Positions 1 to 37,797 of a stretch of 37,797 bases of DNA are shown piece by piece (the stretch's first letter is position 1; the number at the start of each line of letters is the position of its first letter). The DNA lies in the IMG/VR virus record IMGVR_UViG_3300025687_000136, positions 1-37,797 of that record; one strand, written 5' to 3'. A program made the translations under genes and the position numbers. The notes beneath the pieces are model-generated. The model searched no databases and was not told the DNA's origin. It saw nothing but the letters and a program-made list of their open reading frames with translations. Source of the DNA: a virus.

Positions 1-32
1 CGACAAAGCGGAATAGTGATTTATGCGAATAA
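1..32 (+). CDS. 3' end of small hypothetical protein (second copy of the gene at 36970)
   Basis: The first 32 bases encode the last residues (ATKRNSDLCE, then TAA) of the 63-residue protein whose complete copy lies at 36970-37161. The fragment overlaps the antitoxin start at 23 exactly as the complete copy does at 37152. It is cut only by the window edge and no function is recognised. Confidence 0.6.
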   Translation, partial: TKRNSDLCE

Positions 33-274
33 TCAGCATTAGCGAAATGAAATCAAACGCTGCAAATTTGCGTGATGAAATCGGCGACAATGCGCTATTT
101 GTTACTCAAAACGGAAATCAGTCACTAGTTGTAATGAGCGATGATAGCTATGCAGCTATGATGCAAAAGCACAGCGAACTTGGCGCAGCGATTGATGACT
201 TATGGCCTGACGATGAACGAATTAACGCGATTGGACAGAACGGAAATACTGGGGAGCATTACAAAGGCGCATAG
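23..274 (+). CDS. Orphan Phd/YefM-like antitoxin
   Basis: This 83-residue protein looks like a Phd/YefM antitoxin: an N-terminal ISISEMKSNAANL segment, then a core ending in LFVTQNGNQSLVVMSDDSYAAM, the usual layout of the dimeric DNA-binding fold. The acidic C-terminal third (DDLWPDDERI) is where family members wrap their toxin. No RelE, YoeB, Doc or Fic-like toxin is adjacent: the upstream partner is an unrelated 63-residue protein and downstream lies TerS. In the family such proteins neutralise a toxin and repress their own promoter. Here it may instead counter a host toxin or act as a phage regulator (inference). It overlaps the preceding gene by 10 bp and ends inside a terminator stem. 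The second allele at 37152 differs at three residues. Confidence 0.75.
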   Translation: MRIISISEMKSNAANLRDEIGDNALFVTQNGNQSLVVMSDDSYAAMMQKHSELGAAIDDLWPDDERINAIGQNGNTGEHYKGA

Positions 275-283
275 CGCCTTTTC
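263..283 (+). terminator. Intrinsic terminator overlapping antitoxin stop codon
   Basis: A perfect stem AAAGGCGC / GCGCCTTT with loop ATA contains the antitoxin stop codon and runs into a short T tract. The second copy at 37392 keeps both arms and changes only the loop (CTA), which supports a functional hairpin. Confidence 0.7.
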
Positions 284-307
284 AACTTTAGGTTAATTTG
301 CTAGTAT
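280..307 (+). promoter_or_regulatory. Candidate promoter of the packaging operon
   Basis: TTTCAA, a 16-bp spacer, then TAGTAT preceded by TG (extended -10), lies just after the antitoxin terminator and 47 bp before TerS. The same TGCTAGTAT element is seen at 24361-24369 on the other strand. A small hairpin (GCACA/TGTGC, 314-326) follows; the A-to-G change in the second copy keeps pairing as a G-U wobble. Confidence 0.45.
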
Positions 308-353
308 TTGAGTGCACAGGCTGTGCTTGTGTCAGCTAATTAGAGGTTTGTCA

Positions 354-758
354 ATGACAAATAAATTAACACCAAAAAAAGAAAAGTTTTGCCAACTATA
401 CGTTCAGCTAGGCAACGCCAGCGAAGCTTATCGGCAAGCTTACAACTCGACTGCTAAGCAGGAGTGCGTTGCTGTTGAGGCGTCAAAGCTGATGGCAACT
501 CCTAATATCTCCCTAAGGGTTAAAGAGCTTCAAGCGGAAACCGAGGAGCAAGCCTTCTGGACTCGCATGGACAGCTTAAAGGTGCTCGCATCAATCGCCC
601 GTGGCGACGATGAAGAGGCAAAGCCAGCGGATAAAGTTTCGGCTGTAAAAGTGATAAACTCAATGCACGGCTGGGATAAGCAAATTATCGACCAAACAAC
701 AACGCACAAGCTAGACAAGTCGCTAGCTGAGCGTTTGACGGGCGGCTCTAAGCGTTGA
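354..758 (+). CDS. terS: Terminase small subunit (Terminase_2 family)
   Basis: A 134-residue protein beginning with the hallmark of Terminase_2 small subunits: LTPKKEKFCQLYVQLGNASEAYRQAY. This helix-turn-helix recognises the phage pac or cos site and delivers DNA to the large subunit. ATG at 354 is chosen over an upstream GTG at 312: AGAGG at 342-346 is well spaced, and the second copy of the locus has a 1-bp deletion in the upstream stretch that breaks that longer frame without touching the gene. The stop overlaps the TTG start of terL, so the two subunits are probably translationally coupled. A nearly identical truncated copy begins at 37482. Confidence 0.9.
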   Translation: MTNKLTPKKEKFCQLYVQLGNASEAYRQAYNSTAKQECVAVEASKLMATPNISLRVKELQAETEEQAFWTRMDSLKVLASIARGDDEEAKPADKVSAVKVINSMHGWDKQIIDQTTTHKLDKSLAERLTGGSKR

Positions 759-2308
759 CAAATCACGAGATAGCAAAGCGCTATTTAGCCAACCTAAACA
801 GCTTGACAAACTACGACTTGGCCGAGGCGCTAACTTACAAATGGTTCCGACTTTGTACGCTTTATCACATCAAAGATAAAGACGGAAAAAAGGTACTGTT
901 TGAGCCGAACCGAGAGCAAGAAGAATTTTACATTAACACGCATGGTCGCGATGTTATTTTAAAAGCACGCCAGCTTGGCTTTACTACTTTTAAAATGATT
1001 AGCGACTTAGACGACTGCTTGTTTACGCCTGATTTTAGCGCTGGTTGCATATGTCATAATTTAAATGATGCTAAAGACATATTCCGCAACAAAATCAAGT
1101 TTGCTTATCAAAACATTACTGATGACCAGCGCAAGCTGCTAAGCGAGATTGGCTACGAATTGCCAACGCCGATTAGCGATAAAGATAACAGCTACGTTTT
1201 TAACAACGGCTCAAGCATAAAAGTATCAGTGTCGTACCGTGGCGGCACGCTGCAAAGCTTGCACGTTTCTGAGTTTGGAAAGATCTGCAAAAAGTACCCA
1301 GAGAAAGCCAAAGAGATTGTAACTGGCGCGTTTGAGGCTGTTGGCATTGGCAATCAGATAACTATCGAATCCACGGCAGAGGGCAAAGACGGTTACTTTT
1401 TTGAATACTGTCAAGAATCACGGAAACTCAAGGAGCAAGGCAAGGAGCCAAGCTCACTGGGCTTTAAGTTTCATTTTTTCCCGTGGTTTTTTCGTGATGA
1501 ATACCGCTTAAATGGTGATGTTGCGGCGGCGCTAATTGGTTACTTTGACGAACTAAAACACAAGCATAATATCGACCTAGACGAACAACAGAAAGCTTGG
1601 TACTCAGAAAAATGGCGCGTGCTTGGCGATGAAATGAAGCGAGAGTACCCGAGTACGCCGGACGAAGCTTTTGCAAACTCAATAGAGGGTGCTTATTACG
1701 CCGCGCAATTCCGTAAGATTTATGCAGATGGACGCATATGCAAAGGATTTAACAACAGCGCCAAGGTTAATACCGCCTGGGATATTGGCATTGGCGATTC
1801 AACCGCTATCTGGTTTTATCAGTTAATCGGCAATGAAGTGCATGTGATTGATTATTACGAAAATAGCGGTGAAGGGCTAAAGCATTATATGCGCGAGTTG
1901 ATGCGCAGGGGTTACGACTACGGCAGACACTACGCGCCTCACGACATAGAGAACCGCGAGTTCGGCCATAATGCAGTGAGCAGGAAGGATCTTGCCGCGC
2001 AAGGTGTTGATGTTGACGGCCAGACTTACAGGCTAAGCTTTGAGGTTGTACCGAGGAAATCAATCGAAAGCGGGATTGATGATGTCCGCGAAATCCTTGG
2101 TCGATGCGTTTTTGACGAGTCTAAGTGCGAGCAAGGTATTAAAGCGCTTGAGTCGTACCGAAAAGAGTGGGATGCAAAGCGAGGCACATGGAAAGATAGA
2201 CCGCTGCACGACTGGGCAAGCCATGCATCAGACGCTTTCAGATACTTGGCGGTTATCGAGCAGGGCGCAAGAAAACCAATCACAACACCAATTCGTTTTG
2301 GGAGGTAA
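755..2308 (+). CDS. terL: Terminase large subunit (ATPase and nuclease)
   Basis: This 517-residue packaging motor has the classic two-domain layout. The ATPase has a Walker A-like KARQLGFTT at 70-78, a Walker B ending in SE at 172-173 (LHVSEFG) and coupling motif ESTAEG at 205-210. The C-terminal RNase H-like nuclease begins with TAWDIGIGD (Asp343), continues with HD at 396-397, and ends with HDWASHASDAFRY (Asp486, Asp493). It drives DNA into the prohead and cuts the concatemer. The start is TTG, overlapping the terS stop; the next in-frame Met lies after the Walker A motif, so no other common start is possible. It is followed directly by a moron-like insertion and not by the portal. Confidence 0.95.
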   Translation: MTNHEIAKRYLANLNSLTNYDLAEALTYKWFRLCTLYHIKDKDGKKVLFEPNREQEEFYINTHGRDVILKARQLGFTTFKMISDLDDCLFTPDFSAGCICHNLNDAKDIFRNKIKFAYQNITDDQRKLLSEIGYELPTPISDKDNSYVFNNGSSIKVSVSYRGGTLQSLHVSEFGKICKKYPEKAKEIVTGAFEAVGIGNQITIESTAEGKDGYFFEYCQESRKLKEQGKEPSSLGFKFHFFPWFFRDEYRLNGDVAAALIGYFDELKHKHNIDLDEQQKAWYSEKWRVLGDEMKREYPSTPDEAFANSIEGAYYAAQFRKIYADGRICKGFNNSAKVNTAWDIGIGDSTAIWFYQLIGNEVHVIDYYENSGEGLKHYMRELMRRGYDYGRHYAPHDIENREFGHNAVSRKDLAAQGVDVDGQTYRLSFEVVPRKSIESGIDDVREILGRCVFDESKCEQGIKALESYRKEWDAKRGTWKDRPLHDWASHASDAFRYLAVIEQGARKPITTPIRFGR

Positions 2309-2326
2309 CTGCTCTGACCAGTTAAA
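2308..2326. repeat. 19-bp sequence shared, inverted, with 27766-27784
   Basis: ACTGCTCTGACCAGTTAAA just after terL is identical to the reverse complement of 27766-27784, where it encodes the C-terminus TALTS and stop of a - strand gene. In both places it is followed by a TTGACG promoter with an A/T-rich TTAAGTTTA-type spacer. It may be a recombination scar left when a promoter cassette moved. Confidence 0.6.
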
Positions 2327-2342
2327 TATTTTGCATTTATGT

Positions 2343-2371
2343 TTGACGCTTTAAGTTTAGTTGATTAGCAT
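2343..2371 (+). promoter_or_regulatory. Sigma70-type promoter of moron pair
   Basis: TTGACG, 17-bp spacer, TAGCAT. The spacer carries TTAAGTTTA (2351-2359), the motif that recurs in other intergenic promoters of this phage. It lies 48 bp upstream of the 115-residue gene, whose own terminator ends at 2979. Confidence 0.6.
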
Positions 2372-2419
2372 TACTACATAGGCAGGCGATATTGCCAAGT
2401 AGCAAGTAAGGTGAGTGAA

Positions 2420-2767
2420 ATGAAAGTGTTTACAATTGAATACAAAGGCGAAGGCTCTGGAAAGCAAGTAAAGTTAGCTAGATGCATTTTTAACAGAAAA
2501 CTCAAAGATCTTAAATCTGAGTATGATAACGCACTATTAAGAGTTGAATCAGGAAGTATGCCTGATACTTATAAGGTAGCTTGGGATTCTGTTCTAAATT
2601 ATGGTGGATTCATTGGTTTTGTTGAATTTGTATCAAGAACAAGCGCAAAGGCTATGATTGAATACAGGGGATGCCCAAGAAATACATGCTTTGCAACAAT
2701 TACTGCGAAACTGGCTAACAAAGAGTTTAAAAAAATCATCAAAGCCAAGCAAGGATCTGTCAAGTGA
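2420..2767 (+). CDS. Hypothetical protein, moron-like cassette
   Basis: A 115-residue, basic, soluble protein with no recognised domain. Lysine-rich stretches at the N-terminus (KGEGSGKQVKLARC) and C-terminus (KEFKKIIKAKQ) flank a hydrophobic centre (GGFIGFVEFV). ATG 2420 is preferred over GTG 2411 because AAGGTGAG lies at 2408-2415. It has its own TTGACG promoter and shares a 4-bp GTGA overlap with the next gene, so the two form an independent unit between terL and the head genes. A nucleic-acid-binding role is possible but not shown by any motif. Confidence 0.6.
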   Translation: MKVFTIEYKGEGSGKQVKLARCIFNRKLKDLKSEYDNALLRVESGSMPDTYKVAWDSVLNYGGFIGFVEFVSRTSAKAMIEYRGCPRNTCFATITAKLANKEFKKIIKAKQGSVK

Positions 2768-2958
2768 AAATAGTTCTTAGCTTCTGGTGGTTTGTTATAA
2801 TTATCAGTGTATCACGCAGTCTTATTCGGACAGATAGAGAGGTTTACTTGATACACGCTGGTAGTTTTAGCAACGCCAACAAGGATAAGGCATTTAAAAT
2901 TGTAATCCCGTTTGCTGTGCTGCTAATTGGCTTCATCAAACCAAACAAGCTAAACTAG
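2764..2958 (+). CDS. Small two-TM membrane protein
   Basis: A 64-residue protein with two hydrophobic segments, about residues 3-17 (VLSFWWFVIIISVS) and 46-58 (IVIPFAVLLIGFI), separated by a polar loop. The GTG start overlaps the stop of the preceding gene (GTGA), with AAGGA upstream. Its stop codon lies inside the terminator stem at 2956. It is probably an inner-membrane accessory protein co-expressed with the 115-residue neighbour; a role in superinfection exclusion would suit a moron but is only a guess. Confidence 0.5.
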   Translation: MKIVLSFWWFVIIISVSRSLIRTDREVYLIHAGSFSNANKDKAFKIVIPFAVLLIGFIKPNKLN

Positions 2959-2979
2959 CCCCAAAACAGGGGCTATTTT
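2956..2979 (+). terminator. Intrinsic terminator of moron pair; also carries next gene's SD
   Basis: Stem TAGCCCC / GGGGCTA with loop AAAACA and a TTTTA tail. The next ATG follows at 2980, so the only purine-rich Shine-Dalgarno candidate of that gene (AGGGG) lies in the 3' arm. Folding would both end transcription and hide the ribosome site. Confidence 0.65.
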
Positions 2980-3165
2980 ATGTCAATCACAGAATTATCA
3001 GACCACCAGCCGCACATCGTCATTAACACAGGCGATGCTGTGCATGTTATTGCAGTGTCGCAAATCAGGGCACTTGCTAACGGTGAGTGCTATCTTGGTG
3101 ATAAGTCTGATATGATTAGATTATTAGCCAACGGCATAATTGGATTGATTGATGCCAAACATTAA
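2980..3165 (+). CDS. Small hypothetical protein upstream of head morphogenesis gene
   Basis: A 61-residue protein without recognised domain; its composition (VINTGDAVHVIAVSQI) suggests a small beta-rich fold. The ATG directly follows the terminator hairpin at 2956-2979, and its 3' end overlaps the start of the next gene by 14 bp, typical of coupled genes. It could be a vestigial or accessory head gene. Confidence is limited by its size and by the start signal being buried in a hairpin. Confidence 0.5.
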   Translation: MSITELSDHQPHIVINTGDAVHVIAVSQIRALANGECYLGDKSDMIRLLANGIIGLIDAKH

Positions 3166-4258
3166 CGACTTAATGAAGCATGAAGTGTATCTACAGCGCA
3201 CGGCCACTGAGCTTGTGCGCACTCATGTATTTGCGTCACTCGATGAAGCCTACAAAGCAATCGAACGCATTCTAAAAGCGGACTTTGACGACATTCGCAC
3301 GGACAAGCAGCTTAAAAAGCTAACCGAAGAAATCCGCAAGGTTGCAACCGAAACAGCGGCGGCAGGGTGGCAAGGTTACAGTGATGAACTATCAAAAGTC
3401 GCGGTGTTTGATGCCGCTTACTACGCTGAGCTAATCGGCTTTGCAAAGCTTGCTAGTAACTCAACAATCCAGGATTTTATTGATGATTCAATGCTCATAC
3501 TCAGTGGCGGAAAATTACCGCAGACGGGTATTTGGGCTGATTTTGTTAATGAAAACGTTGATGGTTTTGCTAAGCAGATTGACTCGATTGTGCGCGTTGG
3601 TATCACGCAAAAACAAACTGCTAGGCAAGTGGCGTCATCTATCAAGCTATTCGCCAAAGGTCAAGCTGAGCTACGCGCAGACGCGCTAGCTCGTACTGGT
3701 ATGCGTCATTACACAGAAGGCGCACGTCGAGCAATGGCACGTGCAAATGCTGACATTATCGAGCGCGAGATACCCTTTGTTGTTTTTGATAACCGGTTGT
3801 CAACAAAATGCGCTGGGATAGCAGCTAACTATCCTGATGGTTGGGTTTACGGTGAATCGCCTGTTGGTTATCCGCCGTACCACCCAAACTGCCGCACACA
3901 AATCATTTACAAGCTCGAAGGTATGGGCGACCCGCGCAAAGATTTGACTCGTGCGTCGATTGGCAGTGGAAAAAACTACCCAGACGAAGGCGACAAACCA
4001 ACCTACAAAGGCCGTGCGTCAAGCAAAAGCGGCGTGTTTAAAGTCGAGCAAATTGACGCAGACACCAGCGTTGGCGCGTGGCTAAAACAGCAAGACCCTG
4101 AATTTGTGGCTGACACGCTTGGCAAAGCAAAGTCAGAGTTGTTTTTGAATGGCAAGCTGCCAATTGCTAAAATGTCCGACATTTACGGCAGGCCACTTAA
4201 AGTTGACGAGCTAATTAGCAAATACCCAGATGCTGCAAAACGTGCGGGATTGATATAA
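3152..4258 (+). CDS. Mu F-like minor head / head morphogenesis protein
   Basis: A 368-residue protein with a helical N-terminus and the C-terminal signature of Mu gpF/SPP1 gp7-type head proteins: VFDNRLSTKCAGIA followed by PPYHPNCRTQI, spanning roughly residues 210-250. In the family a few copies are packaged with the portal and assist DNA delivery or head assembly. The order is unusual in that it precedes the portal gene. ATG 3152 is used; the frame also allows TTG one codon earlier. The region after residue 270 (SIGSGKNYPDEGDKPTYKG and beyond) is not recognised. Confidence 0.8.
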   Translation: MPNINDLMKHEVYLQRTATELVRTHVFASLDEAYKAIERILKADFDDIRTDKQLKKLTEEIRKVATETAAAGWQGYSDELSKVAVFDAAYYAELIGFAKLASNSTIQDFIDDSMLILSGGKLPQTGIWADFVNENVDGFAKQIDSIVRVGITQKQTARQVASSIKLFAKGQAELRADALARTGMRHYTEGARRAMARANADIIEREIPFVVFDNRLSTKCAGIAANYPDGWVYGESPVGYPPYHPNCRTQIIYKLEGMGDPRKDLTRASIGSGKNYPDEGDKPTYKGRASSKSGVFKVEQIDADTSVGAWLKQQDPEFVADTLGKAKSELFLNGKLPIAKMSDIYGRPLKVDELISKYPDAAKRAGLI

Positions 4259-4287
4259 ACTGTCTAAAAATTAATTGAGTGTTAGTA

Positions 4288-5733
4288 ATGGCGACAACTA
4301 CAACAGTACATCCAGACTATTCGCTGATGCAACCAGAGATAAGCAAAATTCGAGCTGCGGTCAAAGGCTCGTTTTTTGTCAAGCGTGAAGGCTATACATA
4401 TTTGCCGCACCCGTCTGACGTTGACCAAGTTAGCACAAGCGCTGTTGCGCGTTACGTTGATTACAAAAACGCTGCGGAATTTGACGAGGTGCCGGGCTAC
4501 ACAATGCGGTCAATGATTGGTCGTGCAGCGCTGTGGCAATCAAGCGTGGTGATGCCGCAAGGCTTGGAAATGCTAAAGGAAAACATCGACGGCGACGGGC
4601 TTTCGTTGCTTGGTCAAGCTGAAAACGTATTCGCGAACATTTTACAGGTCAAGTGGCATATCCTCGTTGCTGAGTATATCAACTCACCAGCAGCGGGCGA
4701 GCGACTAACCCCAGTACAGGCTGCAAGTCGCAATATTCGTCCAGCGATTAAAAGTTACCCGAGGGACTCGGTGCTTGACTGGGATTTTCGTACAATCAAC
4801 GGGATTAATCAGCTTAGCTATTTAAAGCTGATGGAACATAAATACTCGCTAGACTACGCTACCGGGGCGCGTCAAGAATTTGACGAGTACCTAATTATGT
4901 TTATAGACGACTCAGGCAATTACAACTGGCGCAAAGAACGCAGCGATGGTGCTATTGGTGACAACATGCCCGTCACCGTTGGCGGCAGACCGCTTAAATG
5001 GTTGCCAGTTGAGATTGTGGCCGACATCGAACCAGAGTCGGGCTGTATGCCGCAAGAGCTTGGTTTTTTATCGCCAATTGTTGACAAAGTGCTTGCACGA
5101 TACGTTGACTCAGCGCGCTATGCCGAAAGCCGCAAAATGATTTTGCCAACCATCAATACAAGCGGCTGGCAAGGTAACGACTGGGAAGATTATCAGAAAA
5201 TGAACGGGCGCGACTACGTTGCAACTGGCGGAACCAGCGTTAATAATCTGCCAAACAACGTGAGCATGGAAATCCTAAGCCCTGACGCAAAGCTAGATCA
5301 CTTTGTTAAATACCGCGAAATTAACGCCGCAGACATTCGAGCGCTGGGCGGCGAGTTCGCAGGCGATGAAACGGCGGGTAAATCTGACACTCAATCAACA
5401 AACGAGTCAGTAGATAAAGCCGCAAAAATGTTGTCAATTGTGAATAACATCGAAGCAGCTTATAAACGGCTGATTGCGTATTGTGGCATGTTCGCTGGGC
5501 TGTATAGTCAAGACAACATCGAGCAAGCTGCGGGTGAAGTTGAAATCTCGTTAAACCGCGAATTTGCCAAAACTCGCGCCAGCGTTGAAGTTGCTCGGTT
5601 CATCGCTAACGACCTAGCGCTTAGTGGTTTATTCGGCGCTGAAACGCGATTGAAAATGCTTAAGCAGGCTGGCTATGCAGATGAATCAGACATTCAAGCG
5701 GCGCTAGATATGCTTGACGGTGGCGGTCAATAA
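4288..5733 (+). CDS. Portal protein (DUF4055-like)
   Basis: A 481-residue protein whose opening (VHPDY, KGSFFVKREGYTYLP) and following region match the DUF4055 portal-like family. Its position between head morphogenesis protein and scaffold fits a portal. Portals form the dodecameric channel at one capsid vertex through which terminase packages DNA and to which the neck attaches. The C-terminal third has long helices, as in portal stem and crown regions. ATG 4288 is preferred over GTG 4279; the Shine-Dalgarno is weak, suggesting coupling to the gene ending at 4258. Confidence 0.8.
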   Translation: MATTTTVHPDYSLMQPEISKIRAAVKGSFFVKREGYTYLPHPSDVDQVSTSAVARYVDYKNAAEFDEVPGYTMRSMIGRAALWQSSVVMPQGLEMLKENIDGDGLSLLGQAENVFANILQVKWHILVAEYINSPAAGERLTPVQAASRNIRPAIKSYPRDSVLDWDFRTINGINQLSYLKLMEHKYSLDYATGARQEFDEYLIMFIDDSGNYNWRKERSDGAIGDNMPVTVGGRPLKWLPVEIVADIEPESGCMPQELGFLSPIVDKVLARYVDSARYAESRKMILPTINTSGWQGNDWEDYQKMNGRDYVATGGTSVNNLPNNVSMEILSPDAKLDHFVKYREINAADIRALGGEFAGDETAGKSDTQSTNESVDKAAKMLSIVNNIEAAYKRLIAYCGMFAGLYSQDNIEQAAGEVEISLNREFAKTRASVEVARFIANDLALSGLFGAETRLKMLKQAGYADESDIQAALDMLDGGGQ

Positions 5734-5734
5734 T

Positions 5735-5763
5735 TTGACGCCACTTAATTGACGTTTTACAAT
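5735..5763 (+). promoter_or_regulatory. Strong sigma70-type promoter before scaffold and capsid genes
   Basis: TTGACG, 17-bp spacer, TACAAT directly after the portal stop. An inverted repeat GTGGCA-A-TGCCAC (5773-5785) follows within the predicted leader and could be an operator or a small hairpin. The placement would give scaffold and capsid extra transcripts. Confidence 0.65.
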
Positions 5764-5808
5764 GTTAATGACGTGGCAATGCCACACTAACAAATCAGAG
5801 GTAATACC

Positions 5809-6519
5809 GTGATTTTTTACGAAAATTTAGAACAAGTACCAGAAGAATTCCGAGCGGATTTTGTTGAGTCAGAGTTCGAAGGTAAAAAAGGCTTTCAACA
5901 CAAGAAAGTTGTAGCGCTGGCAAACGCTTATAAAAGCGAACACGAAGAAAGCCGCAAGCTTAAAGACGTTTTAGCTGAGCAAGAGAAGATTAAAGCCGCT
6001 GCAATTGAGCAGGCGCGAAAAGACGCATTAGAAGAAGCGAAGAAAGCTCAGAATTTTGAAGAATACGACAAGCGGCACAAAGAGATTTTAGAAGATGCTC
6101 GCAATCGCGCAATTGAAGAAGGTCGCAACGCATACGCTAAAGAGTTAGCTGCTGAGCGAGCCAAAGAGCGTAAAGCGAACATTGTAGAGAAGCTGAGCAA
6201 TAAAGCAGTCAGCGAAAGCGCGAAAAAGGCAATGGCAGTCATTCTTGAACGTATGATTGACATTAACCCTGAAACTGGCGCGGAAACAATTTTAGATTTA
6301 AGTGGCAAAGCCACGGCGATCACACTGGACTCGATTGGGTCTGAAATTGGTAAGATGGACGTTTTCGAAAATCTTATCGCTAAAGAGTTGCCGACTAGCA
6401 ACGCTGGTGGCGCTAACGGTTATTCAGGCGCTAATGGCGCTGCAATAAACGCAAAAGGTCAAGATGCCAAGCAAAAAGGCGACTTGACGGGATTTATTAA
6501 AGCACAATTAAGCACTTGA
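5809..6519 (+). CDS. Capsid scaffolding protein
   Basis: A 236-residue, highly charged, alpha-helical protein. Residues about 45-130 are a Lys/Glu/Ala-rich coiled coil (EEARKDALEEAKKAQNFEE-like), followed by a helical hydrophobic patch and a Gly/Asn/Ala-rich C-terminus (SNAGGANGYSGANGAA) ending in a basic helix. This layout, size and position immediately before the major capsid protein are those of siphophage scaffolds, which template prohead assembly and then leave. GTG 5809 is the start, supported by AGAGGT seven bases upstream; no suitable ATG exists. Confidence 0.8.
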   Translation: MIFYENLEQVPEEFRADFVESEFEGKKGFQHKKVVALANAYKSEHEESRKLKDVLAEQEKIKAAAIEQARKDALEEAKKAQNFEEYDKRHKEILEDARNRAIEEGRNAYAKELAAERAKERKANIVEKLSNKAVSESAKKAMAVILERMIDINPETGAETILDLSGKATAITLDSIGSEIGKMDVFENLIAKELPTSNAGGANGYSGANGAAINAKGQDAKQKGDLTGFIKAQLST

Positions 6520-6529
6520 GGTATTAAAG

Positions 6530-7684
6530 ATGGCTATTACTAGCGACTTGCTGGCTTCAGCATTAAATGACAAAGTTCTAAACGAAGCGTTTGAGATTGC
6601 GCGTTCTAACCGTACAGGTATTTTATCTGTTGTCGGCATGGGTTCAGCGCGTCAAGCGTTTGAAGGCTACAAAATGGGCTGGTTAGATATGCGCGTTGAC
6701 GCGACCAGTTCAGCGACTACTGGCGCGGTACTGGTTGGCGCTACAACTATTCCTGTTGTAGACGGCTCCAAGTTTCGCGCAGGTATGACGCTATCACCAA
6801 CCGGTAGTGAGGAGGTAATCCTTGTTACTGCGGTTTCTGGCAACGACTTAACCGTTGTTCGTGGCTTTGGTGGCACCACCGCAGCAGCTTTGACTAGCGG
6901 CCAAGTTTTAACTGTTGACTCAGTAGGTCGCGAGGAAAACTCAACGGCTGTAAATGACGGCATTTATCAGCCTGATACTGTTGAAAACTTCTTCCAAACC
7001 ATGGACACCGCTGTTGAGTTTTCACGCCGCGCATTGTCAACCGTTCAATTCGGCAACACTAACGATTTAGCGTTCCAAATTTCTGAGCGGATCCGCCAGC
7101 TTGCCACTCAAATGGACCGCGCTTTGGTTCGCGGACGTAAAGCGGTTGCTACTATTGGCGGCAACTCAGTTAGCTACACTGGCGGCTTGCGTTACTTCTT
7201 AGACCAGCCTGGTGCAATCAAAACCGACAACTCAGCAGGCGCTTTAACGCTTGACGCAATCAACGCATTAAATGCCGAAATCGTGTCGCGTGGCGGTATG
7301 GCCAACACTGTTGCGGTAGGTATCAAGCAAGCCCGTAAATTATCTTCGCTTGTGTCTGCAAACTATAACAGTCAGCGTTTAGCTGATTGGTCAGCTGATG
7401 AAGGTTCAGTTTTACGCTTACCATCAGACTTACCGCTGGTTGGCAACGTTAATCAAATCGTTGTTGATACTAACTTGGCTGATGACGAGTTGGTTATTTT
7501 CGATTCAGGCATGATCAGCGTTGTGCCAATGGCTTCTGGCAACGCGATGGACTCGGGCGCATGGCGCACTAAAGATGCAACAGCTCCTGGTCAAGACGGC
7601 CAACGCACACGCATCATTGGCGACTTCGCGATGGAAGTTCGTCAGTCTAAAACGCATATGGCTCGGCTGTATAACATTGGCTAA
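6530..7684 (+). CDS. Major capsid protein (SU10/DUF5309-like, HK97 fold)
   Basis: A 384-residue protein in the canonical position after the scaffold, with GAGG before its ATG. The stretch around 145-195 (VENFFQTMDTAVEFSRRA, then a long helix with ERIRQLATQMDRALVRGRKA) resembles the SU10-type major capsid family. Residues about 60-115 are Thr/Val/Gly-rich (ATTIPVVDGSKFRAGMTL) and look like an inserted beta domain displayed on the capsid surface. The C-terminus has the usual GD(F/Y) beta-strands of HK97-fold capsids. It forms the icosahedral shell. Confidence 0.88.
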   Translation: MAITSDLLASALNDKVLNEAFEIARSNRTGILSVVGMGSARQAFEGYKMGWLDMRVDATSSATTGAVLVGATTIPVVDGSKFRAGMTLSPTGSEEVILVTAVSGNDLTVVRGFGGTTAAALTSGQVLTVDSVGREENSTAVNDGIYQPDTVENFFQTMDTAVEFSRRALSTVQFGNTNDLAFQISERIRQLATQMDRALVRGRKAVATIGGNSVSYTGGLRYFLDQPGAIKTDNSAGALTLDAINALNAEIVSRGGMANTVAVGIKQARKLSSLVSANYNSQRLADWSADEGSVLRLPSDLPLVGNVNQIVVDTNLADDELVIFDSGMISVVPMASGNAMDSGAWRTKDATAPGQDGQRTRIIGDFAMEVRQSKTHMARLYNIG

Positions 7685-7859
7685 GTTCAACCTGTCCACG
7701 GATAAGCAATTGCTTGTCCGTGGCGGCTTAGTTAGCCTTCCGGCTGGCGAGGTCGAAACAGACGATGAAGACTTGATCAAGGCTTTGCGCGGCGCTAAAG
7801 ACGCTGACGAAGTCAAGGCTAAGCAAGTCAAGCAGAGTAAAACAGAAGCCGCTGAATAA
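7677..7859 (+). CDS. Small protein overlapping the capsid gene end
   Basis: A 60-residue protein in a different frame from the capsid gene, overlapping its last 8 bp. TTG 7677 is the only plausible start after the frame leaves capsid-coding DNA; there is no clear Shine-Dalgarno, so translation probably depends on ribosomes ending the capsid gene. The N-terminus (LVRGGLVSLPAGEVETDDEDLIKAL) has regular spacing and the C-terminus is Lys/Ala-rich. Comparable short genes follow the capsid gene in other siphophages, but no function is recognised. Confidence 0.55.
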   Translation: MAKFNLSTDKQLLVRGGLVSLPAGEVETDDEDLIKALRGAKDADEVKAKQVKQSKTEAAE

Positions 7860-7871
7860 GCGGCTTCTTAT
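7845..7871 (+). terminator. Hairpin after capsid genes, weak terminator
   Basis: A perfect 9-bp stem GAAGCCGCT / AGCGGCTTC with loop GAATA includes the stop codon of the 60-residue gene and is followed by TTATT. The tail is short, so partial termination or 3'-end protection of capsid mRNA is likely. Confidence 0.6.
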
Positions 7872-7881
7872 TGGGGGTTAT

Positions 7882-8115
7882 ATGGAACGTTTCACAGACA
7901 CACAAGAATTTGCATTTAGTAACATTATTGAATACATCAACTTAGCCGTTAAAACCAACGGCGGCAGCATTCAGCTTGCGATTTGGGATGGCGAAGCGTG
8001 GATTGATGATGATGTAATCAGTACGGATGGAAAACATAAGGTTGAGACGAAAAACTTACGCATTAAGTTCACACCCTCTGGTGGCGCAACTTACTCGCTA
8101 GCGCTTGGTGACTAA
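7882..8115 (+). CDS. Small beta-rich virion-region protein
   Basis: A 77-residue protein with a GGGGG ribosome site just upstream. It is strand-rich (SIQLAIWDGEAWIDDDV, LRIKFTPSGGATYSLAL), as expected for a capsid decoration or head-closure domain, but no family is recognised. After its single TAA stop the same frame continues for 27 sense codons to 8199, which is described as a separate finding. Confidence 0.6.
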   Translation: MERFTDTQEFAFSNIIEYINLAVKTNGGSIQLAIWDGEAWIDDDVISTDGKHKVETKNLRIKFTPSGGATYSLALGD

Positions 8116-8222
8116 TCAATTGGATTGGTAATTTATAGCGGTGGCGTAGGTGTCGGCGCCAGCCTAATTGTAAGTCAAGTTTATCCTGACAACGCCTAAA
8201 CGAATATGCAGGAGTACTAATA

Positions 8223-8798
8223 ATGGGTCTTGTCGTAAATGGCTATCCAAACAGAGTTTTACTTCGCGGCAACACGCTAGATAGAGTTGCAACCCAAGCG
8301 CTTAACTATCGCGATGATGCAATTGCTCGTGGCTTGGGCTATTTTGCATACTACAATCAAACTATTGCGGCTGGCGCTAAAAGTTACATTTTATTTAGAT
8401 GCCCGACAGACAGATATACCGTTCTGTTAGGGCGGGAAAACACAACAAATAAAGAGCTGCTGTATTACCGCGCATACTCGTCATACGCTGGCGGCACAAT
8501 TGGCGCAGCAATACCAATAAAAAATCTTAGAACTGACACGGCTTACTCATCAAACTCGCAAGTTAATGTGATCACGGGCGCAACTCCAACAGCCGGTACT
8601 GATGTCACAAACTTTCCTATTTTCGGTTCAGTGGGCGCTGGAAACCGTGTTGTTGGCGGGACTGATTCTTCCGACACGTTTCGGCTTTTGGCTCCGAACA
8701 CATCGTTTTTGATTGAATTTGAAAACGCCTCGACTAGTGCAATCATGGTATACACGCAGTATACTTGGTTCGAGCTATCACCACAGGTAATTTTATAA
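8223..8798 (+). CDS. Putative virion protein (capsid-decoration position)
   Basis: A 191-residue protein with AGGAG nine bases before its ATG. It opens with a conserved-looking LVVNGYPNRVLLRGNTLDRVAT, followed by a beta-rich body (KSYILFRCPTDRYTVLLGRE) and a Gly/Thr-rich second half. Siphophages often carry a structural protein of this general design between the capsid and connector genes, proposed as head decoration. The assignment rests on position and composition only. It overlaps the next gene by one base (TAATG). Confidence 0.6.
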   Translation: MGLVVNGYPNRVLLRGNTLDRVATQALNYRDDAIARGLGYFAYYNQTIAAGAKSYILFRCPTDRYTVLLGRENTTNKELLYYRAYSSYAGGTIGAAIPIKNLRTDTAYSSNSQVNVITGATPTAGTDVTNFPIFGSVGAGNRVVGGTDSSDTFRLLAPNTSFLIEFENASTSAIMVYTQYTWFELSPQVIL

Positions 8799-9229
8799 TG
8801 TCAACAGTCGGAACAAACGCATACATTACAGCTGCGGAATACAACGCATACGCCGCAGAGCGAAACATCACGGTTGATACGCCAAATCTCGATTTTGACA
8901 TCATCAAAAGCGCGGATTTTATCAATCTGTACTACACGCTACAGCCTGAGTACATGCTGCCAACAACTGATACTGACGCAATTACAGCAATCAACAAAGC
9001 GGCGCTCAAAGCTTGCGAATTGCAACAGGCCGGACGGTTGGCGCTTGATGCTACCGTGTTGGCTGGCGGATTGGTATCTAGCGTTTCGCAACAGCTAGAA
9101 GGGGTTGGACAAGTATCGACAACATACGAAAGCGGTTCTCAAGTCACTTATAAGCCGCGAGTGCCGGAGTTGGATAGACTGCTACAGCCGTTTCTACTTT
9201 ACGGCTCAACTGGATTAAAACGGGGCTAG
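8798..9229 (+). CDS. Head-tail connector, DnaT-like domain
   Basis: A 143-residue protein whose opening (TNAYITAAEYNAYAAERN) and helical first half match the 'putative DnaT-like ssDNA-binding' family common downstream of siphophage capsid genes, where the proteins act as head-tail adaptors under the portal. ATG 8798 overlaps the previous stop (TAATG), which favours it over an upstream frame extension. The last gene of the left head block, it is followed by a convergent three-gene - strand insertion that separates it from the remaining neck genes at 11477. Confidence 0.75.
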   Translation: MSTVGTNAYITAAEYNAYAAERNITVDTPNLDFDIIKSADFINLYYTLQPEYMLPTTDTDAITAINKAALKACELQQAGRLALDATVLAGGLVSSVSQQLEGVGQVSTTYESGSQVTYKPRVPELDRLLQPFLLYGSTGLKRG

Positions 9230-9238
9230 ATAGCCCCG
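9221..9238. terminator. Weak bidirectional hairpin between convergent genes
   Basis: CGGGGC / GCCCCG with loop TAGATA contains the stops of the connector gene (+) and the 53-residue gene (-). No long T tract is present on either side, so termination efficiency is uncertain. Confidence 0.45.
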
Positions 9239-9387
9239 TGTTCACGCTCAATTCTTTTCATTTCAAGCGCGTATTGCTTTTCACGCACGCGATTTGCAGT
9301 TTCACGCTGTAGCCGCTTTTGCTCTGCCTCGTGTTCTAATTTCAGTTGGTACATTGCCTGTACCCATACTTCGCCTGATTGTTTCAT
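9226..9387 (-). CDS. 53-residue hypothetical protein, coupled third gene of accessory operon
   Basis: A 53-residue, very polar protein predicted to be one long helix (LEHEAEQKRLQRETANRVREKQYALEM in two pieces). Its ATG overlaps the stop of the upstream gene as ATGA, and that junction repeats the 13-bp sequence found at the previous junction in this operon, which supports translation. No function is recognised; a helical, highly charged peptide could bind a partner protein. Confidence 0.6.
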   Translation of the reverse strand: MKQSGEVWVQAMYQLKLEHEAEQKRLQRETANRVREKQYALEMKRIEREHGAI

Positions 9388-9782
9388 GATTGTAGCTCAA
9401 TTATTGGCATTAGTTTTACATCCTCGCGCAGCGCCTTTTTTGCATCGGCGCCATAACCCCAAATATCAGATCCGCAACAGATTCCCTTTGGAGCTATAAC
9501 CGAGATCGGTATTTTTTTACCGATTGAAATGTAATCTCGCATCATGCAAACAAGATTCTTTAAAGTACCACCGCATGAAAAATTACGCCAATGACCATGA
9601 TAATGGGTGTAAACTCTTTCACCACTCCACGCATCAAAGAACCATACTTTTCCGCAATCATCAACCTCAATACGAGCAACAGTATCATTGACGCGAAAAA
9701 ACATCCTTCCGTGTGATGATATTGCTTTTATTAAGTCGTTAGCGTGATCTGCTCTTAATTTTTTCGATTCTTTTTTGCTCAT
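9384..9782 (-). CDS. Hypothetical protein, second gene of accessory operon
   Basis: A 132-residue soluble protein, cysteine- and tryptophan-containing (VWFFDAWSGERVYTHYHGHW), with a central FSCGGTLKNLVCMM segment and CCGSDIWGYG near the C-terminus. ATG 9782 is chosen because it overlaps the preceding stop (ATGA); a GTG at 9794 would also be in frame. Not recognised. The operon lies between head and tail genes in the opposite orientation, with its own promoter, as expected for a moron. Confidence 0.65.
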   Translation of the reverse strand: MSKKESKKLRADHANDLIKAISSHGRMFFRVNDTVARIEVDDCGKVWFFDAWSGERVYTHYHGHWRNFSCGGTLKNLVCMMRDYISIGKKIPISVIAPKGICCGSDIWGYGADAKKALREDVKLMPIIELQS

Positions 9783-10129
9783 GATTGTAGCCACTCAATC
9801 AGTCCAGCTACCGCTTGCGGGATTAATCCGCTACCAATCAGCCATACCATTGCACACGTAATCACGGTGATAGTCACGGCATACGCAAAACCGTGGAATA
9901 GGCCATTGTCATCCCAAACATCGACAAAAATTAAAGGCTCACTGTTTACTCGAACCGAGTCGCTAGGCTGGCTTGATTGCCAGCACTCATCACAGTTGTA
10001 AATTGCCTCAACGTCAGATTGATCTTCGCTTGGGCGTCTGGAGGTGTGGAAAAACGCATAGCCTTTACCTGAGTGTAGCCAGTAGCCGTCTAATGATCTA
10101 AATGTTGTGATTGCTGTTTTCATTTTCAT
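9779..10129 (-). CDS. Hypothetical protein with C-terminal membrane segment
   Basis: A 116-residue protein with a polar N-terminal domain containing CDECW (two cysteines that could bind metal) and a hydrophobic C-terminal segment at about residues 80-106 (FAYAVTITVITCAMVWLIG). A tail-anchored inner-membrane protein is likely. It is the first gene of the - strand trio and ends in IEWLQS, a tail echoed by the next protein (IIELQS). Function unknown. Confidence 0.65.
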   Translation of the reverse strand: MKMKTAITTFRSLDGYWLHSGKGYAFFHTSRRPSEDQSDVEAIYNCDECWQSSQPSDSVRVNSEPLIFVDVWDDNGLFHGFAYAVTITVITCAMVWLIGSGLIPQAVAGLIEWLQS

Positions 10130-10136
10130 TTCTCAC

Positions 10137-10182
10137 TTGTCGTTTTAACTAACTTGCTATAAACTTAAATCATTAAAACCAA
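10137..10182. promoter_or_regulatory. Overlapping divergent promoters with TTAAGTTTA motif
   Basis: On the - strand, TTGGTT (10182-10177), 17-bp spacer and TAGCAA (10159-10154) drive the trio ending at 9226; its spacer holds TTAAGTTTA (10168-10160). On the + strand, TTGTCG (10137-10142), 15-bp spacer and TATAAA (10158-10163) face the gene at 10196. The two overlap, so use of one should affect the other. Confidence 0.5.
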
Positions 10183-10195
10183 AAGAGCAAGAAAA

Positions 10196-10594
10196 ATGAC
10201 ATCTGACCAGTTTGAAATTTTATTAGAGTTTTACAATGCAACCACGCGGCGCAAGCCTGCACCTGAGCGATTACATGAGGTTAAGTGCTGTTTATTAGCT
10301 GGTAAGCAGGTTGAGCGAGAGGCGCAAGCAAAGGCGCTATATCGTACGCTTATCAGTAAAGCTGAGCTGCTAGAGCGGTGGATTGGTTCGGACACTAAAG
10401 AAAAGGCTAGAATGCTTATGGCTTTTGGAATGTCAGCAAGAGTCAAGCTTTCGCTTGATGAGGTTGAGCAAGCATTTAGCGGCGAGAAAGTTGGCAGTCG
10501 CTTCATCATGTCAGTAAAGCACTTTCGCAAACGCGCACAAATGATTGCTGACTATGCAAATCGGTATAACGCTGCTAAAGTGAAGGCTGGTTAA
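10196..10594 (+). CDS. Hypothetical protein, possible HTH
   Basis: A 132-residue, basic, helical protein. The spacing of MTSDQFEILLEFYNATTRR and CCLLAGKQVEREAQAKALY resembles the N-terminal layout of KorA/TrfB-type regulators (LVxGxxxxEAA), but the match is weak and the second half is not recognised. It stands at the head of a + strand accessory block under its own divergent promoter and could be regulatory. Ribosome site AAGAGCAAG precedes ATG 10196. Confidence 0.6.
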   Translation: MTSDQFEILLEFYNATTRRKPAPERLHEVKCCLLAGKQVEREAQAKALYRTLISKAELLERWIGSDTKEKARMLMAFGMSARVKLSLDEVEQAFSGEKVGSRFIMSVKHFRKRAQMIADYANRYNAAKVKAG

Positions 10595-10599
10595 ACAAA

Positions 10600-11043
10600 A
10601 TGGAAATAATAGAATGGGCAGTCCAGTTCAAAAGCCACGCGACCCTGACACTAAGCCAGCAAGTCGTTCTCGGCGTCGCAAATAACCTGTTGGCCATCTA
10701 TCTGATGGCCTTTCTTTTTATCCGCTCTAAAGACATTGCCATCGCGTTTTGTGCGACAATCGCCTGCGTATTTGTAAGCTATAGCTCAACATACGAACTA
10801 GTTAACGGTTGGCAGCTAATGCTTTTGTATTGTTTTTGTTATTCAATGGCTTATCAGTTTTTGACAGGTGCCAAAACGCGCTTTTCGTGTGCTATCATGA
10901 TTCTGTTTACAGCAATAATGGCAGTGGATGCGTGGACAAATGCAACGGTTGAAACATGGCTTTACAATCATTACGCAAGTACTGTTACTTGCATTCACTG
11001 CGTCATCATCGCTAGTTGCGTACGATGGCGGAGAACTAAATAG
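10600..11043 (+). CDS. Multi-pass membrane protein
   Basis: A 147-residue protein with about four hydrophobic helices: near 22-42 (VVLGVANNLLAIYLMAFLFI), 46-62 (IAIAFCATIACVFVSY), 70-88 and 95-112. It is Cys- and aromatic-rich and ends with a basic tail (RWRRTK). There is no clear Shine-Dalgarno. The gene contains a terminator-like hairpin at 10692-10722, and its last 116 bp overlap another membrane-protein frame at 10928. A holin-like or exclusion role is possible but not supported by a motif. Confidence 0.55.
   Translation: MEIIEWAVQFKSHATLTLSQQVVLGVANNLLAIYLMAFLFIRSKDIAIAFCATIACVFVSYSSTYELVNGWQLMLLYCFCYSMAYQFLTGAKTRFSCAIMILFTAIMAVDAWTNATVETWLYNHYASTVTCIHCVIIASCVRWRRTK
10692..10722 (+). 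terminator. Intragenic terminator-like hairpin
   Basis: A perfect stem GGCCATC / GATGGCC with loop TATCT is followed by TTTCTTTTTATC, all inside the reading frame of the membrane protein at 10600 (codons about 31-41). It has the form of an intrinsic terminator and could attenuate transcription of the overlapping membrane genes when translation is slow. Confidence 0.5.
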
Positions 11044-11206
11044 CGCTTGGAGTGCGCTATTGGTTTGCTGCGTAGTGTGTCAAGTCATTTATGTGTCTAT
11101 TTGCATTTACGACACCGTTGCAGCTATAATTTCCGCATTGAATCAATACCAAGACGTCAAAAATGCCAGAGAAATTCAGCGGCGAGCAGAGTCACACAGA
11201 CAGTAG
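10928..11206 (+). CDS. Overlapping small membrane protein
   Basis: A 92-residue frame overlapping the previous gene by 116 bp and the next by 44 bp. It has a basic start (MRGQMQRLKHG), a hydrophobic segment resembling a signal anchor (IITQVLLLAFTASSSLVAY), a second one (ALLVCCVVCQVIYVSICIY), and a charged C-terminus (DVKNAREIQRRAESHR). Two TM helices with a charged tail are holin-like. An internal Met at 10940 is an alternative start. Dense overlap is typical of lysis-type genes, but the main holin and lysozyme lie at 23187-24074. Confidence 0.5.
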   Translation: MRGQMQRLKHGFTIITQVLLLAFTASSSLVAYDGGELNSAWSALLVCCVVCQVIYVSICIYDTVAAIISALNQYQDVKNAREIQRRAESHRQ

Positions 11207-11480
11207 GCTAGCTTCGCTAGAAGAAAAAATAGACAAGCTCGTCAACTCAATTCATGAGTTAGTCACGCAAATGGCTGTCAAGCAACAAACTGAACAAATG
11301 CTTTCAGAGCGCGTCAAAAAAGTCGAAGAAGAAAACGATGTACTGCAAGGTCGCGTTTATATTCTTGAGCTTGAGAATGAGCGAGGCAAGCCGTTTCGCG
11401 AACTTGGCATGAAAGCGCTTTATGCGCTCGTTGGCCTTATCACCGTTGCGATAGCCGTGGCGATAGGGGTAAAGAAATGA
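11163..11480 (+). CDS. Coiled-coil plus C-terminal TM protein (XhlA-like layout)
   Basis: A 105-residue protein: residues about 12-75 form a heptad-repeat coiled coil (LASLEEKIDKLVNSIHELV, then VKKVEEENDVLQGRVYILE), followed by one TM helix at 84-102 (ALYALVGLITVAIAVAIGV) and a short basic end. This is the layout of hemolysin XhlA-type proteins of phages, which sit in the inner membrane and assist lysis or tail-associated functions. The stop overlaps the next ATG (ATGA), tying it to the neck genes. Confidence 0.65.
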   Translation: MPEKFSGEQSHTDSRLASLEEKIDKLVNSIHELVTQMAVKQQTEQMLSERVKKVEEENDVLQGRVYILELENERGKPFRELGMKALYALVGLITVAIAVAIGVKK

Positions 11481-11830
11481 CAAATCCAACCCCAGCACTA
11501 TTCAAAAACATAGCTGACACGCTAATTAACGGCACTTTCGGCGCATTCAAAAAGCCGCTTATTGTTACTACAAACGACACGCGAAACCCTGACACTGGCG
11601 TTATCACCGCAGGCGCTACGTATAACGTTGAAGCTATCCGCACAAGCCTGAGTTACTCAGAATCTCAGCAATACGCCGAGGCTGAGTTCGCGCTGATTGT
11701 TGAGAATGTCGGATTGCCAAGTCTAACCGCTGTTGATTTTTCTTGCGCGTTTGACGGCGCTCAATTATCAATTATCAATGCCAGTGTTGACGGCGCCGAC
11801 GCCGCTTGGCGGTTGCTATGCCGACAATAA
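11477..11830 (+). CDS. Putative neck / head-closure protein
   Basis: A 117-residue protein coupled through ATGA overlaps to a series of neck genes. It has a beta-rich centre (PLIVTTNDTRNPDTGVI, TYNVEAIRTSLSYSE) as seen in head-closure and stopper proteins. The identity rests on size and on position between the connector at 8798 and the tail-completion genes at 11818 and 12198. No motif is decisive. Confidence 0.6.
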   Translation: MTNPTPALFKNIADTLINGTFGAFKKPLIVTTNDTRNPDTGVITAGATYNVEAIRTSLSYSESQQYAEAEFALIVENVGLPSLTAVDFSCAFDGAQLSIINASVDGADAAWRLLCRQ

Positions 11831-12201
11831 ACTTTAACCAAGTTGGCGACTTCTTGAACGACCAAATCAGCAAAAAGCAGCGTAAAGTTGCGCTGTCGCT
11901 TGGTAATGAGCTAGTCATTAAAGCGGCGTACCGCGACGGTATTTTAGCAAGTAACTTTTTGGTGGCGGTTGGCAATCCAAGTAGATTCAAAGACGAAACG
12001 CCGAAGTCAAAATCGGCAGCGGTTAGCGAGTCGCAAGCGCGTATCGCCGCAACACTGGCAAGCTATAGTGTCGAGCAATCGCCAGTGATTTATCTGCAAA
12101 ACAATATGCCTTATGCATATCGCATTATGGAAACAGGCTATTCTGAGCAGACCGCACCGCGCACATTATCAGTGGCAATTGAGAGAGCAAAACGAGCATG
12201 A
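11818..12201 (+). CDS. Tail completion protein (HK97 gp10-like)
   Basis: A 127-residue protein in the second position of the neck trio, with a helical, basic N-terminus (NDQISKKQRKVALSLGNEL) and a C-terminal region PYAYRIMETGYSEQTAPRTLS resembling gp10/minor tail proteins that join head and tail (typical ending: YA..lE.GhS..APpGm). ATG 11818 overlaps the previous gene's stop region; a TTG at 11806 is an alternative. The four-base overlap (ATGA) at 12198 couples it to the tail terminator. Confidence 0.68.
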   Translation: MPTINFNQVGDFLNDQISKKQRKVALSLGNELVIKAAYRDGILASNFLVAVGNPSRFKDETPKSKSAAVSESQARIAATLASYSVEQSPVIYLQNNMPYAYRIMETGYSEQTAPRTLSVAIERAKRA

Positions 12202-12641
12202 CAGTTTACGACTTATCAGCGACATACAAGCGATTGCTGGAGCAGTATTTGCGAGCCAACTTGCCGACTGGATTGCTGGCAGCTAATACGCACAATACCG
12301 ACCTTGGCACAAAGCCAACGCTGTCGCAAACGGCAATCAATGCAATTCAGTACACGCGAGAAATTGATTTTCCGCAGTCGGTTGGCGGGTTTGTTCGCGC
12401 GTCATCGCTGCATTTTATTGATTTATTTGTGCCGGCCGACAAAATCAGCTTAATCAACACGGCACAGCAGCAAACAATGCCGGCACTTTTGCAGTCATTC
12501 AGCAACATTAATATTGCTAACGACGGCTTGTTGCGCTCGTTTGATGCTACGCCGGAAACAATCGGTTATACTGATGACAGCCCATGGTATCGCTTGGGCA
12601 TTCAAGTTTTGATTACTTATGAGGGCTTAACAAATGGCTAG
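12198..12641 (+). CDS. Tail terminator-like protein
   Basis: A 147-residue protein directly before the tail tube gene, the standard place of the tail terminator (lambda gpU-like, DUF4128). It contains a central strand region (SSLHFIDLFVPADK) and a C-terminal strand (GIQVLITYEG). The ring it would form caps the tail tube at the head-proximal end. Coupled by ATGA to the preceding gene, and its end overlaps the tube gene by 8 bp. Confidence 0.68.
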   Translation: MTVYDLSATYKRLLEQYLRANLPTGLLAANTHNTDLGTKPTLSQTAINAIQYTREIDFPQSVGGFVRASSLHFIDLFVPADKISLINTAQQQTMPALLQSFSNINIANDGLLRSFDATPETIGYTDDSPWYRLGIQVLITYEGLTNG

Positions 12642-13788
12642 ACAGCTTGTCCGCAGTGACATTGATTTATTTTACAAGGTGCAAACCACGGTTGGCACTC
12701 CTGACGCAACTCCGCAATTTACCCGGGTCCAGCGCTCAAGCGGCGTTATCCAGCAAAACACCGCATACGTTCAAGGCAACAACCTGACACAAAATCGCGG
12801 CGGCAAAGAGCAGGTTTATGATCGCATCGATTACCAAGCGACCATCGAGGCTGACATCACAACTCAGCTAAAAGATTTTTTAGTCGCTGGTTTGCATGCT
12901 GTGCTTGATGACAATTCGCATACCGGTACTGATGTTGCAATTTTAGCCAATGGCTTGACTGTTCCGAGCAACACCATCGCAATCGGTGACTTTGTTTTTC
13001 TGAGTGGCGCAACAAATCCACTGAACAACATTGCCTACCGTGTTACTGGTAAATCTGGCGATGATTTAGTAACAAGCCCAGCACCAGCAGCAACCGAGGC
13101 GGCAGGCGCGAGCATGACGGTTTCCAGTAAAAAATACGCCAACGGCATGACGCAAACTGCGTTTATGTTTCAGGAGCGGATTTATGACGAAAGCGCGGTT
13201 GGCAATCTTAACCACCAGTCTTTCTACGACTTTTTTGCTAACAATTGCACAGTGACAGTGCCGGAAACTGGTATTTGTACTGCGTCAGTCGAGACTGTAG
13301 GCAACTACAAAATCGCCGGAACCGCAGCAATTAGCGGCCAAACGGATGCAGCAGCAACAGCTTACGAAACCACCAGTGCCGTGCATAATGTGGAAAACTT
13401 CTGGCTTGATGATTCGCCGCTAGCTGATTGTGCGGTAATTAGCTATGAAGCGACTGTAAGCAATGGTTACGAGACATCACCGGGCGCAGCTTGTGAGTCG
13501 CCACATTACATTATGGGTGCAAATCCAGAGTTTACTGGTACGGCGGTGATGCGTCCTTATGTTGACGACTCGCGCAAGTGGCAGAAAATCGCGGAGGACC
13601 CGACAAACAACCAAGGTTTCGGCTTGGAATTCAATTGGTCCGATGGTAAAAAAGCCATCATCTATATGCCAAAAGCCAAATTCACAGCGGCAACTGCGGA
13701 GGGTGATAACGCTCAAACTGTTAGCGTGACGTTTGCTGGCCAAGAAGATGCAAACGGCGAAACAATGGTACTGTTCACAAACTGGTAA
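12634..13788 (+). CDS. Major tail (tube) protein
   Basis: A 384-residue protein with the N-terminal pattern of phage tail tube proteins: LFYKVQTTVGTPDATPQFTRVQRSSG, then NRGGKEQVYDRIDYQATIEADI. The rest is strand-rich with a Thr/Ala-rich insertion. The end (AEGDNAQTVSVTFAGQED) is typical of the last tube strand. It polymerises into the long tail tube. It is the last gene before a strong bidirectional terminator; the tail chaperones lie beyond an inverted dUTPase operon. Confidence 0.85.
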   Translation: MARQLVRSDIDLFYKVQTTVGTPDATPQFTRVQRSSGVIQQNTAYVQGNNLTQNRGGKEQVYDRIDYQATIEADITTQLKDFLVAGLHAVLDDNSHTGTDVAILANGLTVPSNTIAIGDFVFLSGATNPLNNIAYRVTGKSGDDLVTSPAPAATEAAGASMTVSSKKYANGMTQTAFMFQERIYDESAVGNLNHQSFYDFFANNCTVTVPETGICTASVETVGNYKIAGTAAISGQTDAAATAYETTSAVHNVENFWLDDSPLADCAVISYEATVSNGYETSPGAACESPHYIMGANPEFTGTAVMRPYVDDSRKWQKIAEDPTNNQGFGLEFNWSDGKKAIIYMPKAKFTAATAEGDNAQTVSVTFAGQEDANGETMVLFTNW

Positions 13789-13796
13789 TAAAAAAG

Positions 13797-13814
13797 AAGC
13801 CCCGAAAGGGGCTT
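13797..13814. terminator. Strong bidirectional terminator
   Basis: AAGCCCC-GAAA-GGGGCTT. In the - direction it is followed by CTTCTTTTTTA and would end the dUTPase operon; in the + direction it follows the tail tube gene with a short T run. The GNRA-type loop adds stability. Confidence 0.8.
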
Positions 13815-13823
13815 TATGTTAAG

Positions 13824-14186
13824 CTAAATGTAACCACGATTTCTTAGTGAATTTACAGCACCACAAAGATCTTCATCGAGGTATATTTTATGGCTATTTC
13901 TAACAAGCTTATATAACGCCACTAGATTTTTACCAAGCGGGCTCAGCTCGCAGTAATGATAACCCTGAGCATAGTCATAGTGACAAAAGAATGGCGATAT
14001 CTTGTCCGGCACGTTAGCTGCAATTATCTTGTATTCACACGTCCAAAAAAGAAATTTAGATTCTTTTATTGTCCAGCTAAACTGATCTTCCTTATCCAAA
14101 TCATTATACAAAATTACATCACGAGCAAGGTCAATGATCTTGCTCACTTCTTCGTCTGTAAATACTACTCTTACGTAACCTTTCAT
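13824..14186 (-). CDS. Hypothetical protein, last gene of dUTPase operon
   Basis: A 120-residue soluble protein, aromatic- and acidic-rich (FSWTIKESKFLFWTCEYKI), with no recognised family. The start overlaps the stop of the 57-residue gene (TAATG). Its coding DNA looks more A/T-rich than the adjacent tail genes, in line with an inserted accessory operon. Confidence 0.65.
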   Translation of the reverse strand: MKGYVRVVFTDEEVSKIIDLARDVILYNDLDKEDQFSWTIKESKFLFWTCEYKIIAANVPDKISPFFCHYDYAQGYHYCELSPLGKNLVALYKLVRNSHKIYLDEDLCGAVNSLRNRGYI

Positions 14187-14359
14187 TACATTTCCTCAGC
14201 TTCTTTGCTGTTCACTTCTGATAGCTGCTCTTTCAGCAACTCAATTTCAGCCTGTTGCCGCTCAATCAGTAGCAACGACAATCTTGCAGTTTCGCTTGCT
14301 GAGCTTAGTTGATTATGCACCAATGCGCGTAGGCTTGATTTTATATAGTTGACGTTCAT
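14186..14359 (-). CDS. 57-residue coiled-coil protein
   Basis: A 57-residue protein predicted as a single amphipathic helix or short coiled coil (LLLIERQQAEIELLKEQLSE). Both ends are coupled: ATG overlaps the dUTPase stop (ATGA at 14359-14356) and its TAA overlaps the next ATG. These overlaps, and the absence of any gap between its neighbours, make it a probable real gene. Function unknown. Confidence 0.65.
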   Translation of the reverse strand: MNVNYIKSSLRALVHNQLSSASETARLSLLLIERQQAEIELLKEQLSEVNSKEAEEM

Positions 14360-14739
14360 TCGCCAGTGCTCCCAAACCCGCCTGAACGCTCATTATTAGC
14401 AACAGGAAACACGCCGTAAACATATTGCACAGGCACTAATTGAGCGATGCGTTCGCCTTTCTCAAGCGTTACTGGCTCGGTGTTGAGGTTGGTCATCATC
14501 GCCATAATCTCGTCTGGATAGTCAGAGTCAATTAAGCCAACGCCGTTGGATAAAATAAGTCGGCGCTTGTATGCAATGCTTGAGCGGATCATTAGCAACA
14601 GCGCTATACCGCTAGGCAATCCGCTTGGCACATATGCGCCCGTTGATACCAGAGCTGTTTGGTTTGGCTGGATTGTTACAGTCTTTGCGCAAACTAAATC
14701 AGCACCAGCACTGCCTAGCGTTTTGTGTGTAGGTGTCAT
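14356..14739 (-). CDS. dut: dUTPase, trimeric type
   Basis: A 127-residue dUTP pyrophosphatase with all five motifs in order: GSAGADL (I), MIRSSIAYKR (II, with the Ser that activates phosphate), NGVGLIDSDYPDEI (III, with catalytic Asp and Tyr), GERIAQLV (IV) and RSGGFGSTG (V). It hydrolyses dUTP to dUMP and PPi, keeping uracil out of phage DNA and supplying dTMP precursors. Motif III carries Pro-Asp where family members usually have Arg/Asp-Gly. AGGAG precedes the ATG. It leads a small inverted operon between tail tube and tail chaperone. Confidence 0.93.
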   Translation of the reverse strand: MTPTHKTLGSAGADLVCAKTVTIQPNQTALVSTGAYVPSGLPSGIALLLMIRSSIAYKRRLILSNGVGLIDSDYPDEIMAMMTNLNTEPVTLEKGERIAQLVPVQYVYGVFPVANNERSGGFGSTGE

Positions 14740-14767
14740 TCGTTACTCCTTTTGTTGATTTGTGATA

Positions 14768-14796
14768 AGATTAATACTTAAAACGATAAAGGTAAA
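14768..14796 (-). promoter_or_regulatory. Candidate promoter of dUTPase operon
   Basis: On the - strand TTTACC (14796-14791), 17-bp spacer, TAATCT (14773-14768), placed 29 bp before the dUTPase ATG. The same short region must also hold the + promoter of the tail chaperone gene; TTGTTG (14752-14757), 17 bp, TACTTA (14775-14780) is a weak candidate. Confidence 0.45.
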
Positions 14797-14802
14797 GTTA
14801 AA

Positions 14803-15231
14803 ATGCTAATAAAAGAACTAGTCGGATTTCTTGAAGATGAAGGATTACAAGCGAATGGTGCGCCGTTTTACCTTTCGTCAATCTATCCGAGCAACAACGG
14901 CGTGTTTTACGTGTCGCGCTTTGGCTGCGTTGAATCAGTTAAGCAGATGAAAAAGCTACGGAAACAACTACACGGATTTGACTCGACAAAAGACGTTGAT
15001 GAAGCTGAATTAATCGCGATCTGGCTTGCTGAATTCGGCGTGACAGGCTGGGAAAATCTCACTGACGCCAACGATAACGAAGTGCCATTTACTCGAGCAA
15101 ATTGCCGTCAAGTGTTTGCTGATAAGCGGCTCAAGTTGAGCTTGTGCAACGAATTGTTTCGCTTTGCTTGTAATTATGAGCATTACATTAAAGAGCAAAT
15201 TATCGAGGACATTGATGCGCTAAAAAAGTAG
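14803..15231 (+). CDS. Tail assembly chaperone, short form (gpG-like)
   Basis: A 142-residue protein immediately upstream of the tape measure region. The segment FGVTGWENLTDANDNEVPFTRANCRQVF resembles siphophage tail assembly chaperones, which bind the tape measure protein during tail assembly. It ends ...CTA AAA AAG TAG, placing a perfect A AAA AAG slippery heptamer right before the stop. A -1 shift there fuses it to the following frame to give a protein of about 256 residues, in the manner of lambda gpG/gpGT. Confidence 0.82.
   Translation: MLIKELVGFLEDEGLQANGAPFYLSSIYPSNNGVFYVSRFGCVESVKQMKKLRKQLHGFDSTKDVDEAELIAIWLAEFGVTGWENLTDANDNEVPFTRANCRQVFADKRLKLSLCNELFRFACNYEHYIKEQIIEDIDALKK
15222..15228 (+). 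other. -1 programmed ribosomal frameshift site (A AAA AAG)
   Basis: The heptamer matches X XXY YYZ in the correct phase: zero-frame codons are AAA AAG followed by TAG. After a -1 slip, reading continues GTA GTG GCG TGG into the 113-residue frame. This is the dnaX-type heptamer, highly efficient in E. coli. No obvious strong stimulatory stem was identified downstream by eye. Confidence 0.82.
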
Positions 15232-15572
15232 TGGCGTGGGACATTGACGGCAAGGCAAACGAATCGGCTATGGCTAGCGCTGAAAAGTTAGCTAAGAAGT
15301 TTGGTTCAGCAGCCGTGCCGCCAGTTAAACCACGACCAACATTGACTGATGAGCAGTCACACGCATTAGCGTTATTTAATCGCGCTAGCTCAAGCCGTGA
15401 ATACTCAAGCGGCTATCCAATGCGACTTAGCGAGATTGTGCTTAGGCAGTACATTGAGATTTACGGCGCTGGCTGTTATCAAATCAGCGATTTAGTTGAT
15501 ATACTGTTATGCGTAGACACTCATTACATCGACATTCATGTCGAGAAAATAAAAGCGAGCGCTAAGCAATGA
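15231..15572 (+). CDS. Tail assembly chaperone frameshift extension (gpT-like)
   Basis: The frame runs without stop from the frameshift site to the tape measure start. As a -1 fusion it adds 114 residues to the 142-residue chaperone; a GTG at 15231 would allow separate translation but has no good ribosome site. The region begins with a polar, Pro-rich linker (AVPPVKPRPTLTDEQ) and continues as a helical domain (RLSEIVLRQYIEIYGAG). In lambda the T domain recruits the tube protein to the tape measure complex. It overlaps the tape measure ATG by ATGA. Confidence 0.75.
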   Translation: MAWDIDGKANESAMASAEKLAKKFGSAAVPPVKPRPTLTDEQSHALALFNRASSSREYSSGYPMRLSEIVLRQYIEIYGAGCYQISDLVDILLCVDTHYIDIHVEKIKASAKQ

Positions 15573-17767
15573 CAGATACAGCGGTTATTAAGATTAAACT
15601 TGATGCTGGCGAGGCGCAGAGCGGCGCAGACAAGCTAGACAAATCAATGAGCAATCTAGGGTCAACTGCCAGCAAAGTCGCACTGGCAGTGGCCGCAGCT
15701 TTAAGTGTTGGAAAGTTAACCCAGTATAGCGACGCGTGGGTCAAAGTCGGAAACCAAATCAGGCAAGCCACCAAAACTGTTGATGAGTTTGCGGCCGTTC
15801 AAGCTCGCATATTTGGTATCGCTCAAGCTACGCGCTCTGACATCGAAGGCATTAGCGCAGCGTATCAACGGCTAGCTAACTCTGTGGCAAACTTTGGAGT
15901 AAGTCAGGCCGACGTGTTGCGAGTCACTGAAGGTCTAACAAAGGCGTTTAAAGCTAACGGTGCAAGTGCGGCTGAGGTTAGTTCTGTACTTGTGCAACTA
16001 GGACAAGGTCTTGGTACTGGCGCTTTGCAGGGTGACGAATTGCGTTCGGTGCTTGAGTCGTCGCTGCCAGTGGCTCAGGCAATTGCCAAAGAGTTTGGCG
16101 TGCAAACTGGCGAGCTTAAGAAGCTAGGCGAGCAAGGTAAGCTTACTTCTGAGCGAGTGTTTCAAGCGCTACTCAAGGGTGCAGATGAATTTGATGCCAA
16201 GTTTAGCAAAGCAATTCCAACGGCGGCAGACCAATTTCAAGTTCTGGAAAACTCAACAATTAGGCTGGTTGGCGAATTTAACACAGCAATCGGCGCAAGC
16301 GAGGCGCTAGGCGGTGTAATTGGTTCGGTTGCACAGTCACTTGATGAGCTTTCAGTGTTACTTGCTAGCGGAGCGGCTGGTAAGTTTGGCGAGTTGTTCG
16401 CAGATCAGGTTAGAGTTATTGGCACCGATGTTACTGCGACATTAAATACAGTTTTGTCAGTGTATCGGCAGTTTGATTTAAAACTTGTTGACGATACGAA
16501 TATTACAACTCAAGACATTAAAGATTCTTTCTTAAACATAATTCCCAATATTCGCTCTTTCGTCCAGCTTGCAACTGTTGAGTTTGCCGTACTGCTAGAT
16601 AAAGCCTCAGCCTACGGCGAGGCGATAGCCGCATCAATTAATCCATTCGATGACAAAGATAGGTTTGACGCAAGGGCGCTATTAAAAGAGCGCATTAAAC
16701 AGATTGATGATGTACGCGACGCAAGTATTGATTCGATAATTCAGCAAAACAGCGCAGCAAGACAAGCTACAGAAAAGCGAGTTAAAGAGGCTGAGCAGCT
16801 TGTTATCAGTTATGAAAAAGTAAAGTCTAAACAGGCTGAAATATTATCAACTGCTGCCATAGGCTCGAATGCGCTTGGCGTGTCAACTGTTACAAAGAAA
16901 GAAGAAGCTAAAGTCGATGTTGCTAGTGAAATAGAGCGCGAAAACGCAATCATTGGCCAAGCTCTAAGCAGCAGGTTGCAACTTTATGGCGCATATTCGC
17001 AAGCTGCTTTAAATGCCAATAGTAACGAATACGAACAAAGAAAAGCTCAGCTAGAGATACAGCTTGGCGAGCAGCGCATTAGAGAAGAAGAAAGCTTTCA
17101 GCAAGACCTTGCAAGGCTGCAAGAAAGAAGGCTTGAGATATTGAACAACGATAAAATTTCTGATGAAGAAAAAATTGCGGCGGTTACTGCTCTGTATGAG
17201 CAAGAGCGCTTGCTTGAGCTTTCCCACGAAGATGAGCTAACAAGAATAAAAGAGCAAGGCGTTAGCGCAAGGCAGGCTTTAGCTGTTCAGGAGCGTCTAG
17301 ATCAAATAAATACAATGCAGGGCTATTTCAACACAGCGCTAAGACTCGCTGACGCCTTTGGCAGCAAATCTGAAAAAGCGAACAAACGCAGACGTAGGAT
17401 CCAAGTTATCGCAGACGCAGCGGCCGGCGGGATTAGAGCTTATGCTGAGAATGATTTTTACACTGCGACGGGAATGGCGCTACTAATAGCTGCAAACGCT
17501 AAACTGGCATTAAACTCAATTAACAATAGCGGTAGTTCGGCTGCTTCGTTCGGCGCTAGCTCAGTTTCGGCAGCACCAACCGCACCAACGCTACAGCCAG
17601 CTAGCGAGCTTAATCAGCAAAAAATCATCAACATCAACATTGCTGACGATGCTGTGATAACTGGCGCGGTACTTAAGCAGACAGTCAAACAAGCGCTTGG
17701 CGATGACGACAGCGCTGTTATAATCAACTCAGCGCTGGAAAATGGCCGCAGAATTGGAGCGATTTAA
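15569..17767 (+). CDS. Tail tape measure protein
   Basis: A 732-residue protein with the tape_meas_nterm signature in the first 240 residues: IKIKLDAGEAQSGADKLDKS, then ALQGDELRSVLESSLPVAQAIA and the KLTSERVFQALLKG segment. Long coiled-coil helices follow, with KAQLEIQLGEQRIREEESFQ around 495-515, and a region near 610-650 that includes AGGIRAYAENDFYTATGMALLIA. It sets tail length during assembly and is ejected with DNA. At about 1.5 angstrom per residue the tail would be roughly 110 nm (estimate). The start overlaps the chaperone extension stop (ATGA). Confidence 0.9.
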   Translation: MTDTAVIKIKLDAGEAQSGADKLDKSMSNLGSTASKVALAVAAALSVGKLTQYSDAWVKVGNQIRQATKTVDEFAAVQARIFGIAQATRSDIEGISAAYQRLANSVANFGVSQADVLRVTEGLTKAFKANGASAAEVSSVLVQLGQGLGTGALQGDELRSVLESSLPVAQAIAKEFGVQTGELKKLGEQGKLTSERVFQALLKGADEFDAKFSKAIPTAADQFQVLENSTIRLVGEFNTAIGASEALGGVIGSVAQSLDELSVLLASGAAGKFGELFADQVRVIGTDVTATLNTVLSVYRQFDLKLVDDTNITTQDIKDSFLNIIPNIRSFVQLATVEFAVLLDKASAYGEAIAASINPFDDKDRFDARALLKERIKQIDDVRDASIDSIIQQNSAARQATEKRVKEAEQLVISYEKVKSKQAEILSTAAIGSNALGVSTVTKKEEAKVDVASEIERENAIIGQALSSRLQLYGAYSQAALNANSNEYEQRKAQLEIQLGEQRIREEESFQQDLARLQERRLEILNNDKISDEEKIAAVTALYEQERLLELSHEDELTRIKEQGVSARQALAVQERLDQINTMQGYFNTALRLADAFGSKSEKANKRRRRIQVIADAAAGGIRAYAENDFYTATGMALLIAANAKLALNSINNSGSSAASFGASSVSAAPTAPTLQPASELNQQKIININIADDAVITGAVLKQTVKQALGDDDSAVIINSALENGRRIGAI

Positions 17768-18600
17768 TGACAACAGTTGTCGGTAACGTATTTGTTTTAA
17801 GCTCAACGCCGAGCGTTGCGGCGGGTAACGATTGCGCGTTTAGTATTGTCGGATATAAGTCGTTGTTGCCAATATCGGCAATTACCGGATTTAATCAGGA
17901 CGGCGATTATCCTTTTAGCAACTGCTTGGACTACGCAGACAACACTAAATACAGCCCGTCGCCATCGAGCGGCTCGGTCACAATAACGTTTTCGCAGTCG
18001 GGACTGTCAGAAGTTGATTATTTCGGTATCGGTATTCACAACGGCTTTAGCGCCGGATTGACGGGCAAGTTTGAAGTGTTCACTGGGGGCTCATGGGTCG
18101 AAGTGGCGACGTTTGCGGCATATGAAGATAATCGCACAATTTGCGAATACTGGGACGCCGTAACATGCTCACAGCAACGGTTGACGCTGACATTCACGTC
18201 AAAGCTTTATATTAGCTGTATTTATGTTGGAAAAGCTTGGGTGTTGCCGCGGCTGCCCGATGTTGGCTTTGCGCCAGCGCACTTAAATAATATCGATCAG
18301 GTTGAGTCATTTTTCAGCGATAACGGACAATTTATCATTGGTCGCCGCATTAACAAAGGTTATGAGACAGAAGCGGCGTTTAAGTTTTTGCGATTGAACT
18401 CAAATGCTGCTGACTCGCTTGAGCAGCAATGGCCGCAATATCAAGACCACGTTAAAAATTGCCGCCCAGTGTTTTTCAAATGGGACACGAGCAAAAACCA
18501 AAATGCTTTTGGCTTGCAAGACCCAAACAATATGCAGCAAATGCGGTATGATAGCAGCTTGTATGGTACGCTTAATATCAAACTTAAGGGCAGAGCGTAA
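17767..18600 (+). CDS. Distal tail protein-like
   Basis: A 277-residue, strand-rich protein directly after the tape measure, the position of distal tail proteins. Residues about 30-150 look like a discoidin/galactose-binding-type beta sandwich (SVTITFSQSGLSEVDYFGIGIHN, WVEVATFAAYEDNRTICEYW). The C-terminal part (FIIGRRINKGYETEAAFKF, then HVKNCRPVFFKWD) resembles tail-tip ring proteins. It would form the ring joining tube and baseplate hub, with a possible carbohydrate contact through the inserted domain (inference). Start overlaps the tape measure stop (TAATG). Confidence 0.65.
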   Translation: MTTVVGNVFVLSSTPSVAAGNDCAFSIVGYKSLLPISAITGFNQDGDYPFSNCLDYADNTKYSPSPSSGSVTITFSQSGLSEVDYFGIGIHNGFSAGLTGKFEVFTGGSWVEVATFAAYEDNRTICEYWDAVTCSQQRLTLTFTSKLYISCIYVGKAWVLPRLPDVGFAPAHLNNIDQVESFFSDNGQFIIGRRINKGYETEAAFKFLRLNSNAADSLEQQWPQYQDHVKNCRPVFFKWDTSKNQNAFGLQDPNNMQQMRYDSSLYGTLNIKLKGRA

Positions 18601-18603
18601 TCA

Positions 18604-21198
18604 ATGAGTTTTGACACATTAAAAGCAGTCCAAGGGGCGAATCCGCTGATTGTCGTTGGTATTTATCCAAACTGCTGCAAATACACAACTGACGCAGCGC
18701 TAGATAAACGTGATATCAGTGTCGTGACTGCTATTGACGCTAGCTATACTGGCAACGTTACAGTTACGACATATGGAGCGAATCTAGGCGATCCTGTGTT
18801 TTTTACTAACGCAAATCCTTACTTGCTGATGGACGGCGAGCTAGTAAAAATATCAATCGTTGATGCAACAACTATCAATATCACAGCAAGAGCGCAGCTT
18901 GGCACTACAGCCTCAAGCCATTCGGCTTACACTTGGGCAGTTATCAAGCATAGCGGCGAGGCTGACGGTAGTTGCTACGGCTATCCAAGACTGCCAAACG
19001 GCAAGGGTTGCTCAACAGGCGATTCGTTTGACCGCGATGCTGAGCGCGAGCTTTTATTCCCCAGTCAACAGCTAACTGATGGCAGCAAATACCTTAATGG
19101 ATTTAAGTCTGCATCGCATCGCGCTGGTATAGTTGCGCCAGGCGAATCAACAGGGAAGCGCTCAGGGTACAACGTTAGCATTGCTGATACCGTGGACAAC
19201 GACTGGCTGACTGTGCCATACGCTGACCGCAGAACGAGCAACGGTACGCTATTTGGCAAGCTGTTAGCTAGACACCCATTTATGAAAAATCGCCGCCTAG
19301 TTGTTTGGACGGGCTTTGCGGCTAACGGTCAGTTTGATCGCAACCAATGTTTGGCGCGTGAATATTACATTGATTCAGTAAGGCTTAATGACGGCACGTT
19401 CAGTCTGCAAGCTTATGACCCTCTGATACTGACCGAAGGCAGTAAGATTAAATACCCAGCAGTAAGCTCAGGTCGACTGCTAAATGCCATCAATGACGCG
19501 TCGACGACAATCGAGCTAAAAGATTTTTTGGTTGGTGAATATGGCGATGACACTGACGCAGTGACGGTGCAAGTTGACAATGAATTGATTGATTGCACAG
19601 TCACAAACAAAACAACAGGCGTTTTGGCCATCGTTACACGTGCAGTTGGCGGCAGCACTAAAAAAGACCACTCTGTCAACGCTACGGTGCAATACATCGC
19701 AGTGCTGACTGACTTTAACCCAGTGCAGTTGATTGTCGACTTGTGGCAAAAGTCGAGCATTCCAGCAAAGTTTTTTGACACGTACATAAGCGCTATCGCT
19801 GCGGTTGAAAATGGCACTGGACCTGTTTATTGGCGACCGCTTGAGATTGATAAGCGAGTTAACGAGATAATCAAAGCGTGGTCAAAGAATGGGCTTGTTG
19901 TGTACTATGATGAAGTTGCGCAAAAGCTAAGAATCAAAGCATCTAGCGACTTTTCGCAGCAGCCGTTATCACTAAGCTATGAAACTGATATTTATAGAGA
20001 ATCGCTGTCAATAGATCCAAAATCCGGCGAGCAGTACACGCGCCAAACTATCGGATTTGCACCGTTTGACTCGTCCAAGTCAACTAACGCCGAAAATGCG
20101 TCAATCGTTTATACGTCAATCAATCTTGACACTGAATTGACTGGCACGTTAGAGCCAAATGAAGCCAAAGCTTTTTACACTGACCTACTAACCAACTCTG
20201 ATACTGACGTTGCTATTGCTGTAGCAAGCGCAGCACAGACTGTTAACGTTAACAAAGATATACCTGAGCAGTGGACGTTTGAAATCGACTGGTCGCGGTA
20301 CGGTTCGTTCGGTGGCGGTTTTATCGAAGAAGGCGAGCTGATTAGCGTGGTCAGTGATCGCAATCAGGGCACGGACGGATTGCCCGAGTCGCGAAACCTG
20401 CAAATATTATCACTGCAAGACTTGCCAGCAGTGCAGCGCTACAAAGTCACGGCGCGGCGTTATCAAGATGTTATCAGCGCCTCAGACTTTGATTTTGTTA
20501 TCGACTCAGATAAAACTGATTACGATTTGTCAACTGAGTTCGCACCTACCGCCGGACATTACAAAATATTTATTGCTAGTGGCGTGACCATTGGCGCAAC
20601 ATCAACAGCCAATCCAGCGTTTACGACTGGCACACAAGCAAGCGGCGTAACGTTTGAATTTGTGCATCGCGGCTCAATCCTAGGTGCTGGTGGTAACGGT
20701 GGCGCTGGTGCTGATGTGTTTGTTGTTAATATAGCAGACATACCGCAGGCAAAATATCTAGACGGGACTAGCGGATCGGCTGGTGGTAATGCGATTGAGC
20801 TAACAGTGCCATGCTCGATTGACACAACTCAGGGCGTTATCTATTCGGGCGGCGGTGGTGCAGCAGGCAATGGATCGTTTGCAAACAACTCAACGCTTAA
20901 CGCTTCTGCTGGCAACGGCGGCGGTGGTGGTCAGGGGTTCGTTGGTGGTAGTGGCGCGCAGAGAGGCAGCGCGGAGATTGACGGAGAATTCATAATTTAC
21001 GGCGAGGACGGTAAAGACGGGTCAAGGTCTGCGGCTGGCGAGCTAGCTGGCGTTAGCGGTGGCGCATGGGGCGATAGCGGCGACGATCAGAGCGGCTCCG
21101 CTGGTGGGCAGGCTGGTTATGCTATAAAATCAAACGGTAACGCAGTTACGATAGTTGGCGACAACGCACTCACAATCAAAGGTCGGAGAGATTTTTAA
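18604..21198 (+). CDS. Tail tip hub protein with glycine-rich adhesin-like C-terminus
   Basis: An 864-residue tail-tip protein. The N-terminal 640 residues are mixed beta domains of the central tail hub type, with Cys pairs near the start (YPNCCKY, YPRLPNGKGC). From about residue 690 the sequence becomes glycine-rich in blocks (GSILGAGGNGGAGAD, YSGGGGAAGNGS, GNGGGGGQGFVGGSGAQRG, SGSAGGQAGYAI). Such blocks separated by variable loops are the hallmark of polyglycine-II receptor-binding tips such as gp38-type adhesins and the ends of some J-like hub proteins. Here hub and adhesin are one polypeptide. It probably contacts the outer-membrane receptor. Confidence 0.72.
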   Translation: MSFDTLKAVQGANPLIVVGIYPNCCKYTTDAALDKRDISVVTAIDASYTGNVTVTTYGANLGDPVFFTNANPYLLMDGELVKISIVDATTINITARAQLGTTASSHSAYTWAVIKHSGEADGSCYGYPRLPNGKGCSTGDSFDRDAERELLFPSQQLTDGSKYLNGFKSASHRAGIVAPGESTGKRSGYNVSIADTVDNDWLTVPYADRRTSNGTLFGKLLARHPFMKNRRLVVWTGFAANGQFDRNQCLAREYYIDSVRLNDGTFSLQAYDPLILTEGSKIKYPAVSSGRLLNAINDASTTIELKDFLVGEYGDDTDAVTVQVDNELIDCTVTNKTTGVLAIVTRAVGGSTKKDHSVNATVQYIAVLTDFNPVQLIVDLWQKSSIPAKFFDTYISAIAAVENGTGPVYWRPLEIDKRVNEIIKAWSKNGLVVYYDEVAQKLRIKASSDFSQQPLSLSYETDIYRESLSIDPKSGEQYTRQTIGFAPFDSSKSTNAENASIVYTSINLDTELTGTLEPNEAKAFYTDLLTNSDTDVAIAVASAAQTVNVNKDIPEQWTFEIDWSRYGSFGGGFIEEGELISVVSDRNQGTDGLPESRNLQILSLQDLPAVQRYKVTARRYQDVISASDFDFVIDSDKTDYDLSTEFAPTAGHYKIFIASGVTIGATSTANPAFTTGTQASGVTFEFVHRGSILGAGGNGGAGADVFVVNIADIPQAKYLDGTSGSAGGNAIELTVPCSIDTTQGVIYSGGGGAAGNGSFANNSTLNASAGNGGGGGQGFVGGSGAQRGSAEIDGEFIIYGEDGKDGSRSAAGELAGVSGGAWGDSGDDQSGSAGGQAGYAIKSNGNAVTIVGDNALTIKGRRDF

Positions 21199-23057
21199 TG
21201 TCATTAGTACCAATCAACATAGCCGCAGCTAATTTTACAGGCGAGCCAAACTATATAGCTGGCCAAGTGGTCAACGTCTATTTGGCTGGTGGCGGGCTTG
21301 CTAGCATTTACGCTGACGAAAACGGCACAGTGCCAATCGCCCAGGATGGCTCATCAAACAGAACTGACAGCAACGGCATGTTTAGTTGTTACGTTTCCGC
21401 TGGGGTCTATGATGTTTCTGTGGGTGGCGTGACAAAGCGCATTAGCTATGCAACACACAATTCGCTGTCTGACAGGAATGACGCTGGCTCGCACCTTGCC
21501 TCTGCAATCACAGATAACACAAAATCGCAGACAGTACAACAAACAATTGATGGACTCTCTGACGCACTGGCTGAGGTAAGCGCTGATGAATTGACTAAAA
21601 TAAATTACCTGACCGCAGCAAGAACGTCCGAAGCAACAAGCATCACTATAATCGGTGATTCTATCACGCAGGGTATTTTTAGTGGTTCTGGCCTGAGCAA
21701 TGCAAACTTCTATCAAAGCTATTTGTACCGCTCGTGCCGTTCAATCTTCAACCATAGCAACCGTGGCTTCGGCAATGACACCGGCCGAATGTATGAAACC
21801 AACGTAAACATGTTCTACGGAACATGGTTTGAGGTTGGGATGCCCGGCAACGGCGGCGCTGTTTCGTCTGCTGCAGTGACATTTCCGAACACTGGCTTGG
21901 TTGAAAAACAACTATCCATTCCTGCTGGCGAATGGATAGAGGTAACACTTAGAGAGCTAAGCCAAATAGGTTTTTTCTATGATGGCTCAAGTGCTTCTCA
22001 CACAGCAACATCTGCTGATGTAGCTCTAAACGGCGTCTCAGTTGGAACACTTGCCACAACAGGCACAGCAGTAGCAAGCCATACTGGATACATCACATTA
22101 GCCGAGGAATCAGTTCTTTCTGACACAATCCGCATTACTGCTGTTGGCGGGACGCTGATAATCTCAGGATTTACGCTATATAAGACCAGTACTCTCGGTG
22201 TTCGAGTTAACGCAATTGGATGGTCTGGGCGCACATTTGACGACTTCAACACACCAACAAAAATCGCAGAAATATCTGCGCTTAGTAATTTTGAAGTGTC
22301 GTTCAGTCAGCGCAAGCTGGTTGTGATTGCGCTGGGGACAAACAGCATTTATCAAGCTGGCCGTTCGCAGACTCCGACCGAGTACATTGCATCGTTGCAA
22401 TCGCTCATGACAGAGATTCAAGCGCTATCAGTTAACACAACCTTCTTGCTGACTGTTCCTCCTAAGGCAAACCCAGCATTGCACTCTGTACAAGAGGCGG
22501 GTTTTACCTATGATGATTATGTCGCGGCTATTGTTGATTTTGCGATTGCTGGTGGTTATTCGTTAATCAGATACGACAAAACTGCATTAAGTCAAGCTCC
22601 TTATTTCTACTACTCGGATGGTTTGCATCCAGATAAAAACGGCCATGAAATAATGGCTAAAGCATTCTGTGATGCTATTGGTGTACCATATGACAACTAC
22701 GTGAAAACTATCGATCCTAAGCCTGCAATACTCACGCGAACTTTAGAATATCCGATTGATAGCTTTCCTGGTTCTGGCGGTGCGCCTACGATCAAATGGC
22801 AAGATGTACCTATTGCCATGGACAGGATTAAAACTGTAAGGCTTCGCACTGCTGGCGGTGTTGAAATTGCTGCTGAATCCGTGTGGGATCTAAGCACAAC
22901 ATGCGGTATGCACTGGCAGAAAATTTCAGCCACAGCAACAAGGTTCTTTTATCCTAACACCAATGGGTTTGTGAGAGCCGATGGGTACTACATCACTACT
23001 GGCATTGTGACAGCAGGAAAGCCCGCCGGATACACACTGCTGATTGATTACCTTTAA
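21198..23057 (+). CDS. Tail fibre with SGNH/GDSL hydrolase domain
   Basis: A 619-residue tail fibre. Residues 1-130 form an attachment domain with the fibre linker YATHNSLSDRNDAGSHLASAI. The catalytic domain starts at TSITIIGDSITQG (block I, nucleophile Ser155), with GWSGRTF near 341 (block II Gly), GTNS at 380-383 (block III Asn) and DGLHPDKNGH at 474-483 (block V, Asp474/His477). Between blocks I and II, residues about 200-335 form an inserted beta domain that may bind carbohydrate. SGNH enzymes in phage fibres remove O-acetyl groups from surface polysaccharide, so a receptor-modifying esterase is likely. A C-terminal beta domain (530-619) follows. Confidence 0.88.
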   Translation: MSLVPINIAAANFTGEPNYIAGQVVNVYLAGGGLASIYADENGTVPIAQDGSSNRTDSNGMFSCYVSAGVYDVSVGGVTKRISYATHNSLSDRNDAGSHLASAITDNTKSQTVQQTIDGLSDALAEVSADELTKINYLTAARTSEATSITIIGDSITQGIFSGSGLSNANFYQSYLYRSCRSIFNHSNRGFGNDTGRMYETNVNMFYGTWFEVGMPGNGGAVSSAAVTFPNTGLVEKQLSIPAGEWIEVTLRELSQIGFFYDGSSASHTATSADVALNGVSVGTLATTGTAVASHTGYITLAEESVLSDTIRITAVGGTLIISGFTLYKTSTLGVRVNAIGWSGRTFDDFNTPTKIAEISALSNFEVSFSQRKLVVIALGTNSIYQAGRSQTPTEYIASLQSLMTEIQALSVNTTFLLTVPPKANPALHSVQEAGFTYDDYVAAIVDFAIAGGYSLIRYDKTALSQAPYFYYSDGLHPDKNGHEIMAKAFCDAIGVPYDNYVKTIDPKPAILTRTLEYPIDSFPGSGGAPTIKWQDVPIAMDRIKTVRLRTAGGVEIAAESVWDLSTTCGMHWQKISATATRFFYPNTNGFVRADGYYITTGIVTAGKPAGYTLLIDYL

Positions 23058-23137
23058 TGAGGAACTCTGATGTTACATTTTTTATCGGCGACTGTCCGAA
23101 TGCATCGATGGTTTTTGATCTAGACTATCTGAATTAA
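23057..23137 (+). CDS. Possible 26-residue microprotein between fibre and holin
   Basis: A 26-codon frame whose ATG overlaps the fibre stop (TAATG), reading MRNSDVTFFIGDCPNASMVF and ending DLDYLN. Coupling to the fibre gene is the only support. It could be a decayed remnant of a fibre chaperone or a leader peptide. Two smaller frames follow it before the holin. Confidence 0.3.
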   Translation: MRNSDVTFFIGDCPNASMVFDLDYLN

Positions 23138-23186
23138 GGATGAAACATGCTAACAATCAAACGCTAATATTAAGCGTAACAAGACA

Positions 23187-23645
23187 ATGATTAGCTCAAT
23201 AGTAACATTTCTTGGTGGGCTTTTTAGCTCGACCAAGGCGCAGGACGTCGCGATAGACGCAATTCGTAAACTCGGCGGACTCGATGCAATGAGCGACAAG
23301 GAGCGCTCTGATTTTTTGCTAGAGTACATGCGCTCGACAAGCTATCAAAGCCCAACTAGGCGATTCATTGCGCTAGCGTTTATCGCTGGATTGTTTGCTT
23401 GGACAGTGGCGTATGGTGCAGCTTCACTGCTTGAAATGCTGTATGTGTTTTTGTCAACTGACAAAACATCGTTGGCAACATTGGCAGTCAGCGAAAATAT
23501 CGCTCAGATAGCAGTAAAACCTGTAACGCAGTTTAAAAACGACATCTATGTGATGGCCAAGGAAGTAATTTTTCAGCCAGTTAATCTGATTGTCGGATTT
23601 TATTTTGCCGCTGGCGTTGTTGACAGGTTTAAAAAAGGCGCTTAA
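23187..23645 (+). CDS. Holin, 3TM type (GTA_holin_3TM-like)
   Basis: A 152-residue protein with an amphipathic N-terminal region containing DVAIDAIRKLGGLDAMSDKERSDF and a QSPTRRFIALAFIAGLFAW signature, as in the 3TM holin family. Membrane segments lie at about 62-85, 85-92 into the turn, and 130-147 (VNLIVGFYFAAGVVDRF). Holins gather in the inner membrane and open holes that release the lysozyme. It is convergent with the lysozyme gene, sharing a bidirectional terminator, and its ATG overlaps the stop of a 16-codon frame. Confidence 0.75.
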   Translation: MISSIVTFLGGLFSSTKAQDVAIDAIRKLGGLDAMSDKERSDFLLEYMRSTSYQSPTRRFIALAFIAGLFAWTVAYGAASLLEMLYVFLSTDKTSLATLAVSENIAQIAVKPVTQFKNDIYVMAKEVIFQPVNLIVGFYFAAGVVDRFKKGA

Positions 23646-23660
23646 TGCGCCTTATTTTTG
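23635..23660. terminator. Bidirectional terminator between holin and lysozyme
   Basis: Stem AAGGCGC / GCGCCTT, loop TTAAT (containing the holin stop), followed by ATTTTTG in the + direction and by TTTTAAACC in the - direction. It separates the late + operon from the - strand block. Confidence 0.78.
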
Positions 23661-24074
23661 ATACTGTCCTGATCGCATTTGCTCGGCTAGCTCGCTTGCT
23701 CTTTCCGGCGTTTGTTTTGCCCATTTACTATCAAGCATTTCAACTGCAGCCCCATGAAAATCATCAAGAATTAGGAAATTCCACATTTTCACGAACTTTG
23801 AAATTCCAGCATAGCCAAGCTGGAAACACATATTAACTAGGCAATCGCGGCGAACATCGCAAAGCGATAGATAGATTGACCCAACTTCTCCGCGCTCTAG
23901 CATGTTCCGGCAATCGCTAATGTCATTGTTCAACATTGCAATCGCCTCATCTTCGCTGATGCCTCGATTATCCAAATTTCGGCCATAACCGATAGTTAGC
24001 TTTCCAGCAGTGCAGATGTACGGATTAGACCTAAACCCTTCATGCCGCTTTAGCTGCTCGATTAATCTGCTCAT
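23652..24074 (-). CDS. Endolysin, T4-type lysozyme (GH24)
   Basis: A 140-residue muramidase. The GH24 signature E-8-C-5-T is present: Glu12 (KRHEG), Cys21 (YIC) and Thr27 (KLTIGYGRN), the Cys replacing the T4 Asp as in many phage lysozymes. There is no signal sequence or SAR segment, so it depends on the holin at 23187. It cleaves the MurNAc-GlcNAc bond in peptidoglycan. It is encoded on the opposite strand from its holin, which is less common, and is immediately downstream of an ANR-family regulator. Confidence 0.92.
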   Translation of the reverse strand: MSRLIEQLKRHEGFRSNPYICTAGKLTIGYGRNLDNRGISEDEAIAMLNNDISDCRNMLERGEVGSIYLSLCDVRRDCLVNMCFQLGYAGISKFVKMWNFLILDDFHGAAVEMLDSKWAKQTPERASELAEQMRSGQYQK

Positions 24075-24332
24075 TTAATTACACTCCTTGCTGCCCAAGC
24101 CGCCGCGACTCATCATCTTACAAAAAGCCTCGCGCTTTTCGCACCAGTCTGCATTGTGCCAACTGCGGCAGTATGAGTCATTGTAGTAACTTGCTGCTGC
24201 CTTCCACTTGCGGCTAGCTGCGCCCCATTGCTTTTGACGCTCAAGCTGCGCTGCTTCTTCTGCGTGACCTTTGGCGATATTGAAAATTCGCTTTTGTTCA
24301 AACTGCATTTTTGATTGCGTTTCTAAGTTCAT
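24075..24332 (-). CDS. ANR-family transcriptional regulator
   Basis: An 85-residue protein matching the ANR (Aar-like, PerC-related) pattern: AEEAAQLERQKQWGAASRKW, then YNDSYCRSWHNADWCEKREAFC. ANR proteins are small regulators, first known as negative regulators of AggR/AraC-family activators in Gram-negative enteric bacteria and also found in phages. ATG 24332 is chosen over an upstream frame extension because AAGGAG precedes it. It has its own promoter and probably co-transcribes with the lysozyme. It may alter host virulence or stress regulation (inference). Confidence 0.75.
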   Translation of the reverse strand: MNLETQSKMQFEQKRIFNIAKGHAEEAAQLERQKQWGAASRKWKAAASYYNDSYCRSWHNADWCEKREAFCKMMSRGGLGSKECN

Positions 24333-24360
24333 TTTGTTGCTCCTTGTTTTGGTTAATTCA

Positions 24361-24388
24361 ATACTAGCATCAACTAAACTTAAATCAA
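24361..24388 (-). promoter_or_regulatory. Promoter of ANR/lysozyme unit
   Basis: On the - strand TTGATT (24388-24383), 16-bp spacer, TAGTAT (24366-24361) with TG before it. The spacer contains TTAAGTTTA (24383-24375, overlapping the -35) followed by GTTGAT, a layout shared with the 2343 promoter (16-bp identity ATCAACTAAACTTAAA, inverted). Confidence 0.6.
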
Positions 24389-24400
24389 CAGGTAAACGCA

Positions 24401-24426
24401 AAAAAAAGCCCCGCAGAGCGAGGCTA
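24401..24426 (-). terminator. Intrinsic terminator downstream of the HTH gene
   Basis: In the - direction the stem AGCCTCGC / GCGGGGCT with loop TCT is followed by seven or more T. It ends the upstream operon (HTH gene at 24459 and genes before it) and insulates the ANR/lysozyme promoter. Confidence 0.82.
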
Positions 24427-24458
24427 GAAGTAACAACAAGGAGATCATGAAATACGAT

Positions 24459-24812
24459 TTAAGTATCAGAAATTGTCTTTAATTTGTCAAGTTTTGCAAT
24501 AGTTCTGGCGCTTGGATTGGAGTTCCAGCGATAAAACCGCTTTATAGTAATCTCAGATAGGCCGCAGATTTTAGCTGCTTGCTCAATACCAATGCGGCTT
24601 ATGGCGCTTTTGGCGACTTCTGCAAAGTTGCCAAGCGGATTGTCTGGCGAGCCTTTGCCAGCGTAGTCTGTCGGCTTGTATCTGCTACCAAATGCCTTGC
24701 GCAATGCAGTTGCGACTCGCTGGCGGCTAACGCCTGATAGCTTTGACAGTACCGCGATTGATACATGGCTATTTTGTATTAAAAACGTTGTTGTTTGCTT
24801 GTCAAGCTTCAT
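24459..24812 (-). CDS. HTH regulator with two predicted HTH segments
   Basis: A 117-residue protein with one helix-turn-helix near residues 16-40 (VSIAVLSKLSGVSRQRVATAL) and a second near 72-96 (GIEQAAKICGLSEITIKRF), separated by a polar, Gly/Pro-containing linker (KPTDYAGKGSPDNPLGN). Two HTHs in one small protein could let it bind two half-sites or bridge operators. It is the last gene of a long - strand operon, coupled by TAATG to its upstream neighbour. It is one of two candidate regulators for the repeated operator palindromes; which binds is unknown. Confidence 0.65.
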   Translation of the reverse strand: MKLDKQTTTFLIQNSHVSIAVLSKLSGVSRQRVATALRKAFGSRYKPTDYAGKGSPDNPLGNFAEVAKSAISRIGIEQAAKICGLSEITIKRFYRWNSNPSARTIAKLDKLKTISDT

Positions 24813-25069
24813 TACTCAACCCTCGTGACAGTAACGTCAACATTGCTATCGCCAATGCGTTTTGTGGCGCATGTAAACTTTCCCTTTGCGCGCTTACTTA
24901 GCATGGTTTGAAAGTTCGCAGCTTGCTTCTCGCGCATCATTAGCGTTACTTTATCGCCAGCTTTTGGCGTTGAGTTAATCGCCGTTCTTACCAACGTTTT
25001 TGTTTCAAATTCGGCTTTTACTACGCCAAACTCGGCGCTTTTAATCACGCTCAAATTAATTGCTTGCAT
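24812..25069 (-). CDS. Small hypothetical protein
   Basis: An 85-residue, basic, probably beta-rich protein (SVIKSAEFGVVKAEFETKT, KAGDKVTLMM, CATKRIGDSNVDVTVTRVE). ATG 25069 is supported by AAGGAG seven bases upstream, inside a 20-bp junction sequence repeated at 25794-25813. The stop overlaps the HTH start (TAATG). No family recognised; size and composition would suit a small nucleic-acid-binding or inhibitor protein. Confidence 0.6.
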   Translation of the reverse strand: MQAINLSVIKSAEFGVVKAEFETKTLVRTAINSTPKAGDKVTLMMREKQAANFQTMLSKRAKGKFTCATKRIGDSNVDVTVTRVE

Positions 25070-25790
25070 TGTCCAACTCCTTGCATTTGTTAGCTTCGAA
25101 AACAGCAATTGCGAATCCTCTAGGCGTTGCGCTTCTGATGTTTTTTGTTTTAAGTGACTTGCCGCCAAGTTTTTTGTGTTGTTCGGAGTATCCTGGAGCG
25201 CAATGTACTGGTTTTTTATTTGGCTCTTTAAATCCATTGCCACACCATATGCAGGTCTTTTTTGGGTAGGCATCGCGTGACTTTATATAGCCAGGGTACA
25301 GTGGATGCGCATCATCGCCTGGCAAATACCCGCCGAACTCGTATGGGTGAAAGCAGAAATCAGGCTTGCGCCATAATGAGCTGATTACACTGACAGGATT
25401 TTCCAACCCCCAAGGACAGCCAAGCTCAACGCCTAGCGATTCAACAAGCTTGACTAAAACCATAGCCTCATCTTGAAAGAACGGATTATTTTTTCGTTTT
25501 GCTTCAAAATGCGCAGCCCCTGACACTGCTAAATCGGTACACTCAGGAAAACCGAACACAAAAGAAATATCTCGTCCAGTTATTGATAAAATCTTGTCAA
25601 TATCTAAACCGCTTAAATCGCCAGTCACATCATTACTAAACCACATGCCAACGTTTAAAATATTTTCGCGCTCAGATAGCGACACGCCAGGTTCGTGCTG
25701 ACCGTCAAAGCAGTAGCAAAGATAGCCTGCATCAGCCCATGGCTTAGCCATAATGCCAGTCTTGTCAAAAAGAAATATTGCCCTTTTCAT
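25056..25790 (-). CDS. m5C-type DNA methyltransferase-like protein
   Basis: A 244-residue protein with cytosine-5 methyltransferase features: a start that could bind SAM (AIFLFDKTGIMAKPWADAGY), FGFPECTDLAVSG at 79-91 with Cys84 in the place of the catalytic Pro-Cys motif, and an ENP motif at 130-132 (GLENPVSVISS). A CxxC...HC cluster at 180-197 may bind zinc. The catalytic PC is spaced as P-E-C here, so activity on DNA is probable but not certain. Phages use such enzymes to escape host restriction. It overlaps the next gene by 14 bp. Confidence 0.7.
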   Translation of the reverse strand: MKRAIFLFDKTGIMAKPWADAGYLCYCFDGQHEPGVSLSERENILNVGMWFSNDVTGDLSGLDIDKILSITGRDISFVFGFPECTDLAVSGAAHFEAKRKNNPFFQDEAMVLVKLVESLGVELGCPWGLENPVSVISSLWRKPDFCFHPYEFGGYLPGDDAHPLYPGYIKSRDAYPKKTCIWCGNGFKEPNKKPVHCAPGYSEQHKKLGGKSLKTKNIRSATPRGFAIAVFEANKCKELDNASN

Positions 25791-26019
25791 TACCCAACTC
25801 CTTGCATTTGTTAACTAGCGCCTCGGCGCGGCGAATAGTGTCGCGGCTGTGGCCTTTCGTGTGATTCATTACTCGTGCAGCTTGCTTGCACAGCCCAACG
25901 CTTGGCAGCGCCTCGGTTGGTAGCTGCTCGACTTGCTCATGATGTTCGCTTGTTGAAAATGCGGCAAATATCACGACAACAATTAACAGCCAAAAAATTG
26001 ACTCTTTAATCATGTTCAT
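25765..26019 (-). CDS. Signal-anchored or secreted small protein
   Basis: An 84-residue protein with an N-terminal hydrophobic helix (residues about 6-21, ESIFWLLIVVVIFAAFS) followed by a polar region (EHHEQVEQLPTEALPSVGLC and a basic helical end). It would sit in the inner membrane facing the periplasm, or be exported. ATG 26019 overlaps the previous stop (ATGA). Its C-terminus ends NKCKELGN, near-identical to the end of the methyltransferase downstream (NKCKELDN), because the junction DNA is duplicated. Confidence 0.6.
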   Translation of the reverse strand: MNMIKESIFWLLIVVVIFAAFSTSEHHEQVEQLPTEALPSVGLCKQAARVMNHTKGHSRDTIRRAEALVNKCKELGNEKGNISF

Positions 26020-26207
26020 GGCTTTAGTTCCGCCGTAACCTGCTTTCTTACTCGCACAGTTACATGTCCGCTGGTATTGGTTTTCGTCTTGTCGTAAGTA
26101 TGAATACTGCAATTTTTCATTTTCCGATGGTGTTTGTACGCTTGCCAAGCCGTGCGAATAAAGTCAAACGGCGTTAGCTCGGTTCCGTTTTTGATTAAGA
26201 TGTTCAT
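26016..26207 (-). CDS. Small hypothetical protein
   Basis: A 63-residue, strongly basic protein (AWQAYKHHRKMKNCSIHTY, VRVRKQVTAELKP). Both ends are coupled by ATGA overlaps, to the adenine methyltransferase upstream and the membrane protein downstream, which supports expression. No domain recognised; nucleic-acid binding would suit the charge. Confidence 0.6.
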   Translation of the reverse strand: MNILIKNGTELTPFDFIRTAWQAYKHHRKMKNCSIHTYDKTKTNTSGHVTVRVRKQVTAELKP

Positions 26208-26701
26208 TTTTTACCGCCATAGAGTGAATCTCTTTTTATAAGCTTTACCTTTTGCAATACTGGATCGCCGAAAACAAAAACAACAGAACCTTTATTGTTT
26301 CCACTTACCTGCTTTCCGGTTGCGGCATTAATAAATGACAGTCTGCCGCTTATAAATATGCACTCACTACAATTGTCAAACGCTAATCTAAACCATTCAA
26401 CGCTAGTATCAGACGGCAGCAGCATCACTGTCTTATTGTTTCGCATCCTTTCAAATATTGCTTTTTCAACCCATGGCTTGATGTTACTGTATGGCGGATT
26501 ACACCAATTTACGTCGCCCCACACTTTTATAAGCGCATTATCTTCAATTGTATAAAAGTCCTCGCACTTGGCATTATCTGCACTTGCAGCAACATCAAAA
26601 TCAAAGTTGAAAATCTTATTAAAATAATCAAAAATATACTGAGGCGTTGCCCAGCTATCCTTGTTCGCTTTATCCGTATAGCTTTTATGCTCTGTACTCA
26701 T
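26204..26701 (-). CDS. Phage N6-adenine DNA methyltransferase
   Basis: A 165-residue Dam-like enzyme of the phage N-6-adenine methyltransferase family. Diagnostic features are KDSWATPQYIFDYFNKIF at the N-terminus, FDVAASADNAKCEDFYT (SAM pocket) and the catalytic NPPY at 68-71 in VNWCNPPYSNIKPWV. It transfers a methyl group from SAM to adenine N6, most likely protecting phage DNA from host restriction. It is preceded by a 27-residue membrane microprotein with an ATGA overlap. Confidence 0.9.
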   Translation of the reverse strand: MSTEHKSYTDKANKDSWATPQYIFDYFNKIFNFDFDVAASADNAKCEDFYTIEDNALIKVWGDVNWCNPPYSNIKPWVEKAIFERMRNNKTVMLLPSDTSVEWFRLAFDNCSECIFISGRLSFINAATGKQVSGNNKGSVVFVFGDPVLQKVKLIKRDSLYGGKK

Positions 26702-26781
26702 TTGCTAAACTCCAACAACACCCAAACAAAAAATCCAAAACTCGCGGCGTAAAACGCTGCTATTGTTAGTGTGCGGCGCAT
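26698..26781 (-). CDS. 27-residue single-TM microprotein
   Basis: A 27-residue protein: basic start MRRT, a hydrophobic core (LTIAAFYAASFGFFVWVLL) and a short EFSK tail. AGGAG stands 8 bases upstream of its ATG, and its TGA overlaps the methyltransferase ATG (ATGA). It overlaps the end of the preceding gene by 16 bp. The ribosome site, coupling and membrane character argue for a genuine product. Function is unknown; similar phage peptides often target membrane proteins. Confidence 0.65.
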   Translation of the reverse strand: MRRTLTIAAFYAASFGFFVWVLLEFSK

Positions 26782-26993
26782 TTTATTAGCTCCTGAATGT
26801 GATTGCACAATGATTGCAACTGCTCGGTGTCGCTGATTTTGCAGCTAAATTCACTAGCAAAACGGCTACGGCTCAAGATAAAAAACTGAACAATCGGGCT
26901 GACTGTCAGCGTTGCAAATACCAGTTTGTCCGGTATTGTTTCGTTGTACTGCGCGGTTAGCAGCGCGGCTTTTGCGATTAATTCTGCGTTCAT
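26766..26993 (-). CDS. Hypothetical protein under duplicated promoter A
   Basis: A 75-residue protein, mostly helical with a hydrophobic middle (DKLVFATLTVSPIVQFFIL). It follows copy A of the 62-bp promoter/ribosome-site repeat: TAGGAG stands a few bases before ATG 26993. No family recognised. It leads the operon that includes the microprotein and methyltransferases. Confidence 0.6.
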   Translation of the reverse strand: MNAELIAKAALLTAQYNETIPDKLVFATLTVSPIVQFFILSRSRFASEFSCKISDTEQLQSLCNHIQELIKCAAH

Positions 26994-27000
26994 GTTGTTA

Positions 27001-27062
27001 CTCCTATTTGTTGACGGTTTAAGTTTAGCTATTTAAGTTTAACCGTCAACTTGTTTTTAACT
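27001..27062 (-). repeat. 62-bp direct repeat, copy A (promoter, operator and ribosome site)
   Basis: Identical to 27711-27772. On the - strand it carries TTGACG (27049-27044), a 16-bp spacer, TAAACT (27027-27022) and TAGGAG. Inside are two TTAAGTTTA copies and an inverted repeat with 10-bp arms, GTTGACGGTT (27010-27019) and AACCGTCAAC (27041-27050), which overlaps the -35 box and looks like a repressor operator. Confidence 0.85.
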
Positions 27063-27075
27063 ATTTCTTGTGATT

Positions 27076-27702
27076 TCAATTCGACTCGGGAAGAATTTGA
27101 CAAAACAGATCGATATACATTTTGTATTCTTTTATTTGCTCGCAAGAGTAACCGTTTTTTTTTCCAATAACCTCAAAATGAGACAGCCAGTGCTTAGGCG
27201 AGTGTTCTTGACAACCTATTCTGATCAGCCGACCATCTGGTGAGTTTACTTCGTGCATTGACCCTTTTATTTGTAGCTCAATGATGTCATCTGACCGCCA
27301 TAAGCCAATAAAAACACGAGCATTGCCGTAAACACGAGCATCGTCGGAAACACGAGCATTGCCGTAAATCCAAGCATCGCCGTAAATCCAAGCATTGCCG
27401 GAAACACGAGCATCGTCGAAAACACGAGCATCGCCGTAAATCCAAGCATTGCCGGAAACACGAGCATCGTCGAAAACACGAGCATCGTCGGAAACACGAG
27501 CATCGTCGGAAACACAAGCATTGCCGTAAACACGAGCATTGCCGTAAATCCAAGCATTGCCGTACTGCGATAAGTTTGATTCTTTCTCTATCCACCCACC
27601 AACATCGCCATCTTTTACGTCAGAAAACGAGGTAACACACTCAATTTGATGAAGCGTTACTCCATTTACTACTTTTGTGTTGAAGTTAAATTTGTATTTC
27701 AT
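27076..27702 (-). CDS. Hexapeptide-repeat (beta-helix) protein
   Basis: A 208-residue protein. Residues 1-46 form an N-terminal cap (DVKDGDVGGWIEKESNLSQ), typical of phage proteins with YGNA repeats. Residues 47-130 are 14 six-residue repeats of the type (Y/S/F)(G/D)(N/D)A(R/W/C)(V/I), expected to fold as a left-handed beta-helix. The C-terminal 75 residues form a separate cysteine- and aromatic-containing domain. Proteins of this layout are common in phage accessory regions and of unknown function. The whole gene lies between 62-bp direct repeats, so it may be a movable cassette. Confidence 0.7.
   Translation of the reverse strand: MKYKFNFNTKVVNGVTLHQIECVTSFSDVKDGDVGGWIEKESNLSQYGNAWIYGNARVYGNACVSDDARVSDDARVFDDARVSGNAWIYGDARVFDDARVSGNAWIYGDAWIYGNARVSDDARVYGNARVFIGLWRSDDIIELQIKGSMHEVNSPDGRLIRIGCQEHSPKHWLSHFEVIGKKNGYSCEQIKEYKMYIDLFCQILPESN
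27308..27562 (-). repeat. 18-bp tandem repeat array inside the hexapeptide-repeat gene
   Basis: Units of 18 bp (six codons) repeat about 14 times with several variant forms, including runs that are identical over more than 30 bp. Copy number is likely to change by slippage or recombination, always in multiples of six residues, so the helix length could vary without loss of frame. Confidence 0.85.
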
Positions 27703-27710
27703 TTTAATTG

Positions 27711-27772
27711 CTCCTATTTGTTGACGGTTTAAGTTTAGCTATTTAAGTTTAACCGTCAACTTGTTTTTAACT
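27711..27772 (-). repeat. 62-bp direct repeat, copy B (promoter, operator and ribosome site)
   Basis: Identical to copy A. It drives the hexapeptide-repeat gene on the - strand: TTGACG (27759-27754), 16-bp spacer, TAAACT (27737-27732), then TAGGAGC before ATG 27702. Palindrome arms lie at 27720-27729 and 27751-27760. It abuts the 19-bp sequence also present after terL. Confidence 0.85.
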
Positions 27773-27994
27773 GGTCAGAGCAGTGCAAGCTTTTACATAG
27801 GCTCTCAGTCGCGTATTGCACTCGTACCGCGCTGCATTTTCGCGGCGGTGCGGTGGTAGGGATTGGTCGTTAATGGTCTTATCGTAAAGCCTGCTATATC
27901 CACTGACCGCAACCAATCGCTTGTCTAGCGGCAACAGGCTTAGCGTATCTTTTATAAACTGCCTGTCATGTTCGTGGTGATTATCTGGCAGCAC
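27767..27994 (-). CDS. Hypothetical basic protein
   Basis: A 75-residue protein, His/Arg-rich (DNHHEHDRQFIKDTL, PPHRRENAARYECNTRLRAY). GTG 27994 is the start, overlapping the nuclease gene by 14 bp; no ATG is available in frame. The last codons, TALTS and stop, lie in the 19-bp sequence repeated after terL. No recognised family. It ends the long replication/recombination operon. Confidence 0.6.
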   Translation of the reverse strand: MLPDNHHEHDRQFIKDTLSLLPLDKRLVAVSGYSRLYDKTINDQSLPPHRRENAARYECNTRLRAYVKACTALTS

Positions 27995-28388
27995 TCAGCC
28001 ACTCCTCAACCGCTCGCATTGCGGCTTCCCATCCGAGAGCCACACACACTTTAGCGCCAATGCTTTGCGCTGCGAGAAGGTGTTCGAGCTGCTCGTTGCC
28101 TATTGTGCTTAGCGTATGGTCGCGGCGTTTCAGCTCAATTAATAGCGTTGGGCAACCTGCAATCACTATGTCTGCAAATCCTGCGTTCATGCCTTCGGCC
28201 TTTTCTTTTGAGGCCTGATGGATGGTGCGCTTGCCCTCGTTGCGCATGTGGGCGGCGCACTTTGCAACATGCGGATATTTTTTCCTCAACTCGTTAAAAA
28301 AAGTTATCTGCTCAGCGCTTTCTTTCGGACACTTTTTGTCGCGATGCGTCAAGTCGCCATAAATCTTAATGTTTTCTGGTAATTTCAT
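27981..28388 (-). CDS. VRR-NUC domain nuclease
   Basis: A 135-residue nuclease of the VRR-NUC (PD-(D/E)xK) family. Visible signature: GFADIVIAGCPTLLIELKRR (Asp, Glu and Lys of the active site), then NEQLEHLLAAQSIGAKVCVALGW. The N-terminal EQITFFNELRKKYPHVA matches the conserved start of the fold. Such phage enzymes are thought to resolve branched DNA or help replication forks. It overlaps the helicase end by 23 bp and fits a role alongside it. Confidence 0.85.
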   Translation of the reverse strand: MKLPENIKIYGDLTHRDKKCPKESAEQITFFNELRKKYPHVAKCAAHMRNEGKRTIHQASKEKAEGMNAGFADIVIAGCPTLLIELKRRDHTLSTIGNEQLEHLLAAQSIGAKVCVALGWEAAMRAVEEWLSAAR

Positions 28389-30231
28389 CTAAAGTGGTCT
28401 CCGGTCTGTTATGTCCATAAACTGTGTAAAACTTGCTGCCAGTGTCACGCTTAACCGTGATTGTTTCCGGCTGATTTCCTTTCCCGCTCGCGTATGTTTT
28501 TACAAATGACTCAACGCTAGGGGCAACTCGGCCAAACACAGCAATACACAAATCATTCCAAAGCGCCACTTTGCGCGGGTCTCGTGTGTCGCAGTGATAC
28601 CAAGTGTCGAACGTATTGTAGTCAGTCGTGTAGGTTACTTTTAACGTAGTATTGCCTGCTTGACTGACCCAAAGCTGCGGACGCCAAGAGATAATCTTGT
28701 CGGTTGATAGCGAATATGGATCTTCTTTTATCCGCTTAAAATCAAGCCTAAGTTTCTCGTTTGGGTCAATGAGTTCGTGCTTACAACTAACGCAATAACG
28801 AGCTGCGATGTCATTTTCTGCATTACAACTTGGACACTCTTTAAACGACCATCTGTAATTGCATCGCTCAAACACGCCGTTGATTAGCTCCGTGTTCTCG
28901 CATCTTCGCCCGTAATGTGCTGGTATCTGCGTTTTGCCATCGTCTAGCGTTATCGGATTACCCGCTAAATCTACGATATAACCGTATTGGTCGTTTGGTA
29001 GGTCAGCGTACTCTTTCGAGTTGCGCTTAGTGAATTCGTTTGAGCCACCGCAAAGTGGACACCGACACTCCAACTTAACGGATTCACCGCCGGATTTCGC
29101 AGTCGTGATTGTCGGCCTAAACAAATCATTCTCAAGCCCATGGCGCTCGATGTTTTCCGCAAAATCCATCACTAAGCAATCGTGTTTATGTTCACTCAAT
29201 CGCAACCCGCGCCCAACAATCTGCTGTAGTAGGCTGGCAGACTCCGTAGCTCTCAATATCGCTATTGCGTCAACGTGTGGCGCATCAAAGCCAGTGGTAA
29301 GTACGTCAACGTTAACAATGTATTTGATTGATTTAGCTTTAAACGCTTTGATTAGCGATTCGCGCTCAGTCTTTTTAAGCTGACCTGTCACTAGCGCAGA
29401 ATTACCAGCGGGAAGGCTTTGCATTATCTCTTTTGCATGTTGTATTGTTGACGCAAAAAACATAACCCCAAGCCTGTCGGCGGTAAGCTCAACAACTTGA
29501 TTAACAATTTCATGGGTAACGCGCTGTTGACCAGTGAAAACAAGTTCTACTTCCTTGGCGTTGAATTTGCCCATCTTATTTAGTTTTAGACCTGCCGCCT
29601 CGTAGTGCGTTGGTGTCGGCGTGGTCGTTGGTTTTGTCAGGTAGCCTTTTTCTATCAATTCATGCGCCTGAACACTGCAAACAAGCTTTTTAAAATATGG
29701 GTCAATCGCTTGATCTTCTGGCAAGACTTTATCATCAAGACCTATTTGATAAATGTACCCCGTACCCATTCGGTACGGCGTTGCGGTTAATCCAATAACT
29801 CGACAACGGTTGTTTGCGGACTTTATGTGATCGACTATCTGCTTAATTGTCGGCGTTATTCCATGTGCTTCGTCGACGATGACAGCACAGTATTGATCCC
29901 CGAACTTGGCAATATCATTGATAACAGACTGAGGCGAGCCGAACACAACATCATGCAGCATTGACTTTTCGCCAACTGACGCGCACCAAGCGCTTGCCGG
30001 GTTTCCTGTTGCTAGATATTTTTCCCTGTTTTGCGCCACCAGCTCCTTACTTGGCGCAAGACAAAGCACTTTCTTTCCGCTTTTGCGGTTAATCCACTCG
30101 GCTAGCGTTGCAACAATGATAGACTTTCCCGCACCTGTAGCTAACTCAAGCAAACACGAATCAGTGGACTTGCTTATGTGGCCAATAGCCGCGTCAACAG
30201 CGCGGCTTTGGTAGTCTCTCAACTCAAACAT
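28366..30231 (-). CDS. DEAH-box helicase with zinc-binding C-terminal region
   Basis: A 621-residue superfamily 2 helicase. Motif Q-like LRDYQ at 4-8, Walker A ATGAGKS at 31-37, DEAH at 120-123, GLTATPYR at 147-154, and motif VI QIVGRGLR in the second RecA lobe. The C-terminal third has three Cys clusters (CRCPLCGG, CENTEL...CNYRW, CPSCNAENDIAARYCVSC) that probably bind zinc. It unwinds DNA or remodels forks, and neighbours include the nuclease and recombination genes. The start is coupled to yqaJ by an 8-bp overlap. Confidence 0.92.
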   Translation of the reverse strand: MFELRDYQSRAVDAAIGHISKSTDSCLLELATGAGKSIIVATLAEWINRKSGKKVLCLAPSKELVAQNREKYLATGNPASAWCASVGEKSMLHDVVFGSPQSVINDIAKFGDQYCAVIVDEAHGITPTIKQIVDHIKSANNRCRVIGLTATPYRMGTGYIYQIGLDDKVLPEDQAIDPYFKKLVCSVQAHELIEKGYLTKPTTTPTPTHYEAAGLKLNKMGKFNAKEVELVFTGQQRVTHEIVNQVVELTADRLGVMFFASTIQHAKEIMQSLPAGNSALVTGQLKKTERESLIKAFKAKSIKYIVNVDVLTTGFDAPHVDAIAILRATESASLLQQIVGRGLRLSEHKHDCLVMDFAENIERHGLENDLFRPTITTAKSGGESVKLECRCPLCGGSNEFTKRNSKEYADLPNDQYGYIVDLAGNPITLDDGKTQIPAHYGRRCENTELINGVFERCNYRWSFKECPSCNAENDIAARYCVSCKHELIDPNEKLRLDFKRIKEDPYSLSTDKIISWRPQLWVSQAGNTTLKVTYTTDYNTFDTWYHCDTRDPRKVALWNDLCIAVFGRVAPSVESFVKTYASGKGNQPETITVKRDTGSKFYTVYGHNRPETTLDEITRKH

Positions 30232-31075
30232 CGCGGATCATCCAATATTCGCTTGGCTTTCCACGGAACGGCTCTAAGTCTGCATCTGGACATAGTTTTT
30301 TAACCGCGTTTGCATAGCTGATGGCGCCTTCTTTTTGCACAAGCGATACAGCCAACGAACCAATTACAGCCTTTTTACTTGCGCCAACCGCTTTGATTAA
30401 CGCCTCTTTCGCCGACTTTAAATTGGATTCAGCCTCGTCATAAGCAATTTTTGCCAGCTTGTAATCCTCAGCTAAATCAGGCGCGTTAATCTCAGTAACT
30501 TTGTCCATCAAGTGAACGGGATTGTCGATCTCAAGCAAGAATCGCTCGTAAAAATCGCGCAGTTTAGGCAAGTTTTCGTCAATCCACTCTTGATTAAAAT
30601 GCACGTATTCTAGCTTGCTAGCGTGCGGGGCCCACTGAAAAAACGCACAGATGCCAGTGCCAGTTACTAACATTTCAATTTGCATTTGCGCGTAATAGTG
30701 CGGTTGTTCATCAAGCGTCTTGAATTCACCGCAATTCATACGGCTAAACGGACATTTAACTTCGACAACGCCATTTGCATAAAATCCATCTGGACTAGCA
30801 CCAAGCCAGTCCTCGTATGTGTGGAATCCAGTCTCTCTAATATCGCCGATTTCGCAAGACAGCTCAAACAGCGCGTTACTTTCGTTTGCAACACCCCACT
30901 GCGTTGCAGCATTACCAGTGAATTCGCGCTCAGCGCCGTGGTATTCGCGCACCATCTGGCGCATTACGTCACTTTCATTGCGATATGGGTCAAACCCCAA
31001 TATTGCACCAACTGACGAGCCAGTAACTCGACCTTTTCGCTTTTCAAACCACTCTTTGCTGCGTTGTTGTTCCAT
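30224..31075 (-). CDS. YqaJ-type recombination exonuclease
   Basis: A 283-residue lambda-exonuclease-like nuclease (YqaJ family). Features: RSKEWFEKRKGRVTGSSVGAILG at the N-terminus, Glu65 (WGVANESNAL), Asp96 (GASPDG), Glu105 and Lys107 (VVEVKCP), then QPHYYAQMQIEML, the usual Gln/Tyr motif. It resects dsDNA ends 5' to 3' for single-strand annealing by the Sak4-like protein. AAGGGGTG precedes the ATG. A terminator separates it from the SSB gene, so part of its expression may be by readthrough. Confidence 0.88.
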   Translation of the reverse strand: MEQQRSKEWFEKRKGRVTGSSVGAILGFDPYRNESDVMRQMVREYHGAEREFTGNAATQWGVANESNALFELSCEIGDIRETGFHTYEDWLGASPDGFYANGVVEVKCPFSRMNCGEFKTLDEQPHYYAQMQIEMLVTGTGICAFFQWAPHASKLEYVHFNQEWIDENLPKLRDFYERFLLEIDNPVHLMDKVTEINAPDLAEDYKLAKIAYDEAESNLKSAKEALIKAVGASKKAVIGSLAVSLVQKEGAISYANAVKKLCPDADLEPFRGKPSEYWMIRDV

Positions 31076-31095
31076 GGTTCACCCCTTATCTAGTT

Positions 31096-31117
31096 AAAAG
31101 GCGGCATTTCTGCCGCC
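31096..31117 (-). terminator. Intrinsic terminator between ssb and yqaJ
   Basis: In the - direction GGCGGCA-GAAA-TGCCGCC is followed by TTTTAACTA. It would reduce transcription from the Sak4/SSB pair into the nuclease and helicase, giving more annealing proteins than nuclease. Confidence 0.75.
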
Positions 31118-31126
31118 ACAAATTAG

Positions 31127-31621
31127 TTATACAAAAAAGTCATCATCTGCTGGCTTTGCACCTTGAGGCGCTGGCGTAGACGACCGCTTGACCACCGGAG
31201 CAACAGCGCTAATCCAGTTACCCTTCTTGTCATCAATTTCCCAAACTTCGATTCGGATAATCATAGGCTTGTTGCATAGGCACAGCGCCAATTCCATGTC
31301 GGTAGGCTCTTTCCCTGACGCTACTAGACGACCACCAGCGTTAGCGTCAATTGCAGCTAACATGCTTAGCGCTTTGTCGCGCTTCTTATCGTCTGACTCC
31401 TTTACCTTTAGCTTCTGAAAAACTTTGCGGTTCTTGTACTCGCCGTAAATAATCGACCAGCTTAGAGAAATGTAATTATCTCCTTTGTACTCGTCCCACT
31501 TTGCCTCGTCAATGATTGCGCGAGCCTGTGTTTTGGCTGGTATTGGTTCCATTGCTTTTGCAATTTCAAATTCGCCGCTGGTAGATAGTTGGTTGTTATC
31601 TGATAAATTCCAAAATGACAT
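31127..31621 (-). CDS. Single-stranded DNA-binding protein (DUF669-like)
   Basis: A 164-residue protein with the organisation of phage SSBs of the DUF669 type: an OB-fold core (AKWDEYKGDNYISLSWSII, RKVFQKLKVKE, KPMIIRIEVWEID), then a Pro-rich linker (STPAPQGAKP) and an acidic tip, DDDFFV, equivalent to the DDDIPF tip of bacterial SSB that recruits partners. It directly follows the Sak4-like gene; Sak4 annealases are known to work with a cognate SSB. AGGAG lies upstream of ATG 31621. Confidence 0.82.
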   Translation of the reverse strand: MSFWNLSDNNQLSTSGEFEIAKAMEPIPAKTQARAIIDEAKWDEYKGDNYISLSWSIIYGEYKNRKVFQKLKVKESDDKKRDKALSMLAAIDANAGGRLVASGKEPTDMELALCLCNKPMIIRIEVWEIDDKKGNWISAVAPVVKRSSTPAPQGAKPADDDFFV

Positions 31622-31625
31622 AGTG

Positions 31626-32384
31626 CTATGCTCCTAAAGATGCAATAAAGTTTTTGAATGGATTAACGCTTTTTTCAAAAGCTAATTCTTGTTCGATGCC
31701 GTAGCGGTTCTTACTCACGTTTGCAGCGCTAGCGTGACAAACAATAACGCGGCCTCCTGTTGAAATTGCTTTCTTGCGCTCGCCATCGCCTTTTAAAAAT
31801 GTTTCTAGCTTAATGAAGCCAACGAGGTCGCTATCATCAACATAGGGTGCGGTGCTTTTCTTGCCAAGCCGCAAGTTATAGCGAGTGTACGGCTCTTGGT
31901 CCGGAAGTTCGATTGTCTCTGTGTCAGCGTGACCAATAAAGACAACGTGCATACCACGGCGCTCATTAATCATGCCGCAAGCCTTGCGTACACGCTGATG
32001 CAGTACGCCAACAGCCGCCAAGCCAGCGCCATATCCGCCCAAGGCTTGGTTGATTGACTTCGGGCTTTTTGGGTCGCTGTCAATCACGTGCTGAATAAAC
32101 ATGCGCTCTAGCGCTGTGACAGAATCAATTACTAATGTTTTGTAATCGTGTTCGTCTTTCAACACCGCCATTAATTGCTCCCATAGTGCCTCAACACTGG
32201 TTAGCATTGGTAGTGCATCAGGGCGCTCGTTAACTGGAATTGACTGCATACCATCTTCCGCACGGATGAATAACGGCTTCGGAAATGTTGCGGCTAGTGA
32301 GGTTTTACCTAACCCTGCATCACCCAATAGCGTGCAAATAATTGGGCGGTCTTTTGGTTTTTCAATTGTTGATAGTAACGACAT
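31626..32384 (-). CDS. Sak4-like RecA-type ATPase (single-strand annealing)
   Basis: A 252-residue AAA_24/RecA-fold ATPase. Walker A is GDAGLGKTS, close to the N-terminus (ICTLLGDAGLGKTSLAATF); a Walker B-like strand is YKTLVIDSVTALERM, followed by VVFIGHADTETIE. This is the layout of Sak4 phage recombinases, small Rad51-like proteins that anneal ssDNA. ATG 32384, with GAAGGAGG upstream, is chosen because the longer frame to 32447 would start inside the promoter's -35 box. It forms a set with SSB and YqaJ. Confidence 0.85.
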   Translation of the reverse strand: MSLLSTIEKPKDRPIICTLLGDAGLGKTSLAATFPKPLFIRAEDGMQSIPVNERPDALPMLTSVEALWEQLMAVLKDEHDYKTLVIDSVTALERMFIQHVIDSDPKSPKSINQALGGYGAGLAAVGVLHQRVRKACGMINERRGMHVVFIGHADTETIELPDQEPYTRYNLRLGKKSTAPYVDDSDLVGFIKLETFLKGDGERKKAISTGGRVIVCHASAANVSKNRYGIEQELAFEKSVNPFKNFIASLGA

Positions 32385-32418
32385 TTTATTGCCTCCTTCT
32401 TTCTTCTCAACGGTGTCA

Positions 32419-32447
32419 AATTTAGAGCATGTGTTTTCATGTGTCAA
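32419..32447 (-). promoter_or_regulatory. Strong promoter for the - strand recombination operon
   Basis: On the - strand a consensus TTGACA (32447-32442), 17-bp spacer, TAAATT (32424-32419). A second TTGACG-17-TATCAA lies upstream (32491-32463) and overlaps the operator half-site. Transcription starting near 32412 excludes the longer reading frame of the Sak4-like gene. Confidence 0.75.
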
Positions 32448-32475
32448 CTATATTTTTCAAAATTGATAAAAATAG

Positions 32476-32503
32476 TTTCCTAAACCGTCAACTATGCTAC
32501 TAT
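32476..32503 (+). promoter_or_regulatory. Promoter and operator half-site before the small HTH gene
   Basis: TTTCCT, 16-bp spacer, TACTAT with TG before it. The spacer holds AACCGTCAAC (32483-32492), the same 10 bases that form both arms of the palindromes at 27010 and 27720. A regulator binding this site would control both divergent operons. Confidence 0.6.
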
Positions 32504-32531
32504 AAGCAAAACTTAATTAGAGGCATAAAAA

Positions 32532-32723
32532 ATGAATAATCTAACGCTTGAAGAAATTGTGGCAAGGTTGCGTCACGCCAATTTGAGCAAGGTCGCAAGG
32601 GCTACAGGACTAAGCCGCCAATACATTTCTGGCATAGCCAGCGGCAGAAATACAAATCCAAGCCTTAACGTATTAAAAGCATTAACAACAGCACTAAACG
32701 GAGAGATCAATGATAAATCATAA
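32532..32723 (+). CDS. Cro/CI-type small HTH protein
   Basis: A 63-residue protein that is almost only an HTH: LEEIVARLRHANLSKVARATGLSRQYISGIASGR, then a helix (NPSLNVLKALTTALNGE). Small Cro-like regulators of this size bind operators as dimers. The gene is the first of the + strand replication operon and faces the recombination operon across a shared control region, as in immunity regions, but no second full-length repressor is adjacent. AGAGG precedes ATG. It is the better candidate to bind AACCGTCAAC sites. Confidence 0.82.
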   Translation: MNNLTLEEIVARLRHANLSKVARATGLSRQYISGIASGRNTNPSLNVLKALTTALNGEINDKS

Positions 32724-34953
32724 CGACTATTTTGACGCAGGCTATCGGATTTTTGGAATATACAATGTGGTCGATGGTGTTTGTGGCTGTGGCGATGAGA
32801 ACTGCCAAGCCATCTACAAACACCCTCGCGTTTCTCGCTGGCAAGCTACGCCAAACTGGTCAGAGGAACAAATCGAGATAATGGAAATGACGGGTCAGTT
32901 CAATACTGGCTTTGGAGTTGTTGTCGATGGCGTGTTAGTGGTGGACGTTGACCCGCGAAATGGCGGCGATGAGTCTTACTCAAGATTGTGTCAAGATTTT
33001 GGCGACCTAACGGCAAAATCAGGTTTTGTTGTTAGGACTGGCGGCGGCGGCCTTCATGTTTATTTTAAGCTTCCAGAAGGCGTCAAGCTTGCTACCAAAA
33101 ATGATAAGTACCAAGGCATTGACTTTAAATCAAGCGGCTACGTTGTCGGCTGTGGCTCAATGCACAAAAGCGGCAATGTTTACGAAAAACTAAAAGGCAG
33201 ACCTGACGAGCTAACTGATTGCCCATCAGAACTCATCGCCATGCTTGAAAAGCCAACTAATACCTGCCCGGCTATGGCAGCTAGCAATGATGTTAACGGA
33301 ATCATTGAAATGCTGTCTTATATAGATCCAGACTGCGATTATGACAAATGGGTTTCCGTAGGCATGGCAATCCATCACGAGACAAGCGGCGAAGGCATAG
33401 CGCTATTTAATGAGTGGAGTGCTAAAGGCAAGAAATATTGCGGCTATGAAAAAATAGAGCATAAATGGCATTCTTTCGGCAAGTCGCAAAGCGTTGTCAC
33501 CATGGGCACGTTGCGCCATCTTGCAGAAGAGGCGGGGTGGCGCGAATCCGTAACATTCGAGAGCGATTTAGCAACCGAGCCTAGCAGCGAAGCCACAGAA
33601 CCAGACGAAACAAGCCTTGGGTTATACACCGAGATTTACGACTGGATTAATGACCAATGCAGATTCCCGCGCCGCAACCTTGCTAAAGCAGCCGCACTAT
33701 CAGCGTTGGCAAACATTGGAGGTATGCGATATTACGATGAGCTGTACGGCGCCACTGCCAATATGATTATGTTTTGCGTGGCTGGCTCTGCTACTGGCAA
33801 AGAAGCTGTGCAACAAGCGCAGATAGCTTTACACGCAGCGGCGGGTTTAAGTAGAGCGACATACGGCTCCATAAAATCAGAGCAAGAAATTTATCGCAAC
33901 GTTGTTGAGCACCAACCTGCTCACTACATTATTGACGAATTCGGCATCATGCTTAAAAAGATTGTTAACGCTTCAAATCGTGGCGGCGCCTCCTACCTTG
34001 AGGGTGTTATCGGCGCCATCATGAGCATTTACTCTAAAGCCAACAAAACGTTAATACTGGGTGCAGACGTTGCTAAGGATGTGGTTGCAAAACTTGAGGC
34101 GCAAGCGTCAGCAATAAAAAAAGCCATGTCTGAAAACAATCCGCCACTTGGCGCTGAGCAAATGCTGGATAGCATTAAAAACCTGCTTAACGACATACTA
34201 ACCAACGGAGGCGTTCAGCGCCCATTCTTGAGTATTGTTGGCTATACAACGCCAGTAACATTTGACTCGCTAATGAGCTATGAGCAAGCTACCAACGGGA
34301 TGCTTGGACGCGCACTGATATTTAAAGAGCACGACAACAACCCACGAGCAAAGCGCGGGTTCAAAGAGCGCGAAATGCCTCTCAGCTTAGCCATGAAACT
34401 AAAACAGTTGGCGAGTGGAGGCAATGCCGATACCGGTAACCGTGGACGCATAGAAGTACGCGACAGACTACCAATCAAAACTGACGCAGAAGCTAGGCAG
34501 CTTTTAGAACACTTGGAAGACGTTTACTACGAGTTAAGCGCATACCACCTAGACAGTACTGGTCTCGAAGCCATCTCGCGCCGTGGCTTCGAGCAAGTGC
34601 TTAAAATCAGCTTGGCGTTGGCCATTGGAAAAGACGATAAAACGCGTTGCAAAAACTGCGTACTGTTTGCTCATGAGCTTGTGTCTCAAGACATTGACCT
34701 AAAAACCATGCTGGCATCTGCAAACATAGCAGACGAGCTAAAAGACAAATCCAGCGCCCTGCTGAATAAAGTCGCTGGCGTGTTGTCCAAAAGCACAGGC
34801 CAAACTTGCTCATCTATTGTTAAGCGGTTCCGAATTTATACAAAAGAAGAAGTACAACAAGCGCTAGACCACCTGGTTAAAAGCAAAAAAGCCTCAGCAT
34901 CAGAAAGCGGCGAACATCGAGGAAAAACAATTACACGATATTTTCTTGCGTAA
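32710..34953 (+). CDS. Prim-pol / primase-helicase
   Basis: A 747-residue replication protein. N-terminal prim-pol domain: CxCxxxxC zinc-like motif (25-32) with KHP, VVDVDPRNGG with Asp79/Asp81 (metal ligands), GGGGLHVYF with His116, and FKSSGYVVGCGSMH. A PriCT-2 domain follows at about 197-245 (SYIDPDCDYDKWVSVGMAIHH). The C-terminal half is a helicase-like ATPase with a Walker A variant GSATGKE (359-365) and IIDE (407-410). It probably primes and unwinds at the adjacent origin. It overlaps the HTH gene by 14 bp and ends at a strong terminator. Confidence 0.88.
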   Translation: MINHNDYFDAGYRIFGIYNVVDGVCGCGDENCQAIYKHPRVSRWQATPNWSEEQIEIMEMTGQFNTGFGVVVDGVLVVDVDPRNGGDESYSRLCQDFGDLTAKSGFVVRTGGGGLHVYFKLPEGVKLATKNDKYQGIDFKSSGYVVGCGSMHKSGNVYEKLKGRPDELTDCPSELIAMLEKPTNTCPAMAASNDVNGIIEMLSYIDPDCDYDKWVSVGMAIHHETSGEGIALFNEWSAKGKKYCGYEKIEHKWHSFGKSQSVVTMGTLRHLAEEAGWRESVTFESDLATEPSSEATEPDETSLGLYTEIYDWINDQCRFPRRNLAKAAALSALANIGGMRYYDELYGATANMIMFCVAGSATGKEAVQQAQIALHAAAGLSRATYGSIKSEQEIYRNVVEHQPAHYIIDEFGIMLKKIVNASNRGGASYLEGVIGAIMSIYSKANKTLILGADVAKDVVAKLEAQASAIKKAMSENNPPLGAEQMLDSIKNLLNDILTNGGVQRPFLSIVGYTTPVTFDSLMSYEQATNGMLGRALIFKEHDNNPRAKRGFKEREMPLSLAMKLKQLASGGNADTGNRGRIEVRDRLPIKTDAEARQLLEHLEDVYYELSAYHLDSTGLEAISRRGFEQVLKISLALAIGKDDKTRCKNCVLFAHELVSQDIDLKTMLASANIADELKDKSSALLNKVAGVLSKSTGQTCSSIVKRFRIYTKEEVQQALDHLVKSKKASASESGEHRGKTITRYFLA

Positions 34954-34963
34954 AAATCATGGC

Positions 34964-34993
34964 AAGGCTACTATCAAGTAGCCTTTTTTTTTG
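34964..34993 (+). terminator. Strong intrinsic terminator after primase-helicase
   Basis: AAGGCTAC / GTAGCCTT with loop TATCAA, followed by eight or more T. It ends the replication operon before the non-coding region. Confidence 0.9.
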
Positions 34994-35033
34994 CTTGTTT
35001 TGTGCGTTAAATTTTTGTAACGCGACTGTTAGT

Positions 35034-35269
35034 GCGAACTTTTTGTTCGCATTGGAAATTGGTCTGAAAGCCTTTAAAAATGCGGTGTACAATTGTTAGT
35101 GCGAACGTGCGAACAACGCGAACACCGAGACGATAAAAAAGTTTTTCAGGCTTAAAATTTCAAAAACGTTCGCGTTGTTCGCATTGACAGAAAACAGTGA
35201 AATAACTTAGCAGAATCAATAGGTTACAACGCGAACGAAAAGTTCGCATTGAGTTCGCATTGAGTTCGC
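35034..35269. repeat. GCGAAC / GTTCGC iteron cluster
   Basis: Eleven copies of GCGAAC or its complement occur here: 35034, 35045, 35101, 35109, 35118, 35168, 35177, 35231, 35242, 35253 and 35264. The last three form an 11-bp tandem repeat GTTCGCATTGA. Several are paired as inverted repeats (GCGAAC-TTTTT-GTTCGC). This is a dense array suited to initiator binding. Confidence 0.85.
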
Positions 35270-35277
35270 ATTGAATG

Positions 35278-35315
35278 AAACCCTGCTCCGATGAAAATCG
35301 GGCGGGGTTTTAGTG
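35278..35315 (+). terminator. Bulged hairpin with T tail
   Basis: AACCCTGCTCCGAT-GAAA-ATCGGGCGGGGTT pairs with one bulge and ends in TTTTAG. It may stop a transcript crossing the iterons, or be a structural element of the origin. Confidence 0.55.
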
Positions 35316-35330
35316 TTTCTACTGGAAAAC

Positions 35331-35426
35331 ACTCTTATGAAATAAGAGTTTAATATCTCTATAATAATAAAATACTTATATGGATTGTATACAATATACA
35401 GTCTTAAAGTTAGTGAGTACTAACTT
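35331..35426. other. A/T-rich stretch with perfect inverted repeats
   Basis: ACTCTTAT-GAA-ATAAGAGT (35331-35349), the palindrome ATTGTATACAAT (35384-35395) and AAGTTAGT-GAGT-ACTAACTT (35407-35426) lie in a strongly A/T-rich stretch. It would be a natural DNA-unwinding element next to the iterons. Confidence 0.6.
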
Positions 35427-35791
35427 ACATATTGTCAGTGTCTAGAAGTATAGCGATGACGCATTGAATATCCAACGGTAATTCGTACAGGTTGTTAGAT
35501 GGTGCTGTTTGGTTGTGTTGTCTGGTTGTGCGGTTGGTTGTGTGGTTGGCGGTGGAGTTGGGGGCTAGTTGAATGGAGTGGTGGAATAGCCCTAAAACAC
35601 AACAGAATCGATTTTGAGAGGTTTTAGCGGTTAGTTGGTGCGATTTATCGTCTAGCGTAGATATAAATGAGTCTGACGCGTTGCAGGAGTTTTGTTTGTA
35701 AAACGTTGGGATTGCTTAAAACAAAACTGGTCGGACTTGTTAAGTCGGCAAATTAGTGTAAAGTTAAATCATCAACAGCGAGGAGAATGAA

Positions 35792-36316
35792 ATGAAAATA
35801 TCTGCATCAATACTTAGAGAACTTAATGCGTGCAAATCTGGATATAGCAGCTTTGTAAAAGTTCACGGCGAGTCTGAGATTAACTTTTCTGAATGTGTTG
35901 CGTCTGGTAGCAACAGTGTAAGCGACTGCCTGTGGTTTATCGGCAAGCAAAATTTAAGCGAGCAACAGCTAAAAGACGTAAAGCTGTTTGCAGTGTGGTG
36001 CGCCGAGCAATGCTTGCCAATTTTTGAGAAAAGCGTGCCGACAGATGATAGACCAGGAAAGGCGATAGAGGCGGCAAAAGTCTTTATAGAAAATCCGACT
36101 GACGAAAACAAACGCGCTGGCAGCGCTGCTGCCGATGCCGCTGCCGATGCTGCCCGTGTCGCTGCCTATGCTGCTGCCTATGCTGCCTATGCTGCTGCCC
36201 GTGTTGCTGCCTATGCTGCTGCCTATGCTGCTGCCTATTTTTCCAGTGCTGATGCCTATTCTGCTGATGTGCAACTAGCAGAGTTGGCGAGAATTGTTAA
36301 GAGTTGGGAGGTGTGA
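35792..36316 (+). CDS. Protein with Ala/Tyr-repeat C-terminus
   Basis: A 174-residue protein. Residues 1-105 form a helical domain (AVWCAEQCLPIFEKSVPTDDRPGKAIEAAKVFI) with the 'CAxxxxP...DxRPxxAIEAA' look of putative immunity-type/phage accessory proteins. Residues about 110-160 consist almost only of Ala, Tyr, Asp and Arg in repeats such as AAYAAAYAAYAAARV. The end (ADVQLAELARIVKSWEV) is a normal helix. GAGGAG supports ATG 35792. It opens a + strand operon after the non-coding region. Function unknown. Confidence 0.65.
   Translation: MKISASILRELNACKSGYSSFVKVHGESEINFSECVASGSNSVSDCLWFIGKQNLSEQQLKDVKLFAVWCAEQCLPIFEKSVPTDDRPGKAIEAAKVFIENPTDENKRAGSAAADAAADAARVAAYAAAYAAYAAARVAAYAAAYAAAYFSSADAYSADVQLAELARIVKSWEV
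36124..36240 (+). repeat. GCTGCC/TATGCT low-complexity repeat
   Basis: A run of GCTGCC, TATGCT and CGTGTT units encodes the Ala/Tyr helix of the 35792 gene. Its trinucleotide-based periodicity is open to expansion and contraction without frameshift. Confidence 0.8.
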
Positions 36317-36318
36317 AA

Positions 36319-36543
36319 ATGAAATCACTACAAGAATTTCTGGACGACACGCCAGAAGAATATTTAGACATGGCCATCGAGCGCGTGCAGCAATCACCTG
36401 ATGCGTTTTTGGTGTTGAGCGAGGTGTATCTGGAAGGGTATATATTCAGGAGTTCAGTCACAACGATGAGGAAAGCCGTACAAGCTGAACTGGTAAAAAT
36501 CTACGAGGAATTGCAAGATGCGGAAGCGCAACAAAAAATATAA
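36319..36543 (+). CDS. Hypothetical helical acidic protein
   Basis: A 74-residue acidic protein, all-helical by composition (LQEFLDDTPEEYLDMAIERV, AVQAELVKIYEELQDAEAQQ). ATG 36319 is used, with GGAGG upstream; the frame also opens with a TTG at 36304. It overlaps the next gene by 26 bp. Not recognised. Confidence 0.6.
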   Translation: MKSLQEFLDDTPEEYLDMAIERVQQSPDAFLVLSEVYLEGYIFRSSVTTMRKAVQAELVKIYEELQDAEAQQKI

Positions 36544-36973
36544 TCCGCTTAAGTCGCTACAGACGGCTGCAACGTGGGCGCTTCGTGGGTTGTGTGTGCG
36601 CAGAATCGTGGCTGATGGTGATGACGGAAAGTGCGAACTAGTGGACTACGTAAAGGGTCGCAGCGAGCCAGTGACGCCAAACGTTATGCGAGCAATAAAA
36701 GACTTGAGGCACAAATGGTCATACTTAATGGTCACGTTTGAGCAAGAGAGCAATGGAAAGATTAAGACGTTGACGGATTGGCTGCATTTTGGAACCGAGG
36801 TATTGCAGGCAGAGGTTGCAGACGCGCTAGACAATTACCACAGACAAATGCAGTGCGAGCGAACGATAGGTTTTGCCTGGCTGGCGTTTCCGGCGCCGAA
36901 CTGGGAATTATCAGAGGAAAATGACGCAGCAATGGCTAAGAAGTTGCTGCCACTTTTGGAGGTTAAGAAGTGA
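36518..36973 (+). CDS. Hypothetical protein
   Basis: A 151-residue protein with a very basic N-terminus (MRKRNKKYNPLK), a helical body (RAIKDLRHKWSYLMVTFEQE) and a Pro/Trp-containing end (GFAWLAFPAPNWELSEE). No recognised domain. It is embedded in a coupled run of four small genes leading to the antitoxin and TerS; its stop overlaps the next start (GTGA). A packaging- or replication-associated accessory role is possible from position alone. Confidence 0.6.
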   Translation: MRKRNKKYNPLKSLQTAATWALRGLCVRRIVADGDDGKCELVDYVKGRSEPVTPNVMRAIKDLRHKWSYLMVTFEQESNGKIKTLTDWLHFGTEVLQAEVADALDNYHRQMQCERTIGFAWLAFPAPNWELSEENDAAMAKKLLPLLEVKK

Positions 36974-37161
36974 ACGGACTATTACAAGCTATGGTTAGTG
37001 GCGACACTGAAACTTATAAGCGCTTAGACAGCGAGATTGAAGCGAAAATTCGTGGGACTGAGTACAAGGCAAATCCGCACGGCATGTATGCGCTGTACAA
37101 AGACAAGAACGGCGAATGGCGCGAGAGTGCGACAAAGCGGAATAGTGATTTATGCGAATAA
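36970..37161 (+). CDS. Small hypothetical protein upstream of antitoxin
   Basis: A 63-residue protein (TYKRLDSEIEAKIRGTEYK, NPHGMYALYKDKNGEWRE). GTG 36970 overlaps the previous stop and is preceded by GGAGG. Its last 10 bp overlap the antitoxin start, so the two are coupled. It bears no resemblance to RelE, YoeB, Doc or other known partner toxins, so it should not be called the toxin without test. The end of a second allele lies at 1-32. Confidence 0.6.
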   Translation: MNGLLQAMVSGDTETYKRLDSEIEAKIRGTEYKANPHGMYALYKDKNGEWRESATKRNSDLCE

Positions 37162-37403
37162 TCAGTATTAGCGAAATGAAGTTAAACGCTGCAAATTTGC
37201 GTGACGAAATCGGCGACAATACGCTATTTGTCACGCAAAACGGGAACCAATCACTAGTTGTGATGAGCGATGATAGTTATGCGGCTATGATGCAAAAGCA
37301 CGCCGAACTTGGCGCGGCGATTGATGATTTATGGCCGGATGACGAGCGAATTAACGCTATTGGGCAGAATGGGAATACTGGGGAGCATTACAAAGGCGCC
37401 TAG
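37152..37403 (+). CDS. Phd/YefM-like antitoxin, second allele
   Basis: An 83-residue protein identical to the copy at 23-274 except at three positions (residue 11 Leu for Ser, residue 24 Thr for Ala, residue 51 Ala for Ser), although many synonymous bases differ. The mostly synonymous changes imply purifying selection and hence a functional protein. Context is complete here: it is coupled to the 63-residue gene upstream and followed by the terminator and the TerS promoter. Confidence 0.75.
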   Translation: MRIISISEMKLNAANLRDEIGDNTLFVTQNGNQSLVVMSDDSYAAMMQKHAELGAAIDDLWPDDERINAIGQNGNTGEHYKGA

Positions 37404-37412
37404 CGCCTTTTC
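37392..37412 (+). terminator. Intrinsic terminator overlapping antitoxin stop, second allele
   Basis: AAAGGCGC-CTA-GCGCCTTTT. The arms are conserved with the first copy and only the loop base differs. Confidence 0.7.
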
Positions 37413-37481
37413 AACTTTAGGTTATTTTGCTAGTATTTGAGTGCGCAGGCTGTGCTTGTGCAACTAATTAGAGGTTTGTCA

Positions 37482-37797
37482 ATGACAAATAAATTAACAC
37501 CAAAAAAAGAAAAGTTTTGCCAACTATACGTTCAGCTAGGCAATGCCAGCGAAGCTTATCGGCAGGCTTACAACTCGACTGCTAAGCAGGAGTGCGTTGC
37601 TGTTGAGGCGTCAAAGCTGATGGCAACTCCTAATATCTCCCTAAGGGTTAAGGCGCTTCAAGCTGAGACTGAGGAGCAAGCCTTCTGGACTCGCATGGAC
37701 AGCTTAAAGGTGCTCGCATCAATCGCCCGTGGCGACGATGAAGAGGCAAAGCCAGCGGATAAAGTTTCGGCTGTAAAAGTGATAAACTCAATGCACG
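37482..37797 (+). CDS. terS: Terminase small subunit, second allele (cut by window end)
   Basis: The first 105 codons of the same Terminase_2 protein as at 354-758, cut by the window end. A few substitutions occur (for example the ELQAETEEQ segment reads ALQAETEEQ), and the last 127 bases are identical to the first copy. It is not a second gene but most likely the other end of a circular map. Confidence 0.85.
   Translation, partial: MTNKLTPKKEKFCQLYVQLGNASEAYRQAYNSTAKQECVAVEASKLMATPNISLRVKALQAETEEQAFWTRMDSLKVLASIARGDDEEAKPADKVSAVKVINSMH

Follow-up and report, generated by a model that had tools for sequence, protein, structure and literature searches.

A probable programmed −1 frameshift joining two predicted tail assembly chaperone frames, and its apparent loss in a sister clade

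Known chaperone frameshifts and the layout of the locus

Xu, Hendrix and Duda are said to have described, in 2004, the gpG/gpGT frameshift of phage lambda and its wide conservation in long-tailed phages. According to published accounts, the lambda −1 frameshift takes place on the heptamer G GGA AAG (PMC3483164, PMC5009743), and the G/GT frameshift is widely conserved in long-tailed phages (PMC5009743). The heptamer A AAA AAG has been listed for the chaperone sites of Burkholderia phage AH2, E. coli VT1-Sakai, and psiM2, and further for those of S. aureus PVL/PV83 and L. lactis ul36 (PMC3483164); these share both heptamer and gene pair with the locus described below, but belong to separate phage groups. 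The same heptamer is used in E. coli dnaX, with a Shine-Dalgarno (SD)-like sequence at a similar distance upstream. However, the dnaX shift yields a shorter product and involves a strong stem-loop, whereas the shift considered here would yield a longer product, and no conserved stem-loop was found.

The window analyzed, a stretch of viral DNA of 37,797 nucleotides, very probably encodes a programmed −1 ribosomal frameshift by which two predicted tail assembly chaperones are made from one start codon. The features on which this reading draws are as follows.

12634..13788, + strand: probable major tail tube protein gene, upstream, in the gpV position; phrog_290 'minor tail protein' (E=1.8e-21)
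14803..15231, + strand: zero-frame tail assembly chaperone gene, gpG-like, 142 aa; phrog_313 match and fold match
15205..15209, + strand: SD-like GAGGA, candidate upstream stimulator, about 13 nt before the heptamer
15222..15228, + strand: slippery heptamer A AAA AAG in X XXY YYZ phase, kept in relatives at 30-40% identity
15229..15231, + strand: zero-frame stop TAG, immediately 3′ of the heptamer; the stop lies 0-1 codons past the heptamer across close-family frameshift-type relatives
15228..15572, + strand: −1 frame, gpT-like extension, 114 aa plus TGA; open frame, homology, and dN/dS
15569..17767, + strand: tape measure protein gene; PF20155 TMP_3 (E=1.4e-58) and many PHROG tape measure matches

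The zero frame runs from ATG 14803 to TAG 15229-15231 (142 codons) and ends, at 15220-15231, in CTA AAA AAG TAG, so that both the ending and the heptamer phase given in the initial annotation are correct to the base. After a −1 slip, the first codon is GTA 15228, and the frame then stays open to TGA 15570-15572; its openness had been recognized, with a count of 115 codons that includes the stop, the number of sense codons being 114. The predicted fusion therefore comprises 142 + 114 = 256 aa, with the junction LKK-VVAWDIDG, and both product lengths proposed earlier (142 and about 256 residues) agree with the reading frames. The tape measure ATG 15569 overlaps the −1-frame TGA as ATGA, again as first described.

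The probable tail tube gene lies upstream of the chaperone locus, and the tape measure gene directly adjoins it downstream. The HS1/HS5 gene at the position orthologous to 12634-13788 is annotated 'tail tube protein'. Two opposite-strand ORFs (13824-14739, minus strand) intervene between the tail tube and chaperone genes, one of them encoding a dUTPase (phrog_135, E=1.3e-41; PF00692, E=8.8e-21), and the chaperone/tape-measure block may therefore need its own promoter. A minus-strand ORF was also observed at the corresponding place in H105/1-type phages.

The gpG/gpGT arrangement originally proposed is borne out, and the chaperone identity is supported by gene order and by the PHROG and fold matches given below. 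The likeness to lambda lies in the arrangement only: two overlapping frames between the tail tube and tape measure genes, a heptamer in phase near the end of the first frame, a long product made by a −1 shift, and a second frame that runs into the tape measure gene. Unlike in lambda, the heptamer is a different one, the stop codon lies directly at the heptamer, an SD-like element is present, and there is no clear 3′ structure.

Most ribosomes would terminate at TAG 15229, giving the 142-aa G-type chaperone. In a minority, the tRNA-Lys occupying the P and A sites over AAA AAG would slip back by one base and pair anew with AAA AAA, so that reading goes on to TGA 15570 and yields the 256-aa GT-type protein. 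If lambda is a guide, the G part may coat the tape measure protein, the T part may recruit the tail tube subunit, and neither chaperone would be expected in the virion. The heptamer, its phase, the open frame, purifying selection, conservation, and homology across the junction are read from the sequence; from there we infer that slippage occurs, its rate, and the G/GT roles.

Chaperone identity and signals around the heptamer

The 142-aa zero-frame product matches phrog_313 'Tail assembly chaperone' (E=3.5e-10, 40.9 bits), and joining the −1 part to it raises the score to 52.2 bits (E=1.3e-13), with the 256-aa trans-frame product aligned across the junction over residues 49-251. A further match of the trans-frame product is to phrog_8233, another family of tail assembly chaperones. 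For the zero-frame (G) part, the AlphaFold model (pLDDT 85) matches BFVD entries predicted to be phage tail assembly chaperones (best E=6e-8), while the match for the model of the −1 (T) part (pLDDT 81) is weaker, the best named hit being a pre-tape measure chaperone (E=0.02). A fold search of the PDB with the G-part model gave no useful match, and Pfam has no model for either chaperone part. Taken alone, the −1 part gives a weak match in PHROG and none in a tblastn search of 50,697 phage records (E<=0.1).

Across the putative genes of the window (10,887 codons), an in-phase A AAA AAG was observed only 4 times, and stops occupy 9.2% of codons in the −1 frame of its + strand genes, with the longest open −1 run inside the nine + strand genes being 61 codons. 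Taking this phage's + strand genes as background, the chance of 114 open −1 codons is about 1.6e-5, so a run of this length is not expected to have arisen by chance. The −1 frame opens only about 13 nt before TAG, and the overlap that would permit a working shift is consequently tiny; beyond TAG, the zero and +1 frames are full of stops.

Upstream, 14 nt lie between GAGG and the heptamer's second base, and the same spacing was found in 7 of 8 frameshifting lineages (the exception being L024), compared with a background in which an SD-like motif lies in the 6-17 nt range at 8.3% of other sites in the window phage. The set of SD-like motifs and the spacing are within the range reported to be stimulatory (PMC4066793). 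Furthermore, the Glu codon in the motif is always GAG, a codon that otherwise makes up 35-45% of Glu codons, and the fused homologues described below carry no SD-like element. GAGG(A) is therefore a likely stimulator, judged by an after-the-fact test that backs rather than proves this role.

Downstream, no conserved or significant hairpin was found in the window or in its relatives: the folding z ranges from −0.8 to +1 in the window, depending on the stretch, and is near zero in most relatives. The only marked downstream stem-loop (z=−2.4) occurs in L024, the lineage without the SD-like element. Of the elements of a dnaX-type cassette, the locus thus has the upstream SD-like sequence and not the downstream stimulatory stem-loop. 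With regard to efficiency, A AAA AAG alone gives about 2% frameshifting in E. coli (PMC5600365), and two measured tail-chaperone frameshifts reach 6-7% (PMC3711429). These rates would predict a low frameshift rate here, and GAGGA should raise it above that of A AAA AAG alone.

Conservation, selection, and rival explanations

Direct searches with the window protein were nearly empty—a single identical record among viral contigs, and nothing among genome contigs or plasmids—and an alignment query was therefore needed to find relatives. This query (A1) returned 23 viral contigs, the H105/1 and BS5 records included; HS1, HS5, and HS2 were taken from a phage collection. The frameshift-type set comprises 20 distinct sequences in 8 lineages, of which the other seven are about 30-40% identical to the window. 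In every split relative, an in-phase A AAA AAG closes the zero frame, except in L024, where the variant TTA AAA AAA AAC TGA is, to judge from its bases, slippery nonetheless. The stop follows within 0-1 codons of the heptamer, and the −1 frame stays open for about 98-119 codons past the stop, as far as the start of the tape measure gene or its immediate vicinity. The comparison of related phages that the initial annotation had recommended therefore came out in its favor, in that heptamer and open −1 frame are both kept by all frameshift-type relatives; neither a destroyed heptamer nor −1 stops turned up among them, and the only close heptamer-less relatives, the BS5/HS2 clade, do not need one, their frames being fused at the DNA level. 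The residues directly after the heptamer (ALxWD) are also conserved across relatives. Less closely related loci that precede tape measure genes likewise have a zero frame ending in a slippery heptamer, followed by an open −1 frame, the heptamers being G GGA AAC (L052), A AAA AAC (L057, L101), and A AAA AAA (L100/L108).

Selection was compared in clade A (10 sequences, dS about 0.5-0.6). Over 45 pairs, dN/dS comes to 0.028 in the zero-frame part and to 0.029 in the −1 part, and third positions, counted in the frame in which each part is read, take up 79-81% of changes. This equally strong purifying selection, together with the third-position bias, indicates that both frames are translated and constrained. 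Suppression of synonymous sites at the clade A junction is only suggestive, with the best 9-codon window in the lowest 6%.

For this phage taken alone, separate translation of the T part is conceivable: GTG 15231 overlaps TAG (TAGTG), and the deposited records of H105/1, HS1, and HS5 annotate a short ORF of its own whose start lies farther downstream. The downstream frame would then be a gene of its own, reached by reinitiation at GTG 15231 or a later start, with no frameshift. This is very improbable, because the −1 frame lacks ATG, GTG, and TTG in its first 30 codons in several relatives (L010, L011, L014, L017, L019, L021, L022, and L026), though the stretch is conserved. In addition, GAGGA lies about 20 nt from GTG, too far for ordinary initiation, and a separate gene leaves the in-phase retention of the heptamer unexplained. 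These start-less yet conserved beginnings, and the collinear single-frame homologues, argue for a frameshift rather than two genes.

An identical fusion product could be obtained by transcriptional slippage on the homopolymer of A at the junction, with one A added to some mRNAs. However, the run has only 6 A, whereas the runs for which realignment has been reported exceed 7 A (PMC3711429); the conserved codon phase, the G at position 7, and the SD-like element fit ribosomal slippage, and a distant relative has G GGA AAC at the same place. We regard transcriptional slippage as even less probable than a separate gene. Least probable of all is that a continuous frame was split by a one-A deletion in sequencing or assembly, or that the gene is truly broken. 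The homopolymer at the junction and the single continuous frames of the BS5/HS2 homologues would accord with such an event, but the same phase shift was found in 20 distinct sequences from many samples as well as in isolated, sequenced phages, and a second IMG/VR record (L002) is identical to the window over 6,426 bases; purifying selection on both parts also speaks against this reading. Programmed ribosomal frameshifting is thus the preferred explanation.

Annotation, the fused sister clade, and other observations

The Pseudoalteromonas phages H105/1, HS1, and HS5 share with the window the heptamer, GAGG, and open −1 frame, at 36-37% chaperone identity; their zero-frame stop lies one codon after the heptamer. 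Their records annotate the frameshift gene as two unlinked hypothetical proteins and miss the long product (locus records L003, 2441-3261; L004, 1441-2261; and L005, 1441-2261), and a literature search of limited depth found no frameshift report for H105/1-type phages. The present reading thus corrects gene calls in these three public genomes as well as in the window phage.

The frameshift mechanism itself is already textbook; the mildly interesting part is its apparent loss in a sister clade. The homologous chaperone of the Pseudoalteromonas phages BS5 and HS2 is one continuous 238-aa frame, and single-frame, heptamer-less records of this clade include L006, L007, L030, L033, and L034. As in the window, BS5, HS2, and the Arcobacter-MAG contig NYWO01000016 carry the homologous chaperone immediately upstream of a tape measure gene that is homologous too; unlike in the window, the 238-aa frame is continuous, with neither a junction heptamer nor an SD-like element. 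The BS5, HS2, L030, and L033 proteins give a collinear, unbroken alignment across the junction (KPRLKFD in BS5/HS2 vs KK-ALKWD in the split relatives) and illustrate in nature the form of the joined product; a search of the fused homologues for a hidden frameshift found no in-phase heptamer near the junction. The joined proteins give a tree in which the fused clade is a single group (100/100) with the frameshifting L024 as its neighbor. The simplest reading, for a tree whose root is not independently fixed, is that the frameshift was lost once, in the BS5/HS2 clade. We lean slightly toward a single loss by DNA fusion, after which BS5/HS2 tails would be built with the long GT-type protein only, or with a short form made in some other way. 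If so, the window and its relatives would serve as the frameshifting control for testing the need for a G:GT ratio, and a bounded family holding both frameshifted and DNA-fused versions of the chaperone makes the need for two products testable.

Other parts of the window also deserve mention. Its ends, 1-669 and 37130-37797, are near-copies (632 of 668 aligned bases identical, 94.6%, with one gap) that cover the same two ORFs, and this imperfect terminal repeat looks less like an exact repeat of the ends than like an assembly that wrapped around across strain variants. On the minus strand, the ORF at 27076-27702 contains an 18-bp tandem repeat array that codes for YdcK-type beta-solenoid repeats (PF18836, E=2.6e-20), over which all three minus-strand frames are open for about 100 codons. 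The Ala/Tyr-rich tandem-repeat ORF at 35792-36316 matches Imm5-like immunity protein models (PF21805, E=9.9e-9), a match that is unusual for a phage.
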